Positions 1 to 64,000 of a DNA stretch of 64,000 nt are shown here, in pieces. Below the pieces are notes generated by a model. It ran no database searches, was not told where the DNA came from, and saw only the letters and a list, made by a program, of their open reading frames with translations. Source of the DNA: Parvularculaceae bacterium (GTDB lineage Bacteria; Pseudomonadota; Alphaproteobacteria; Caulobacterales; Parvularculaceae); assembly GCA_013389105.1 (NCBI GenBank), contig JACADZ010000078.1:1-64000 (forward strand), read 5' to 3'. How positions within the stretch are numbered: the stretch's first letter is position 1; every line of letters starts with the position of its first letter. The position numbers and the translations under genes are program-made.

Positions 1-1
1 C

Positions 2-967
2 AGCGAAGCCGGACGCGTTCTGGCCGCCGCCCTTCCCTCCCGGATCGCCCGCGCCAAGTCCTCCGAGCCGGGCGCCTATCTTCTCGCCGGCGGCCGCGCC
101 GCCGCGCTCGACGCCGTCGATCCCCTCGCCGGCGCCGCCTGGCTCGCTGTCGCGGACGTGACCGGCGCGCGGACCAAAGCGCGCATCGTCGCCGCCGCCC
201 GCCTCTCCGAGGAGGACGCGCTGGCGCTTGGCCGTGTCGAGACTGCCGATATCGCCCGCTATGATGTGGCGACGAAATCGATCAAGGCGCGGCGAGTGCG
301 CCGCATCGGCGCCATCGTCCTCTCGGAAACGCCGCTGCCGCGTCCGACGGCGGACGCCGCGCGCGCGGCGCTTCTCGCGGCGGCGCAGGAGGAGGGGCTG
401 GCCGTCTTGCCCGCAGTCGCAGCCGTTCGCGAAACGCAGGCCCGATTGGCGATGGCCCGACGCGAGTTCGGCGAGGCGTGGCCGGCCTTTGACGACGCGG
501 AGCTCCTGTCGCGGGCCGGCGAATGGTTGGCGCCGCTGCTCGGCGACCCGCCCTCGCTCGATCGTCCGCAAGCGGAGGATATTCGCCGCGCGATCCTGGC
601 GCTCCTCGACTGGCCGCGCGCGCGCGAGCTCGAGGACATCGCGCCGGTCGCCTTCGAAGCGCCGAGCGGGCGACGGCTCGCCATCGACTATCTTGCGCCG
701 GCGGGACCGACGGTCGAGGCGCGCGCGCAGGAGTTCTACGGCCTTGGCCGTCACCCGGCGATCGCCAGGGGCCGCGTGCCGCTGGTCATATCGCTGCTAT
801 CGCCCGCCCATCGCCAGATCGCGCTCACCAAAGACCTTCCGGGCTTCTGGGCCGGGGGCTACCGCGACATGGCGAAGGACATGCGCGGCCGTTACCCCAA
901 GCATGACTGGCCAGACGATCCGGCGACGGCGAAGGCGCATGAGGGCCGCACGAAAGCCCGGCTCTAG
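2..967 (+). CDS. hrpB: ATP-dependent helicase HrpB, C-terminal part
   Basis: The reading frame is open from the left edge, so about 321 C-terminal residues are visible and the helicase core lies outside the window. The end carries the HrpB C-terminal domain: an LDWPRARELEDIAP stretch, then GRRLAIDY, and near the end LTKDLPGFW, YRDMAKDMRGRYPKHDWP and DDP, all typical of HrpB. HrpB is a DEAH-type RNA-dependent ATPase; in other bacteria it has been linked to mRNA processing, but its role is poorly defined. It ends in TAG, which shows that amber is a normal stop codon here. The accessory patch begins directly after it. Confidence 0.93.
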   Translation, partial: SEAGRVLAAALPSRIARAKSSEPGAYLLAGGRAAALDAVDPLAGAAWLAVADVTGARTKARIVAAARLSEEDALALGRVETADIARYDVATKSIKARRVRRIGAIVLSETPLPRPTADAARAALLAAAQEEGLAVLPAVAAVRETQARLAMARREFGEAWPAFDDAELLSRAGEWLAPLLGDPPSLDRPQAEDIRRAILALLDWPRARELEDIAPVAFEAPSGRRLAIDYLAPAGPTVEARAQEFYGLGRHPAIARGRVPLVISLLSPAHRQIALTKDLPGFWAGGYRDMAKDMRGRYPKHDWPDDPATAKAHEGRTKARL

Positions 968-1265
968 TTGCGTCCTTCCCGGCGGAGACGCGACCCGGCA
1001 ACAAAGTCCGCCGGCGGCGGAGGCGGGGATTTAAGTGAAGCCAGCCTGGCGGGCCACGACCGACGATGATGAGCACTACGTTTACGCCATAGCCCTATGA
1101 ATCTCGCTGTTTGCCCTGAGATCGTAATCACCTGACAGTTTTGGTTCGTGAGGCCGGCGCGCGACCGCCAGAGTCGCGGCGCGCCGGCCGGGCGGGCCAT
1201 GCCGCTCCCGAGGGTTTTTAGGATGGAGTTTCCACGCTTCACCCGAACCCACGACGGAGAACGAC

Positions 1266-1475
1266 ATGACCACGGAACAGAAAGCGGCACGAAGGAAGCT
1301 GTCGCTGCTCGACCTTGCGAAGGAGCTTTCGAACGTCAGCCGCGCCTGCAAGGTGATGGGCTATTCGCGCCAGCAGTTTTACGAGATCCGCCGCAACTTC
1401 CAGACCTATGGGGCGGCCGGCCTCGTCGACCGGCTGCCGGGCGCGAAGGGCCCGCACCCGTTTCTATATCCCTGA
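1266..1475 (+). pseudogene. IS481-family transposase, N-terminal remnant
   Basis: The 69-residue frame matches the start of IS481-type transposases: MTTEQKAARRKLSLL, then a helix-turn-helix with SNVSRACKVMGYSRQQFYEIRR, then the GLVDRLPGAKGPHP linker. Similarity stops at about position 1460, after which a short FLYP tail leads to a stop. The integrase core with its DDE residues (roughly 250 more residues in the family) is absent, so this copy cannot transpose. On the opposite strand the frame of the neighbouring unknown gene crosses the same junction. A transposition or deletion event therefore probably truncated both. No matching right end or inverted repeats were identified. Confidence 0.8.
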
Positions 1476-1938
1476 GAAAGTGATGCTCGGGGAACTCAAA
1501 TCGCAGACCGTAGGTTGAGATGTGGACGTGGGCGTAAAATGGGACTCGCCCCTTCACGGACTCGGCCAGCGGAAAGAACCGCTTTTCAAAATCCTCCAGC
1601 CGGAGAGACATGCCGGTGCCGACTGGCACAGCATCGCACAGCCGGGCGAGATCAGCGAATTCGCAGCGGGCGAAATTCTTGGCGATGAACTTCTGAACCT
1701 CCCTCGCCAGATCTCGATAACTGCGGCCGATTTGTGATGAAACGCTCCGCGCAGTACGGCGATTTGTAATTTGGTCTGCTGTCTTCCGCTCGTTTTCGAA
1801 CGCAACCCAACTACCGATGTCGCCCATTAACAGCCGCGACATAACGAGAGCTTTCATCTTCGTTTGCGCAAGAACTGGCGCGTTCACTTGCGTCTGCGCC
1901 GCGCAACTTCCGTCCGGAATTTCGATATTGGCTGCCAT
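1336..1938 (-). CDS. Hypothetical protein, probably truncated at its C-terminus
   Basis: No family recognised. The chosen start (MAANIEIP) is uncertain: a second ATG at 1857 (MKALVMSRLL) would avoid most of the overlap with the upstream gene, and neither has a strong ribosome-binding site. The part down to about 1461 looks protein-like, with a mixed helical composition and VPFYAHVHISTYGLRFEFPEHHF near the end. The last 40 residues are arginine/proline/glycine-rich because they are read antisense through the IS481 remnant. The native C-terminus was therefore probably lost there. Base composition is less GC-rich than the core genes around it, in keeping with acquired DNA. Confidence 0.45.
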   Translation of the reverse strand: MAANIEIPDGSCAAQTQVNAPVLAQTKMKALVMSRLLMGDIGSWVAFENERKTADQITNRRTARSVSSQIGRSYRDLAREVQKFIAKNFARCEFADLARLCDAVPVGTGMSLRLEDFEKRFFPLAESVKGRVPFYAHVHISTYGLRFEFPEHHFLRDIETGAGPSRPAAGRRGRPPHRSGSCGGSRKTAGANSPSPCRRG

Positions 1939-2321
1939 CTTTCTGTGCCAGGTAGCTGCGCTTCCCAGTAGATCCATCCGTTAAGCGATACCCCCGCCAA
2001 TGCGCTTGCCGCTGCAGAGGGGCTGACGTACCGCGCGCCGTTGATAAGCCAACTCCCACTCTCGATCGCACCGCCATAGGTCTTGCCTTTGTACGACATG
2101 CGCAGTCGGGTTCCCGCAGGCAAGGTAGCTCCCTTCGCACTCCAAGCGCCAGCAGCTTCCCCGTTCGATGGTTTGTTGACCGCGTTGGATCGTGGCGACA
2201 GTGACGGCAAACCTGCTTCATTTCGTAGGATGTCGTTGTGCGTTTGCTCGAAGGAAACACGCTTGCTCTCGATCCAGCGGTTGACATCCACGTCGATCTC
2301 GATCTGACGGTACTGCATCAT
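1884..2321 (-). CDS. Hypothetical protein with a DUF4357/RAMA-like C-terminal domain
   Basis: A 145-residue protein. The start at 2321 is chosen because GAGG lies five bases upstream; an in-frame ATG at 2351 is possible but lacks this. The N-terminus (QIEIDVDVNRWIESKR) resembles short SeqA-like or addiction-type N-termini. The C-terminal half (LPAGTRLRMSYKGKTYGG, then ARYVSPSAAASALAG and LNGWIYWEA) resembles the small DUF4357/RAMA-type domains found near restriction and mobile genes. Its role is unknown. It is followed by another unknown gene on the same strand and forms part of the accessory patch between hrpB and tRNA-Ser. The domain label comes from motif memory, not a search. Confidence 0.5.
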   Translation of the reverse strand: MMQYRQIEIDVDVNRWIESKRVSFEQTHNDILRNEAGLPSLSPRSNAVNKPSNGEAAGAWSAKGATLPAGTRLRMSYKGKTYGGAIESGSWLINGARYVSPSAAASALAGVSLNGWIYWEAQLPGTERWQPISKFRTEVARRRRK

Positions 2322-2351
2322 GACATCCTCAGCTCCGAGGCCCATGGCCAT

Positions 2352-2641
2352 CTGCGACTTAGTGCTAATTACTTAAATTGCTAGTATCAACAGTTTTAAG
2401 GGGCAAATTAAGAAGGACGAGCCTGCGTGGCCCACGATGGCAGGATAACGGGCCGCGAGGTGCGGCTGATTCCGGTCTTGGGTTTTCATTGACTTACGTT
2501 GCGATTTCGCGAGGTGCGCCTGAGCAGATCACCTCGCGACTCCGGCGTTTTGGCAATGATTTCAGTACCTTGATGGGATGTGCGGATTTTTAGCCATGAG
2601 CGAGCCCTGATGCGTCTGGCCAAATGTCCTCCGTCATGATA
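2352..2641. other. Intergenic DNA with repeated CGCGAGGTG blocks
   Basis: No gene is seen. The left part is unusually AT-rich for this window. CGCGAGGTGCG occurs at about 2454-2464 and again at 2508-2518. Its reverse complement is at 2530-2539, so TCGCGAGGTG (2507-2516) and CACCTCGCGA (2530-2539) form a perfect 10-bp inverted repeat with a 13-base loop. It could be a terminator stem, a protein-binding site or a recombination remnant; the sequence does not decide. Confidence 0.45.
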
Positions 2642-2655
2642 GGTTACATGTAACC
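2642..2655. promoter_or_regulatory. Probable autoregulatory operator of the MazE/MazF pair
   Basis: GGTTACATGTAACC is a perfect 14-bp palindrome 15 bases before the antitoxin start, with GGAGG between them. Antitoxins of this class usually bind palindromes at their own promoter, so this is the natural candidate operator. The binding is inferred. Confidence 0.55.
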
Positions 2656-2670
2656 ACATACGGAGGTTGC

Positions 2671-2910
2671 ATGGTCGGAGCGTCAGGAGCCAAGTCGTCG
2701 CACATGAAGGTGCGCAGGCATCGTGAGAGGCTGCGCGAGCAAGGTCTGCGGCCGATCCAGATTTGGGTGCCAGACGTTCGGGCGCCGTCGTTCAAGTCGG
2801 AGGCGCACCGCCAGTCGCTCGCCGTGGCCGCGAGCGCCCATGCGCGCGAGAATCAAGCGTTCATCGACGCCGTGTCCGCCGTTGATTTCGAGGAAGGCGG
2901 CGATGAATGA
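2671..2910 (+). CDS. MazE-family antitoxin (DUF3018-like)
   Basis: A 79-residue protein with the layout of MazE/DUF3018 antitoxins. A basic N-terminal segment (KVRRHRERLREQGLRPIQIWVPDVR) is likely DNA-binding, and an acidic tail (FIDAVSAVDFEEGGDE) is likely to bind the toxin. It is preceded by GGAGG and overlaps the following toxin gene by four bases (ATGA), the usual coupling that keeps antitoxin in excess. The 14-bp palindrome just upstream fits autoregulation. Function is inferred from family and pairing. Confidence 0.82.
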   Translation: MVGASGAKSSHMKVRRHRERLREQGLRPIQIWVPDVRAPSFKSEAHRQSLAVAASAHARENQAFIDAVSAVDFEEGGDE

Positions 2911-3260
2911 GGCGCGGCGAGATTTGGACGGTATCCGGCGGCAAGGACTATGCGGGCAAGCCACGCCCCGTTGTCATCGTCCAGGATGACAGCTTCGACG
3001 CCACCGACTCCATCACCATCTGCGCCTTCACCACCGACGAGACCGACGCGCCTCTCTTCCGCGTGCCGGTTGAGCCGAGCGAACGGAACGGCTTGCGCTT
3101 TCCTTGCCGGCTGATGGTGGACAAGGTCACGACTGTGCCGAAGTCCAAGATCGGATCGCAGGTTGGGCGCCTGGATGACGAAGACGTGCTGCGACTCAAC
3201 CAGGCCGTCATCGTCTTTCTTGGGCTTGCGGTTTCGCCGCGAGCAGGCCGGAAGGAATGA
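2907..3260 (+). CDS. MazF/PemK-family toxin (endoribonuclease)
   Basis: A 117-residue PemK/MazF-like protein. The N-terminus MRRGEIWTVSGG, the KPRPVVIVQDD strand, the ITICAFTTDE strand and the LMVDKVTTVPKSKIG segment are the expected order for the fold. Family members cleave mRNA at short motifs and are neutralised by the cognate antitoxin. The arginine of KPRPVV and a threonine after the DKV strand correspond to catalytic positions in relatives. It is translationally coupled to the antitoxin. The target motif cannot be read from the sequence. Confidence 0.88.
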   Translation: MRRGEIWTVSGGKDYAGKPRPVVIVQDDSFDATDSITICAFTTDETDAPLFRVPVEPSERNGLRFPCRLMVDKVTTVPKSKIGSQVGRLDDEDVLRLNQAVIVFLGLAVSPRAGRKE

Positions 3261-3377
3261 GAGATGTGCGGGCGGATTCCGTCGTGATTGACCGCCGACC
3301 GGCCGCGAACGCCGCCGCTTTCCTGTCTTTCTTTCCCGCCTACGGTACCCGGCGGCGTTCGCAGTTTTGTTCTGAAG

Positions 3378-3468
3378 TGGCGGATGGGGTGGGATTCGAA
3401 CCCACGAGACCCTTTAGGAGCCTACACGCTTTCCAAGCGTGCGCCTTCGACCGCTCGGCCACCCATCC
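3378..3468 (-). tRNA. tRNA-Ser (anticodon GGA)
   Basis: On the minus strand the sequence folds as a class II tRNA of 91 bases. Acceptor arms are GGATGGG and CCCATCC, followed by discriminator G and an encoded CCA. The anticodon stem CACGC/GCGTG encloses TTGGAAA (anticodon GGA), there is a long variable arm, and the T arm contains GGTTCGAATCC. Its 3' end faces the accessory patch at 1.0-3.3 kb, a common integration position. No second copy of the 3' end was found on the far side. Confidence 0.96.
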
Positions 3469-3625
3469 TTCCGGGAAAAAGCCGCCGACTTATACAAACC
3501 GTTGGGGCGCGCGCAAGCGGACCGCGGTTAACGGCGCCACATTGCGGATCGGGCCCGGCCGGTCTAGAATCCCCTGAAAAATCGGCGTCCTGGCGCCGAT
3601 CGGCCAGAGGGGCGGGTTAGAGTTT

Positions 3626-3898
3626 ATGACGGCTTTTCGCTTTATCGCCTGGGTGCTTGTCGCGGTCGCCGTGGCGCTGCTCGGCGCTGACGCGGTCAGC
3701 TCGCTTGAAAAGGGCGTGCCTGTCGTCAGGACCACGGGAACCATTCTTGAACTGTTCGGCATCAACGGACGCGGCATCGCGGACGTTGCGCCCGGCGGCG
3801 TGGCGCAGGCAATCATCACGCTGCTCGGCATCCCGCTTTGGGCCGTTGTCGGACTGATCGGCGTCGTGCTGACCCTCGTTTTCCGGCCGATGGACTGA
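3626..3898 (+). CDS. Small membrane protein of unknown function
   Basis: A 90-residue protein with two hydrophobic segments: residues about 5-22 (FIAWVLVAVAVALLGADAV) and about 62-85 (ITLLGIPLWAVVGLIGVVLTLVF). Between them is a short polar stretch with TTGTILELFGINGRG. This is a two-helix inner-membrane hairpin, and similar small proteins are common in alphaproteobacteria without an assigned role. It stands alone between tRNA-Ser and the serine hydrolase gene. No ribosome-binding site is clear. Confidence 0.6.
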   Translation: MTAFRFIAWVLVAVAVALLGADAVSSLEKGVPVVRTTGTILELFGINGRGIADVAPGGVAQAIITLLGIPLWAVVGLIGVVLTLVFRPMD

Positions 3899-3979
3899 GC
3901 TTGATCGCCGTTGGTCCCGCGGCGCGGGCTTGACCGGTTTCTCTTCCAAGGCCCCGCCGCACGGCCGCCGTGAGACGCC

Positions 3980-5362
3980 ATGAAGCTTTCCCCTCTCGTC
4001 GCCGCCGCAGGACTGATCGTCCTTGCGCTTGGCGGTTATGGTCTCCAGCGCACGGACGCCATGGCCCGCATCGCCGCCGCCTACAAAGCCAAGACGTTCT
4101 GCTCGGAGGTCTTCCTTGCCGGTCGCGATCCTGTCGATATCGCCTCGGTGGAATTCGCGGGGATCAGCCCCTTCATCGATCGCGCCGCGGCGCATGTCGA
4201 CCGCAAAAAGAAGGAGGCCCGCGCCTCCCTTTTCGGGCTCGGAAAGGCGCGCGCTTTTTATCGCGAAGGTTACGGTTGCACGATCGCCAGCGGCGTCCCT
4301 GAAGAACTTCCGCCGCCGCCCCGTGTGGCCGATGTTCCGTGGCCGGAAGCCCTCGAGAGCCCCAACCTCCTCCGGCGCGTAGACTACGCCGAACTCGACA
4401 ACGCGCTTGACGCAGCTTTCGCCGATGCGTCGGCCGGCCATCGCGCAGTCGTCTTGATCGTCGACGGACGACTGGTCGCCGAGCGCTACGCGCCGGGTTT
4501 CTCGGCCGACACGCCCATGCTGAGCTGGTCCATGGCCAAAAGCGTGACCGCGACGCTGGTCGGGGCCGCGGCGCTCGCCGGTCACCTCAATGTCGAAGAT
4601 CCCGCGCCGGTTCCCGAATGGAAGGACGATCCGGAGCGCTCCAAAATCACCTGGAACGATCTGCTTCGGATGCAGACCGGCCTCGAGTTCAGCGAAGAAT
4701 ACGGCGATCCGACCTCGGACGTCTCGCACATGCTGTTCCGCGCCAGCGACGCCGGCCTCGTCGCTGCGGAAAAGAAACTCGCGGCGGCGCCGGGCGACGT
4801 TTGGGCCTATTCGAGCGGGACGACCAACCTCCTGATCCGGACCTTGCGCCAGGTTCTCGCCGAACGCGGCGTTGAACTGCAAACCTTCGCGCGCGAGAAG
4901 ATTTTCGCGCCGATCGGCGCCGCTTCGTTTACGCTGGAGCCGGACTCGGCGGGAACGCCCGTCGGGTCTTCCTATGTGTATGCGACGGCGCGCGACTGGG
5001 CCAAGCTCGGCGAGCTCTATCTGCGAGGCGGCGAATGGGCCGGGGCGCGTCTCCTGCCCGAGAACTGGTCGCGATATGCGAGCACGCCGACGAGGGCGTC
5101 CGGCGGCCAGTATGGCGCGCATTTCTGGCTCAATCTCGACGGGGCTGGGCGCAAGCGCTTTGTCCCGGGCTTGCCGGAGAGCGTCTATTACATGGCGGGG
5201 CATGAAGGGCAGTATGTGTTCATCATGCCCGAGAAAAACGCCGTGATCGTTCGCCTCGGAATGACCCGCGGCGCCGTGCCGATCGAGGTCGCGGGTCCAG
5301 TCGCGGCGCGTCTCGCCGGGGCGATCGGGGATCTGCCCCTCGCTGAAGCCGCCGACGAATGA
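3980..5362 (+). CDS. Beta-lactamase-related serine hydrolase
   Basis: A 460-residue protein with an N-terminal hydrophobic segment (about residues 3-20) that should act as a signal or anchor. The class C beta-lactamase/penicillin-binding fold is marked by the SMAK motif (S184, K187), a YSSGTTN stretch for the YxN motif, and GHEGQ near the C-terminus in place of the KTG box. Family members hydrolyse esters, amides or peptides; the substrate is unknown. The first 130 residues are not part of the catalytic fold. It overlaps the next gene by four bases, so the two are probably co-transcribed. Confidence 0.85.
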   Translation: MKLSPLVAAAGLIVLALGGYGLQRTDAMARIAAAYKAKTFCSEVFLAGRDPVDIASVEFAGISPFIDRAAAHVDRKKKEARASLFGLGKARAFYREGYGCTIASGVPEELPPPPRVADVPWPEALESPNLLRRVDYAELDNALDAAFADASAGHRAVVLIVDGRLVAERYAPGFSADTPMLSWSMAKSVTATLVGAAALAGHLNVEDPAPVPEWKDDPERSKITWNDLLRMQTGLEFSEEYGDPTSDVSHMLFRASDAGLVAAEKKLAAAPGDVWAYSSGTTNLLIRTLRQVLAERGVELQTFAREKIFAPIGAASFTLEPDSAGTPVGSSYVYATARDWAKLGELYLRGGEWAGARLLPENWSRYASTPTRASGGQYGAHFWLNLDGAGRKRFVPGLPESVYYMAGHEGQYVFIMPEKNAVIVRLGMTRGAVPIEVAGPVAARLAGAIGDLPLAEAADE

Positions 5363-5763
5363 ACGCGTGGAAATCACGAACCGCGCCGACGATCGAGGAT
5401 CTGTCGGCGCTGGCGGCGGAGGCTTTTGCAGCGTTGCCTGCGGAATTCCGCACGCTTTGCGGCAATGTCGCGATCCACGTCGCCGAGTTCGCAGAGGACG
5501 ATCTCCTCGCCGATCTCGGCATTGAGGATCCATTCGACCTGACCGGCCTTTACGAGGGAGTCGACCTCACCGCCGACTCGCTAACCAATCCCTCAGGTCC
5601 CGCGCATGTTCACCTCTACCGCCGCCCCCTGCTCGACGAGTGGGCGGAAAATGGCGAGATCACGCTCGGCGAACTCGTCACGCATGTCCTCGTCCACGAG
5701 ATCGGCCATCACTTCGGACTTTCCGACGAGGAGATGCATGCGATCGAGGAGCGGGCGGCGTAA
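5359..5763 (+). CDS. Minimal metallopeptidase family protein (zincin-like)
   Basis: A 134-residue protein matching the short zincin-like family once called DUF1025. The signature HEIGHHFGLSDEEM (residues 113-126) supplies the HExxH zinc site, preceded by GELVTHVLV, with the GLYEGVDL and VHLYRRPLLDEW strands upstream. Proteolytic activity of the family is poorly tested. The ATGA overlap with the serine hydrolase suggests translational coupling. Confidence 0.88.
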   Translation: MNAWKSRTAPTIEDLSALAAEAFAALPAEFRTLCGNVAIHVAEFAEDDLLADLGIEDPFDLTGLYEGVDLTADSLTNPSGPAHVHLYRRPLLDEWAENGEITLGELVTHVLVHEIGHHFGLSDEEMHAIEERAA

Positions 5764-5794
5764 CGCTGTCGTCGACACGTCTGAGCAGGCCCCG

Positions 5795-5815
5795 AAAACG
5801 CCCCAGGGGCGCCAA
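5795..5815 (-). terminator. Possible terminator after the CPA2 antiporter gene
   Basis: Read on the minus strand, a short GC-rich hairpin (GGCGCCCCTGGGGCG) is followed by TTTTC. The stem has only about four good pairs, so the call is weak. The rest of 5764-6002 shows no gene. Confidence 0.3.
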
Positions 5816-6002
5816 GAAAAATCCAGCAAAATCAACGAGCGGACTCGCCTCGCCGGGGAAACAGGCCGAACTTATCCCACACCCCGCCAACGGCCTTAGA
5901 ATGCGAAGTCGTTCTGTCCTGTTTGGCTATCGCAGGGCGGAGGCCTTGGCTCTTTGACATCGTGAACAGAATGGCCGCGCCGTGCGCTCGTGCATGCCGC
6001 GC

Positions 6003-7799
6003 TCAGCGCGGATCCTTCGCCGCGCCGAACGGCTGGTGCATCAGGTGCGCGCCCGCCTCCGGCCCCTCGTCCATCTGCGCGAGCAGGCGCTCCCGGTCGC
6101 GGCGGCGGAACTCCTCAATGAACTCGTCGATGACAGCCTCGGCGAAGCCAAGGCTGCGCAAGACCTCGCGCGACATCAGAAGGCTCGATTCGAGCGTCTC
6201 CCGGACCACCACGTCCGGACCCAAGGGACGCACGGCGATCTCGTGCAGCCGGTCGTGCGCGACCACGAATACGGGCAGGTCCGGGGTCCAGGCTCGCACG
6301 CCCTCGACGGCGCGGATGACGGCTTCGCGGTCGTCCATGGTCAAGATGACGCCCCGGCTTTCGAGGACGCCGGCCGTGAACAGCGTGTCGAAGCGCCCGC
6401 CGTCGCCGTAATAGACCTTGAACCCGAACCTTTCGGCGTTGCGGATGTGATCGGGGTTGCGGTCGATCGCGGTCACCCTGACGCCGGAGTTCATCAGCAC
6501 CTGCGAGATTATCTGCCCGACACGACCGAAGCCGACGATGATGACGTGGTCCGTGTCTGCGGAGGGCCCGTCGAGCCCTTCGGCGCCCGCGCCCTTGGGC
6601 CGCGTGAAGCGGTCGGCGAGAAGGAGAAGCGCCGGCGTCGCCGCCATGGACAGCGTGACAACCGCCGACAGCAGCGTCGCCTGCTCCGCCGTAAACAGGA
6701 GCGACGCGCCGCCGAGACTGAAAACGACGAAGGCGAACTCGCCGCCCTGGCTGAGCACGGCCCCGGCCTTCGCCGCTTCGCGATGCTCTGCTCTGAAGGC
6801 TCGCGCGAGGGCATAGACGATGATCGCCTTCAACGTTACGAGGCCTGCGGCGCCAAGGAGCACGATCGGCCAGGCGTCGACGATCGCGTTGAGATCGAGC
6901 CGCATGCCGATCGAAATGAAGAAGAGTCCGAGGAGAAGACCTCGAAAGGGCTCGATGTCGGCCTCGATCTGGTGACGGTAGGCGGATTCGGCGAGCATCA
7001 CGCCGGCGAGGAACGCGCCGAGCGCCATCGAAAGCCCGGCCCAATCGACGAGCAGAGCCGTGCCCGCGACGATGAACAGCGCGATCGCCGCGAACGCCTC
7101 GCGCGATCCGGAAGACGCCGCGACGCGCAGGAGGGGGTTCAGCAGGAACCTCCCCGCCACCACGATCGCAGCTATGACGCCGAGGGTCTTGGCGGCATCA
7201 AGGGCGAGCGACTGCTCGTCGGCGGCCGTCATTTCGCCGGCCACGAGGGGCATGACCGCGAGCAGCGGAATGAATGCGAGGTCCTGGAACAGCAGGATCG
7301 GCAAGGCCCGGGTCGCATATTTCGAACCGGTCTCGCGTCGGTCCTTGATGAGCTGCATGGCGAGGGCGGTCGACGAAAAGGCGAGGGCGAGACCGGCGAT
7401 CACGGCCGCCGGCGCAGGCATGCCCGTCGCGGCAACCAGAATCGCGGCGATGGCGACGCCCGTAACCGCCACCTGGGCGAGGCCGAGCCCGAAAATGCTG
7501 CGCCGCATCGCCCACAGCCGCGCCAGCGACAACTCGAGCCCGATGACGAACATGAACAGGACGACGCCGAGCTCGGCGACGTGAAACACGCCCTCCTCAT
7601 GGCTGAGGAGATTGAGGGCGCTGGGCCCGACGACCACGCCGGCGGCCAGGTAGCCGAGGATCGAGCCGAGCCTTAACCGGTTAAACAGCGGAACGGCGAT
7701 GGCGGCGGCGCCGAGGTAGGTCGCCGCCTGGACCAGGAATCCGCCGTCTGCTTCCGCCGCCATGACTCCGCTCATGCAGAAGCCCGCCGGCCATGGCAA
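6003..7799 (-). CDS. Monovalent cation:proton antiporter-2 (KefB/KefC-like)
   Basis: A CPA2-family transporter with about a dozen hydrophobic segments over the first 390 residues, including LGSILGYLAAGVVVGPSAL and VVLFMFVIGLELSLARLW, which are typical of Kef proteins. A cytoplasmic TrkA-N domain follows, with the nucleotide-binding motif VIIVGFGRVGQ and an acidic DRNPDH. The protein likely exports potassium in exchange for protons under ligand control. The start is uncertain: ATG codons at 7799, 7775 and 7763 are in frame. It is transcribed away from the RodZ-TonB gene. Confidence 0.9.
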   Translation of the reverse strand: MPWPAGFCMSGVMAAEADGGFLVQAATYLGAAAIAVPLFNRLRLGSILGYLAAGVVVGPSALNLLSHEEGVFHVAELGVVLFMFVIGLELSLARLWAMRRSIFGLGLAQVAVTGVAIAAILVAATGMPAPAAVIAGLALAFSSTALAMQLIKDRRETGSKYATRALPILLFQDLAFIPLLAVMPLVAGEMTAADEQSLALDAAKTLGVIAAIVVAGRFLLNPLLRVAASSGSREAFAAIALFIVAGTALLVDWAGLSMALGAFLAGVMLAESAYRHQIEADIEPFRGLLLGLFFISIGMRLDLNAIVDAWPIVLLGAAGLVTLKAIIVYALARAFRAEHREAAKAGAVLSQGGEFAFVVFSLGGASLLFTAEQATLLSAVVTLSMAATPALLLLADRFTRPKGAGAEGLDGPSADTDHVIIVGFGRVGQIISQVLMNSGVRVTAIDRNPDHIRNAERFGFKVYYGDGGRFDTLFTAGVLESRGVILTMDDREAVIRAVEGVRAWTPDLPVFVVAHDRLHEIAVRPLGPDVVVRETLESSLLMSREVLRSLGFAEAVIDEFIEEFRRRDRERLLAQMDEGPEAGAHLMHQPFGAAKDPR

Positions 7800-7918
7800 T
7801 AGTCCTCACGCGAACTATTGGCTTCAATCGGCCTGATTTCGGCGCCCGGGCTGATGGCGCCGTTCGTGCTTGGGTTGAGTTCCTCGCCTCGCCTTCGCAC
7901 AAGTGAGAGGGTTAATAT

Positions 7919-9280
7919 ATGGGCATGCCCCTGAAAGACGCCTCGCTGGAAACGCCAAACGCCGCTGACGCCTTCGACGCGGAATGGACCACAGGCCGCG
8001 CCCCAGTCGGCGACCGGCTTGCGGCGGCGCGCAAGGCCAAAGGCCTCACCTACCAGGACGTCTTCAACGGCACGAAGATCAAGATCGCCAATATCGCCGC
8101 CATCGAGACCGGCGACCATAAAGCGCTGCCCGCCGTCCCCTTCACCGTCGGGTTTGTGAAAGCCTATGCGCAGTTCCTCGGCCTTAGCCCCGAGGCTTAC
8201 GCGTCCGACTACCGCGCGGAATGCTTCCACGCGGGGGCCGCTGCGCACAAACCCGGGGACGCAGCGGCTCCAGCGGCCGCGCCGCCGATTGCAGCGCCTG
8301 CACTCGAAGCGCCGGAGCCTGCCATCGCCCGCACGGCCCGCTCCGCAACGCCCGAGACCCTCGTCTCCTGGCTCGGGATCGGGGCCTGCGTGCTCTGCGT
8401 GCTCTGGATCGGCGCCCGCATCGTTTCACCGAAAGGAGAGGCGGCGACGCCGCCCTCTCGAATTGAAGCTGGCGCCCCCTCAGCGGCGGCCGCCGCCGCA
8501 GCCGCCCCCGCGGCGCCGTCGCTGAAGCAGACCGCGGTTGCGCCAGCCGGTTCCGCGGGAACCGCCCAGGGAGAACCAGGCGGTCAGACAATGGTTGCGC
8601 TCGCCGACGACCCTCAAGACTCCTCGGCCGCGCCAACGCTCAGCGAAGAGGCACGCCAGAAAGCGGAAGCCCTTGCGGCCGCACTGAACCCCTCGGGAGG
8701 GCCGAAGGCTCCCGTTCCGGCGGCCCCGTCGCTGAAGCCGCCGGTCATGACGTCGACACCCGAAACGGCGGTTGCAGAGGACGTCGGCCGCGAGAATGAG
8801 GAGGCGTCGCAACCGGCATCCTACACCGACGCCTCCGAGGCGGCGCCGCCGGCCGGGCCGGCAACGCCGGAGGCGGCTTCAGTCGCGGCGCCGAACCCGA
8901 CGCAAGTGCCTGCAATGACATCCGCGAGCCCGTCCGCTCGCCAGCCGGCGGCATCCGTGGTCCCGCCGGAGCCCCAGCAGGCGGCGACGCCGGCTGCAAA
9001 CCAGCGCGTCGTCGAGGCGAAGCTGAGCCGCAACGTCCAGCCTGAATACCCTGACCGCTGCATGCGCCGCGCCGCCGCCGTCGAGACGGTCGAGCTTGCC
9101 TTCGTCATCACGGCCGAAGGGACCGCGACCGGAGTCTATGTCGCGCAGTCGTCGAACGAGTGTTTCAATTCGGCGGCTCTCAAGGCGGCCTATGACCTGC
9201 GCTTCGCGCCCCGAACCGTGAACGGGAAACCGGTTCTTCAGGAAGGAAAGCGCATGACGTTCCGCTTCGCCCGGCCGTGA
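7919..9280 (+). CDS. RodZ-like HTH membrane protein with C-terminal TonB domain
   Basis: A 453-residue protein with three parts. Residues about 30-95 are a RodZ-type helix-turn-helix (GDRLAAARKAKGLTYQDV, then IKIANIAAIETGDHKALP and FTVGFVKAYAQFLGL). Residues about 148-168 form a single membrane helix (SWLGIGACVLCVLWIGARIV). Residues about 175-360 are a low-complexity Ala/Pro/Glu linker. Residues about 362-453 are a TonB C-terminal domain (SRNVQPEYPDRCMRRAAAVETVELAFVI, FNSAALKAAYDLRFAP). RodZ normally links MreB to the cell wall; TonB domains contact outer-membrane transporters. The combination suggests a cytoplasm-to-outer-membrane bridge, which is inference. Confidence 0.85.
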   Translation: MGMPLKDASLETPNAADAFDAEWTTGRAPVGDRLAAARKAKGLTYQDVFNGTKIKIANIAAIETGDHKALPAVPFTVGFVKAYAQFLGLSPEAYASDYRAECFHAGAAAHKPGDAAAPAAAPPIAAPALEAPEPAIARTARSATPETLVSWLGIGACVLCVLWIGARIVSPKGEAATPPSRIEAGAPSAAAAAAAAPAAPSLKQTAVAPAGSAGTAQGEPGGQTMVALADDPQDSSAAPTLSEEARQKAEALAAALNPSGGPKAPVPAAPSLKPPVMTSTPETAVAEDVGRENEEASQPASYTDASEAAPPAGPATPEAASVAAPNPTQVPAMTSASPSARQPAASVVPPEPQQAATPAANQRVVEAKLSRNVQPEYPDRCMRRAAAVETVELAFVITAEGTATGVYVAQSSNECFNSAALKAAYDLRFAPRTVNGKPVLQEGKRMTFRFARP

Positions 9281-9286
9281 GGGCGG

Positions 9287-10249
9287 CTATTTCACCCCGA
9301 GGAACTCCGGAAGGCCGAGCGCGAGGTTGAGGTTCTGGATCGCCTGGACGGCGGCTCCTTTGAGCAAATTGTCTTCCGCCGCGACGACCGCCGCATGGCC
9401 GCCGTCGGCGGCGACGGCGAAGCCGCCGACGATCACGCCGGGAACGCCGGCGCCGTCCTTCAGTTCGGGGATATCGTCCTCAACGGCGATCAGCGGCTCG
9501 CTCCGGTAGGCATCTGCATAGACGGCCTTGAGCTCGGCCGCCGACATCGGCGCCTTCAGCGGCAGGTGGGCCGTCACGACGATGCCGCGAAAAGCCGGGT
9601 GCACGGCGGGCGTGAAGCGCACCGGATGGCGCAAATGGCGCGCGGCCTCGCGCTCATGATTATGGCCGACGAGCTTGTAGGGCATGAGGTTGTCTTTAAG
9701 ACGCTCAACGTCGTTCCGGGGGCTAGGGCTCGTCCCGGCCCCCGAATAGCCCGAGACGCCGAAGACCGACGGCGGCCCGGAAAGCCTTTCGAGCATCGGC
9801 GCGACGGCAAGCTGAAGCGCCGTCGCATAACAGCCCGGATTGGCGATGCGCGTCGCGCCCTTGAGGCGCCCGCCCTCGCCCATGAGGCGGCGCAGTTCGG
9901 GAAGGCCGTATTCCCATCGCTCGTCGAAGCGATAATCCGCAGACAGATCGACGACAACCTTGCCTGGCGCGTATCGGTCGATGGCGGCGAGATAAGGCGC
10001 GCCCGCGCCGTCGGGGAGCGCCAGTACGATCGCATCGACGCGGCGCTTGGCCGCCTCCTCGGGGGCGAGCGCCTCAAAGATGCATTCGTCCGTGTCTTCG
10101 GGCGCGATTTCGCTGACCCTGCGGCCCGCATATTCGCGCGACACCGCGTAAGCGAGCATGAACCCCGGGTGCTGAGAAATGAGGCGGATGAGTTCGCGCC
10201 CCGTATGCCCGCGGGCGCCGACAAGACCGACGAGATAGGGCTCGGACAT
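9287..10249 (-). CDS. argC: N-acetyl-gamma-glutamyl-phosphate reductase
   Basis: A 320-residue ArgC. It reduces N-acetylglutamyl phosphate to the semialdehyde with NADPH in arginine synthesis. The start MSEPYLVGLVGARGHTGREL gives the NADP-binding loop at the expected place; the longer upstream frame is not protein-like. The catalytic cysteine lies in IANPGCYATAL, followed by GYSGAG and the histidine of VGHNHERE. It is the last gene of a three-gene minus-strand operon, eight bases after the synthase/kinase gene, and ends in TAG. Confidence 0.96.
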   Translation of the reverse strand: MSEPYLVGLVGARGHTGRELIRLISQHPGFMLAYAVSREYAGRRVSEIAPEDTDECIFEALAPEEAAKRRVDAIVLALPDGAGAPYLAAIDRYAPGKVVVDLSADYRFDERWEYGLPELRRLMGEGGRLKGATRIANPGCYATALQLAVAPMLERLSGPPSVFGVSGYSGAGTSPSPRNDVERLKDNLMPYKLVGHNHEREAARHLRHPVRFTPAVHPAFRGIVVTAHLPLKAPMSAAELKAVYADAYRSEPLIAVEDDIPELKDGAGVPGVIVGGFAVAADGGHAAVVAAEDNLLKGAAVQAIQNLNLALGLPEFLGVK

Positions 10250-10257
10250 CGTCCCCG

Positions 10258-11577
10258 CTATCCCTCGAACGAAGCGGGGAGCGACGCGACGCGGTCGACG
10301 GTCTTCTCGATCCGCCCCCAGTCCTTCTCTCCGATCCAGAACACCGTCCACATGCCGCGCTTCACCGAGCCGGTGCAGGCGTCGTTGTAGAAAGCGTTGA
10401 AGCCGTTGACCGTGCGCGAGCGCCACCAAAACACCGGATTCTGCTTTGTGAACTGACGCCAGATCGTGCGCGACAGCCCCTCCCCGCGCGCCTCCTCCGT
10501 TACCGCGAACTTGTCGAGATAGATGAAGTCATCGATCCTGGCGAGGATCGCCCCGGCCCGGTACTTCTCCGACATGTAGACCTGATGGATGTCGAGCCCG
10601 TCCCACCAGTCGGGTTTGAGCTTGCGGCCGAACGCCTGCTCGATCAGGCCCTCCGTACGCTGACGGTCGAGCCGCGCCTTGGACGTGAACGTGCGGATCG
10701 CTTCGCCCTGGCGGATCAGGGTGCCCGACCCGCCATGCGTGAAGAGCTCGCGAATGAGCTCCTTCGGAGTCGTGATCGACACTGACGACGTCAGCGGCAG
10801 CGAGTCGAGAAGCCTCTTGATCTCCTGGAGCTTCAATCGCATGCCGCCATTGACCCACTCCGCCTTCATGAGCTTCTCGTAGTCGGAGGCGAGGTTGATC
10901 GACTGCATCGGCCGCTTGTGCTTGTCGAGAAGGCCGCCCGCGCCGGTGAGAAAGATCACCTTCATCGGCTGCAGCGCCTGCACGACCGCGCGGGTCGCGG
11001 AATCGCCGTTGATGTTGAGGAGCTGGCCGCCTGGCGCGATGCCGAGACAGGTCATGATCGGCACGGCGCCCGAAGAGACGATCGACTTCAGCATGCCGAG
11101 GCGGATGTTGGTCGGCTCGCCGACGAAGCCGTATTTCTCCTTATCGAGATAGTCGGCCTCGATCACGCCGGCGACAATGCCGTCCGCCTCGACGCCTTCC
11201 GCGCGCACCGCCTCGACGAGCTTGATGTTCTCGCCGATGAAGACGTCGCGCGCCGCATCCATGGTCGCCGCGTCGGTGACGCGCAGGCCGTCGATCTTCG
11301 GCGTCTCGACGCCGCGCTCTTTCAGCACTGCGTCAAGCTGCGGCCCGCCGCCGTGGATGACGATCGGCGTCAGGCCCACCGTATGCAGAAAGGCTAGCGC
11401 GTCGGCGGTTTCCTTCAGTTGCTCCTGCAGAATCGCGCCGCCGATTTTGATGACCGCGAACCGCGTCTGGTCGAGCGCCGAGAAGCGCTGGAGATAAGAC
11501 CTTATCTCCTTCGCATCCTGCATGTTCGACAGGAGCTCGACGATGGTCTGGCGCGTGGCGAGAGTGGGGGCGGTCAT
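10258..11577 (-). CDS. Bifunctional N-acetylglutamate synthase/kinase
   Basis: A 439-residue fusion. Residues 1 to about 290 are an amino-acid kinase domain (FAVIKIGGAILQ, VIHGGGPQLD, LNINGDSATRAVVQAL, LTGAGGLLDKHKRP). Residues about 300-439 are a GNAT acetyltransferase domain (AILARIDDFIYLDKFAVTEEARGEGLSR, then FWWRSRTVNGFNAFYNDACTGS). This is the NAGS/K type known from Maricaulis and Xanthomonas, performing the first two steps of arginine synthesis. Stand-alone argB and argA are replaced by this one protein. It overlaps the transcarbamylase gene by four bases. Arginine feedback is expected from the family but not visible here. Confidence 0.93.
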   Translation of the reverse strand: MTAPTLATRQTIVELLSNMQDAKEIRSYLQRFSALDQTRFAVIKIGGAILQEQLKETADALAFLHTVGLTPIVIHGGGPQLDAVLKERGVETPKIDGLRVTDAATMDAARDVFIGENIKLVEAVRAEGVEADGIVAGVIEADYLDKEKYGFVGEPTNIRLGMLKSIVSSGAVPIMTCLGIAPGGQLLNINGDSATRAVVQALQPMKVIFLTGAGGLLDKHKRPMQSINLASDYEKLMKAEWVNGGMRLKLQEIKRLLDSLPLTSSVSITTPKELIRELFTHGGSGTLIRQGEAIRTFTSKARLDRQRTEGLIEQAFGRKLKPDWWDGLDIHQVYMSEKYRAGAILARIDDFIYLDKFAVTEEARGEGLSRTIWRQFTKQNPVFWWRSRTVNGFNAFYNDACTGSVKRGMWTVFWIGEKDWGRIEKTVDRVASLPASFEG

Positions 11578-12584
11578 CTCGCCACCGCCTTCATGATCGC
11601 TTTCTGCACGTGGAGGCGGTTCTCCGCCTCCTCATAGGCGATGCACGCGGGGCTGTCGAACACCGCGTCAGTCATCTTCACATTGCGACGCATGGGGAGG
11701 CAGTGCGAGACGAGCGCTGAGTCGGTCAGCGACATCTTCGCCTCGTCGACGATGAAGTGTTTAAAGCCGTCGCGGATCTTCTTCTCCGGCTCCCAGTTCC
11801 CGAAATAAGGGAGCGCGCCCCAGCTCTTGCAGTAGACGACTTCGGCGCCTTTGTAGGCCTCCTCGATGTCGTGCGTCACCTCGACGTCGAAGCCGTTGGC
11901 GCGGGCGTCCTTCCGTGCCTGGTCCATGTAGCGCTCGTCGAGGATGTAATCCTTCGTCGGACAGAGCAGCGTCGGCTTCATGCCGAACTTGGCGGCGATC
12001 ATGAGGGCCGAATTGGCGACCGCGGTGTTCAATGGCTTTGGATGATAGGTCCAGGTCAGGACGAACTTCTTGCCGCCGAGCCCGGCGCGCCCCTCGAGCT
12101 CGAATTGCTCTTGGAGCGCCATCACATGGGCGAGCTCCTGGCAGGGATGGGTGATCGTCTCCATGTTGATGACCGGCACGTCGGCGTGGCGCGCAAAGGC
12201 CGTCAGCATCGCGTCCTTGCGGTCCTCCTCCCAGTTCTGGAACTTCGGGAAGGCCCTGACCCCGATCATGTCGCAGTAACGCGAAAGGACCTTGGCCGCT
12301 TCCTTCACGTGCTCCTCGGCCTCGCCGTCCATGACGGACCCTTCGCGGAACTCGAGGGGCCACATGCCTCCGGTCGGCGACAGGACCACGGCATGGCCGC
12401 CCAGTTGCCGAATCCCCACATCGAAGGAGGTTCGCGTGCGCAGGGAGTTGTTGAAGAACAAAAGGGCGATGGTCTTGTCTTTCAGGGCGTCGCCGAAAGG
12501 CGCCCCTTTCATGGCGCGGGCGTCGTCGATGAGCGCCTGAAGTTCGGCGCGGGACCAGTCGGCGGTGTTCAGAAAATGTCTCAT
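11574..12584 (-). CDS. argF': N-acetylornithine carbamoyltransferase (AOTCase)
   Basis: A 336-residue transcarbamylase of the acetylornithine type. The carbamoyl-phosphate loop reads FFNNSLRTRTSF, where ordinary OTCase has STRT. GMWPLEFREGSVMDG keeps the glutamate (E78) that in the Xanthomonas enzyme marks acetylornithine rather than succinylornithine specificity. ETITHPCQELAHVMALQE, FVLTWTYHPKPLNTAVANS and SHCLPMRRNVK also match that enzyme closely. It makes N-acetylcitrulline. It is first in the operon with NAGS/K and argC. Specificity is inferred from motifs. Confidence 0.92.
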   Translation of the reverse strand: MRHFLNTADWSRAELQALIDDARAMKGAPFGDALKDKTIALLFFNNSLRTRTSFDVGIRQLGGHAVVLSPTGGMWPLEFREGSVMDGEAEEHVKEAAKVLSRYCDMIGVRAFPKFQNWEEDRKDAMLTAFARHADVPVINMETITHPCQELAHVMALQEQFELEGRAGLGGKKFVLTWTYHPKPLNTAVANSALMIAAKFGMKPTLLCPTKDYILDERYMDQARKDARANGFDVEVTHDIEEAYKGAEVVYCKSWGALPYFGNWEPEKKIRDGFKHFIVDEAKMSLTDSALVSHCLPMRRNVKMTDAVFDSPACIAYEEAENRLHVQKAIMKAVAR

Positions 12585-12722
12585 GGCGGCTCTTTAGAGC
12601 CCTGCGCGGAAAAACGGTATCGGGTTTTTTGCGCCAGGCTGGAAAGAGCGGCCGCCGCGAGCCTTGCCGCTGCCGGCGTCCCGGGCGTAGCGTCCGCGCC
12701 GCCACGCCAAGAGGAGCGCTCC

Positions 12723-13325
12723 ATGACGATCAGGATTTACGGCATGCCGCTGTCGCCGAACGTTCGCAAGCCGCTGGCGGTCGCCGCCCATCTCGGCATT
12801 GCGGTCGAACTGACGCCCTGCCGGCCGGACGATCCCGCGCTTCGGGACGTCAACCCCATGGGCAGGATCCCCGCCATGGACGACGACGGCTTCACGCTCG
12901 GCGAGTCGAATGCGATACTTTTGCATCTTGCCGCCAAGAAAGCAAACAGTCTGTATCCGGATGATCAGAGGGCCCGCAGCGAAATCCACCAGTTCCTGCT
13001 GTGGGATGTGGCGCACTGGACTCCCTCCTACCAGCCGATCCAGTTCGAGCGGATGGTGAAGGGCCTCCTGAACATGGGCCCGCCGGACGAGACGGTCGTC
13101 GCCGCGACGCTGGAAAAATTCGCCCGCGAGGCGGGATACCTGAACGCGCGGCTGAAGGACCGCGATTTCCTCGTCGGGAAAGGACCGACGCTCGCCGACT
13201 TCGCGGTCGCGGCCGGCCTCACCCACGCCAGGGCCATCGACCTCCCCCTCAAGGATCATCCGAACGTCGAGGCCTGGAACCGCCGCGTCATGGACCTCGA
13301 CGGCTTCCGGAAGACCGCCGGCTGA
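12723..13325 (+). CDS. Glutathione S-transferase family protein
   Basis: A 200-residue GST. The N-terminal thioredoxin-like domain begins MTIRIYGMPLSPNVRK, with the cis-proline turn in GRIPAMDDDGFTLGESNAIL and the glutathione-binding ES. The helical C-terminal domain contains DFLVGKGPTLADFAVAAGL, the usual N-capping box region. The start at 12723 follows a GAGG-like element and gives the normal family length. Substrate is unknown. It is the only gene between the arginine operon and pepN. Confidence 0.88.
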   Translation: MTIRIYGMPLSPNVRKPLAVAAHLGIAVELTPCRPDDPALRDVNPMGRIPAMDDDGFTLGESNAILLHLAAKKANSLYPDDQRARSEIHQFLLWDVAHWTPSYQPIQFERMVKGLLNMGPPDETVVAATLEKFAREAGYLNARLKDRDFLVGKGPTLADFAVAAGLTHARAIDLPLKDHPNVEAWNRRVMDLDGFRKTAG

Positions 13326-13403
13326 CGGCGGTTTGTCGGGACAGGCGTCGGTTTACGCGCTACATCCAGCGCGCATGGGGGTTCTTCTCCACGAGGGTTA
13401 TCC

Positions 13404-15998
13404 ATGCGCACCGACGTCGCGCCGCAGCCGATCCGCCTTTCGGACTATAAGGCGCCGGATTTCCAGATTGACAGCGTCGAACTCCATTTCGCGCTCGATC
13501 CGGGCCGCACCATCGTCTCGTCGAAGATGGCGTTTCGACGGAGCGCCGCCGCCGCTCCGGACGCGCCGCTAGTTCTCAATGGAGAGGCGCTGGACCTCAT
13601 CTCCGTGGCGCTGGACGGGGAGGCGCTGTCGTCCGGCCGCTACGCCGTCGATGAGAAACATCTCACCATCGCCCGCGTCGGCGACGCGTTCACGCTGGAG
13701 ATCAAGAGCGCCTGCGCGCCCGAGGCCAACACCGCGCTCTCGGGCCTCTACATGTCGAACGGCATGTTCTGCACCCAGTGCGAAGCGGAGGGCTTTCGCC
13801 GGATCGCCTATTTTCTCGACAGGCCGGACGTGCTGGCGCGCTACGTCGTCCGCATCGAGGCCGACAAATCGGCCTGTCCGGTGCTGCTGTCGAACGGAAA
13901 TCTTGAGGCGTTCGGCGATCTCGGCGAGGGCCGACATTTCGCCCAATGGCGCGATCCGCACCCCAAGCCCTCCTATCTCTTTGCGCTGGTCGGCGGCGAT
14001 CTCGCGGCGGTCGAGGACCGGTTCGTAACCCGCTCCGGGAGGAACGTCGCGCTCAAGGTCTTCGTCCAGCCGCAGAACACCGACAAATGCGCCTACACGC
14101 TCGACTGCCTGAAGCGGGCCATGCGCTGGGACGAGGAGACGTTCGGGCGCGAATACGACCTCGACGTCTTTATGATCGTCGCCGTCGATCATTTCAATTT
14201 CGGGGCCATGGAGAACAAGGGCCTCAATATCTTCAACTCAGCTTATGTGCTTGCCTCGCCCGAGACGGCGACCGACGCGGACTACGAGGCCATCGAGGCG
14301 ATCGTCGCCCATGAGTATTTTCACAACTGGTCCGGCAACCGGGTCACGTGCCGCGACTGGTTCCAGCTGTGCCTCAAGGAAGGCTTCACCGTCTTCCGCG
14401 ATCAGGAGTTCTCATCCGACATGCGTTCGCGCCCGGTGCAGCGCATCAAGCAGGTCCGTCGCCTGTGGAGCCAGCAGTTTCCGGAAGACGCCGGCCCTCT
14501 CGCCCATCCGCCGCGCCCGGAGCAGTACTATACGATCGACAATTTCTACACGCCGACAGTCTATGAGAAGGGCGCCGAGATCGTCCGGATGCTGAAGACT
14601 CTGCTTGGCCCGGAGAAGTTTCGCGCGGCCTGCGATCTCTATTTCGCGCGCCATGACGGAACCGCGGCGACGGTCGAAGATTTCGTCAGGGCGATGGAGG
14701 ATGCGGGCGGCGCCGACCTTGGAATATTCCGGCGCTGGTATACAGACGCCGGCACCCCGAAAATCAGGGCCGAGTTCGTCAGCGACGGACGCGCCGCGAC
14801 GCTGACGCTTCGGCAGGTGACGGCGCCGACGCCAAACCAGCCTGAGAAACAGCCGCGGCACATTCCTGTCTCCTACGCCCTCTACGGATCGCGGAGCGGC
14901 GGAAAACTGGCCGCCGGCGTCGTCGAAATGATCGAAGGTGCGGCGACCCGGCGATTCGAAGACCTGGACGAGGCGCCGATTCTCTCCCTGCTCAACGGAT
15001 TCTCCGCCCCGGTGACGCTCGATCACGACCTCTCTCTCGATGAGCGCCTGTTCCTGGCGGCACGCGACGAGGACCTCTTCAGCCGCTGGGCCGTAACGGA
15101 AAATCTCTGGCGCGACCTTTGCCTCGCCGCGGGCGGCGCGAAAGCCATGCCCGACTGGGAGGGCGCGCTCGCGCGCTTTGCGCAAGCGCTTGGACAATCG
15201 CTGGACAGCGCCGATCAATCGCTGGCCGCGGAGCTGCTTCGCTGTCCAAGCGCGGCCGATCTGGCGAGGAACTGCGACAAGCTTGATCCGTCCGCCGTCG
15301 TGGCCGGCCGCAAGGAAGTCCGTCGGCGCGTCGCCCTGTCGCTCAAGGCCGACCTGCTGGCGACCTATACGCGGCTGAGGCCAAATCGTCCCTTCGAGCC
15401 GACAGCCGAACAGGCGGGAGAACGCGCGCTCAAGAACGGCGCGCTGGCGCTGCTCGTCGAAGCCGGAGAAGACGCCCTTGCGCTCGAGCAGGCGCGGCGC
15501 GCCGCCAACATGACCGACGAGGCGGCGGCGACCGCGGCGCTGGCGATGAGCGACAGCGACCTTCGGGCCGAGGCGCTGGAGCGCTTCTATGCGCGCTGGA
15601 GGCACGACCTCCTCGTCGTGAACAAATGGCTCGCCTGGCGCGTGATGGCCCCCGGCGAGCAGGGGCTCGCGGAGGTGCGCCGGCTGCTGGCGCATGAAGC
15701 CTTTGACCCCAAGAATCCGAACAAGGTGCGGGCCGTCCTTGGGACCTTCGCCCGCGAGAATCTCGAGGCGTTCCACCGGGCCGACGGCGCGGGCTATGAT
15801 TTCTTCCTCAACGAGGTGAGGGGCATCGACGCCCGCAATCCGCAGCTCGCGGCCAGGCTGGTGACGGCTGTGGAAAACTGGCGCCAGCTCGAACCGATCC
15901 GACGCGACGCCCTCAGCGCGAGCCTGCTCCGACTCGCCGAGACCCGGGGCGTCTCGACAAACCTCTTCGAGATTACAGCCAAGCTCCTGAAGGCATGA
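13404..15998 (+). CDS. pepN: Aminopeptidase N (M1 family)
   Basis: An 864-residue protein, the normal length for bacterial PepN. It removes N-terminal residues from peptides in the cytoplasm. The GAMEN exopeptidase motif is at 267-271 and the HEYFH zinc site at H303-H307, followed by NWSGNRVTCRDW and the third ligand in LKEGFTVFRDQ. The C-terminal half is the alpha-helical DUF3458 region of gammaproteobacterial-type PepN. It has its own ATG after GAGG-like sequence and appears monocistronic. Confidence 0.96.
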   Translation: MRTDVAPQPIRLSDYKAPDFQIDSVELHFALDPGRTIVSSKMAFRRSAAAAPDAPLVLNGEALDLISVALDGEALSSGRYAVDEKHLTIARVGDAFTLEIKSACAPEANTALSGLYMSNGMFCTQCEAEGFRRIAYFLDRPDVLARYVVRIEADKSACPVLLSNGNLEAFGDLGEGRHFAQWRDPHPKPSYLFALVGGDLAAVEDRFVTRSGRNVALKVFVQPQNTDKCAYTLDCLKRAMRWDEETFGREYDLDVFMIVAVDHFNFGAMENKGLNIFNSAYVLASPETATDADYEAIEAIVAHEYFHNWSGNRVTCRDWFQLCLKEGFTVFRDQEFSSDMRSRPVQRIKQVRRLWSQQFPEDAGPLAHPPRPEQYYTIDNFYTPTVYEKGAEIVRMLKTLLGPEKFRAACDLYFARHDGTAATVEDFVRAMEDAGGADLGIFRRWYTDAGTPKIRAEFVSDGRAATLTLRQVTAPTPNQPEKQPRHIPVSYALYGSRSGGKLAAGVVEMIEGAATRRFEDLDEAPILSLLNGFSAPVTLDHDLSLDERLFLAARDEDLFSRWAVTENLWRDLCLAAGGAKAMPDWEGALARFAQALGQSLDSADQSLAAELLRCPSAADLARNCDKLDPSAVVAGRKEVRRRVALSLKADLLATYTRLRPNRPFEPTAEQAGERALKNGALALLVEAGEDALALEQARRAANMTDEAAATAALAMSDSDLRAEALERFYARWRHDLLVVNKWLAWRVMAPGEQGLAEVRRLLAHEAFDPKNPNKVRAVLGTFARENLEAFHRADGAGYDFFLNEVRGIDARNPQLAARLVTAVENWRQLEPIRRDALSASLLRLAETRGVSTNLFEITAKLLKA

Positions 15999-16067
15999 GC
16001 AGACCGGGGCGGTCCGCGCACGATTGGCACGTGACAGCCGCGCGCGAACGGGAATAGTTTCGAAATC

Positions 16068-18347
16068 ATGAACGTGCGCCGCCCGGCGCGCGCGAAATGC
16101 CTTGCGAGCGCGATGGCGGGGGATAAAGAACTCAAGACCGACGACCACAAGGCGCGCATCGACGCGTTGGCGCCGCGTCGTCTGATGGTCCTGACCGGCC
16201 TGTTCGTCGGCGCGCTGGCGTCGCTGATCTTCCTGCAGCTCCGCCAGGAAACGACCGCGCGCAAGACTGAAACCGCCCTGAGGGTCGCCGCGGCGGCCGC
16301 CGATTGCGCCGGCCAGATGAACATCGCCTTGATGACCGGCGCCTCGGCTCGCAAGACCCTTTCCGCCTGCCACCCCGGGGGTCGCGCAGCCCTGTTCCTC
16401 CTCGCGGCCAATGGCGATATCGTGGCTGCATACGGCGCGACCGACCACAACGCTCTCGATGCGGCGACGATCGGCGCGCTCAAGCTGAATAGTCGCGGCC
16501 AGGGGATTCTCGACCTTGAGAGCGGCAAATCGATCGCCGCCTGGCGCCCGCTCGACGACGACCAGACAATCCTCGCGGCAGCCCCGGAGGCCGACATCTT
16601 CGCCCGCACGCCGATCTGGATCAGCTACGCGCTGATCCTCGCCGCCATCATCCTGGTGATCGGCTCGCTCATGGCCGCCTTCCTTCGGCAGAGCAGGGCC
16701 GCCGCCGAGGCGGCCGGCGCGGTGCGGACGCTGGAGGCCTATACCGAGGCGCTGGCGGGCGGGCGGTGCAGCCCCTGGTTCTACGACGGCAAGGCGCGGA
16801 CGATTACGCTCGCCCGGGCGCTGCTCGAGCCCCTGGGTCTTGGAGGCCGCGATCGCACATTCTCCCTCCGGGAGCTCTCCGCGCTCGTGCACCCGGAAGA
16901 CCTCCGCAGCGCGCTCTCGATCCTTACCGGCGAAGCCGGCGCGGTCACTGAGGGGCGGGTGCGGCTGCGCGATCCGGCCGGGGCCTGGTCGGCGATCTAT
17001 CTGCGGACTGCTGATGCCGCGGGGCGCCTCAAGCGCGCCGGCGTCGCATTCGACCTTGCGGGCGCCAAGGCGCAGCCGCCTGGCGCCGCGCTCGCGGAAG
17101 CCCGCCTCAAGGACGCCATCGAGAATATTCCGGAAGCTTTCGTCCTCTGGGACGCGCAAGGCAGGCTCGCCGTTTGGAACAAGCGCTTCGCCATGCTGTT
17201 CCGTTTTCCCGAGCGGGCGCTGAAGGCGGGCTTGACCCCGATGGAGACAGCTCAGATCGCGCGGGCCCGCGGCGACATCATCACCCAGTACTTCGCGCCG
17301 GACGCTCCGTGCGGCGAACAGGGTGTCGAAGTGCCCTTGCCGGGCGACCGCTGGTTCCACATTTCGCGGCGCCGGACCTCCGAGGGCGGTCTCGTCTGCC
17401 TCGCCTCGAACGTGACCGACCTGAAGCGCCGAGCCCGCGCGCAGAAGAAGAAAGAGCGCGAGTTGAAGGAGACTGTCGACGACCTCGAACGCTCGCGGTC
17501 CGCCTTGTCCGAGACGATGCGGAAATACGAGCAGGAGAAGCATCGTGCGGAAGAGGCAAACCGCTCCAAGAGCGAGTTTCTGGCCAATATGAGCCACGAG
17601 CTCCGGACGCCGCTCAACGCCATCAACGGCTTCTCGGAGATCATGCGCTCCGAGCTGTATGGTCCCCTCGGCGATGAGAAGTACAAGGAGTATGTCGACG
17701 ACATTCTCCAAAGCGGCCGGCACCTGCTCGAACTGATCGACGACGTGCTCGACATGTCGAAGATCGAGGCCGGCACGTTCGAACTTGAACCGCGTCGGAT
17801 CGATCTTGAAAAGATTCTTCAGGAATGCGTGCGCCTCATCGCCAAGCGGGCGGCGGACGGCGGCGTGAAGCTGACAGCTTCGGTCGGCCACGCGCCCGCT
17901 GTCTGGGCTGACGCCCGCGCCGTGAAGCAGGTGACGCTGAACCTCCTCTCCAACGCCGTGAAGTTCACCGGCGAGGGCGGCGAGGTCGCCATTACGGCCG
18001 AAGCCGATCTCGACGGCGTGACGATCGTGGTCGCCGACTCCGGCGCCGGCATGAGCCGGGAGCAACTCGACCGTCTCGGCGCCCCGTTCACCCAGGTGTC
18101 CGATCAGTTCGACGCCAACCGCGCCGGCGCGGGCCTCGGGCTCGCGCTCTCGAAGGCCCTTATGGAACTCCAGGGCGGCATCCTCGCGCTCGCGAGCCAG
18201 CCCGGCAAGGGCACGGTGGCGTGCGCGACGCTCCCGCGCCGCCGCGATGCGAAGGTTCGCCTGCCGCAGTTCATCCGGGGTGAGGCGCGGATCCTGACTG
18301 CGCCGACCGCACGCGGCGAAATCCCCGCCACCCAGGCCGCCGAATAG
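16068..18347 (+). CDS. Membrane PAS-domain sensor histidine kinase (PleC/DivJ-like)
   Basis: A 759-residue kinase. Membrane helices lie at about 38-58 and 182-206 with a periplasmic region of about 120 residues between them. PAS-like domains span about 225-335 and 345-455, and a coiled coil spans about 455-500. The dimerisation domain carries the phosphoacceptor H510 in FLANMSHELRTPLNAINGFSEIM. The ATPase domain has NLLSNAVKFT, DSGAGM and AGAGLGLALSK. The core resembles the PleC/DivJ group that controls DivK in alphaproteobacteria. No response regulator is adjacent, so the partner is unknown. Confidence 0.88.
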   Translation: MNVRRPARAKCLASAMAGDKELKTDDHKARIDALAPRRLMVLTGLFVGALASLIFLQLRQETTARKTETALRVAAAAADCAGQMNIALMTGASARKTLSACHPGGRAALFLLAANGDIVAAYGATDHNALDAATIGALKLNSRGQGILDLESGKSIAAWRPLDDDQTILAAAPEADIFARTPIWISYALILAAIILVIGSLMAAFLRQSRAAAEAAGAVRTLEAYTEALAGGRCSPWFYDGKARTITLARALLEPLGLGGRDRTFSLRELSALVHPEDLRSALSILTGEAGAVTEGRVRLRDPAGAWSAIYLRTADAAGRLKRAGVAFDLAGAKAQPPGAALAEARLKDAIENIPEAFVLWDAQGRLAVWNKRFAMLFRFPERALKAGLTPMETAQIARARGDIITQYFAPDAPCGEQGVEVPLPGDRWFHISRRRTSEGGLVCLASNVTDLKRRARAQKKKERELKETVDDLERSRSALSETMRKYEQEKHRAEEANRSKSEFLANMSHELRTPLNAINGFSEIMRSELYGPLGDEKYKEYVDDILQSGRHLLELIDDVLDMSKIEAGTFELEPRRIDLEKILQECVRLIAKRAADGGVKLTASVGHAPAVWADARAVKQVTLNLLSNAVKFTGEGGEVAITAEADLDGVTIVVADSGAGMSREQLDRLGAPFTQVSDQFDANRAGAGLGLALSKALMELQGGILALASQPGKGTVACATLPRRRDAKVRLPQFIRGEARILTAPTARGEIPATQAAE

Positions 18348-18384
18348 GCTGGGGACTGAGGTTCGACCTTTTACGGAGGCCTTC

Positions 18385-19902
18385 ATGACCGATTTTCCGA
18401 TCGACCGACGAACGCTGATGACGGCTGCGGCAGGCGCCGCATTGTTCCGTCCCGGCGCCGCGCTCGCACAATCCGGCGACATGACCGCGATCAGGGCCGC
18501 CGCGGAGCGGGGCTACGACGCCTCGGTCAAGCGCATTCAGGAGTGGATCAGGAACCCCTCGATCGCCGCCGAAAATCTCAAGATGGCCGAGGGCGCCGAC
18601 TACATGTCGCGACTCGCGAAGGATGCGGGGTTTACAGACGTTCAGCTTGCCCCGACCGACGGCCATCCCGGCGTTTTCGGCTTCATGGATAACGGGGCCG
18701 AGCGCACGGTCGGCATCTACTTCATGTACGACGTCAAGCAGTTCGACGCGACCGAGTGGTCCTCCCCGCCGCTTGAAGCCCGAATCGTCGAGAAGGGGGG
18801 CTTCGGCCGCGTCATCATGGGACGCGGCGCCGTCAATCAGAAAGGTCCTGAGGCCACCTTCCTCGCCGCGCTGCACGCCATGCGCGCGGCCGGCAAGAAG
18901 CCGCCGGTCAATATCGTGCTCGTCTGCGAGGGCGAAGAGGAGATCGGCTCGCCGCATTTTCGCCAGATCGTCAGTCATCCGACCTTGCTGCCGGCGCTCC
19001 GGAAATGCCTCGGGGTCATCATCCCGGCCGGCTGGCAAAATCCCAACGGCTCGGTCACCATCAATCTCGGCTCCAAGGGCATCATCGAGTGCTAGCTGAT
19101 CGCGAGCGGCCAGAAATGGGGGCGCGGACCCGTCAAGGACATTCACTCGAGCCTCAAGGCGCAGGTCGACAGCCCGGTCTGGCGTCTGGTCGAGGCCCTG
19201 AAAACGCTCGTTAGGGATGGGGGGAACACGCCCGCGATCGAAGGCTGGTTCGATAATGTCCGCCCACTGACGAAACGCGAGAAGGAGCTGATCGCCCTGT
19301 CGGCGGCGGCGACTAGCGAGGAGGACCGCAAGAAATCTCTCGGCGTTTCGCGCTGGATCGACGACCTCTCCTGGGAGAAATCCCTCGAACGCCTCGCCTC
19401 GCAGCCGACCGTCAACATCGAGGGGCTCGTTGCGGGCTATACCGGACCTGGAGGCAAGACGGTGCTGCCGGCGCGCGCGGTCGCCAAGCTCGATCTGCGC
19501 CTCGTGCCCAACATGACGGCCGAGGATTGCCTTGCAAAGCTCAAGCGGCATCTGGCCAATGAGGGCTTCCCCGACGTCGAAGTGAACATGACCGGCGGCT
19601 ACGACCCGACCGAAACGCCCGAGGGCAGCGCGGTCATCCGGGCTCAGCAGGCCGTCTATACGAGGGCCGGCGTCGTCAACACCCTGTATCCGCGCAACGC
19701 AGGCTCGTGGCCCGGCTGCGTTTTCACCGGCGCGCCGCTCAATCTGCCGGCGGGGCAGTTCGGCCTCGGACATGGCTCCGGGGCCCACGCGCCGGATGAA
19801 TATTATGTCATCGACTCGACCAATCCGAAGGTCGCCGGGCTTATCGACGCGACCATGGGCTATGTCGACTTCCTCTACGAAATGGCGACGATCAGCGTCT
19901 GA
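18385..19902 (+). pseudogene. M20-family metallopeptidase interrupted by an in-frame TAG
   Basis: The frame codes for a complete M20 dipeptidase-like protein of 505 residues except for TAG at 19093-19095 (codon 237), within GIIEC-stop-LIASGQKWGRGP. Both halves are conserved-looking and in the same frame. The N-terminus has a twin-arginine-like signal (DRRTLMTAAAGAALF) and an AQ cleavage region. Metal-site features include GRGAVNQKGPEATFLA and CEGEEEIGSPHF before the stop, and GHGSGAHAPDEY after it. A single change from a sense codon such as GAG would restore it. It may be a recent pseudogene, a sequence error or, less likely, readthrough. Confidence 0.85.
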
Positions 19903-19937
19903 CCCGAAGACCCCGCAGCCGCGCTCCGACCCCGCCC

Positions 19938-20390
19938 GTGCGCCCCGCGCGGGCGCGCGACTTCGACGCCGTCTGGGCCATCGAAACCGAGAGTTTCGGG
20001 ACAGACCGCTTCCCGCGGCGCAATCTCCGCCGGCTCCTGTCCCGGCGCAGCGCCGCGTTCCTGATCGCCGGCGCGCCGCCTCTCGGCTATGCGCTCGTGC
20101 TGTTCCGCCGGGGGGCGGGCGTCGCCCGGCTGTACTCGATCGCCACGTCGAAAGCCGCGCGCGGACGCGGCGTTGGCGCCGCCCTGGTCAAAGCGGCCGC
20201 CGCGTGCGCGAAAAGTCGCGGCTCGGACAGGCTCCGCCTGGAAGTGCGGGTCTCCAACAAGGCGGCGATCGCTCTATATTCGAAGGCTGGTTTTTCGATT
20301 CTGAAGGAATCGCCGGGATACTATGAGGACGGGGAAACGGCTCTGAAGATGGAAAAGCGCCTCGCGACCGCTGAGGAACGACGCAAATGA
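19938..20390 (+). CDS. GNAT-family N-acetyltransferase
   Basis: A 150-residue GNAT protein with the acetyl-CoA loop SKAARGRGVGAALVKAAA and the following RLRLEVRVSNKAAIALYSKAGF, close in style to RimI. It starts with GTG at 19938; no better start is visible. It overlaps the next gene, a RimK-family ligase, by four bases (ATGA), so the two are probably one operon. The acceptor substrate is unknown, but the pairing suggests modification of a peptide or amino-acid product of the ligase. Confidence 0.85.
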   Translation: MRPARARDFDAVWAIETESFGTDRFPRRNLRRLLSRRSAAFLIAGAPPLGYALVLFRRGAGVARLYSIATSKAARGRGVGAALVKAAAACAKSRGSDRLRLEVRVSNKAAIALYSKAGFSILKESPGYYEDGETALKMEKRLATAEERRK

Positions 20391-21913
20391 GCGACTGGCT
20401 CATCCTCGTAGAGAACGCGTCAGACCTCCAGCAATACGAAACGCCTCACAAAGTGATGCGGATCAGGGATTATCTCACCAATCCCAATCTCTTCACGGGT
20501 CGTCGGCCGAACATCATCAATCTTGGCCGCAGCTACGCCTATCAGTCCGAGGGCTACTACGCGTCGCTGCTCGCCGAAGCGCGCCGCCACCGCGTGGCGC
20601 CCACCGTGCAGGCGATGGTCGAGCTCCGGCAGAAGTCTCTCTACGCCCATGCTGTCCCCGAGCTCGAAGCCGCCATCCAGAAGGACATCGAGAACGGCTC
20701 GGCGCCCGTCGAAAAGATGCTGGTCGCCTTCACGACGACATGGCCGCGCGGCTATGACCGGTTCGCCAAACTCCTGTTCGACTGGTTCCGGGCCCCGGTG
20801 ATCGAAGTCATCATCACGGGCGGGGTGTGGCCGACCATCCAGTCGTTGCGCATCGTCTCGCCCCACAAGCTCAAGGGCGAAGAGCGCCGATTCTTTCTCG
20901 CCGCGCTCGACCAGCACACTTCCCGCCGCTGGACGGCGCCGAAAGCGAAGGCGGCGGCGAAATGGTCGCTCGCAGTTCTCCTGGATCCCAAGGAGGAAGA
21001 GCCCCCTTCATCGCCTGCGACGATCAAGCGCCTCGCGTCGGTCGCCGACAAGATGGGCGTCGAAGTCGAACCCTTATACCCGAACGAACTCTCTTCACTC
21101 GCGGAATTCGACGCGCTGCTGATCCGCTCGACGACGGCGATCGACAATTTCACCTACCGCTTCGCGCGGCGCGCGGAACAGGAGGGGATGCCCGTCATCG
21201 ACGACACGGAATCGATGATTCGCTGCACCAACAAGGTCTATCTGAAGGAGCTCCTCGACAACGCCCGCATTCCGGCCCCCAAGACCGAGATCCTCGACGA
21301 AAAAGCGAATTTTGCGGAAGTGATGGCGCGCCTCGGCTCGCCCCTCGTCCTAAAGGCGCCCGACGGCTCGTTCTCACGCTCCGTGCACAAGGTTGCGACG
21401 CTCGAGGAATTCCAGGCCACCGCCAAGAAGCTCTACGAGGATACGGCCCTCATCCTCGCGCAGGAGTACATGCCGACGCAGTTCGACTGGCGCGTCGGCG
21501 TGCTCGGCGGCGAGCCTTTGTTCGCAAGCCAGTACAAGATGGCGCGTGGTCACTGGCAGATCGCCAAACAGCAGAAGGACGGAGGCCTCACCTTCGGCGG
21601 CACCAACACGATTGCAGTCGAGCAGGCCCCGCGCGACATCATTGAAACGGCGGTCAGGTGCGCGCGTCTGATCGGCGACGGCCTCTACGGCATCGACCTG
21701 AAGCAGAACGAGCGCGGGATCTTCGTCATCGAGATCAACGATAACCCCAATATCGACGCCGATTACGAAGATGCGGTGCTCAAGGACGAACTCTATCGCC
21801 GCATCATCGACTGGTTCGCCGCCCGGCTCGAAAAGCGCATGGGCGGCGCGGTGAAACCCGTCGCGTCAGCGATTCTGCCGACCGAGGTTAAGCTCATCGC
21901 GGCTGGAAAATAG
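20387..21913 (+). CDS. RimK-family ATP-grasp ligase with N-terminal extension
   Basis: A 508-residue protein. The first roughly 200 residues match the RimK-like N-terminal domain (MSDWLILVENASDLQQYETP, then RPNIINLGRSYAYQSEGYY). The C-terminal part is an ATP-grasp domain with IDDTESMIRCTNKVYLKELL, LVLKAPDGSFSRSV, ILAQEYMPTQFDWRVGVLGG and the metal-binding IEINDNPNIDADYEDAV. Family members ligate amino acids such as glutamate to proteins or small molecules. This is not RimK itself, which is about 300 residues. It is coupled to the upstream GNAT gene. Confidence 0.88.
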   Translation: MSDWLILVENASDLQQYETPHKVMRIRDYLTNPNLFTGRRPNIINLGRSYAYQSEGYYASLLAEARRHRVAPTVQAMVELRQKSLYAHAVPELEAAIQKDIENGSAPVEKMLVAFTTTWPRGYDRFAKLLFDWFRAPVIEVIITGGVWPTIQSLRIVSPHKLKGEERRFFLAALDQHTSRRWTAPKAKAAAKWSLAVLLDPKEEEPPSSPATIKRLASVADKMGVEVEPLYPNELSSLAEFDALLIRSTTAIDNFTYRFARRAEQEGMPVIDDTESMIRCTNKVYLKELLDNARIPAPKTEILDEKANFAEVMARLGSPLVLKAPDGSFSRSVHKVATLEEFQATAKKLYEDTALILAQEYMPTQFDWRVGVLGGEPLFASQYKMARGHWQIAKQQKDGGLTFGGTNTIAVEQAPRDIIETAVRCARLIGDGLYGIDLKQNERGIFVIEINDNPNIDADYEDAVLKDELYRRIIDWFAARLEKRMGGAVKPVASAILPTEVKLIAAGK

Positions 21914-22026
21914 AGCGCCGGGCGAAAAGTGGATTCGACTCGAAGATCGGGATCGGCGGGCGACCCGCTTTCTCGCCTCTCGATTCTGGCGCCCAGCGAA
22001 GCCGGGGCATGAGGGCGACGCCCGGC

Positions 22027-22890
22027 TCAGGCCACCAACGCCGGCGCCCCGAACGGGACGATCTTGTTCTCCACATCGTGGCCGATGTCGGCGCGGCCGA
22101 GATATGGGACGCCCGCGCGCGCGCACCAGCGCCTCGCGATCTCCTCTTCCGTTTTGAGAAAGGGCGGGTCGTTCTCCGGAATGTCGCTGCAGCGACCGAG
22201 CATGAGCCCGGCGGCGTCGCGCATGTTCGGGCTTGACATAACTGCCGCGAGAGCGCGGTCGATGCGGTAATGATGCTCGCTGACTTCTTCGATCATCACG
22301 ATGTGCGCCGAGAAATTCGGCGCGCGCCCGGATGCGATCAAATGCACGAGGATTGTGAGGTTGAACGCCGCGACTTTGGCGCCGCCGCGCGCTGCGGGCT
22401 CGACATCGGCTTGATCGCCTTGCACCAAATAGCGAAGCGCGCGCGCGATCGCCGTCTCGCCGCCCGCGCGATTGATGTCGGCCGGCATGGGTCCGTGGAC
22501 GGGCGTTCCAATGCCGTCGGCGTAGAGCCGCCCAAGCACGAAGCCGAGGTCGCTGTAGCCCATATAGACCTTGCGTCGCGCCGCCGCGTTGAGCCTCGCA
22601 TAGATAGCGTCGTCGAGCCTTGCCGAGCCGTAGCCGCCGCGGGCGAACCAGACCGCGTCGAACGCAGGATCGTTTGCAACCTCGAGAAACGCGGCGCTTC
22701 GGGCCTCATCGGATCCGGCGAAATGCCCTTCCGAAAGGAAGCACTGCGGATGGAAGTGGAGCGCCGCCCCAGCGTCGCTGAAATTCGCCTCGGCGAGCGC
22801 CGCGACCCGGGCCGCCGCGTCCGGCTTCAGTGCGCAGGCCGGCGCGACGATTGCGATATTCCTCGTCGCCTTCCTCCGGGCTTTTGTCAT
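22027..22890 (-). CDS. LD-carboxypeptidase (S66 family)
   Basis: A 287-residue S66 peptidase. IAIVAPACALKPDAAARV at the N-terminus, WFARGGYGSARLDD with the usual serine-bearing region, YMGYSDLGFVLG and PVHGPMPADINR follow the order in LdcA/MccF. The catalytic Glu/His lie toward the C-terminus (MIEEVSEHHYRIDRAL). Family members remove D-alanine from muropeptides in cell-wall recycling or hydrolyse related LD-bonds. It lies just downstream of gyrB on the same strand, with 57 bases between them. Confidence 0.86.
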   Translation of the reverse strand: MTKARRKATRNIAIVAPACALKPDAAARVAALAEANFSDAGAALHFHPQCFLSEGHFAGSDEARSAAFLEVANDPAFDAVWFARGGYGSARLDDAIYARLNAAARRKVYMGYSDLGFVLGRLYADGIGTPVHGPMPADINRAGGETAIARALRYLVQGDQADVEPAARGGAKVAAFNLTILVHLIASGRAPNFSAHIVMIEEVSEHHYRIDRALAAVMSSPNMRDAAGLMLGRCSDIPENDPPFLKTEEEIARRWCARAGVPYLGRADIGHDVENKIVPFGAPALVA

Positions 22891-22947
22891 GCGCCGCCGC
22901 CAAGACTGGCCGTCCGACCCGCCGCGTTTGCGCGCACGATACGATCC

Positions 22948-26570
<3,623 letters not shown>

Positions 26571-26633
26571 TTGCTGGACGACCCAACCGAAAAGGCGCGC
26601 CGGCCCTACTAAAGAGCGCAGCGCTTCCAGCGC

Positions 26634-27752
26634 TCAAACTCTCAGCGGCATCAGCACGTAGAGTGCGCGTTCGTCTTCTTCATCTGCGATAACCGTCGGC
26701 GAAGCCGGATCGGCGAGCCGGAAGGTGGTCGTCTCGCCGTCGATCTGCGTCGCGACATCAAGGAGGTAACGCGCGTTGAAGCCGATCTCCAGCGGGTCGC
26801 CGCCGTAATCAACCGACAGTTCTTCCATGGCGCTGCCCGCCTCGGGATTGTTCACCGTCAGACGAAGCCGGTCGGCCGAGAGCGCAAGCTTGATCGAGCG
26901 CGTACGATCGGCGGAAACGGTCGAGACACGGTCGACGGCTGCAGAAAAATCCTTGGTATCGACTTTCAGGATGTTCTTGTTCGTTTTGGGAATCACGCGC
27001 TCGTAGTCGGGGAACGAGCCGTCGATGAGTTTAGACGTCAGTCTGCCGGGACCGAAACCGAAGCGAATTTTCGCGGCGGAAACCGCCACCTCGACTGTCT
27101 CTTCAGCGTCGGCGAGGAGGCGCCCGAGCTCGGCCACGGCTTTCCGCGGGACGATGATCCCCGGCATTTCCTCGGCGCCTGCCGGGAGCGCCGCGTCAAG
27201 GCGCGCCAGGCGATGGCCGTCCGTCGCGGCCGCGCGGAGAGCCTTTCGTCCGCCATCGGAGTAAGCATGCAGGTAGACGCCGTTCAGGTAATAACGCGTC
27301 TCCTCCTGCGACATGGCGAAACGCGCCTTCCCAAAGATGCGGTTCAGTTCCGCGGCGGGCATCGAGAACCGCACTTTCAGGTCATCGGATGCGAGCGTCG
27401 GAAAATCTTCGTCCGGCAGAACCGCCAGCGAACCCTCGTAACGTCCCGACGTTATCTGAAGACGGTTCTCGTCTTGCACAAGCTGGAGGCGGATTTGCGC
27501 GCCGTCCGGAAGCTTGCGCACAATGTCGTGCAGCATGACGGCGGAGGCGGTCGTTGCGCCTTTTGCGGCGACATCGGCCGGCGCCTGCTCCGAGATTTCA
27601 ATATCGAGATCAGTCGCCGTCAGCGTGAGGGCGCCGCCCTCGGCGTTCAAAAGCACGTTGGATAGAATCGGAATCGTATTTCGGCGCTCGACGACGCTCT
27701 GCACATGCCCCAGCGCCTTGACCAGCGCGGACCGCTCTATCGTGACTTTCAT
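26634..27752 (-). CDS. dnaN: DNA polymerase III sliding clamp (beta subunit)
   Basis: A 372-residue clamp. The start MKVTIERSALVKALGHVQSVVERRNTIPIL is the canonical N-terminus; the longer upstream frame is a proline/glycine-rich artefact. Three repeated clamp domains follow, with LLNAEGGALTLTATDLDIEI, GVYLHAYSDGGRKALRAAATDGHRLA, and the C-terminal VLMPLRV that forms part of the partner-binding pocket. It lies between dnaA and recF in the conserved order. Confidence 0.97.
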   Translation of the reverse strand: MKVTIERSALVKALGHVQSVVERRNTIPILSNVLLNAEGGALTLTATDLDIEISEQAPADVAAKGATTASAVMLHDIVRKLPDGAQIRLQLVQDENRLQITSGRYEGSLAVLPDEDFPTLASDDLKVRFSMPAAELNRIFGKARFAMSQEETRYYLNGVYLHAYSDGGRKALRAAATDGHRLARLDAALPAGAEEMPGIIVPRKAVAELGRLLADAEETVEVAVSAAKIRFGFGPGRLTSKLIDGSFPDYERVIPKTNKNILKVDTKDFSAAVDRVSTVSADRTRSIKLALSADRLRLTVNNPEAGSAMEELSVDYGGDPLEIGFNARYLLDVATQIDGETTTFRLADPASPTVIADEEDERALYVLMPLRV

Positions 27753-28034
27753 GCCGGCGCGAACCTCGTTTTCGCCCATTCGAAGCGGGGGCTTGGCTGA
27801 AAATTTCGGCGATCCCCGGGGAGGCCCGCCGCCTCGCTTTGGAGACGGCGGCGGCCCCGGAATCGCCGCACTGGAATAACACGGAAATATAGCCGATTTC
27901 GCGCATGGAAATCCAGCCAATCGAGTACGATTTCGGCGCGGATTCCGCCTTGAATTTCAGCGTGTTGGCGGCCTATCGGCAGAAGCCGTCGGAGCGACCC
28001 GACGGCGCTTTCGACGGGTTGTCGCGCGCGCCCG
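27753..28034. other. dnaA-dnaN spacer with a hairpin
   Basis: No gene is seen on either strand. GCCGTCGG (27985-27992) and CCGACGGC (27999-28006) form a perfect 8-bp inverted repeat about 30 bases after the dnaA stop. It could end or slow dnaA transcription, but no T-tract follows. The dnaN promoter must lie in the remainder. Confidence 0.5.
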
Positions 28035-29474
28035 TCATCGCGAGCGCCACAGGACCTCTCGAATTCGGCCGATCTGTTCCCTCAAAGTCTTGTCCCGGGC
28101 GACAAGAGCCTGAGCGCGCCGATAACCGCTCATCATGGTGGTGTGGTCGCGTCCAAGAAAGCGGGCGATCCGCGGAAAGCTCTCCTGCAGGTTCTCTCGG
28201 CAGATCATCACGAAGACGTGCCGAGCCCGAACGAGACGCTGGTGCTGGCCGCGGGAGCGGAACTCTTCCGGGGTCAGGCCGAACTCCGCCGCTACGGCGG
28301 CAGCCGTTTCTTCAAAGCTTGGGGTGCGGCGGGTCTCCAGTGCGCGGGCTCGCAAGATCCGCTCGGCGTCTGCGCGCCCAATCTTCTCCCCCAGATCCGC
28401 GCCGGCCAGTTGCAGCTGCTTCAAGGCGCCTATCGCTTCACGCAGGCTCTGGGTGAAATTCTGTGCGATATACTCAATCGCCTCGTCGTCGATACGCGGC
28501 GACGCGTCCATTATCGACAGCCGCTTTTTGAGGACGCGAGCGCGATGCGCCGCATCGCCGGCCAGCAGCGGCACAGAAAGGCCGCCGGAAAGGCGATCGG
28601 CGAGGCGCTCGTTGAAGCCGGCCGCGGCGAGCTTTTGCGGCGTCAACTCGCCGGCCGCCACCAGTCGCTTGCCGCTGGCGAGCGCCGCATTGACCAGGTT
28701 CAGGAGCTCAGCTTGCGTTCGCGGCGAGGTCTGCAGCAGGTGGACGTCGTCGATAAGAAGGACATCCTTCGACAGCAGTTCGCGCTGAAGCGACATCATG
28801 TTGTTGCCGAATACCGCGTTGACCGTCCCGTTCTGGAGGGCGTTGTAGGTGATGTAGAGACAGCCGCCCTCGCCGTACCGGCTGCGGTGCTCGTTAGCGA
28901 TGGCGAACAGGAGGTGGGTCTTGCCGACGCCGCTCGGTCCGCTGAGATAGACGATGTCCGGAGGAGCGCCCTCGGCGAAGACCTGCCGGGCGGCCGCAAA
29001 CGCCAGGTCATTGGTTTCGTCGACGGCATAAGCGTCGAACGTCGCGTGCGGACTGACGGCCGACGACAGGTCTTCGAGGCCGACCGCCGGGCGGTCCGAC
29101 GCCCTCTTTGACGCCGGCGAGGCCGAAGCCGCGGGACGCGCATTCAGGGGCGCCTGCGCCAGTGCAGACTTCAGCGCATCGATTTTTCGCGCGTCGTCCG
29201 ACAGTCGGCGGCCGCGCGTGACGATGCGGACTTTTCGAAACTGGCGCTGAAACGCGTCCATCAGGGCCTCCCTGAGCTGGGGGCCGAAGCGTTGCGAGAT
29301 GGTGTCGCGACGGATCGGAGACGTCGTGGAGAGCGTCGCTGTATCGTCGCTCATATCTTCGCACTCAAGATCGGAAAGCCAGGACGAGACAACCCTGTGG
29401 TCGAAATGGCGGACGAGAGCCGCCTGCAACCGTTCCGAATCCCCGCCGCCGCCGCCGTTCACTACGTCGCTCAT
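28035..29474 (-). CDS. dnaA: Chromosomal replication initiator DnaA (divergent)
   Basis: A 479-residue DnaA from the ATG at 29474; an in-frame ATG at 29537 is less likely. Domain I is recognisable (WLSDLECEDMSDDTATLS, then RFGPQLREALMDAF). The Walker A motif is GPSGVGKTHLL where most DnaA proteins have GGVGLGKTHL. Walker B is VLLIDDVHLL. Domain IV has RLVRARHVFVMICRE and the signature LGRDHTTMMSGYRRAQAL rather than GGRDHTTVLHA. It keeps all domains but drifts from consensus at several normally fixed positions. It initiates replication by opening the origin. Confidence 0.94.
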   Translation of the reverse strand: MSDVVNGGGGGDSERLQAALVRHFDHRVVSSWLSDLECEDMSDDTATLSTTSPIRRDTISQRFGPQLREALMDAFQRQFRKVRIVTRGRRLSDDARKIDALKSALAQAPLNARPAASASPASKRASDRPAVGLEDLSSAVSPHATFDAYAVDETNDLAFAAARQVFAEGAPPDIVYLSGPSGVGKTHLLFAIANEHRSRYGEGGCLYITYNALQNGTVNAVFGNNMMSLQRELLSKDVLLIDDVHLLQTSPRTQAELLNLVNAALASGKRLVAAGELTPQKLAAAGFNERLADRLSGGLSVPLLAGDAAHRARVLKKRLSIMDASPRIDDEAIEYIAQNFTQSLREAIGALKQLQLAGADLGEKIGRADAERILRARALETRRTPSFEETAAAVAAEFGLTPEEFRSRGQHQRLVRARHVFVMICRENLQESFPRIARFLGRDHTTMMSGYRRAQALVARDKTLREQIGRIREVLWRSR

Positions 29475-30203
29475 CAGCCTAATCCCGATTGATACGCCCG
29501 CCCGCAAGAAACACCCCGGCGGCGCGCTGCGGACCATCCGCGCGCCGCAATCCCCAACTGCATTTTGTGACGAAGCGCCGTACAGACAAGCCGGCGCTAA
29601 ATTGGACTATGAACTGTAGCGTGCGGGTTGATCGCAACCCGAGCAGGTCGATCCAGACTTAAATACGATAGCCGATGTAAAGTCGTTTCCCCGTCGCATT
29701 CGATCCGCCTCTTGTCGCGGCCGCCGCCGCCTTTGATCGCGCCGCTTCGAAGCTCCCCTGCAGCGCGCCTTACAACTCTGACAAATCGTCCCGCGCCAAA
29801 TTGATCAGTATGCGGCGCATTTGATGTTTTATTTAAATATGAAGCTTTCGCGAACGTCAAGCGCGCATTCGCGCGCTTCGCATGAATTTTGCGGAAGCGG
29901 TTTGGAGCGGCGCGCAACTTGTGCGCCAAATCAGGCGTTTAACAACGCGGGCTCGTGGAAAAGAATTTTCGATGGGAACAAGCGCGGCGTTGCATCTGTC
30001 GGCGCATGGTCTCGTTACAAAAAAACATGAGCTGCGCAGGCGATCAGGATTGCCGTCGTGTCGACGTCCTGACGACGCGGGCACGCGAGCACCCAATAGT
30101 GGGTAACAAGGAATGCGCGACCAAGCGCGCCGCGGGATCAAACGCGATTACGGCCGCTCGAACCGGCGACGTTTTGCAGGAACACGAATTTTCCGCGGGA
30201 AAG
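29475..30203. other. dnaA-rpsT intergenic region, possible origin-proximal DNA
   Basis: This is a 729-base non-coding stretch, the longest in the window. It has a local AT-rich block around 29819-29842 (TTTGATGTTTTATTTAAATA). By eye there is no TTATCCACA and no single-mismatch version on either strand; the nearest is AGTGGGTAA at about 30108-30116. That site lies in a small hairpin (ACCCA-ATAG-TGGGT, about 30091-30104). The dnaA promoter must be here. An origin is possible, but many alphaproteobacteria place it elsewhere. Confidence 0.45.
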
Positions 30204-30467
30204 CTAGGCGAGCTTCTTGATGCGCGACGAAAGACGTGAAAGCTTGCGGGCGGCCGTCTCTTTTTTGATGACGCCCTTGGTGACAGCCCGATGAAGTTCA
30301 GGCTGGGCGCCCTTAAACGCTTCGGCGGCAGCCTTCTTGTCGCCGGAAGCGATCGCTTCCTCGACCTTGCGCACAAACGACCGAACGCGCGAGCGCCGCG
30401 ACTTGTTCACTTCAGTTCGGCGCGCGATCTTGCGCACCATTTTCTTGGCTGAGGACGTGTTGGCCAT
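30204..30467 (-). CDS. rpsT: 30S ribosomal protein S20
   Basis: An 87-residue S20. The start [21 protein letters not shown] is canonical, followed by [18 protein letters not shown] and the C-terminal [20 protein letters not shown]. It binds 16S rRNA early in assembly of the small subunit. A longer frame extends upstream but lacks ribosomal-protein character. Its position between mutM and dnaA on the same strand matches many alphaproteobacteria. Confidence 0.97.
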
Positions 30468-30568
30468 TGGCTCTGGAACCGTTCTTGGGGCAGCCCGTTC
30501 GGGGCGAAGGGGCCGGTGTATAGCGAGGGCTCCTTGGGCCGTCAACGCGCCGGATGGCGCCCAGCGGA

Positions 30569-31429
30569 TCAGCGCTGACAGGCGCTGCAATAGAAGGTGG
30601 ACCGACCTGCCTGGACGATCCGGCGAACAGGCTTCGCGCAGGCCGGGCATGGTTCGCCCTCGCGGTCATAGACGGCGAACCTCTCCTGGAATGCGCCGGT
30701 CCGCCCGTCAGCGGCGGCGAAATCCCTCAGGGTTGATCCTCCGGCCGCGATCCCCGCCTCAAGGACGGAGCAGATGGCGGCATGGAGGTCGCTGATACGC
30801 GGACCCAGTCTTCCCGCGGCGCGCTTGGGCGACACGCCCGCCGCATGCAGCGCCTCGCATACATAGATGTTTCCAAGGCCAGCCGCGACCCGCTGGTCGA
30901 GGAGCGCAACCTTGATCGACATTGTCTTGCCCGCCAGGCCGGCGGCCAATACCCCAGCCGTGAATTCCGGGGTGAGCGGCTCAGGTCCCATCCGTGCGAA
31001 ATGGCGCGAGGTCCTGAGGGCGCTGCTCGGAACGAGGTCCATTAGGCCAAATCGGCGCGCGTCGTTGTAAACGAGCTCGAACCGGCGACCCCCGGATCTC
31101 AGCGTGAAGACGACGTGGCTGTGAGCCGGGTCCGGCGGCGAAAGGTAGTAGAACTCTCCCGGACGCTCTATGGGACCGTTTGGGAGCAGGAATCTCCCGG
31201 TCATGCCGAGGTGCATGATCAGGCTTTCCCCTGTCGACAGGGGAGCGACAAGATACTTGCCGCGGCGCGTGAGGGCCGCGATCCGAGCTCCCTCGAGCCG
31301 CCGCGAAAACTCCGGCGGGAACGGGATGCGCAAGTCGGGACGTGCGAGCTTCACCGCATCAATGGTCGCCCCCTCAAGGGCTGGAGCGAGCCCTCGGCGC
31401 ACCGTTTCGACCTCCGGAAGCTCCGGCAT
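30569..31429 (-). CDS. mutM: Formamidopyrimidine-DNA glycosylase
   Basis: A 286-residue Fpg/MutM that removes 8-oxoguanine and related lesions. The start at 31429 places the catalytic proline at position 2 ([16 protein letters not shown]), which is required; an upstream in-frame start would block it. The beta-lysine lies in ARRGKYL-type sequence ([11 protein letters not shown]). A C-terminal zinc finger [11 protein letters not shown]...FYCSACQR closes the protein. The gene lies upstream of rpsT. Confidence 0.96.
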
Positions 31430-31537
31430 TTCGCGCGCCCCTGCATCGGCCACGCCGACAATCTAGCCGAGCGGCGCCGCCTCGGCGATGTTCTTCCCGG
31501 TTTCGCTCGCCTATAGTGGCCAAGGTTCGGGCGTCAC

Positions 31538-33640
31538 GTGACTGAATACAAATTCAAGGCGTTCATCAGCTATAGCCACGCTGATGAGCGGCACGGCGAA
31601 TGGCTGCAGCGTGCGCTGGAACAGTTTCGCACGCCGATTTCGCTTGTCGGGAAGGTCACCGGCTCGGGCGAAGTCCCCAGCCGACTTACTCCCATCTTCC
31701 GCGACCGCAACGACCTGCCCGCCGCCGGCAATCTCAACGCCGAAATCCAGGCGGCGCTTGCGGCAAGCCAGTACCAGATCGTGCTGTGCTCGCCGAATGC
31801 GGCGGCGTCGCGCTGGGTCAATGAAGAGATCAAACTCTTCAAAAAGCTGCACGGCCAAGAGCGGACGCTCGCAATCATCGTCGCCGGGGAGCCCGGAGCC
31901 TCCGCGAAATCGGGACGCGAGAGCGAGGAGTGTTTCCCGCCAGCATTGCGCTTTCGGGTCAATGAAAACGGCGAGATCACTGCCGATCCCGCCGAGCCGG
32001 TCGCCGCCGACGCGCGCCGCGACGGAGACGGCCGCCGCTACGCCATCTTGAAGCTTGCGGCCGGTCTGCTGGGCGTGGGTCTCGACGATCTGGTGCGGCG
32101 CGACGTCCAAAGGCGCACCCGCCAGGCGTGGACGGTGGCGGGGGTGGCCACGACGCTCGCCGCCTCGATGACGGGCCTTGCCCTTTATGCCGACTATCAG
32201 GGTGACGAAGCTCGGCGCATGCGCGGCGAGGCCGAGGGCCTCATCACTTTCATGATCGGAGAGCTGCGCGACAAGGTCGAGCCTCTCGGTCGAACGGATG
32301 TCCTTCAGGCGGTGGGGAAGCGAGCCCTGGCCTATTACGAAAACCAGGACCGCGGGTCGCTCGATGACGCGGCGCTCGGAAAGCGCGCGCGCTCCCTGGC
32401 GCTCATCGCAGAAATGGACATGCGCCGAGGCTCTCTCGATACGGCGCTGGCCGCGTTCGAAGAGGCGGCCCGCTCCGGCGAGCTTCTGCTCAAACGGAAC
32501 CCCGACAACCAGCAGCTGATCTTCGACCAGGCCCAGACGGTCTTCTACATTGGCGAAATCGCCATGAAGCGGAACGCCAACGATGTCGCCGAACGCAACA
32601 TGCTCGAGTATCTTCGCCTCGCCGAGAAGCTCGTCTCGCTCGATCCGGACAATCCGGACTGGCGACTTGAGCTGGCCTACGCCACCAGCAACATCGGCGC
32701 GGTCAGATTCGGCGCCGGAGAATTCGCGGCCGCGATCCCCTATTATGAGCGCTCAGCCGAGGCGCGGCGGGCGCTGTCGATGGCCGCGCCGGACAACGTC
32801 AAGAATTCGCTTGCTTACGCCTATGCGCTTTCATGGATCGCTTTTGCAGCGCTGCGACTTGAGGATTTCGCGCGAGCTGCGAAGGAGATCGAGGCTCAGC
32901 TTGAAGTCTACGAGCCTATCCTGCGGAAGGACCCCGATAATTTCCAGGTGCTCGATCCGCTGGTGACCGCACAGCGCCGGCTCGCGGATGCACGGTTCGG
33001 CGTCGGGGATGTCGCGGGTGCGGCGCAAGCGCTGGACGGAGCGCGAGCCACCGCCGCGCGTCTCCTAGAGCGAGATCCATCGAATACGAACTGGCTCATG
33101 AACGCGGCGCATATCGAACTCGCCAGCGCCGCGATCTCCTCAATCCGAAACAACGGCGCGGCAAGTACGCAGGCCGCCACCCGGGCCCTCGGCCTGGTCG
33201 AGAGGGTGCTCGCCGCTCAACAAGACAACCGCGACGCCGGGGCGGCGCTGATGAGCGCCCTGTCTTTCGTCATCGCCGGCGCGGCTCTCGACAGCGAGAT
33301 GCAGCAATCCATCCAGCTTCTCAACTCGCTTCTGGCGGCCGAACAAGCAGTTCCCAAACCGAATTTCGCCGTGATCGGGGAAGCCGCCGTCGCGCTCGCC
33401 GACTACTATGACCGGGCCGGCGACCCCGAGGCGGCTCGGGCTGCGCGCCAAACGACCGCGGCGTTTCTAGCGCGCCCAGCCCATGCGTTGTCTCTCCAGG
33501 CAAAATTCCGTTTGTCGCAACTGTATTTCGGGCTTGGAGATCACGCCCGCGCACGCGCCCTTGCGGACTCCTTGACCAGCGCCGGATACAAGCACGCCAC
33601 GTTCGCCGCGTTCAGCGAGGCGCTGACCGCTGGTCCCTAG
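31538..33640 (+). CDS. TIR-domain membrane protein with TPR repeats
   Basis: A 700-residue protein. Residues about 5-120 are a TIR domain: FKAFISYSHAD, FRDRNDLPAAGNLNAEIQAAL, YQIVLCSPNAAASRWVNEE, with E96/E97 at the position of the catalytic glutamate in NAD-cleaving TIR proteins. One membrane helix follows at about 198-216 (TVAGVATTLAASMTGLALY). Residues about 240-690 are TPR-like helical repeats (LALIAEMDMRRGSLDTALAAFEEA, LAYATSNIGAVRFGAGEFAAAIPYYERSAEA). The GTG start follows a weak ribosome-binding site. It could signal or defend; no effector partner is adjacent. Confidence 0.85.
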   Translation: MTEYKFKAFISYSHADERHGEWLQRALEQFRTPISLVGKVTGSGEVPSRLTPIFRDRNDLPAAGNLNAEIQAALAASQYQIVLCSPNAAASRWVNEEIKLFKKLHGQERTLAIIVAGEPGASAKSGRESEECFPPALRFRVNENGEITADPAEPVAADARRDGDGRRYAILKLAAGLLGVGLDDLVRRDVQRRTRQAWTVAGVATTLAASMTGLALYADYQGDEARRMRGEAEGLITFMIGELRDKVEPLGRTDVLQAVGKRALAYYENQDRGSLDDAALGKRARSLALIAEMDMRRGSLDTALAAFEEAARSGELLLKRNPDNQQLIFDQAQTVFYIGEIAMKRNANDVAERNMLEYLRLAEKLVSLDPDNPDWRLELAYATSNIGAVRFGAGEFAAAIPYYERSAEARRALSMAAPDNVKNSLAYAYALSWIAFAALRLEDFARAAKEIEAQLEVYEPILRKDPDNFQVLDPLVTAQRRLADARFGVGDVAGAAQALDGARATAARLLERDPSNTNWLMNAAHIELASAAISSIRNNGAASTQAATRALGLVERVLAAQQDNRDAGAALMSALSFVIAGAALDSEMQQSIQLLNSLLAAEQAVPKPNFAVIGEAAVALADYYDRAGDPEAARAARQTTAAFLARPAHALSLQAKFRLSQLYFGLGDHARARALADSLTSAGYKHATFAAFSEALTAGP

Positions 33641-33703
33641 ATCGACCGGCTTCGCCGTCGATCCAAACGGTTTGGTTCGCGCGTGATTCCATCGCCCGGC
33701 ACC

Positions 33704-35929
33704 CTAATGGAATGAATAAGGGTCGACATCGACTGCCCGCCTTACCGAGCCAGGGAGCTTCGTGCGACGAAGCCAAGCGTCGACAAAGGCCTGGACGTTA
33801 ATATCCCGGCGCGCCCTTACGAGGAAACGCAGCCGCGCCTCGCCGCGAATTCGGTAGAACGGGGCCGGGGCCGGGCCCCAAACGTCGATTCCGTCAGCGG
33901 GCGGCGCCGCGGCCTTGTGCGCCGCCGCTGTCTCATGCAGCACCCTTTCATTTCGCGATCGCAGAATGACGGCGACGAGCCGCCCGAACGGCGGGAACTG
34001 CAGGGCGCGCCGAGAAGACGCCTCCGCGGCGAGAAACGCTTCGCGGTCGCCGCTCGCCAGCGCCTGCATCACCGCGGCGCCGGGATCATAGGTCTGGATG
34101 AGCGCGCGGCCGGGCTTCTCGGCGCGCCCCGCTCGTCCGGCGACCTGACTCATAAGTTGATAGGTGCGCTCTGCGGCGCGCAGATCGCCGCCAGCGAGCC
34201 CCAGATCGGCGTCAACGACCCCGACGAGAGTCAGACCCGGGAAATGATGCCCCTTCGCGACGAGTTGGGTCGCGACGAGAATATCGATCTCGCCTGCATG
34301 CATGGCGTCGAGCACGCTCCGCATCGACGACGCCGACGGGGCGGTGTCGGAAGAGAGCGTCGTCAATCGGGCTTGCGGCCAGAGCCCGGCGGCCTCCTCA
34401 GCAACGCGCTCAACCCCCGGCCCGCAGGCCGCCAGCGCTCCTGGGGCTCGGCACGCCGGACAGGCGACGGGTTTGGGCATCGAAAAGCCGGTATGGTGAC
34501 AGACAAGCTTCTGTTCGAACCGGTGCTCGACGAGCAGCGTGTCCGAGTGCGGCGCCTTCATGCGATGGCCGCAGCGCCGGCAAATGGTGAGCGGCGCGTA
34601 GCCGCGTCGGTTGATGAAGAGTAGCGCCTGCTCTCCGCGCGCAAGCGTTTCGTTCACGCCTTCGACAAGAATTGGCGACAGCCATCTTCCTGCAGCCGGC
34701 CCGTCGCGGCGCATGTCGATGAGCGCCACATGCGGCAGCTGCGCCCGGCCGAAGCGCGCCGGCAGGCGCTCATAGCCGTAGCGGCCCTGATCGACATTGA
34801 CGACGCTCTCCAGCGAGGGCGTCGCCGAGGCGAGGATGACCGGGAACTTGTCGAGCGCGGCCCGTGCGACCGCCATGTCGCGAGCCTGATAGATGACGCC
34901 GTCTTCCTGCTTGTAGGCGCCGTCATGCTCTTCATCGACGACGATGAGCGACAGCTTCCTGAAGGGCAGGAACAAGGCGGAGCGCGCGCCGACGACGAGC
35001 CGGGCGTTGCCTTCGGCCACGCGTCGCCACACCCGCCGCCGGCCCGCCGAGCCGATTCCGGAATGCCAAGCCGCGGGCTCGGCGCCGAACCGCTCGCTGA
35101 CGCGACTGAGAAACGGCAGGGTCAAGGCGATCTCCGGCAGGAGAATGAGAACCTGCGCGGCCGGATCGCGCGACAGCGCTTCAGCGACAGCCTCAAGATA
35201 GACCTCGGTCTTTCCCGATCCCGTGACGCCGTCGAGCAGAATGGCGCCGCCCCGTCCCTCCCGGACCGCCCGTCTCAGCGACTGCGCGGACTCGTGCTGA
35301 GCTGGCGACAGCTCTTTGCTCGCCCTTAAGGGATCGGGGGCCGCGTACGGAGGATCAGGGTCAAGGCGCACCGCTTCCAGCGCGCCGGCCTGCTCGAGCC
35401 CCTTCAACACCACATGCGAAACGCCGCTCCTTTGGATCAGAGATGCCGCCGGAACGGGGCATCCTGTCGCCTCGGCAAGAACCGCCGCCCGCTGGGGGGT
35501 GAGACGGGCCGGGGCCATCCCCGTCGCGCGGTAACCAAGGACGCCGGCGGGCGGCTCGAGCACGTCGCCCGAGCGCATGACAAGTCGCAGCACCGCCCCA
35601 ACCGGGGACATGTTGTAGTGCGCAAACCACTCGACGAACCTCAAAGTCTCGGCCGTCAGCGGCGGCGCCTCGAACCGGCGGAGCACCAGCTTCAGCTTTT
35701 TGCCGTCGATCCGCTCGGCCGGCCCTCCCTGCGTCCAGACGACGCCCGGGGAGACTCGCCCGCCAATGGGCACGGCCACGAAATCTCCCGGCTGGAGGCC
35801 GGGCGGCCCCAGATAGTCGTACGGTTTGAACAGGGGTAAGGGCAGCAGAACCGGCAGGCGCTCAAGCCCCGGCGCGGTCCCGGTTTCGGGCGCCACGTCT
35901 CTTGTCGGTCTCTCGGCCGTCCGGTTCAC
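33704..35929 (-). CDS. priA: Primosomal helicase PriA
   Basis: A 741-residue PriA that restarts stalled replication forks. The N-terminal 3'BD domain includes LPLPLFKPYDYLGPPGLQPGDFV. The helicase part has LLDGVTGSGKTEVYLEAV (Walker A), LIVVDEEHDGAYKQEDG (DEEH box), the cysteine-rich zinc region CRRCGHRM and CPACRAPGAL, and VVDADLGLAGGDLRAAERTYQLMSQVAGRAGR. It is transcribed away from the DUF1036 gene. It is not near the dnaA operon. Confidence 0.96.
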   Translation of the reverse strand: MNRTAERPTRDVAPETGTAPGLERLPVLLPLPLFKPYDYLGPPGLQPGDFVAVPIGGRVSPGVVWTQGGPAERIDGKKLKLVLRRFEAPPLTAETLRFVEWFAHYNMSPVGAVLRLVMRSGDVLEPPAGVLGYRATGMAPARLTPQRAAVLAEATGCPVPAASLIQRSGVSHVVLKGLEQAGALEAVRLDPDPPYAAPDPLRASKELSPAQHESAQSLRRAVREGRGGAILLDGVTGSGKTEVYLEAVAEALSRDPAAQVLILLPEIALTLPFLSRVSERFGAEPAAWHSGIGSAGRRRVWRRVAEGNARLVVGARSALFLPFRKLSLIVVDEEHDGAYKQEDGVIYQARDMAVARAALDKFPVILASATPSLESVVNVDQGRYGYERLPARFGRAQLPHVALIDMRRDGPAAGRWLSPILVEGVNETLARGEQALLFINRRGYAPLTICRRCGHRMKAPHSDTLLVEHRFEQKLVCHHTGFSMPKPVACPACRAPGALAACGPGVERVAEEAAGLWPQARLTTLSSDTAPSASSMRSVLDAMHAGEIDILVATQLVAKGHHFPGLTLVGVVDADLGLAGGDLRAAERTYQLMSQVAGRAGRAEKPGRALIQTYDPGAAVMQALASGDREAFLAAEASSRRALQFPPFGRLVAVILRSRNERVLHETAAAHKAAAPPADGIDVWGPAPAPFYRIRGEARLRFLVRARRDINVQAFVDAWLRRTKLPGSVRRAVDVDPYSFH

Positions 35930-35995
35930 GGCTTGATATGCCCTTGGGTTTGGGGTGAAGTAGCGGCTCGGTCAGTTCGGGGCTCGGCCTGCTTC

Positions 35996-37018
35996 ATGCG
36001 TATCGTTCTATCGGCTCTCGCGACAGCCATTGTTGTACTCGCGGCCGTCCCCGCGGAAGCCAAATACAGTCTCTGCAACAAGACGAGCTATACGCTTTCG
36101 GCAGCCATCGGGTATGTCGACGGCGACCGCCTGGCGACGAAGGGCTGGTGGCGCCTCCGCCCCGGACAGTGCAAAGTCGTCCTGACCGATCCGACGACGC
36201 CCGGGCGCTACTTCGTTTACGCCGAAGGAATTCCCGGCCATCGCGGCCCTTTGCGCGCCTGGTCGGGGGATAACAATCTCTGCGTCGAGCCTTCCGGTTT
36301 TTTCAACCTGCGCAATCAGGAAGTCTGCCGAAATCCGGAAGATCCCCTGCGGCAGCGCAACTTTTTCGATGTCGAAGTGACGCCCGCCGCCGCCGGGAAC
36401 TGGCAGACCGACTTCGCCGAAGCCGCCAATTTCACCGTATACACGGCGGAAGTCGCGGGCGTGCAGCGGCTCCTTTCGGATATTGGCAAGTCGACGGCCG
36501 CCGTGGACGGGTCGCTCGGCAAGGAGACCCAGCGCATCATTGCGGCCTACCGCAAGGAGAAGAATCTCACCGAGACCGGCGCCATCGATGATGCGCTGAT
36601 CGACGCTCTAATTGAGGACGCGAACGCCCGCGACGCCAAGCTCGGCTTCTTCTACTGCAATCGAGCTGATGCGCCGGTCTGGTCGGCGATCGCGGTGCCC
36701 GAGGGAGAATCCCAGTACAGTTCGCGCGGCTGGTGGAAGCTTGAACCGAACGAATGCGCCAAGATCCTCAAGGGCGAGCTGACCAAAGACCACTACTACG
36801 TCTACGGACTGATTGACGACGGCAAGGTCGAGCGTCGCCTCGCCGGCGGCGACCGGAAGTTCTGCGTCAACGCGGTCAAGTTCGAATTCAAGAGCGACCA
36901 GAACTGCGCCGATCTCGAGGTGGACCAGGCCGTATTCCGCCGCGTGGATGTCGGCGGCGTTCCGACCTCGACATTCGACTTCAAGAGCGACATGTTCGTC
37001 GCGCCGCCGACTCAATAA
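35996..37018 (+). CDS. Exported protein with two DUF1036 domains
   Basis: A 340-residue secreted protein. The start MRIVLSALATAIVVLAAVPA gives a clean signal peptide ending near AEA. Two copies of a DUF1036-type domain follow. The first is at about 25-135 (YSLCNKTSYTLSAAIGYVDG, KGWWRLRPGQCKVVL). The second is after about 215 (FFYCNRADAPVWSAIAVPEG, RGWWKLEPNECAKIL). Between them is a short peptidoglycan-binding-like helix-rich segment (VAGVQRLLSDIGKS, LGKETQRIIAAYRKEKNL). Function is unknown; the layout suggests a periplasmic envelope role. Confidence 0.8.
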   Translation: MRIVLSALATAIVVLAAVPAEAKYSLCNKTSYTLSAAIGYVDGDRLATKGWWRLRPGQCKVVLTDPTTPGRYFVYAEGIPGHRGPLRAWSGDNNLCVEPSGFFNLRNQEVCRNPEDPLRQRNFFDVEVTPAAAGNWQTDFAEAANFTVYTAEVAGVQRLLSDIGKSTAAVDGSLGKETQRIIAAYRKEKNLTETGAIDDALIDALIEDANARDAKLGFFYCNRADAPVWSAIAVPEGESQYSSRGWWKLEPNECAKILKGELTKDHYYVYGLIDDGKVERRLAGGDRKFCVNAVKFEFKSDQNCADLEVDQAVFRRVDVGGVPTSTFDFKSDMFVAPPTQ

Positions 37019-37087
37019 TCGGCTGACCCGAGGCGGGGCTGCGACGGCGCATCGCCGACAACGCCCAGGACCGACTTGTGACGCCTG

Positions 37088-37783
37088 ATGCCTGATCTCT
37101 CTCACGTCGAAGCCTGGGTCTTTGACCTCGACAACACGCTCTATCCGGCGGAGTGCAACCTTTTCCGGCAGATCGACGCGCGGATGTGCGCATTCATCGA
37201 GTCGCGGCTCACGGTGGACGCCGCGACGGCGCGCCGGCTTCAGAAGGAATTTTACGTCGCCTACGGCACGACGCTCGCCGGCCTCATGCGCGAGCATCAG
37301 GTTCCGGCGCAGGATTTTCTCGACTATGTGCACGACATCGATCTTTCGGTCGTCCCCGAAAATCGGACGCTGGCTCGTCGCCTTGTCGATCTGCCTGGAC
37401 GAAAATTCATCTTCACGAACGGATCAGTCGCCCACGCCGAGCGGGTGATCGGCAGGCTCGGCCTCGCCGGCGTCTTCGACTCGATCTTCGACATTCATGC
37501 GGCGGACTACCTCCCGAAACCCCACCGTCCGACCTACGAGAAATTTCTCGGGCGCCACGCCGTATCCGCCGCCGCCGCCGCCATGTTCGAAGACATCGCT
37601 CACAATCTTGAGGTCCCGCATGCGCTGGGCATGACGACGGTCCTGGTCGCGTCGGCCGCCGACTGGATCGCCGACGAGCCGACCGGCAAGCGGCCCGCCC
37701 TTCCCGGCGACCGCCACGACCATGTTCATCACGTGACCGACGATTTGACGGCCTTCCTGTCCGCCGTCAGAACCGCTCGATAA
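37088..37783 (+). CDS. Pyrimidine 5'-nucleotidase (HAD family)
   Basis: A 231-residue HAD hydrolase. The nucleophile motif is WVFDLDNTLYPAE, motif II FIFTNGS, and the acidic motif IV is in MFEDIAHNLEVPH. This SDT1-like family dephosphorylates pyrimidine nucleotides. The gene sits 12 bases upstream of dapD, an arrangement common in alphaproteobacteria, which supports an operon though no metabolic link is known. Confidence 0.88.
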   Translation: MPDLSHVEAWVFDLDNTLYPAECNLFRQIDARMCAFIESRLTVDAATARRLQKEFYVAYGTTLAGLMREHQVPAQDFLDYVHDIDLSVVPENRTLARRLVDLPGRKFIFTNGSVAHAERVIGRLGLAGVFDSIFDIHAADYLPKPHRPTYEKFLGRHAVSAAAAAMFEDIAHNLEVPHALGMTTVLVASAADWIADEPTGKRPALPGDRHDHVHHVTDDLTAFLSAVRTAR

Positions 37784-37795
37784 AAGGACCCCGGC

Positions 37796-38626
37796 ATGAC
37801 CGACACGGAAAGACTGGCCGCCGTCATCGATGAGGCCTTCGAGAAGCGCGCGGAACTTGGGCCGGAGACCAGGGGACCGATCCGTGACGCGGTAGACGAG
37901 GCGATCCTCCTCCTCGACGAGGGCCGCGCCCGCATCGCCGAGAAGCAAGGCGACGGACGCTGGACGGTTAATCAATGGCTGAAAAAAGCGGTCCTGCTTT
38001 CCTTCAGGCTCTTCGACAACCAGATCATCGACGGCGGGCCCGGCGGCGCCGCCTGGTGGGACAAGATGAGCATGAAGGCCGGCGGCTGGGGGCCGGAGGA
38101 TTTTCAGCGCGCCGGCTATCGCGCCGTTCCGGGCTCAATTGTCCGGCGCGGCGCTTACGTGGCGCCGTCGGCGATCCTGATGCCGTCCTTCGTCAACATC
38201 GGCGCGCATGTCGGCGCCGGCACGATGATAGACACCTGGGCGAGCGTCGGCTCCTGCGCGCAGATCGGCAAGGACTGCCACATCTCCGCCGGAACCGGCA
38301 TCGGCGGCGTGCTCGAACCGCCGCAGGCCAACCCGACCATCATCGAAGACAACTGCTTTATTGGCGCGCGCTCGGAGATCGTCGAAGGCGTCATCGTCGG
38401 CGAGGGATCGGTGATCGCCATGGGCGTTTTCATCACGCAGTCAACCAAGATCGTCGAGCGTGAGACCGGTCAGATTCACTACGGTCGAATCCCCCCCTAT
38501 TCGGTCGTCGTGCCCGGCGCGCTTCCATCGACGGGCGGACCCTCGCTGGCCTGCGCGGTCATCGTCAAGAAAGTGGACGCGAAGACCCGCGCAAAAACCG
38601 GGGTCAACGAATTGCTGCGCGACTGA
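37796..38626 (+). CDS. dapD: Tetrahydrodipicolinate N-succinyltransferase
   Basis: A 276-residue DapD, which succinylates tetrahydrodipicolinate in lysine and diaminopimelate synthesis. The left-handed beta-helix hexapeptide repeats are visible in [35 protein letters not shown] and [33 protein letters not shown] and [12 protein letters not shown] follow. The succinylase variant is expected with dapE elsewhere; no dapE is next to it here. Confidence 0.96.
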
Positions 38627-38713
38627 CTCTCGCGCAGCGGCCAAAGTGCAGGCGGCTTGGGCGAGACCCGATCGAGTCGCCGACTTTCGGAACCCGGCGC
38701 CGCCGCAATAGAT

Positions 38714-40147
38714 CTAGTCGCGATAGTTTAGCGGCGGCTCGCGGTCGCCAAGCAGCGCTTCATATTTGTATTTGGGACCGAGCTTGGTCCGGTGCTCGGC
38801 TTTCGCGGCTTCGCGCAAATCAGCGTTCAGATAGAGCTCAATCGCCGCGAGCGCCATCGTCTTGGCCGCCACCTGGGCGCCCTTGAAGCCGATGGACATG
38901 CCGCTCGCCGCCGTCGACTGCCAGGAATGCGCCGAAGTTCCCGGCACCCAGGTCGCGGTCCGAAGACCGACGGTCGGCACCGCGATCGAAACGTCGCCGA
39001 CATCGGTGGAGCCGTAGCCGAGCGATTGCTCGAACGGCTCGATCCTCGCTTCGTCACCCAGCCTCCGCTCGGTCGGACCGAGCGTCGCATATATCGCCTT
39101 GGCGAACGCCGATTCTTCCTTCGTATACTGAACGCCCCCGACCTCGCGCAGCTTTTCATCCATCATCTTGGCCATGGCCTCGTTGATGAGGAGCGGATGA
39201 TTGCCGTGGATGATCTCCCAATCGACCGAGGTGCCGGTGCCGAGGGCCGCGCCGCGCGCCGCATCCTCAACGCGCTTCCAGATCTCTTTGACGCCTTCGG
39301 CCGAGGGGTGACGGACATAATAGAAGACCTCGGCCGCATCAGGCACGACATTCGGCGCGCTTCCGCCCTCGGTAATGACGTAGTGGACGCGCGATTCCTG
39401 CGGGAGGTGCTCCCGCATCATGTTGACCATCATGTTGAAGGCCTCGACCCCGTCGAGCGCGGAGCGACCGCGCTCAGGCGCGCCGGCCGCATGGGCCGAG
39501 AGGCCCTTGAAGCGGAACTTCGCCGAGCGGTTGGCGAGCGTCGTCTGCGCCTCCGCCGAATTCTCATCGTCCGGGTGCCAATGAATGACGAAGTCCGTAC
39601 CTTTGAAGAGGCCGGCGCGCACCATGTAGACCTTGCCGCTGCCGCCCTCTTCCGCCGGCGTCCCATAGAGCCGGATGATCCCCGGGGTCTTGGTCTCCTC
39701 CAGCCATCGCTTCACTTCGATCGCCGCGCCGGCCGAGCCGGCGCCAAAGAGATTGTGGCCGCAGGCGTGGCCGGCCGACTTTCCTTCGATCGGCCGTCGA
39801 AACGGCGTCGCGTCCTGATTGATCCCGGGCAGGGCGTCGAACTCAGCGAGGATCCCGACCGTCGGCCCCCCCGCTCCCCATTCCGCCACAAAGGCGGTGG
39901 GGATGCCGGCGACGCCGCTTCTCACGGCGAAACCTTCCGCCTTCAGAGCATTCTGCAAGGTCTCTGAGGATCGCGTCTCCTTGTAACCGACCTCGGCGAA
40001 CTCCCAGAGCCTTCGCGCAAGGTCGGCCGTTTCATCGTTGCGGGCGTCGATGCGCGACAGGATCTCGGCGTGAGGCGCCTTCGAGACGTCCTCGGCGTGA
40101 GCAAGCGCGGTCGTCGCGACAAGGGCGGCAAGGACATGGACGCGCAT
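38714..40147 (-). CDS. M20-family amidohydrolase (AbgB-like), exported
   Basis: A 477-residue protein with a signal peptide (MRVHVLAALVATTALAHAED). Upstream codons in the same frame run antisense to the ArsR gene and are excluded. M20D features include LAEFDALPGINQDATP, SAGHACGHNLFGAGSAG for the metal site, GTPAEEGGSGKVYMV, HWHPDDENSAEAQT, and AHAAGAPERGRSALDGVEA of the dimerisation domain. Relatives cleave p-aminobenzoyl-glutamate or other N-acyl amino acids. Substrate is unknown. It is divergent from the ArsR gene. Confidence 0.86.
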   Translation of the reverse strand: MRVHVLAALVATTALAHAEDVSKAPHAEILSRIDARNDETADLARRLWEFAEVGYKETRSSETLQNALKAEGFAVRSGVAGIPTAFVAEWGAGGPTVGILAEFDALPGINQDATPFRRPIEGKSAGHACGHNLFGAGSAGAAIEVKRWLEETKTPGIIRLYGTPAEEGGSGKVYMVRAGLFKGTDFVIHWHPDDENSAEAQTTLANRSAKFRFKGLSAHAAGAPERGRSALDGVEAFNMMVNMMREHLPQESRVHYVITEGGSAPNVVPDAAEVFYYVRHPSAEGVKEIWKRVEDAARGAALGTGTSVDWEIIHGNHPLLINEAMAKMMDEKLREVGGVQYTKEESAFAKAIYATLGPTERRLGDEARIEPFEQSLGYGSTDVGDVSIAVPTVGLRTATWVPGTSAHSWQSTAASGMSIGFKGAQVAAKTMALAAIELYLNADLREAAKAEHRTKLGPKYKYEALLGDREPPLNYRD

Positions 40148-40243
40148 GGGGCGCTCGTAGCTCCTTTGGTTCCTGGGTCTCTCCCTAGGGCTGAAAACTC
40201 GACACCGGAACCCCCTTGCCAAGCTTCTGATTCTGCGTCTATT

Positions 40244-40257
40244 TAACCGTATGGTTA
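40244..40257. promoter_or_regulatory. Probable ArsR-type operator overlapping the start codon
   Basis: TAACC-GTAT-GGTTA is an inverted repeat whose right half begins inside the ATG of the ArsR gene. This is the spacing typical of ArsR-type operators, so the repressor probably blocks its own translation start and transcription. The divergent M20 promoter is about 100 bases away. Confidence 0.55.
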
Positions 40258-40526
40258 CACAAAACCCCGCCAGATCGCCCTTCGACGCGATCGCCGATCC
40301 GACGCGGCGGGCCATCCTCGACCACCTGCGCGGCGGCGAGATGAATGCGGGCGACATCGCCCGACGGTTCCCTGTAAGCCGCCCCGCCATCGCCAAGCAT
40401 GTGCGCGTGTTGCGACAGGCGGGGTTGCTGAAGCAGCGTCGGCAGGCGCAGACGATATTCTACGCGCTCGATCCCAAGGGCCTCGCCGACGTCGATAGCT
40501 GGCTCGCGCCCTATCGCCTGTTCTGA
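40251..40526 (+). CDS. ArsR-family helix-turn-helix regulator
   Basis: A 91-residue winged-helix protein: FDAIADPTRRAILDHLRGGEMNAGDIARRFPVSRPAIAKHVRVL, then the wing AGLLKQRRQAQTIFYALD. This is the metal-independent ArsR type often paired with an SRPBCC/AHSA1 gene. Such a gene follows but is broken. It therefore regulates a decayed operon. The start overlaps an inverted repeat. Confidence 0.9.
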   Translation: MVTQNPARSPFDAIADPTRRAILDHLRGGEMNAGDIARRFPVSRPAIAKHVRVLRQAGLLKQRRQAQTIFYALDPKGLADVDSWLAPYRLF

Positions 40527-40619
40527 TCAGCGCGAAATTACGATCTCAAGTCGTTTGTCGAAGCCGCGCACCGGTCGGAGGCGACAAAACGTCAACGCAA
40601 CCAATTCAATACGGGAGAT

Positions 40620-40982
40620 GATGATGGCGGCCCCAGCTGAGCCTTACGTCGACGAATGCCAGACGCCCGTGCCTCCGCCGACTCGCCCCGAAGAGACATT
40701 TCGTGCACTGACGAGCGAAGACGCGATCGAAATCTGGTTTGCAGAGAAGTCGGAGATATCGCCGCGCCGCATCGCCGACTCCTCATCACTTGGCCGGACT
40801 GGCGCATGGACCCGACCGTGCCGGAACAGCGAGTCGGCTGGACGCTGTCGCCGCCGCCAGGCGGCAAGACCAAGGTTTTCTTAGAGCATGTCGGCTTCAC
40901 GCGCGCGGTCGACGTCTGCGACTATCCGTTCGGCTGGATAGAGTGTCTCAATAAGCTCGCTGAGGTCGCCAAGAGGGCGTGA
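40620..40982 (+). pseudogene. SRPBCC/AHSA1-domain protein, frameshifted remnant
   Basis: The start MMMAAPAEPYV...RPEETFRALTSEDAIEIWFAEKSE is an AHSA1 beginning in one frame. The end HRRLLITWPDWRMDPTVPEQRVGWTLS, then KVFLEHVGFTRAVDVCDYPFGW, lies in another. The change falls at about 40750-40780, and roughly 30-40 middle residues of the fold are missing, so an out-of-frame deletion is likelier than a single indel. The pair with ArsR is the usual arrangement. It is not expected to make a working protein. Confidence 0.75.
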
Positions 40983-40986
40983 CGCC

Positions 40987-41415
40987 ATGAAGTCGGGCGA
41001 TTATTTCAAGGCTGCCGTCGCGGCGCTGGCGATCCTTGTCCTCAAAGTGGCGATTGCATTCGGCGTGGTCGCCGCCTAGGCCTACTTTGTCGAGCCTGGC
41101 CGCGCGGCGGCGTATTACGAGAGTGCGGCCGAGCGCATTTCGCCGGGGTCGAGCGCGTTCTTCGGCGTATTGCTGTTCTACCTGTTCGCATCAATTCTCG
41201 GTCGCCGACGACCGGGACGCCCGGCGCTCGCGTTCGCCCTCGTCATGTTCCGTGTCTACGCCGCGATCGATCTGGCTGTGCTCTTCGGCGCCGGCGCGTT
41301 TCCGACAATGGCGGGGATGTCCGCGCTGTCGCTGCTGACCAAACTGACGGCGGCGACGCTCGGCCCGCGCAGCGACCCGGCGATAGAGGCCCTCGACCCT
41401 TCACTCGACTTGTGA
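40987..41415 (+). pseudogene. Membrane protein interrupted by an in-frame TAG
   Basis: The frame from ATG at 40987 codes 30 residues with one hydrophobic helix (AAVAALAILVLKVAIAFGVVAA), then TAG at 41077-41079, then continues open for 111 residues to 41415. The continuation begins AYFVEPGRAAAYYES and has further membrane helices (FFGVLLFYLFASILG, MFRVYAAIDLAVLFGAG). It reads as one gene with one amber codon; TGG to TAG is the simplest change. It lies four bases after the broken SRPBCC gene, so this operon is decaying. No family is recognised. Confidence 0.65.
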
Positions 41416-41526
41416 AGCGTCCTCTGCTTCGCGTTCGGCGATGCTGAAAGAGGAGCGACAGGCTGAACGGAGCAACGCCGGCAGGCGGGCCGTAACCAGA
41501 AAAAAGGCTGGGGACCCTGGCGCGGC

Positions 41527-43938
41527 CTACAACGTCGCCAGATACATTGCGCAAGGATCAAGCTTTTCGCGGGTTGGCGCGAAGCCGACATATTCGAACG
41601 AGGCGCCGACGTTGCGCATGGCGGCGGCGCAGGCGAAAGCGTCGCTGGCGTAGACTTTTCCGGCTTCCGTCTGCGGGCGGCAGGCAGCCGTAATCAGCTG
41701 GGCGACGGCGTCGTCGTTCTTCGCCTGCAGCGTCTGCGCAGGGAAAACGCCCGCGTCGAGCCATGCGCACCAGGCGCCGCCCTGCGCCTCGGCGATTAGC
41801 GGTTCCGCCGCCTCGAGCGCCGTTTCTAGACTTTTGAACAGCATGATGTCGAGCTCGCCCTCGGAGTCCTTGAACCGAAAGTCGCCCACGCTTGAGAGCG
41901 ATTTCGGAAGGCGCACGCCATTCTCGATAATCAGGGCGAAGTATAGGGTCGCAATGTCCTTCGCCGCCGCCTGGCCGTTCGGCGGCGCCGGCCAACGATC
42001 GCGATGCAGCCGGGCCGGCAGCCCGCGCGCCTTCCAGAGTTCGGCGTTGGAAAGACTCAGCGACACGCTCGCATCGCGATCATCGGGCGCTGCGAAATAC
42101 CCGACCGCCGCAGTCTCGAGCTGGCTCGCATGGCGCACAGCCTTCCCCATCGCGATTTCCGCGCCGAGCCGGTAAGTTGAGTTGCAGGCGATCGGGGTTC
42201 GCCGATTCCATTCGATGCTGGAGGCGCGGCGCATGCAGTTGATAAAACGATCCCGCCAGGCGGCCCCGCCGATCTGCACCGACGCTTTGAGAAAGTCCTG
42301 CGGCGCCAGCGGCAAGTAGACGTAAAGTTCGACGCCCTCTTCAAGCAAGCGTTCTGCGATCGCAATGTCGGCGCCCGAGGCGAGCGCGCCGTAGGCCCAG
42401 CCGATGCGGCGATCCTGCAGAAACTCTTCGAGATCCTCGATCATGCGGTCGATCGGCGCCGCCTCGCCGCCATGGCCTTCGCGAGCAATCGGACCGCAGA
42501 AGAAGGCGACATCCGCTTGCGGCGCGGCGCGGTCGATCCAGCTCCGATCAACGCCGACAGAGGGCGCAAGCCGCAGCAACTGCTTGCGCGTGGTCGCGCG
42601 CTTTCCTGGCGTCGTGTCTTCGGCGCAGGCGGCTGCCTCGAACAAGCTTGCCGCCGCGGCCTTATCGCCTTCGATGAGCTTGCACTCGGCAAGCGTCGTA
42701 CGCCGCCAGTAATCGCTTTCGGCTTCAGCGTCGCCCCTAGTCAGTAGTTGCGAAACGGCTGCGGCGAGGGCCCGCGCCTTGTGGCGATCCCCGGCAAGCG
42801 CATAGCCGGCGGCGGCGTTGACCCCAGGATAGAAGCCGCCGGTCTTTTCGAAGACCTTTTCATACTCTCGCGCCGAAAGGAGCAGACGTTTGCTATCGGG
42901 CTGACCCTTCCTGTCCGCGAAGGCGAGATCGCGCAGCAATCGCGGGCGGAGACAGGCAAGCTCCTCGTCGCTGAGGTCTCGGCCGAGCTTGTGCTTGTCG
43001 AGCAGCGCCAGCGCCTCGGAGATGGCTCCCATACGGGCGGTCGCAAGCACCGCCCGATGCATGTAGCGCATATCCTTTGGCGACCGTCGCGCTGATTCGA
43101 GCGCCAGGTGTGCCGCCGCCTGATTGAGACCCCGGTCCAGGTGCGCATCTATCTCCCAGAGCCAGTCGTCGCTCCGGTCTCCAGAGGCGCGCTCAGGTTT
43201 GCTTTCCGCAAGGCGCTCGAGCCGACGGGCGTTCTGGACGAGGATTTCGCCCTTCTTGTTCTGGAAAATGATCCCTGAGCGTTCCCAGATCGCCAGCGTC
43301 CGGTTCACGTGCTCGCGCGACACGCCGAGCATCGATGCGACCGAAGACTGCGAAAGCTTGCCGAGGTTGGCGGAGGGATTCCAGTCGTCCGGCGCAATCA
43401 AATCGGCGACTTCGGCGAAAAAGGCGGCAAGACGAACTTCGAGCGAATGGCTGGTGGACCTGGCGTACTGCCGCGCGAGCCGGTCGTGCTGATCGGCGAG
43501 AAGCGAAAGGAGAGCGATGCTGAGGTCTGGATTGCGGCGGGCGATTCGGAAAAAGTCCGCCGCCGGCGCTGAATAGACCTGCAGGTTAGTCAACGCCTCG
43601 ATCCGGCGACCTTCGGCGGCGTGGTCAATTTCCTCCTTCGGCGTCGATCGCTTCGGCGCCAGGGCGCCGACGAGCCCGAATATGGCGCCCGGGCCGTACA
43701 TTCCGACCAGGATCGCGTCGTCGACGCCTCGCTCAATCACAAGCTCTGCCGCGACGCCCGACTGGAGCACGAGGACCTGCGGCGCGTTTTCTGGTTTTTG
43801 AAGCACCTTGCCCGCCTGGAACGCCCCGACCTTGCCAACGCGGGCGAGCTCAACAAGGTCGTCGTCAGCGGCGGCTTTCAATACCGGCGAAGCGCGCAAT
43901 AGCCGGATCTTGAATTCGGCATCGGCGTCGGTTTTCAT
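41527..43938 (-). CDS. CRP/FNR-like regulator fused to TPR, SLOG-like and degenerate cyclase-like domains
   Basis: An 803-residue protein. Residues about 20-155 are a cyclic-nucleotide-binding fold (VELARVGKVGAFQAGKV, YGPGAIFGLVGAL). Residues about 165-240 are the CRP winged helix (LGKLSQSSVASMLGVSREHVNR). Residues about 260-460 are TPR-like helices. Residues about 476-645 resemble the SLOG-like part of TPR cyclases (GWAYGALASGADIAIAERLL, VELYVYLPLAPQDFLKASV). Residues about 655-803 resemble a class III cyclase (YFALIIENG, GELDIMLFKSLETALEAA, KVYASDAFACAAA, EYVGFAP). Canonical FADVVG reads FALIIENG and the WGD region reads GEL, so catalysis is probably lost. Confidence 0.8.
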   Translation of the reverse strand: MKTDADAEFKIRLLRASPVLKAAADDDLVELARVGKVGAFQAGKVLQKPENAPQVLVLQSGVAAELVIERGVDDAILVGMYGPGAIFGLVGALAPKRSTPKEEIDHAAEGRRIEALTNLQVYSAPAADFFRIARRNPDLSIALLSLLADQHDRLARQYARSTSHSLEVRLAAFFAEVADLIAPDDWNPSANLGKLSQSSVASMLGVSREHVNRTLAIWERSGIIFQNKKGEILVQNARRLERLAESKPERASGDRSDDWLWEIDAHLDRGLNQAAAHLALESARRSPKDMRYMHRAVLATARMGAISEALALLDKHKLGRDLSDEELACLRPRLLRDLAFADRKGQPDSKRLLLSAREYEKVFEKTGGFYPGVNAAAGYALAGDRHKARALAAAVSQLLTRGDAEAESDYWRRTTLAECKLIEGDKAAAASLFEAAACAEDTTPGKRATTRKQLLRLAPSVGVDRSWIDRAAPQADVAFFCGPIAREGHGGEAAPIDRMIEDLEEFLQDRRIGWAYGALASGADIAIAERLLEEGVELYVYLPLAPQDFLKASVQIGGAAWRDRFINCMRRASSIEWNRRTPIACNSTYRLGAEIAMGKAVRHASQLETAAVGYFAAPDDRDASVSLSLSNAELWKARGLPARLHRDRWPAPPNGQAAAKDIATLYFALIIENGVRLPKSLSSVGDFRFKDSEGELDIMLFKSLETALEAAEPLIAEAQGGAWCAWLDAGVFPAQTLQAKNDDAVAQLITAACRPQTEAGKVYASDAFACAAAMRNVGASFEYVGFAPTREKLDPCAMYLATL

Positions 43939-44026
43939 TGTTCTGGTATCGCTCCGCGCGAGGCCCGCCGCCCGTAATGCCGATAGATTTACGAAATCAA
44001 TACTGCCTTCCGTCCGGCCCTGATGG

Positions 44027-44061
44027 CAAGACCGGCCCCGCTGCTGGCGGGGCCGGTCTTG
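44027..44061 (-). terminator. Strong stem-loop between the two peptide ORFs and the CRP fusion gene
   Basis: CAAGACCGGCCCCGC (44027-44041) and GCGGGGCCGGTCTTG (44047-44061) are a perfect 15-bp inverted repeat around a five-base loop. It lies after the small ORFs on the minus strand and before the next gene. It lacks a T-tract, so it may terminate poorly, stabilise the transcript end, or act on both strands. Confidence 0.55.
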
Positions 44062-44085
44062 GAGTTTGGCGGGAGAGGCGGCGGA

Positions 44086-44175
44086 TCAGGCCTTGAGTGC
44101 GAACGGGCGGCTGACGCCAAGGCAGGCGCTGATGAGAGCGATGCCGCAGAGCGTGGTGACGAGCGCTTCGCGCAT
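44086..44175 (-). CDS. Possible 29-residue membrane peptide
   Basis: A short frame coding MREALVTTLCGIALISACLG followed by VSRPFALKA, a single hydrophobic helix. It starts three bases after the stop of the other small ORF, so coupled translation is likely. Its ribosome-binding site, within that ORF, is weak (CGAGATGAG). No homologue is recognised; the tandem layout and the hairpin after it are the only support. Confidence 0.4.
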   Translation of the reverse strand: MREALVTTLCGIALISACLGVSRPFALKA

Positions 44176-44178
44176 GGC

Positions 44179-44307
44179 TCATCTCGCGCGGACGTCAGCA
44201 ACCGGAGCGGCGTGGCGCTGGTCGGCGGCGGCTTCCACGCGCGCGGTGTTGATGAGCGACGCGATCACAAAGCCGGCGACGATCGACAGTTTGATGATGT
44301 GCAGCAT
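44179..44307 (-). CDS. Possible 42-residue secreted or membrane peptide
   Basis: A short frame beginning MLHIIKLSIVAGFVIASLIN, a signal-peptide-like helix, then TARVEAAADQRHAAPVADVR. GGGAGAGAGAC before the ATG is a good ribosome-binding site. It heads a two-gene cluster of tiny ORFs ending at a strong hairpin. Function is unknown. It could be a cell-envelope or regulatory peptide, or a non-functional frame. Confidence 0.45.
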   Translation of the reverse strand: MLHIIKLSIVAGFVIASLINTARVEAAADQRHAAPVADVRAR

Positions 44308-44578
44308 GTCTCTCTCCCACTGAACTCTCAGGCGAACCGGCCTGACGCCTGAAACATAGGCCGCAGCCGAGAAGACCCCCTGTTAACCGGGTCACGCGCA
44401 ATGCAGAAAGGCGCCGGCGCGAAAATTATTCAATGATGTCAATTTTTTATGGCCGCGGACGCGCCCAAATGCGGCGGCCCGCCATAATTCAGGCCGATTT
44501 CCGCCTCCCGGCGACGCCGCGCCCGGCGACATCTCCGGCCAATGCGTCGCCGGCTTTAGCTCTTTATACTGAACATTT
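44308..44578. other. Intergenic region after the ilv-leu operon
   Basis: CCGGCGACGC (44508-44517) and GCGTCGCCGG (44544-44553) are a perfect 10-bp inverted repeat about 25 bases past the leuB stop on the minus strand. It is a possible end of the operon, without a T-tract. Further on, minus-strand TTGACATCATTGAATAATTTT (44423-44443 region) is AT-rich and could serve the small ORFs. No gene is seen. Confidence 0.4.
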
Positions 44579-45664
44579 TCAGCCCCAGTGCATCAGCCGG
44601 TAGTGCGCTAACGGCGGATGGAGTAGCGCGTGCAGAATCGCGTCGCCGACTTCGCGGCAGCCAAGGTCTCCGCCGAGATCAGCGGTCACCGCCCCGATAG
44701 CGATCGTCGCCGAGACAGCCGCTTCCACGGCGTCCGCCTCATCTTCGAGGCGAAGGCCGTAACGCAGCATCATCGCCGTCGAAAGCACCGCGCCGACAGG
44801 ATTCGCCAGGTTGCGGCCGGCGATGTCAGGCGCCGATCCGTGCACGGGCTCAAAGAGCCCCGGACCGCTCGCGCCCAGGGATGCCGAAGGTGCAAGGCCG
44901 ATGGAGTCGGCGAGGGCCGACAGCTCGTCAGACAGGATGTCGCCGAACATATTGTCGGTAAGGATGATGTCGTAATTGCGGGGCCAACGGAGCACATGCA
45001 TCGCCATTGCGTCGATCAGCACGTGCTCGAGCGCGACGTCGGGAAACTCCTCGCGATGCACGCGTGAAACCGTCTCGCGCCAGAGACGGCCCGCCTCCAT
45101 GACGTTGGCCTTATCGACCGAAGTCACCTTGCGCCGGCGCCGACGGGCAGACTTGAACGCCGCACGGGCGATGCGTTCGATTTCGGCCGAGGTGTAGGCG
45201 CCAAGGTCGCTGGCGGCGTCGGCCGTGCGCCTCTTTTCGCCGAAATAGGCCCCGCCGGTCAGCTCGCGAAACACAATGAGGTCTACGCCCTCGACGATTT
45301 CGCGCTTCAGCGGGGAGCGCTCCACCAAGTCGCCGTGAACCACGACCGGCCGCAGATTGGCGAAGACGCCGAGCTCCTTTCTGATTGCGAGCAAACCCTG
45401 TTCGGGGCGCACAGCGCCCTGATCCCACTTCGGACCGCCCACCGCGCCGAGCAGGATCGCGTCCGCTTTCCGGCACAACTCCAGCGTCCCTTCCGGCAAC
45501 GGGCCGCCCGTCGCATCAATAGCGGCTCCGCCGATGAGGCCGCGGGTCAGTTTGAATTGATGACCAAATCTTTCAGTCACCGCTCCCAGCACATCGCAGG
45601 CGACGCTGATGACTTCGGGGCCGACCCCGTCTCCCGGAAGCACGGCGATTGTGTAGGTACTCAT
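44579..45664 (-). CDS. leuB: 3-Isopropylmalate dehydrogenase
   Basis: A 361-residue LeuB that oxidises and decarboxylates 3-isopropylmalate with NAD in leucine synthesis. The start [19 protein letters not shown] is canonical. ELTGGAYFGEKR and VDKANVMEAGRLWRETV form the substrate site, and GLFEPVHGSAPDIAGRNLANPVGAVLSTAMML is the NAD region. It is last in the eight-gene operon and its ATGA overlaps the leuD stop by four bases. Confidence 0.97.
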   Translation of the reverse strand: MSTYTIAVLPGDGVGPEVISVACDVLGAVTERFGHQFKLTRGLIGGAAIDATGGPLPEGTLELCRKADAILLGAVGGPKWDQGAVRPEQGLLAIRKELGVFANLRPVVVHGDLVERSPLKREIVEGVDLIVFRELTGGAYFGEKRRTADAASDLGAYTSAEIERIARAAFKSARRRRRKVTSVDKANVMEAGRLWRETVSRVHREEFPDVALEHVLIDAMAMHVLRWPRNYDIILTDNMFGDILSDELSALADSIGLAPSASLGASGPGLFEPVHGSAPDIAGRNLANPVGAVLSTAMMLRYGLRLEDEADAVEAAVSATIAIGAVTADLGGDLGCREVGDAILHALLHPPLAHYRLMHWG

Positions 45665-46260
45665 GACATTCTCTCCTTTGCGCTCTCGCGCTCGTAAGCC
45701 TCGATGAGGGGTATTCTGTCGAGAAGAAATCCCAGCGGGTCGACGCCGTCTAGCAGGCAACGCCGCGCGAAAGGCTCGACTTTGAAAGAAACAGTTTCGC
45801 CGTCCGGCAGCCGTAGCGTCTCCGCGTCAAGGTCGATGGAGATGGCGGCGCCTGGCGAAGACAGGAGCCGCTGATGCGTCCGGACGTCGACCGTCACGGG
45901 CAGCAGACCGTTCTTCAGGGCGTTGCTCTTGAAGATGTCGGCGATGTCGGAAGAGACGACGGCGCGAAATCCGAAATCAAGCAGCGCCCACGGGGCGTGC
46001 TCGCGGCTTGACCCGCAGCCGAAATTCGATCCGGCGACAAGGATGGCGAAGTCGCCCGGCTCGACACCGGCGAAAGGCGAGTCGTTCTTTTGTCGGCCGT
46101 GCTCGTCGAATCGCCAGTCATAAAAAGCGAAGCGGCCGAGCCCGGCCCGGGACGTCGTTGTCAGGAACCGGGCGGGGATGATCTGATCCGTATCGACGTC
46201 GTTCCTGTCGAGAACGAAGGCTCGCGATGCGACGGAACGCAGCGGCTGGAACGAGGTCAT
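45661..46260 (-). CDS. leuD: Isopropylmalate isomerase small subunit
   Basis: A 199-residue LeuD. The N-terminus [20 protein letters not shown], the [14 protein letters not shown] motif, [34 protein letters not shown] and [10 protein letters not shown] are typical of the small subunit. With LeuC it interconverts 2- and 3-isopropylmalate. It overlaps leuC upstream and leuB downstream by four bases each, giving coupled translation of the heterodimer. Confidence 0.97.
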
Positions 46261-47684
46261 GCCGCCTCCGATTTCTCGCGCAGGTATTTTCGCGGGTCCG
46301 CGATCCGACCCTCGATCGCTGAGGCGGCGGCCGTCGCCGGACTGGCGAGCACGGTGCGAACCTCTTTGCCCTGCCGGCCAATGAAATTGCGATTGGACGT
46401 CGAAACCACAAGTTCTCCCGGCGCGCCGATGTCGCCGTTCATGCCAATGCACATCGAGCAGCCGGGCTCGCGCCACTCGGCCCCGGCGTCGATGAAGACG
46501 CGATGAAGATTCTCCGCCTCCGCAGCGCGCTTGACCGTCTCGGAACCGGGCACGATGAGCGCGACGACGCCGGACCTCACCTTGCGTCCGCGCATCACTT
46601 CGGCGGCTTCGCGCAAGTCCGAGAGCCGCGAATTGGTGCAACTGCCGATGAAGACCCGGTTGACGGCGGCGGTGACGAAGGCGTCGCCCGACTCAAACCT
46701 CATATAAGCGGCGGCGGCCCGCTCGGAGGCGCTTTCGGGCGCGGGCATTCGCGAATCGACCGGGGCCGCTGCCGCCGGCGACACCCCGTAGGTGATCATG
46801 GGACGAAGGGAGGACGCGTCAATCCGGACCTCGCGATCAAAGCGCGCGCCGGCATCGGAGGCGAGATTGCGCCAGCGTGACACGGCGCGCTCGAACTCTG
46901 CCGAGGATGGAGCGTAAGGGCGGCCTTCAAGATAGGCGAACGTCGTCTCGTCCGGAGCGACGAGGCCCGAACGTGCGCCCGCTTCGATCGACATGTTGCA
47001 GAGGGTCATGCGGCCCTCCATCGACAGCGCGCGAACCGCCTCGCCTGCGAACTCGATGGCATAGCCCTGCCCGCCGTCGGCGCCGATCGTCGCGATCATC
47101 GCGAGCGCCATGTCCTTGGCGCCGACGCCATGCGGCGCCGCGCCGTCGATGACGACGCGCATTGATTTCGGCTTGCGCTGGAGCAGGCATTGCGTGGCGA
47201 GGACGTGGCCGACCTCCGTCGTGCCGATGCCGAAGGCAAGCGCGCCGAAGGCGCCGTGCGTCGACGTGTGGCTGTCGCCGCAGACGATCGTCTTGCCTGG
47301 CTGCGTCAGACCAAGCTCAGGTCCGATGACGTGAACAATTCCGCGCTGAGGGTCTCTCAGTCCGAGCAGTCGGACGCCATGTTCCGCGCAGTTTCGGATG
47401 AGCGTCTCGACCTGCTGTTCGGCCTCCCGGCTCGCATAAAGGAGTCGCCCGTTCGCGTCCGGCGGCAATGTCGGGGTCGAGTGATCCAGCGTTCCGAGCG
47501 TGAGTTCAGGCCGGCGCACCTTCAGCCCGCGCTCCGCGAGCGCGGCGAAAGCCTGCGGCGAGGTCACCTCATGTATGAGATGGAGGTCGATATAAAGAAG
47601 GGCCGGCGCCTCCGGCGTCTCGGGCGCCACGATATGGCGCTCCCAGAGCTTGTCGAGCAACGAACGAGGCGCAGCGTGGGGCAT
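46257..47684 (-). CDS. leuC: Isopropylmalate isomerase large subunit
   Basis: A 475-residue LeuC, an aconitase-family protein. [25 protein letters not shown] contains the histidine and substrate residues. The cluster cysteines lie in [13 protein letters not shown] and the pair in [11 protein letters not shown]. The start is [14 protein letters not shown]. It follows leuA by five bases and overlaps leuD by four. Confidence 0.97.
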
Positions 47685-47689
47685 CGTCG

Positions 47690-49234
47690 TCAGGCTCCCA
47701 CGACGAGTCGCAGCCCGCTCTGACGGATTGCCGCCGCCTGATTGATGGCGGCCACGAAGGCGGCGACGGCGGCGTCCGCGATATCGACTTCCTGCGCCTT
47801 GCCTGAAAACAGCTCGCCGTCGACCTCGACGACCGCTTCGGCGCGCACGACCCCCTCGCTAGCGACATGATGAAGATCGAGCACGGCGATGCGGCCGGCG
47901 ACCCCGGTGATGGCGCACACGGCTGCGAAAGCGGCGTCGATCGGCCCTTCGCCTTCTTCAGTCACCGTTCGCCGCGCACCATTGTCATGCTCCATCGTGA
48001 TGCGGGCGTAGGGCCGCGTGTCGTCTTCGCGATCAACCCTCAGTTCCGTGCGCCGCATGCGCCAGGGCCCGATGCGGCCGTCAGTTTGCGCGTTGCCGTT
48101 GATCAGGCGTACCAGATCGGCGTCTGTCACCTCACGGCAGGTGTCGGCGAGGCGTTTGAAATCTGCGAAGACGTCTTCGATCCGCTGCGTCGAGACTTCG
48201 AAGCCTAACGCCTTTAGCCGCGCGGCTAGCGCGTGCTTGCCGGAATGCTTGCCTAGAACGATCGCGTTCGAGGGAACGCCGACCGACTCGGCGTCCATGA
48301 TTTCATAGGTGCGGCGGTCGTTCAGCACGCCATGCTGGTGGATGCCGGCCTCGTGGGCGAAGGCGTTCCGCCCGACGATCGCCTTGTTGCGGGGGATTGG
48401 GTTATGCGTGACGCGCGCCAGCGCCTGGCTCGCCGCAAAAATCCTCGTCGTATCGATCTGAGTGCCGACGCCGTAGAAATCACGGCGCGTTGCAAGGGCC
48501 ATCACCACCTCCTCGAGGGCGCAGTTGCCGGCGCGTTCGCCGATGCCGTTGATCGCGCATTCAATCTGGCGTGCGCCGCCGCGCACGGCGGCGAGCGAGT
48601 TGGCGACCGCCATGCCGAGATCGTCGTGGCAGTGCGTGGAGAATATGACGCCGACCGGCGCGTTCGCCGTCAGAAAGCGGAACAGATCGTAGATCTCCTC
48701 GGAGGTCGTGTAGCCGACCGTGTCCGGGACATTGATTGTCGTCGCGCCGGCGCTGATCGCCGTCGTTACAGCTTCGAGAAGAAAATCGCGCTCAGTCCGG
48801 ATCGCGTCTTCAGGCGAGAACTCGACATCTTCGCAAAGGCCGCGCGCGTACGCGACGGCCGCGCCGATTCTTTGGACGACTTCCGACCGCGAGAGTTTAA
48901 GCTTCGCTTCGCGGTGGGTCGGACTCGTGCCGAGAAACACGTGGATTCGCCGCCGCCTCGCGGGCTCGAGCGCACGCGCCGCCGCGTCTATGTCGGCCTT
49001 CGAGGCGCGCGCCAGCGAGCAGATGACAGGTCCTTCAATCTCTTCGGCGACCGCGCGCACGGCGGCGGCATCGCCCGGGGAGGCCGCGGCGAAGCCGGCC
49101 TCAATGATGTCGACATTGAGCGCGCAGAGCGCCCGCGCGACAATCAGCTTGGCGTCGGTCGACATTGAAAAGCCAGGCGCTTGTTCGCCGTCGCGGAGCG
49201 TGGTGTCAAAAATTTTGACGTGATCGTTTGTCAT
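47690..49234 (-). CDS. leuA: 2-Isopropylmalate synthase
   Basis: A 514-residue LeuA, the committed leucine enzyme. The catalytic TIM barrel includes [53 protein letters not shown] and [13 protein letters not shown]. The C-terminal regulatory domain, which binds leucine in relatives, covers about residues 380-514. It is 91 bases after ilvN, the widest gap in the operon, which contains an 8-bp inverted repeat. Confidence 0.97.
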
Positions 49235-49270
49235 GAGCCAGGTCCCTTGGCGGAATTGCGTGGTCGCGAT

Positions 49271-49291
49271 GCGCGGCGGCGGTCGCCGCGC
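49271..49291 (-). other. Inverted repeat between ilvN and leuA
   Basis: GCGCGGCG (49271-49278) and CGCCGCGC (49284-49291) form an 8-bp hairpin with a five-base loop, about 35 bases after the ilvN stop. With no T-tract it may be a processing or partial-termination point that balances ilv against leu expression. Confidence 0.4.
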
Positions 49292-49325
49292 GGGTTAAGT
49301 CGCGGGCGCTGACGAATGCCGGTCA

Positions 49326-49877
49326 TCAATCCGTCTCCACGCCGCGACGGATTGAAAGGACGCCCGTGCGCGACACTTCCTTGAGGCCCAAGGGCTGCAT
49401 AAGCTCGATGAAGGCGTTGATCTTCTCTCTAGCGCCAGTGATCTCGAAAATGAATGACGTATGCGTTGTATCGAGAGCGCGGGCGCGGAATATGTCGGCG
49501 AGGCGCATTGCTTCCACACGCTGCTCGCCGATATTGGCGACTTTCACCAGTGCGAGCTCGCGTTCCAGCGCGTCGCGTTCCTGCGTCACGTCGATCACTC
49601 GGCGCACTGGCACAAGCCGCGTCAGCTGCGCTTTGATTTGCTCGATCTTCTGATCGGCCCCGCGCGTGACTATCGAGATGCGCGAGGTGTGCTTCTCAAC
49701 ATCCGTCTCGGCGACCGTCAGACTCTCGATGTTGTATCCGCGCGCCGATATCAAAGAGACGACGCGCGCCAGCACCCCCGGCTCATTGTCGACGATGACG
49801 GCGAGAATGACCTCGCGAGAGACGCCTTCGTCCCGAGTCACCGGATAGACCGAGGGAGCCTGCGCCTGCGCCGTCAT
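49326..49877 (-). CDS. ilvN: Acetolactate synthase small (regulatory) subunit
   Basis: A 183-residue IlvN/IlvH. It starts MTAQAQAPSVYPVTRDEGVS. An ACT domain follows at about 22-95 (ILAVIVDNEPGVLARVVSLISARGYNIESL), then the C-terminal domain with EITGAREKINAFIELMQPLGLKEVSRTGVL. It confers valine feedback on the catalytic subunit. The start overlaps the ilvB stop by four bases. A longer frame upstream is antisense-like and excluded. Confidence 0.96.
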   Translation of the reverse strand: MTAQAQAPSVYPVTRDEGVSREVILAVIVDNEPGVLARVVSLISARGYNIESLTVAETDVEKHTSRISIVTRGADQKIEQIKAQLTRLVPVRRVIDVTQERDALERELALVKVANIGEQRVEAMRLADIFRARALDTTHTSFIFEITGAREKINAFIELMQPLGLKEVSRTGVLSIRRGVETD

Positions 49878-51685
49878 ACCAGGCTCATTCCTGACGCCCC
49901 TATTTCCGTCCCCGCGAGGCCCCCCTCGCCGAAGATCATCTCGTTGTGCGCCTTTCCGGAAGGGATCATCGGATACACGTTCTCCTCCCGGGTGACGACG
50001 CAGTCGAACAACACGGGTCGCCGAATGTTGATCATTTCCCTGATGCGGTCGTCGAGCTCGTCGGGTCTTTCCGCGCGCAGACCGACGCAGCCATAGGCGT
50101 CGGCGAGCTTCACGAAATCCGGCAGGCTTGCTGAATAGGAATGCGAATAACGCCCGCCATGCAGCAACTCCTGCCACTGACGAACCATGCCGAGATAGGC
50201 GTTGTTGAGGATGAAAATCTTCACCGGCAAATCGTGCTGCACCGCCGTCGACATCTCCTGCATGGTCATCTGCACCGACGCGTCGCCGGCGATGTCGATG
50301 ACGAGCGCGTCCGGATGGGCGGCCTGCACGCCGATCGCGGCGGGGAGCCCGTAGCCCATGGCGCCAAGACCGCCCGAGGTCATCCACCGGTTCGGCTCAT
50401 CGAAATGGAAGTGTTGGGCCGCCCACATTTGATGCTGGCCGACTTCGGTCGTCACATACGCGTCGCGGCCGCGTGTCAAAGTGTAGAGTCGTTCGATCGC
50501 ATATTGCGGTTTGATGACCGCCGCCGAAGACTCATACGCGAACGATTTCCGCGCGCGCCATTCGGCGATCTGGCGGCGCCACGGATCGAGTCGCGCAAGA
50601 TCGCGCCCGCCGCGCCGCCGCCATACGGCAAGCATGGCGTCGAGCACGGCGCCGGCGTCCCCGACGATGCCGAGGTCGATTCGCACGTTCTTGTTGATCG
50701 ACGACGGATCGATGTCGATGTGGATCTTTCGCGAGTGGGGCGAAAATGAATCGAGTCGGCCGGTGACGCGGTCGTCGAACCGCGCGCCGACCGCGATCAT
50801 AAGATCGCAGTCGTGCATGGCGTTGTTGGCCTCGAAGCTGCCGTGCATGCCGAGCATCCCGAGCCATTGCGGGTCCGAGGCCGGGAATGCGCCGAGGCCC
50901 ATCAGCGTCGAGGTCACCGGGAAGCCTGTTTCATGGGCCAGCGCGCGCAGCGCCGCGCTCGCGGGAGGACCAGAATTGATGACGCCGCCGCCCGTATAGA
51001 GGACGGGGCGACAGGCGCGCGCCATCAGGTCCGCCGCCTGCTCGATCTGATCTCGGCGCAGCGCCGGCGCGATCAGGCAATTGCGCTTTTTCGCATCCGC
51101 CTTGGACGTGTACAGAGCTTCCTCGAGTTGCACGTCCTTTGGGATGTCAACGACTACGGGACCCGGTCGGCCGCCCCTCGCCACATGAAACGCTTCGTGG
51201 ATTATGGTCGGCAGCTTTTGCGCCGACGGCACGAGGTAGTTGTGCTTCGTGCACGAGCGCGTGATTCCGACGGTGTCGCATTCCTGGAAAGCGTCCGTGC
51301 CGATGAGGGCGCGCGCGACTTGCCCCGTGATGCAGACGACGGGCACCGAGTCAAGGAGCGCGTCGGCGAGCCCCGTGACAGCGTTGGTGGCCCCGGGGCC
51401 GGAAGTGACCAGCACCACGCCGACCCTGCCGGTCGAACGGGCATAGCCCTCCGCCGCATGAACCGCGCCCTGTTCATGCCGGACCATGACGTGACGGATC
51501 GTGTCGCGCTTAAAGAGCGCGTCGTAAATCGGCAACACGGCGCCGCCGGGATACCCGAAGATGATGTCGACGCCCTGCTCTTCGAGCGCGTCGAGCAGCA
51601 ATTCGGCCCCCGCCCTTGCGACGCGGCCGGCCGCTGGCTCGGCCTCTGGCCCGGCGCGCTTGATGACTGCGGCTCCCGCTGACAT
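49874..51685 (-). CDS. ilvB: Acetolactate synthase large subunit
   Basis: A 603-residue thiamine-diphosphate enzyme making acetolactate and acetohydroxybutyrate. The catalytic glutamate lies in VMVRHEQGAVHAAEGYARST, followed by GVVLVTSGPGATNAVTGLADAL. The ThDP/Mg site is IAGDASVQMTMQEMSTAV and NNAYLGMVRQWQ. FAD and Rossmann-like middle domains are in order. It is preceded by ilvC with three bases between. Confidence 0.96.
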   Translation of the reverse strand: MSAGAAVIKRAGPEAEPAAGRVARAGAELLLDALEEQGVDIIFGYPGGAVLPIYDALFKRDTIRHVMVRHEQGAVHAAEGYARSTGRVGVVLVTSGPGATNAVTGLADALLDSVPVVCITGQVARALIGTDAFQECDTVGITRSCTKHNYLVPSAQKLPTIIHEAFHVARGGRPGPVVVDIPKDVQLEEALYTSKADAKKRNCLIAPALRRDQIEQAADLMARACRPVLYTGGGVINSGPPASAALRALAHETGFPVTSTLMGLGAFPASDPQWLGMLGMHGSFEANNAMHDCDLMIAVGARFDDRVTGRLDSFSPHSRKIHIDIDPSSINKNVRIDLGIVGDAGAVLDAMLAVWRRRGGRDLARLDPWRRQIAEWRARKSFAYESSAAVIKPQYAIERLYTLTRGRDAYVTTEVGQHQMWAAQHFHFDEPNRWMTSGGLGAMGYGLPAAIGVQAAHPDALVIDIAGDASVQMTMQEMSTAVQHDLPVKIFILNNAYLGMVRQWQELLHGGRYSHSYSASLPDFVKLADAYGCVGLRAERPDELDDRIREMINIRRPVLFDCVVTREENVYPMIPSGKAHNEMIFGEGGLAGTEIGASGMSLV

Positions 51686-51688
51686 CGC

Positions 51689-52699
51689 TTACTCCGCCCG
51701 GGAGTTCGCGCCGGGCTTCAGCCAGGCCATCCGATCACGGAGCTCCCGCCCGGTCTTTTCGATCGGATGAGCAAGGTCCTTTTCGAGCAGCTTGGCGTAG
51801 CGCGGCTTGCCGGCCTGGTTCTCAAGGATCCAGTCGCGCGCAAAAGCGCCGCTCTGAATGTCCTTGAGGACTTCGCGCATGCGCTGACGCGTTTCATCGT
51901 TGACGATGCGCGGGCCGGAGACGAGATCGCCGTATTTCGCCGTCTCGGACACGAATTGGTGCATCTTGGCGACGCCGCCTTCGTAGAGGAGATCGACGAT
52001 CAGCTTCAGTTCATGCAGGCACTCGTAATAGGCGATTTCGGGCCGATAGCCGGCTTCCACGAGGGTGTCGAAACCCGCCATGACGAGCTCTGTCGCGCCG
52101 CCGCAAAGCACCGCCTGTTCGCCGAAGAGATCGGTCTCGGTTTCTTCCTGAAAAGTCGTCTCTATCGCCCCCGCCTCGGTTCCGCCGATGAGGCTGGCAT
52201 AGGCGAGCGCACGATCCTTCGCTTTGCCCGTCGCATCCTGATGAACGGCGAAAAGGCATGGGACGCCGCGCCCTTTCTCATACTCGCGGCGAACGAGGTC
52301 GCCTGGGCCCTTGGGCGCGACCATGACCACATCGACATTCTTCGGCGGTCGCACGCGCCCATAGAGAATTGTGAAGCCGTGCGCGAACAGGAGGGCGTCG
52401 CCCTCCTTCAGGCCGGGCGCGATTTCCTCGGCGAAGAGCTTTTCGTGAGTCATGTCCGGCGTGAGCACGGCGACGAGGCGCGCCTGCTCGCTTGCTTCGC
52501 GGACGCCGGCGACTTTGAGCCCGTCGGCGGCGGCCCGCCGCGCGCCTTCGCCGCCTTTTCTCAGGCCGACAACGACGTCGCAACCCGAGTTCTTCAGGTT
52601 TAGCGCGTGGGCGCGGCCTTGGCTACCGTATCCGATGACGGCGACAGGGGCCGACTTCACAAAGGTCGGATCCGCGTCAGTTTGCGTATAGACTCTCAT
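51689..52699 (-). CDS. ilvC: Ketol-acid reductoisomerase (class I)
   Basis: A 336-residue short-form KARI. The NADPH loop is [19 protein letters not shown], and the metal-binding part is [41 protein letters not shown]. It isomerises and reduces acetolactate. Its start overlaps the ilvD stop by four bases. Confidence 0.97.
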
Positions 52700-54384
52700 G
52701 ACAAATTCCCTTGCTCAGTCGGCTGAATAGTGACGGCGCCTCTGGATGCAGGCGAAACAAGCTGTGCGTATTTGGCGAAAGCGCCCGCCGGACGGGCGCG
52801 CGGCGCCGGTCGGAACGCTTTGCGGCGCGCCTCCCAGTCGATTTCCGCGTCGATTCGGCGGCCATCCGCGTCGATGCGGACAACGTCGCCCTCCTGCAGA
52901 AGCGCAATCGGTCCGCCGACCGCGGCTTCAGGGCAGATGTGGCCGACGACGAAGCCGTGGCTCGCGCCCGAAAACCGGCCGTCGGTCATGAGCGCCACCT
53001 TGCCGGCGAGGCCCTGGCCGGCGAGCGCGGCGGTGACGCCCAGCATTTCGCGCATCCCGGGTCCGCCCACAGGCCCCTCGTAGCGGATGACGACGACGTC
53101 GCCTTCCCTGATGTCTCGGCTCGAGACGGCGGCGAAAGCATCCTCCTCGCACTCGAAAACTCGCGCGCGCCCCTCGAAGGACCCGTCGCCATAGCCGGAG
53201 GTTTTGAGGACGGCGCCCTCCGGCGCGACATCGCCATAGAGAATGCGAATGCCTCCGGTCTTCTTGAACGGCCTGGCGACGTCGCTCACGACCTTCTGCC
53301 CGGGCGTCTCGGGCGCGTCGGCCAGCTCGTCGAACAGCCGCCGGCCGCTGACGGTCGGCGCGTCGGCGAGCGCCCCCGCGGACATGAGCCGCGCGCCGAA
53401 GAGGCGACAGCCGCCGGCCTCGTAGAGATCTCGGGCAAGATAACGGCCGCCGGGCTTGAGGTCGGCGATGATCCCCGTTTCGCGCGAAATCCGGTCGAAG
53501 ATGTCGATTGAAAACGGCACGCCCGCCTCGGCCGCGATCGCCGCGAGGTGCAGCACCGCGTTGGTCGATCCGCCGCTCGCAACGACGGCGGTCGCCGCAT
53601 TGCGGAGCGACGTCTCGCTCACAAATTGTCGAGCGGTCGCATTAGCGGCGGTCAGGCGCGCGGCGAGGCGCCCGCAACGCTCCGCCTCAGCAGCCTTGTC
53701 GGGATGAACTGCCGGAGGATCACCCGATCCCATCGGTGAAAGACCGAGGAATGCGAGCGCCATCGCCATGGTGTTTGCAGTGAACTGGCCCCCGCAAGCA
53801 CCGGCGCCCGGACAGGCCGTCCGTTCGATTTCTTCAAGCGCGGCATCGCTGATCGTGCCCGCCGCGTGCGCGCCGACAGCCTCGAACACGTCCTGAATGG
53901 AAAGGTCCCGTTCGCCGCAGCGGCCCGGCAGGATTGTCCCGCCGTACAAAACGAGTCCGGGAATGTCGAGCCTCGCGAGCGCCATCGCCGCCGCCGGAAT
54001 CGTCTTGTCGCAGCCGACGAGAATGATCGCTCCGTCAAGGGAGTGTCCGCGCACGACTAGTTCGATCGAGTCGGCGATCACCTCCCGCGAAATGAGCGAG
54101 GCCCGCATGCCCTCCGCGCCCATGGTGATTCCATCCGAGACGACGATGGTGTTGAAGTCGATCGGCGTTCCGCCGCCTGCTCTGACGCCGCGGCGCACGG
54201 GCTCGGCAAGATCGGCGAGGTGGAGATTGCACGGCGTGACCGTCGACCAAGTGTTGACGACGGCGATCAGGGGCCGCGAGAGATCATTGTCTGAATATCC
54301 GGCCCCGCGCAGCATCGCCCGGGCCGGCGCGCGCGCCGGTCCCTTGGTGATCGCGTGCGATCGTCGCTGCTGTCCCGCCGTCAT
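52696..54384 (-). CDS. ilvD: Dihydroxyacid dehydratase
   Basis: A 562-residue IlvD that dehydrates dihydroxyacids to branched 2-keto acids. The start [20 protein letters not shown] follows GGGAACGTATCGG; the longer frame upstream runs through the terminator and is excluded. Iron-sulfur cysteines lie in [14 protein letters not shown] and [18 protein letters not shown]. It is first in the ilvDCBN-leuACDB operon and directly follows an attenuator. Confidence 0.96.
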
Positions 54385-54409
54385 CCGATACGTTCCCGGA
54401 CGGGCCGCC

Positions 54410-54437
54410 AAAAAAAACCGCTCCTTTCGGGGAGCGG
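54410..54437 (-). terminator. Intrinsic terminator (attenuator) in the ilv leader
   Basis: Read on the minus strand, CCGCTCC, loop CCGAAA, GGAGCGG is followed by eight uridines. It sits 25 bases before the ilvD ATG and 32 bases after a leader-peptide stop. No gene needs terminating here, so a control role is likely. A GGGCGGCG stretch at about 54479-54490 could pair with the CGCCGC of the 5' arm (54434-54439) as an antiterminator. Confidence 0.88.
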
Positions 54438-54469
54438 CGTTTTCTGGAGGTCCGTGCTTTTTGAAGTTC

Positions 54470-54592
54470 CTAGCGCACCTGCTCCGCCGCCGCCCTCTCA
54501 AGGAGGCCGATAAGAAGCACGACAACGAGGGAAAAGCCGGCGATGACGCTGGCCGCGCCGAAGGTCGGCCCGATTTGCGCGATTTCTGACAC
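54470..54592 (-). CDS. Probable ilv leader peptide, 40 residues
   Basis: A 40-codon frame starting with GTG at 54592, after GGGAG at good spacing, and ending in TAG. Residues 22-31 read [10 protein letters not shown]: nine of ten are leucine, valine or isoleucine, exactly the products of the downstream operon. It ends 32 bases before an intrinsic terminator. Starvation would stall ribosomes on this run and allow antitermination, as in enterobacterial ilv leaders. It could instead be a small membrane protein, but the location favours a leader. No longer N-terminal start is needed. Confidence 0.72.
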
Positions 54593-54738
54593 GGCGCTTG
54601 CTCCCTGCCTCTTTCTAGTGCGCTGCAATATCGCTCTTAGCTGATTGCGCCGACCTTCACAAGCACAAAGAGGCAATTTGGTGCGACATTTTCGCCGTAA
54701 TCGCTAACTGGAATTCATTAACGCAATTTACTGCTAAT

Positions 54739-54772
54739 GCGGCGCAAAGCGCGTCGGCGTCTTTTGCGCCGC
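54739..54772 (-). terminator. Probable stem-loop ending the metX-metB transcript
   Basis: GCGGCGCAAA (54739-54748) and TTTGCGCCGC (54763-54772) form a perfect 10-bp inverted repeat with a 14-base loop, 19 bases past the metB stop. No T-tract follows. The remaining 54593-54738 must hold the ilv promoter. Confidence 0.5.
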
Positions 54773-54790
54773 GTCAATAATGGCCCGTCG

Positions 54791-55984
54791 CTAACCTGCC
54801 GCCCTCCGGCGCCCTTCCCGCCTGACCGCAATCGCCGCCCGGTCAATCGCGCCGAAGAGGTCGTCAATCAGGTCGCTCGGGTGCTCTAGTCCGATCGACA
54901 GCCGCACCAGCCGGTCGGAAATGCCCGCGGCGGCGCGCGCCTCCGGCGTCATCCCCGCGTGCGTCATGGTCGCCGGCACGCACGCAAGACTTTCAAAGCC
55001 GCCGAGAGACTCGGCGACGGTGAACAGTCGCATTCCACGCAGGGCCTCCAGCACGTCGACGTCCTCGGTCAGCTCGACGCTCAGCATCGAGCCGAAGCCC
55101 TTCTGCTGACGGCGGGCGATGTCGTGCCCTGGGTGATCGGCAAGACCGGGGAAGTAGACCCTCGAGACCCGCTGGTCCGCGGCAAGCGCGGCGGCGACTA
55201 GCCCTGCATTCTCCTGCTGGCGGGCGATCCGCGGGAACAGCGTCCGCAACCCTCTCAGAGTGAGATATGAGTCAAAAGGCGCGCCGGTGACGCCGGTGCA
55301 GTTGGCCCACCACGCAAGTTCATCGCCAAGCGCCTCATCGCGTGCGAGCACCGCGCCGCCGACAACATCGCTGTGGCCGTTTATGAACTTCGTCGTCGAA
55401 TGCACGACGATGTCGCAGCCGAGTGCGAGCGGGTTCTGGAGCGCCGGAGACAGGAAAGTGTTGTCGGCGACCACGATCGCGCCCGCCTTTCTGGCGGCGG
55501 CCGCGCAGGCGCGAATATCGGTGATCCGCAGCAGCGGGTTGCTCGGCGTTTCGATGAGCACAAGTTTCGGCCCTTGCGCGAGCGCGGCCGCGAACTCTTC
55601 GGGTTCCGTCTGGTTGACAAAAAGAACCTTGATCTGGCCGCGCCTTGCCCGCGCAGTCAGCAGGCGAAAAGTGCCGCCGTAACAATCGTGCGGCGCGACG
55701 ACGAGGTCGCCCGGATTGACGAGCGCGAGCGTCAGATCGACGGCGGCCATGCCCGTTGCGGTGATGACGCCCCGCGCCGCCCCTTCAAGATCGGCGAGCG
55801 CGCGTTCCAGTTCGGCGCGCGTCGGATTGCCGGAACGGGAATAGTCGAAGGCCGGCTTTTCTTCCGGGTCGCGCCAGCCGTAGGTCGCAGAGAGGTAGAG
55901 AGGCGGGGCGGCCGACCTGAAGGCCGGATCGGTCGCGACTCCCGCTGCGGCGGTCAATGTTTCCGGATGATATGACCTGGTCAT
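54791..55984 (-). CDS. metB: Cystathionine gamma-synthase / PLP-dependent trans-sulfuration enzyme
   Basis: A 397-residue Cys/Met-metabolism PLP enzyme. DYSRSGNPTRAELERALADLEGA and ATGMAAVDLTLAL shape the cofactor site. The PLP lysine is K199 in VVHSTTKFINGHSDVVGG. It joins O-succinylhomoserine and cysteine to form cystathionine, or uses sulfide directly; motifs do not settle which. It lies three bases after metX, supporting this role. Confidence 0.9.
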   Translation of the reverse strand: MTRSYHPETLTAAAGVATDPAFRSAAPPLYLSATYGWRDPEEKPAFDYSRSGNPTRAELERALADLEGAARGVITATGMAAVDLTLALVNPGDLVVAPHDCYGGTFRLLTARARRGQIKVLFVNQTEPEEFAAALAQGPKLVLIETPSNPLLRITDIRACAAAARKAGAIVVADNTFLSPALQNPLALGCDIVVHSTTKFINGHSDVVGGAVLARDEALGDELAWWANCTGVTGAPFDSYLTLRGLRTLFPRIARQQENAGLVAAALAADQRVSRVYFPGLADHPGHDIARRQQKGFGSMLSVELTEDVDVLEALRGMRLFTVAESLGGFESLACVPATMTHAGMTPEARAAAGISDRLVRLSIGLEHPSDLIDDLFGAIDRAAIAVRREGRRRAAG

Positions 55985-55987
55985 TTC

Positions 55988-56956
55988 TCAAGGTTCCTCG
56001 ATGAAGTCTCGAATGAGAGGTCCGACGACCCCCGTTTCCTTCAGGAAGGCGTCGTGGCCGTATTCGGACGCGATCTCGACGAAGCGCCCGTTCGCGCGGT
56101 CTGCAAGCCGGCGGATATCGGCGCTCGGCACGAGCCGATCGTCCCTGACCGCGATAAATAGTCCGGCAGCCGCAATTTCGGTCGCGTCCACGGCATGGCG
56201 ATCGATCGAATCGGAAAGCGTCACGAAACGCGCGGCAGGCATGTGATACGCTTCGCCCCGGGCGATGAGATACTCGCAGACAGGATATGGGTCGCCGGCG
56301 CGAAGGCCCGGCCTGTGATCGAACCTGGCTGCGAACTCGTCGACCGTCCGGTAGCTGATCATGGCAAGCTGACGCGCGAGCGAAACGCCTTCGGCCGGCT
56401 TGCCGCACCGGCTCGCGAACTCCACGATGCGGCGCTGCACGCCCCTCAGCGCGGTCGACGCCGGATGGGGTCTTTCGGCGGCCGAAATCACGCATAATCG
56501 CCCTACGCGCGCTCGAAAGCGCGCGGCGAACGCCAGCCCGACCATGCCGCCGTAGGACGCGCCGACAAAGGCGTGCAAGCGCGCAACGCCGAGCCTATCA
56601 AGCGCGATCCCAAACGCGCGCGCCTGGTCGTCCGTCGAAATCGTGCGCGCCGTCTCTTGCGGATTGGGCAGGAAGTCGAACCCGACCACGCAGAACCGCT
56701 CAAGATCGATCGCGCCGCCCGGCGCGACGACGTCACGCCACCATCCCCGGCTCGCGCCCGCGTCTGCAATGTCGCGTCCGGCCGATATGCCGCCCGCGAC
56801 CGCAACGACAGGATCAGAGAGCGCGCCGTGGACGCGCAGGCGCAATTCGGCGCGGTCGAGGCGTTCGCCCGATTCAAGGGAGAGCCCGCCTCCAAGCGGA
56901 ACGGTGAAATCGACAGCGGGCGCTTTCGCTTCTGCTATTCTGGCTGCAATTGTCAT
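55988..56956 (-). CDS. metX: Homoserine O-acyltransferase, MetX type (likely succinyltransferase)
   Basis: A 322-residue alpha/beta-hydrolase-fold acyltransferase. The nucleophile is S134 in HAFVGASYGGMVGLAFAA; aspartate and histidine follow in FIAVRDDRLVPSADI and EYGHDAFL. FLPNPQETARTISTDDQARA resembles xanthomonad MetX proteins that use succinyl-CoA, so succinylation is likelier than acetylation, though unproved. The ATG is directly abutted by GAAGG, an unusually tight spacing, and a TGA precedes it in frame. A SAM riboswitch lies upstream. Confidence 0.87.
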   Translation of the reverse strand: MTIAARIAEAKAPAVDFTVPLGGGLSLESGERLDRAELRLRVHGALSDPVVAVAGGISAGRDIADAGASRGWWRDVVAPGGAIDLERFCVVGFDFLPNPQETARTISTDDQARAFGIALDRLGVARLHAFVGASYGGMVGLAFAARFRARVGRLCVISAAERPHPASTALRGVQRRIVEFASRCGKPAEGVSLARQLAMISYRTVDEFAARFDHRPGLRAGDPYPVCEYLIARGEAYHMPAARFVTLSDSIDRHAVDATEIAAAGLFIAVRDDRLVPSADIRRLADRANGRFVEIASEYGHDAFLKETGVVGPLIRDFIEEP

Positions 56957-56963
56957 CCTTCAA

Positions 56964-57009
56964 GTCTCTGCCTGCTCGTCGCCGCCGCGCATCAAGCAGT
57001 CGCAGAGAC
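56964..57009 (-). promoter_or_regulatory. Hairpin of the SAM riboswitch expression platform
   Basis: On the minus strand GTCTCTGC (57009-57002) pairs with GCAGAGAC (56971-56964), with an inner CTGCT/AGCAG extension. It ends seven bases before the metX ATG. Without a T-tract, it would control access to the start site rather than termination. Confidence 0.6.
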
Positions 57010-57043
57010 CCATCGGCTCGTCCGGCTTTTCGCCGTTCGTCCG

Positions 57044-57162
57044 ACTCATCTCTCGAAGCGGCTCGCCGCTCCGAAGGACTTGGCACCTTTCCGTCAAACG
57101 GGCCGTTTGGCGGCGGTTGCCCCAGCTTCTAAGGGCCTTTCCCTCAGCTGGTCTTGATGAGT
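57044..57162 (-). promoter_or_regulatory. SAM-I (S-box) riboswitch aptamer
   Basis: The minus-strand RNA has the S-box core: P1 ACUCAUC/GAUGAGU (7 bp), AAGA, P2 CCAGCU with GAGGGAAAGGCCCUUAGAAGC and GCUGG, then GGCAACC, a P3 hairpin CCAAACG/CGUUUG, GGUGCCAAGUCC and a P4 hairpin (GCGGC/GCCGC). It precedes metX, whose pathway makes methionine and so SAM. High SAM should switch metX-metB off. Confidence 0.92.
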
Positions 57163-57296
57163 TGCACGCGCAAAATGGCAAGACGCCGATGCCGCGTCAA
57201 GTCGATTCTCGCAGCGCCGATGATCGCCGTCGCGATCCGTCCGTTCAAAGAGGGAATGCCGAGCCGCCCGCAGACGGGCGACCCGGGCTCTCCGTT

Positions 57297-58055
57297 TCAG
57301 AACTTCGCCGTGAAGCCGATGCCCCACCAGAAGCCGCTCGGATCCGTGGTCCCGGCGACGCCGTCGTCATAGATCGAGCCGCCCACAATATCCGAACCGC
57401 CGTATCTGACGCCGATATAGGCCGAGGCGGATGGGGAGAGCGCGTAGGAAACATTCGCGGCGGCGTGACCATAGAGATAGTCCGTTCCACCCGAGTCGTC
57501 GACTACGTATCCGACGATGCCGCCGAGATCGAAACCAAGCGTTTCAGCGAGCGGGAAGGAATGCGCCAGACTTCCCTGCAGCGTCGTCGTGTCGAACATG
57601 AAGTCGTGATAGAGGTAGAGCTTCGGCGATAGCGGGGCCGTGAAGGCAAGCCCGATGAACGGTTCGACCGTATTGGCGCCAAGCCCGCTGCCGTCCTCCT
57701 TGAAGACGTCGCCGAAGCCGCTCATTCGGTTTGGATAGACGTAGTAGGTGACGCCGACGTCGAGCGTTGCGACGTCGCCAAGAGCCCCGCTCCAACCGGC
57801 GACGAGGTCGAGTTCCTGCCACTCAGGGGAAACGGCGAAATCGGAGTCGCCGATGGGCAGATTAGCCCAGGCGGTCAGGTAGAAACCGTCAAGTCCGACG
57901 GTGACTCCCGGCTGAATGGTCGATTCTGAGTACTGAACGCCTCGAAAGACGTAGCGGGACTCGTAGCCAAGCGTGGTCGACAGAAAGAAGTCGCCGGCAT
58001 GAGCCGCGCCGGCGAAAGGGAAGCTCGCAGCGGCCAGGATCAAGGAAAAGCGCAT
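57297..58055 (-). CDS. TorF-family putative porin
   Basis: A 252-residue outer-membrane protein. The signal peptide is MRFSLILAAASFPFAGAAHA. The mature part begins GDFFLSTTLGYESRYVFRGV, as in TIGR02001/TorF porins, with alternating beta strands ending FWWGIGFTAKF and a C-terminal phenylalanine for outer-membrane insertion. It likely forms a small beta-barrel. Being next to glnK-amtB hints at nitrogen-related control, which is not shown. Confidence 0.85.
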   Translation of the reverse strand: MRFSLILAAASFPFAGAAHAGDFFLSTTLGYESRYVFRGVQYSESTIQPGVTVGLDGFYLTAWANLPIGDSDFAVSPEWQELDLVAGWSGALGDVATLDVGVTYYVYPNRMSGFGDVFKEDGSGLGANTVEPFIGLAFTAPLSPKLYLYHDFMFDTTTLQGSLAHSFPLAETLGFDLGGIVGYVVDDSGGTDYLYGHAAANVSYALSPSASAYIGVRYGGSDIVGGSIYDDGVAGTTDPSGFWWGIGFTAKF

Positions 58056-58387
58056 AGGATGCTCCAGACGGAATGATTGCCCTCCGCCCTCCCGAGCTCC
58101 TCCAACGCGCAGTTTCTAATCTTATAGTTTGAGTACGGATGTTTTGTGCGGCGCACAATCTCCAATCAGCGCGCCGACGCCTGTTTTTGCCACCCTGTTG
58201 CGAAAATAGCACATAGCTGCATACAAGAAGATGTTACTAGCATATTATGCTACAAAAGCAATCGTATGCCAGGTCAATCTCTCTGCTGCAGCGCGCCATA
58301 CTATCTGTTGCATTGCACCATAAAGCAGCATAGCGTCGATTTCCGGCGAAGGTTCGTCTGCTGACGATCATTTGGCGGAGGCGATTC
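58056..58387. promoter_or_regulatory. Divergent porin/glnK promoter region with a 15-bp palindrome
   Basis: A 332-base AT-richer spacer between divergent genes. TAGCATA-T-TATGCTA (58238-58252) is a perfect palindrome. TGCACCATAAAGCAGCA at about 58315-58331 partly resembles an NtrC site, with a poor right half. No convincing sigma-54 promoter (GG and GC ten bases apart in context) was found. No gene is seen. Confidence 0.5.
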
Positions 58388-58726
58388 ATGAAGTTCATCG
58401 TTGCGGTCATCAAGCCGCAAAAACTTGACGCTGTTCGCGATGCGCTGAACGCGCTCGGCGTATCCGGCATGACCGTCTCAGACGTGAAGGGCTACGGCCG
58501 ACAGAAGGGCCACAAGGAAATCTATCGCGGCGCCGAGTATCAGGTGGACTTCATTCCAAAAGTGCGGATCGAGGTCGCCATCGCCGACGATCAGGCGCAG
58601 GCGGCGCTGACGGCCATAAGAGACGCTGCGCGGACAGGAGCAATCGGCGACGGCAAGATATTCATGGTCGATCTTGTCGAGGCTGTTCGCGTGCGCACGG
58701 GCGAAACTGGGCAGGACGCTCTCTGA
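58388..58726 (+). CDS. glnK: Nitrogen regulatory protein P-II
   Basis: A 112-residue P-II trimer subunit. The T-loop holds the uridylylatable Y51 in RGAEYQVDFIPK; KGYGRQKGHKEIY and GAIGDGKIFMVDL bind ATP and 2-oxoglutarate. It senses nitrogen and energy status and blocks AmtB when ammonium is ample. GGAGGCG precedes the ATG. It is 50 bases upstream of amtB, the standard glnK-amtB arrangement. Confidence 0.96.
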   Translation: MKFIVAVIKPQKLDAVRDALNALGVSGMTVSDVKGYGRQKGHKEIYRGAEYQVDFIPKVRIEVAIADDQAQAALTAIRDAARTGAIGDGKIFMVDLVEAVRVRTGETGQDAL

Positions 58727-58776
58727 AACCCGCCGACAGGCGTCAATCGAAAGACAAAAAACGGAGAAGAGAACCT

Positions 58777-60246
58777 ATGGGCGACAGGTGTCCGGCGGGC
58801 AGGCGCGACGACGCCAGATCGCGCAGTCGGAGGAGCGGGTGGCGGACGTGCGCAATGGTTGCAGCATCAATCGCTTTCGCCTCGCCGGCGCTGGCGCAGG
58901 CGGCGCCCCCGGCGCCCGACAAAGGCGATGTCGCGTGGATGCTGGTCGCCACCATTCTCGTTCTATTGATGATCCTGCCGGGCCTCGCGCTGTTCTACGG
59001 CGGGCTCGTGCGCGCCAAGAACATGGTCTCGATGCTCAGTCAGGTGACGGCGGTGACGGCGATCGGCGTCGTCATGTGGATCGCGGTCGGGTATTCGCTG
59101 ACGTTCACCGACGGCGGCGCGCTTGATCCTTATGTCGGCGGCCTATCACGCGCGTTCCTGAACGGGGTCACGCCGTCCAGCTTGGTCGGCACCTTCTCGA
59201 CAGGGGTCTACATCCCCGAACTCGTCTTCGTCATGTTTCAGTGCACATTCGCCTGCATCTCCGCGGCGATCGTTCTCGGCGGCGTCGCGGAGCGAAAGAA
59301 GTTCTCGGCCGTCATCCTGTTTTCGATCCTCTGGCCGCTGATCGTCTATTACCCGATCGCCCACATGGTGTGGTGGTGGCCGGGTCCGGACGCCGTCGCG
59401 TCGAATCCCGAGGCGCCGATCCGGGCAGGCCTCATCTGGAGCTTCGGCGCCGTCGATTTCGCCGGCGGCACGGTCGTTCACATTAACGCCGGCGTCGCCG
59501 CCCTGGTCGGCGCGGTCATCCTCGGCCAGCGGCACAACTACCGGAAGGAGCCGATGCCGCCTCATTCCTTGACGCTCACTCTTGTCGGGGCGGGGCTGCT
59601 ATGGGTCGGCTGGTTCGGCTTCAACGCCGGATCAAACCTTGAGGCGAACGGCTATGCGGCCCTGGCCATGGCCAACACTTTCGTCGCGACCGCCGCCGCC
59701 GCCCTTTCGTGGATGGGCGTCGAGTGGGCGTCCAAGGGCAAGCCGAGTCTGCTTGGTCTCGCTTCGGGCGCGGTCGCCGGTCTGGTCGCCGTCACGCCCG
59801 CTGCAGGATTCGCAGGACCCGCCGGCGCATTGGTCCTTGGCCTGATCGTGAGCCCGGTTTGTCTCGTATTCTGCTCGGCAGTGAAGAATCGCCTCGGCTA
59901 CGACGACAGCCTCGACGCCTTCGGCATCCATTGCATCGGAGGCGTCGTGGGCGCGCTCGGCACGGCGTTCGTCGTCAACCCCGCATGGGGCGGCGCCGGA
60001 ATCGTCGACTACGCGACCTGCGCGGCGGACGGCGACATATCAACCTGCGATACGGCCGCCTTCGTCCTTGGGACGCAATTGGCCGCGCAGTTGAAAGCCG
60101 TGGCGGTCACCGTGCTGTGGTCGGGCCTCGGCAGCGCCGCCGTTTTCGGACTCGTCCGTGTCTTGACGGGCGGGCGAGTTTCACGCGAGACGGAGAATGA
60201 GGGGCTCGATCTCGCCGAACACGGCGAGGCCGCCTATCACGGCTGA
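58777..60246 (+). CDS. amtB: Ammonium transporter
   Basis: A 489-residue Amt protein. After a basic start comes a signal-like segment ending SPALAQ, then about eleven membrane helices, starting with DVAWMLVATILVLLMILPGLALFYGGLVRAKN. Conserved channel histidines are in the GGTVVHINAGVAALVGA and FGIHCIGGVVGALG segments. Aromatic gate sequence PIAHMVWWWPGPDA is typical. The ATG at 58777 follows GGAGAAGAG. Its stop overlaps the tail of the convergent dipeptidase gene by ten bases. Confidence 0.96.
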   Translation: MGDRCPAGRRDDARSRSRRSGWRTCAMVAASIAFASPALAQAAPPAPDKGDVAWMLVATILVLLMILPGLALFYGGLVRAKNMVSMLSQVTAVTAIGVVMWIAVGYSLTFTDGGALDPYVGGLSRAFLNGVTPSSLVGTFSTGVYIPELVFVMFQCTFACISAAIVLGGVAERKKFSAVILFSILWPLIVYYPIAHMVWWWPGPDAVASNPEAPIRAGLIWSFGAVDFAGGTVVHINAGVAALVGAVILGQRHNYRKEPMPPHSLTLTLVGAGLLWVGWFGFNAGSNLEANGYAALAMANTFVATAAAALSWMGVEWASKGKPSLLGLASGAVAGLVAVTPAAGFAGPAGALVLGLIVSPVCLVFCSAVKNRLGYDDSLDAFGIHCIGGVVGALGTAFVVNPAWGGAGIVDYATCAADGDISTCDTAAFVLGTQLAAQLKAVAVTVLWSGLGSAAVFGLVRVLTGGRVSRETENEGLDLAEHGEAAYHG

Positions 60247-61496
60247 TCGCGGAGCTTGCGAGAAGCCTTTTCCGCGTCTGCAAGCACGCGCAGGAGATTG
60301 CCGCCCCATATCTTGGCGATCTCATCTTCTGAATACCCGCGCTTCACGAGTTCCCGCGTGACGTTCAGCGTCTCGCCGGCGTTTTCCCACCCGACGACGC
60401 CGCCGCCGCCGTCAAAGTCGGAGGCGATGCCGACGTGATCTATCCCCGCGACCTTCACCGCGTGATCAATATGATCGACGAAATCGGCAACTGAAGCACG
60501 AGGCTCTATCTCCCACAGTCCCTTCATGCGCTGCTCGTAGGCTGCCTCGGTCTCTTTGCTCATCGCCGCGCGCCTCGCAGATGTCTCGAGGCCCATGTCC
60601 TTGCGGATCTTCTCCTGCAGAGCCTTCTGCGCCGCGTTCAGGGGCTTCACATAGACGTCAAGAGCGACCATCTGGGCCACGCCGCCATTTTTCCTGATCG
60701 CCAGCAGCTGCTCATCGTCAAGATTGCGCGGGCTGTCTGCGACCGCCTTGACCCCCGAATGCGAGGCGATGATCGGCGCTTTGGAAAGCTCGACCGCCTG
60801 CATCATCGTCTTGCGTCCCGCATGGCTGACGTCGACCAGGATGCCCGCCTTGTTCAGCATGCCGACGAGGTCGCGTCCGAGCGGCGAGAGGCCGCCCCAT
60901 TTTTCCTCGGCGTCGCCGCCTTCCGTATTCGGGTTGGACGAATCGCCAAACTGGTTGTGCCCGAAATGGGTGATCCCCGCATAGCGCACGCCTTGGCGCG
61001 CGAGATCGTCGATCGTCGCTTGCGTCGGTTGAGGCCCAAGCGGGAAAGCGTTTTCCATGCCGATGAAAGCCACCTTGCGGCCTGCCTTGGCGATTCGGCG
61101 GGCTTCGTCGGCGCTGCGGGCGAGACCGATATCGTCAGGGTAGGCGTTGACGAACCGGCGGATGGCGGAAAGGCGGGTAACGGCGATCTCCTGAGCCTTC
61201 CCGTAACCCTCTTCGTCTAGCGGACCTTGCGGCGTGTAAACGATGAAGAAAGGCGCATCGAGACCGCCGGCGCGCATCTTGGGCAGGTCGACCTGCGATT
61301 TGGTGAAGCCGCCGGGATCGACGGCGTCGGTCGCGAAGTCAAGCGGGATGTCGACATGCGTGTCGACGGTCATGACCTTGTCGTGGACCCGCTGGGCCCG
61401 CGCCTCGAGCGCGGGATCGTCGAGCGGCCGGGACTGAGCCGCCGCTGCGCCCGCCAGGAATGTCGCCAGAGCTCCGATCGCCGCTCGCCTCACCAC
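60237..61496 (-). CDS. Membrane (renal) dipeptidase, M19 family
   Basis: A 419-residue M19 peptidase with a signal peptide (MVRRAAIGALATFLAGAAAA). The zinc site starts at MTVDTHVDIPLDF; GMENAFPLG, GITHFGHNQFGDSSNP and LVDVSHAGRKTMMQAVELSKAPIIASHSGVKAVAD supply the remaining ligands. IDHVGIASDFDGGGG is near the C-terminus. Such enzymes cleave dipeptides, including D-amino-acid ones, in the periplasm. It overlaps hisS by seven bases, so they are likely co-transcribed. Confidence 0.9.
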   Translation of the reverse strand: MVRRAAIGALATFLAGAAAAQSRPLDDPALEARAQRVHDKVMTVDTHVDIPLDFATDAVDPGGFTKSQVDLPKMRAGGLDAPFFIVYTPQGPLDEEGYGKAQEIAVTRLSAIRRFVNAYPDDIGLARSADEARRIAKAGRKVAFIGMENAFPLGPQPTQATIDDLARQGVRYAGITHFGHNQFGDSSNPNTEGGDAEEKWGGLSPLGRDLVGMLNKAGILVDVSHAGRKTMMQAVELSKAPIIASHSGVKAVADSPRNLDDEQLLAIRKNGGVAQMVALDVYVKPLNAAQKALQEKIRKDMGLETSARRAAMSKETEAAYEQRMKGLWEIEPRASVADFVDHIDHAVKVAGIDHVGIASDFDGGGGVVGWENAGETLNVTRELVKRGYSEDEIAKIWGGNLLRVLADAEKASRKLRDQP

Positions 61497-62974
61497 GCCC
61501 GATCTCCTTCAATGATCCGCTTTGCCGCATCGACCATCTGCGCGCGCGGGACTGAGATCTGCGCCGCCTGGCCTTCGCGCCATTTGACATTGTCCTCGAT
61601 CTCGCGGGCGAGCCGCGCGCCGAGGACGAGATCCTTGATCGTGACTTCGCCGCGCGCGCGTTCGTCGGAACCTTGAATGACGGCGAGCGGCGCGCCGCGC
61701 TTGTCCGCATATTTGAGCTGCGCCTTCATGCCGGCGCCGCCGAGATAGACTTCGGCGCGCACGCCCGCTCGTCTGAGTTCCGCCGCCATCGCCTGATAGT
61801 CCGCCATGCGGTCCTTCTCGAGCGCGAGCACGACCACAGGACCTCGTTCTTCGAGGCTGCGGCCCCTCACGAAATCGAGGGCCGCGAGCAGCCGTGACAC
61901 GCCGACCGACACGCCGACCGCGGGCACCTCGACGCCCTTGAAGCGCCTGACGAGGTCGTCATAGCGGCCGCCGGACGCAATCGCTCCGAAGCGAACCGGA
62001 CGGCCCTGCTCATCGAGGGGGGCGGTCAGCAGCTCTGCCTCGAAGACCGGGCCGGTGTAATACTCAAGCCCCCGAATGATGGTGAGGTCGATGATGACGC
62101 GCGACTCATCGTAGCCGGCGGTCTTCAGCAGCTCCGTAATCGCCGACAGCGTTTCAACCCCCTTTGCACCAGCTGCCGATCTCCCCTCAAAGAGCTCCAT
62201 GAGGCGAGAGCAGGACTGAACATTCGTCGGCGCGCTCGATTTCATGAAAGTAATTACGCGCTCGGCATCCACGTCCTCCAAGCGGGCTCCCTCCGTGAAG
62301 TCCCCCGACTCATCTTTCCGCCCAATGCCCAGTAGCTGGCGCACGCCCTGATCGCCAAGGCGCGTGAACTTGTCCATCGCCCGCAGGACCTTCAGTCGCT
62401 GAGGCGCTGAGTCGTCGCCGCCAAGACCGATGGTCTCAAGAAGGCCGGTGAGGACGTTCCGGTCATTGATCCGTATGATGAAATCCTGGCGTCCGACGCC
62501 GGCCGCCTCGATCGCCTCCGCGAGCATGGCGATGCACTCGGCGTCGGCGAACGGGGCCGGAGCGCCGACCGTGTCGGCGTCGCATTGGGTGAACTGCCGA
62601 TAGCGGCCGGGGCCCGGCTTTTCGTTCCGCCATACCGGGCCGACCGCATATCGGCGGAATGGCTTGGGGAGAGCATCATAGTTTTCGGCAACGAACCGGG
62701 CGAGCGGCGCCGTCAGGTCGTAGCGCAGGCTCAACCATTGCTCGTCGTCGTCCTGAAGGGAGAAGACGCCATCATTGGGCCGATCGACGTCCGGCAGAAA
62801 TTTTCCGAGCGCGTCCGTGTATTCGAGAGCCGGCGTATCCAGAGGATCGAACCCCCATGACTCGTAGACTTCGGAGATGCGCGCCAGCATGTCGCGTTCG
62901 GCGGCGATCTCGGCGCCGAGGCGGTCGCGAAAACCGCGCGCGGTGCGGGCCTTGGGTTTGTCGGTGCGGGTCAT
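61490..62974 (-). CDS. hisS: Histidyl-tRNA synthetase
   Basis: A 494-residue class II synthetase. Motif 2 is in FRRYAVGPVWRNEKPGPGRYRQFTQCDADTVG. The histidine-binding motif is RGLEYYTGPVFEAEL, and motif 3 lies in VSVGVSRLLAAL. The C-terminal anticodon-binding domain runs from about 395 to 494 (PVVVLALEKDRMADYQAMAAEL). It charges tRNA-His. Confidence 0.97.
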   Translation of the reverse strand: MTRTDKPKARTARGFRDRLGAEIAAERDMLARISEVYESWGFDPLDTPALEYTDALGKFLPDVDRPNDGVFSLQDDDEQWLSLRYDLTAPLARFVAENYDALPKPFRRYAVGPVWRNEKPGPGRYRQFTQCDADTVGAPAPFADAECIAMLAEAIEAAGVGRQDFIIRINDRNVLTGLLETIGLGGDDSAPQRLKVLRAMDKFTRLGDQGVRQLLGIGRKDESGDFTEGARLEDVDAERVITFMKSSAPTNVQSCSRLMELFEGRSAAGAKGVETLSAITELLKTAGYDESRVIIDLTIIRGLEYYTGPVFEAELLTAPLDEQGRPVRFGAIASGGRYDDLVRRFKGVEVPAVGVSVGVSRLLAALDFVRGRSLEERGPVVVLALEKDRMADYQAMAAELRRAGVRAEVYLGGAGMKAQLKYADKRGAPLAVIQGSDERARGEVTIKDLVLGARLAREIEDNVKWREGQAAQISVPRAQMVDAAKRIIEGDRAW

Positions 62975-63023
62975 AGCGAGGGTGGTAGCGGGGAAGCCCG
63001 GCGATCGGCAACCGCAATCGGCC

Positions 63024-63725
63024 CTATTCGACGAGATCTACCCGGATCAGCATCACCGGTTCGACCGGGACCTCGGCTTCAAATGGACCGCCGGGGCCGG
63101 TCCGGACCGCGCCGATCGCGTCGATGACCTCCATGCCCTCGATCACCCGCCCGAACACCGCGTAGCCGTAGCGGGGCCCGAGATCATTGACGAAATGATC
63201 GAGCTCTTCGTGGTTGTCGGAGAGGTTGATGTAGAACTGCGACGTCGCGCTGGCGGGATCGGGCGTGCGCGCCATGGCGAGCGTCGTGCGATAGTTCGGC
63301 AGGCCGTTGTCACCCTCGTAGGGAATGGGGTTTCCGGTCGGCCGCTCGATGAAGGTGCGACTGTAGCCGCCGGTCTGAACGACAAAGCCCGGGACCACAC
63401 GATGAAAGATCACGCGGTCGTAATGGCCATTCGCGGCGTATCGAAGAAAATTGGCGACCGTCTCGGGCGCTTTGTCCGGATAGAGTTCCACGGCGACGTC
63501 GCCGAACGAGGTGACGAGCTTGGCCCGGGTCTTCGTCTCCGGCCAGGCGAAGCCGTCCGCGAGCGTCGCCGGGGGCGGCGACGTCGCCTCGGCGGCCGGA
63601 GCGATCGGCGCGGCTTCCTCGATCGCGGCGGACTCCGGCGACTGAGCCTCGGCCGGCGATTGCTCAGTCTGCTGATTGCCGCAGGCTGCGAGCAGCAGCG
63701 CTGCGGCGGCAAGGATGTTCTTCAT
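63024..63725 (-). CDS. Cyclophilin-type peptidyl-prolyl isomerase, lipoprotein
   Basis: A 233-residue protein. The lipobox ends at C15 (LLLAAC), so it is a predicted lipoprotein. A proline/alanine/glutamate-rich linker runs to about 55. The cyclophilin domain (about 65-230) contains [41 protein letters not shown] and [20 protein letters not shown]. It folds periplasmic proteins. The start overlaps the pgi stop by four bases. Confidence 0.93.
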
Positions 63726-64000
63726 GGCCCCTCCGATGGCGAATCAGTCTGGCGCCGCCTCAGCGCATTGATGCGATCGATCAGGCGGCGCGTGGATGCG
63801 TCGTGTCCGGACGCGGCGGGGGCCGAGGCGCCGGGCGGCGCGATCTCGGCGAGGATCGGTTTGGCGAGCGATTTGCCGAGTTCAACCCCGAACTGATCGA
63901 ATGAATTAACGCCCCAGACGACGCCCTGGCAGAAAATCTTGTGCTCATACAGCGCGATCAGCGCGCCGAGCGTTTCCGGCGAAAGCCGCTCCATCACAAT
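63722..64000 (-). CDS. pgi: Glucose-6-phosphate isomerase, C-terminal end
   Basis: Only about 92 C-terminal residues are inside the window, and the frame is open at the right edge. [47 protein letters not shown] is the conserved PGI end, including the catalytic lysine in LGKSLA. A tail of about 30 residues follows. It interconverts glucose-6- and fructose-6-phosphate. The ATGA overlap links it to the cyclophilin gene. Confidence 0.95.

Follow-up and report, generated by a model that had tools for sequence, protein, structure and literature searches.

Which part of a protein senses the signal when a CRP-type transcription factor and a cyclase-like body share one polypeptide, and is a cyclic nucleotide still involved? 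The question is raised by a gene on the minus strand, at positions 41527–43938 of the window, a 64,000-nucleotide stretch of DNA from a Parvularculaceae bacterium. The gene encodes an 803 amino acid fusion of CRP, TPR-S, SLOG and pseudocyclase parts. The reading that we favour, with a probability of about 0.55, is that of a one-component regulator in which the TPR-S/SLOG region would sense a nucleotide, plausibly TIR-derived, and control the fused CRP part directly.

Domain layout and spread of the fusion

The frame comprises 803 codons with zero internal stops and is present as a single copy in its own 3.03 Mb genome. Pfam analysis of the protein placed HTH_Crp_2 at residues 169–243 (E = 4e-11) and TPR-S (PF20308) at residues 278–377 (E = 1e-9), the latter with 39.2 bits against a curated cut-off of 27.6; cNMP_binding and MAP3K_TRAF_bd gave weak matches. 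The N-terminal part of the CRP moiety is a degenerate cNMP-binding-like domain (residues 1–165; 43444–43938, minus strand), which is matched by Pfam cNMP_binding at E = 0.01 in the window protein and at 2.6e-5 in an orthologue (L002). The pocket motif GE...R[ST] was found in 0 of the 9 fused proteins, a result on which the alignment and a separate pattern search agreed, and which sets the CRP part apart from the cAMP-responsive type of the superfamily. The CRP-type helix-turn-helix that follows (residues 166–245; 43204–43443, minus strand) gave an HTH_Crp_2 match above cut-off, in keeping with the CRP/FNR superfamily, and its recognition helix, SREHVNR, retains the arginine-glutamate...arginine (S-R-E...R) pattern of E. 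coli CRP. With CRP/FNR regulators such as E. coli CRP and a cAMP-binding CRP homologue (PDB 7pza), the fusion has in common this helix-turn-helix and a weak cNMP-fold N-terminus, but it differs from them in the missing pocket motif and in about 550 additional residues of TPR-S, SLOG and pseudocyclase.

The TPR-S sensor scaffold occupies residues 255–470 (42529–43176, minus strand) and aligned with stand-alone relatives (described below) at E = 2.5e-47 (hhalign). Burroughs and Aravind are said to have defined TPR-S, in J. Bacteriol. in 2020, as a domain that is predicted to sense signals derived from NAD+. Residues 473–655 (41974–42522, minus strand) probably adopt a YpsA/DprA-like fold of the SLOG superfamily. 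Support for this assignment is moderate and indirect: hhalign to stand-alone relatives gave E = 1e-37, and a model of the region matched YpsA (Z = 11.9), DprA (Z = 10.4) and LOG (Z = 8.1), the model being built by AlphaFold on two sequences with a pLDDT of about 50 (50 for the half-length and 45 for the full-length protein). A PDB sequence profile search with the SLOG region gave zero significant matches. The conserved SLOG block G.LA.G.DI..AE is intact (GALASGADIAIAE, residues 517–529); the suggestion that this stretch has decayed was therefore not borne out.

Residues 662–803 (41530–41955, minus strand) correspond to a dead class III cyclase. They aligned with the intact cyclase of the stand-alone relatives with a probability of 96.6 and E = 7e-10 (hhalign), control domains reaching 0.2–0.3%, and the intact relatives in turn matched class III cyclases in PDB at E = 4e-14. 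At the positions of the two metal-binding aspartates the window protein has N and E instead, and in the motif columns none of the fusion orthologues has both. The preliminary description, which had reported a cyclase-like C-terminus with changed metal motifs and read it as a decayed cyclase, is right in this respect. Since the genome bears other class III cyclases elsewhere (e.g. G000:C145 and G000:C175), cAMP signalling is not absent from the organism; it is the fused protein that seems to have left it. A separate pair, consisting of a class III cyclase gene near a cAMP-type CRP, was seen in two genomes of the genus (L217 in G000:C175 and L231 in G007:C19).

The search for the fusion covered 62 genomes of the family and even samples of 398 genomes of the order and 385 of the class. 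The same domain order was recovered in nine of the 62 family genomes, comprising seven of the nine available for the genus of the window and one from each of two other genera, at 36–47% identity. A fusion kept at this level of divergence is neither a chance event nor an assembly error, and the earlier description of a fusion between a CRP and a TPR-SLOG-cyclase body holds. All fusions form one clade (support 100/100). In one genome (G001) the frame is split across two contigs, and one locus (L049, from a Marinicaulis MAG) agrees with G076 in match span and identity. L052 seemed to carry a long N-terminal extension, but this proved to be out-of-frame noise and was rejected as a new domain. Outside the family the order and class samples gave only stand-alone bodies and no fusion, and viral contigs contained no relatives of it. 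In several members of the genus (L062–L066 and L069) the fusion gene adjoins either the sulfate-activation genes cysD-cysNC or a gene for an aldehyde dehydrogenase; in the window its neighbour is leuB. A literature search for this architecture returned nothing specific, key comparative-genomics papers being outside its reach.

Stand-alone relatives and the joint loss of cyclase and pocket residues

The body of the fusion has clear homologues of the same domain order in Alphaproteobacteria, namely stand-alone TPR-S-SLOG-class III cyclase proteins (PF20308 plus Guanylate_cyc, PF00211). They differ from the fusion in having no fused CRP, this being a separate gene where it is present, and in that the metal aspartates are intact in 50 of the 70 loci surveyed and lost in the other 20. 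The dead forms persist across several families. A TIR-TPR gene lies within the fetched stretch in 54 of the 70 loci, a count that leaves out 16 scored as having no TIR or lacking a TIR match. A separate CRP regulator is found near 56 of the 70, directly adjacent in 41 and across the TIR gene in 15 more, and adjacent CRP genes often overlap the stand-alone gene by a few bases. Because some stretches stop where the contig does, absences of neighbours are upper bounds. An adjacent CRP accompanies every one of the 20 loci with a dead cyclase, against 21 of the 50 intact ones. CRP thus recurs as the partner, and the fusion brings together proteins that are associated elsewhere, though the CRP lineage is not certainly the same. 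The preliminary description had imagined a former enzyme-sensor pair merged into one polypeptide, which fits these relatives, as they encode the enzyme and the CRP as separate neighbouring genes.

In the tree the fused CRP is placed, weakly, away from the neighbour CRPs, and a common origin of the two was not rejected (AU test, P = 0.31). As it does not group with them, the loss of its pocket may predate the fusion. The arrangement of TIR, TPR-S-SLOG-cyclase and CRP genes is widespread in the order (L076, L077, L085 and about 50 more loci among L070–L127 and L137). Two kinds of locus were seen outside the order. At three loci from f47 genomes (L136, L138 and L139), a pocket-intact CRP overlaps an intact TPR-S-SLOG-cyclase frame by 37–46 bp; because this CRP is a different one, independent recruitment is suggested. 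The other (L137) has TIR and CRP genes together with a dead cyclase that falls inside the dead clade, and horizontal transfer is a possible origin.

The cNMP-pocket motif proved to be missing exactly where the cyclase is dead, a pattern that goes beyond what had been guessed from the single sequence. It was present in 36 of 36 CRPs partnered with an intact cyclase, whether judged from the alignment or from a separate pattern, and in 0 of 29 CRPs associated with a dead one (0/20 beside a dead cyclase and 0/9 fused). The corresponding Fisher value is tiny, although the rows are not independent. By parsimony there were two losses of the cyclase, and a single loss was not rejected (P = 0.34), so the large counts do not represent that many separate events. 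Among unrelated CRPs of the same genomes only 3 of 29 have the strict pocket motif; loss of the pocket is therefore unremarkable by itself, and it is the exact match to the state of the cyclase that stands out. The joint loss, across relatives, of key residues in the protein that makes the messenger and in the one that receives it suggests that a direct mechanical link has taken the place of a two-protein relay. The data speak more strongly for a dropped cyclic-nucleotide step than for any particular ligand.

A TIR protein as candidate source of the signal

The window also encodes, at 31538–33637 (plus strand), a 700 amino acid TIR protein (Pfam TIR_2, E = 1e-11) that contains a hydrophobic segment as well as TPR repeats. 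It is homologous to the TIR gene product found beside the stand-alone relatives and is our candidate for the upstream signal maker. The TIR catalytic glutamate is kept in 68 of 69 TIR domains spanning the site, that of the window protein included. A full-length TIR orthologue is present in 7/7 fusion genomes of the genus versus 0/2 genus genomes without the fusion; two genomes of another genus have the TIR gene and no fusion, and no orthologue was found in two fusion genomes, G015 and G076, both of which are incomplete. The TIR and fusion genes do not form one operon in the window, where 7.9 kb and unrelated genes separate them, and in the relatives examined they lie on different contigs.

A precedent for such a connection is Thoeris, in which signalling from TIR (ThsB) to SLOG (ThsA, SLOG-Sir2) by variant cADPR is established (PMC9503650). 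The logic that the fusion may share with it is that an NAD+-derived signal made by a TIR enzyme is read by a SLOG domain; by analogy, we infer that this type of signalling could carry over. The output would differ, being transcription through the CRP helix-turn-helix instead of NAD+ depletion, and unlike Thoeris the fusion has no Sir2 domain (Pfam) and no adjacent TIR gene in the window. PADLOC gave no named system for the fusion, for the stand-alone body tested or among the proteins tested from the TIR/TPR-S-SLOG-cyclase/CRP neighbourhood; the fusion protein had no match, and the TIR similarity was weak.

With the two genes unlinked, and with no TIR orthologue found in G015 and G076, the fusion might instead respond to a metabolite that has nothing to do with TIR, such as an adenylylated sulfur compound, and regulate neighbouring metabolism. 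Its position beside cysD-cysNC in several members of the genus would suit such a role, as would the handling of adenine nucleotides by SLOG-family proteins (PMC9503650). However, the window lacks the cys neighbourhood, common descent would lead one to expect a shared position among members of one genus, and TIR is both near most of the stand-alone relatives and co-occurring with the fusion in the genus. We therefore hold this explanation to be unlikely.

Retained constraint, candidate operators and probable mode of action

The distribution of constraint along the protein bears on where the signal is sensed. Mean identity among the fusions is highest in the helix-turn-helix (59%), followed by TPR (50%), SLOG (46%), the pseudocyclase (34%) and the cNMP-like domain (33%). 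In relatives with an intact cyclase the order is different, the cyclase (45%) exceeding SLOG (40%) and TPR (39%), and in the stand-alone dead forms identity of the cyclase falls to 22%. Conservation is thus retained in the helix-turn-helix, TPR-S and SLOG and lowest in the pseudocyclase and cNMP-like domains, which makes TPR-S/SLOG a likelier sensor than the dead cyclase. The preliminary description had left the choice between a dead cyclase and a SLOG-like region; the latter is favoured by its conservation, and the former becomes the weaker option.

That the dead cyclase has kept the ability to bind a nucleotide, such as ATP or cAMP, and passes the signal on to the CRP part seems to us quite improbable, despite a C-terminal tail (P.T..G....S..F...EKL.PCP.Y) that is still conserved at 45%, compared with 34% for the whole domain, and despite a low-confidence model of the domain that resembles, with Z of about 8, ferredoxin-like SbtB-type PII proteins, including entries bound to cAMP, c-di-AMP and adenine nucleotides. 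Z values near 8 are common for small ferredoxin-like folds; moreover, the pseudocyclase is among the fastest-changing parts of the fusions, its metal and substrate motifs are gone in the stand-alone dead forms, and it is SLOG that keeps an invariant block. That the gene is decaying altogether, the fusion being a relic with a functionless C-terminal half, is very improbable: the cyclase and cNMP-like domains are both degenerate and the spread within the family is patchy, but nine diverged genomes have kept an open frame (allowing for the one split over two contigs), the helix-turn-helix, TPR-S and SLOG are 46–59% conserved, and dead forms persist outside the fusion.

Candidate DNA targets of the E. 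coli CRP type were found in relatives. A perfect TGTGA-N6-TCACA site occurs 277–477 bp upstream of the fusion match in four genomes (G001, G003, G007 and G008) and a one-mismatch version upstream of the fusion in two more (G002 and G004). Perfect sites number 0–6 per genome, and in a simple model, with the genomes taken as independent, the probability of finding one in at least 4 of 9 by chance is about 5e-12; relatedness inflates the counts. A second perfect CRP-type site precedes a DUF885 gene in five genomes, all with the fusion (G001, G002, G003, G007 and G008), and is absent from the two genus members without it (G005 and G006) and also from the window genome. It lies near 2473 in L220, 2519 in L224 and 2513 in L226, with a divergent YHS-domain gene alongside where seen. 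Searched with a query from G004, the closest canonical type of CRP is present only in G000, G004 and G007. The sites, which support an operator indirectly, may belong to a different regulator or act on an adjacent gene; other CRP-family genes exist.

Upstream of the fusion gene in the window there is no convincing operator. Two short ORFs and a hairpin (44060–44330, minus strand) separate the gene from leuB, and its promoter is therefore probably within the last 120 bp. The best CRP-type match, with two mismatches, is at 44381–44396, beyond the small ORFs and the hairpin, and was rejected as a site in this promoter. FNR-type sites (TTGAT-N4-ATCAA) upstream of the fusion genes were unconvincing, with at least two mismatches everywhere.

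The one-component regulator that we favour could have arisen as follows. The ancestor, of a kind still found in relatives, would have had side by side the genes for a TIR signal maker, a TPR-S-SLOG-adenylate cyclase acting as sensor and amplifier, and a cAMP-binding CRP as receiver. In the present lineage the cyclase is devoid of metal ligands, the CRP part lacks a cAMP pocket, and both belong to a single polypeptide. The most likely role of TPR-S/SLOG is to bind a nucleotide signal, for which an ADP-ribose-type product made from NAD+ by the TIR protein is plausible; a change in the C-terminal half might then directly reposition the CRP helix-turn-helix on operators of the TGTGA-N6-TCACA type. 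The order of the domains, the loss of the cyclase and pocket residues, the conservation of neighbours and fusion and the remaining constraint can be read from the sequences themselves; the ligand, the connection to TIR and the allosteric step are inferred. A broader proposal, to which we give slightly less than even odds, is that a cyclic-nucleotide circuit has been internalised: cyclase and receptor would have lost chemistry and pocket jointly while still paired, as neighbours or in one chain, and a TIR-derived NAD+ signal acting through TPR-S/SLOG would drive the CRP directly. The same odds extend to the idea that stages of this process survive among the relatives, namely a cyclase alone, a cyclase with a cAMP-type CRP, a dead cyclase with a pocketless CRP and the fused form.

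Such a series would provide living examples of each step toward dispensing with a diffusible second messenger, enzyme and receptor decaying jointly while their partnership is held by neighbourhood or fusion. It would connect TIR/SLOG nucleotide signalling, which is familiar chiefly from defence against phages, with the control of transcription, and it offers a testable regulator with candidate operators in relatives. The pocketless CRPs, for their part, predict cAMP-independent regulators that routine annotation would call cAMP-binding.
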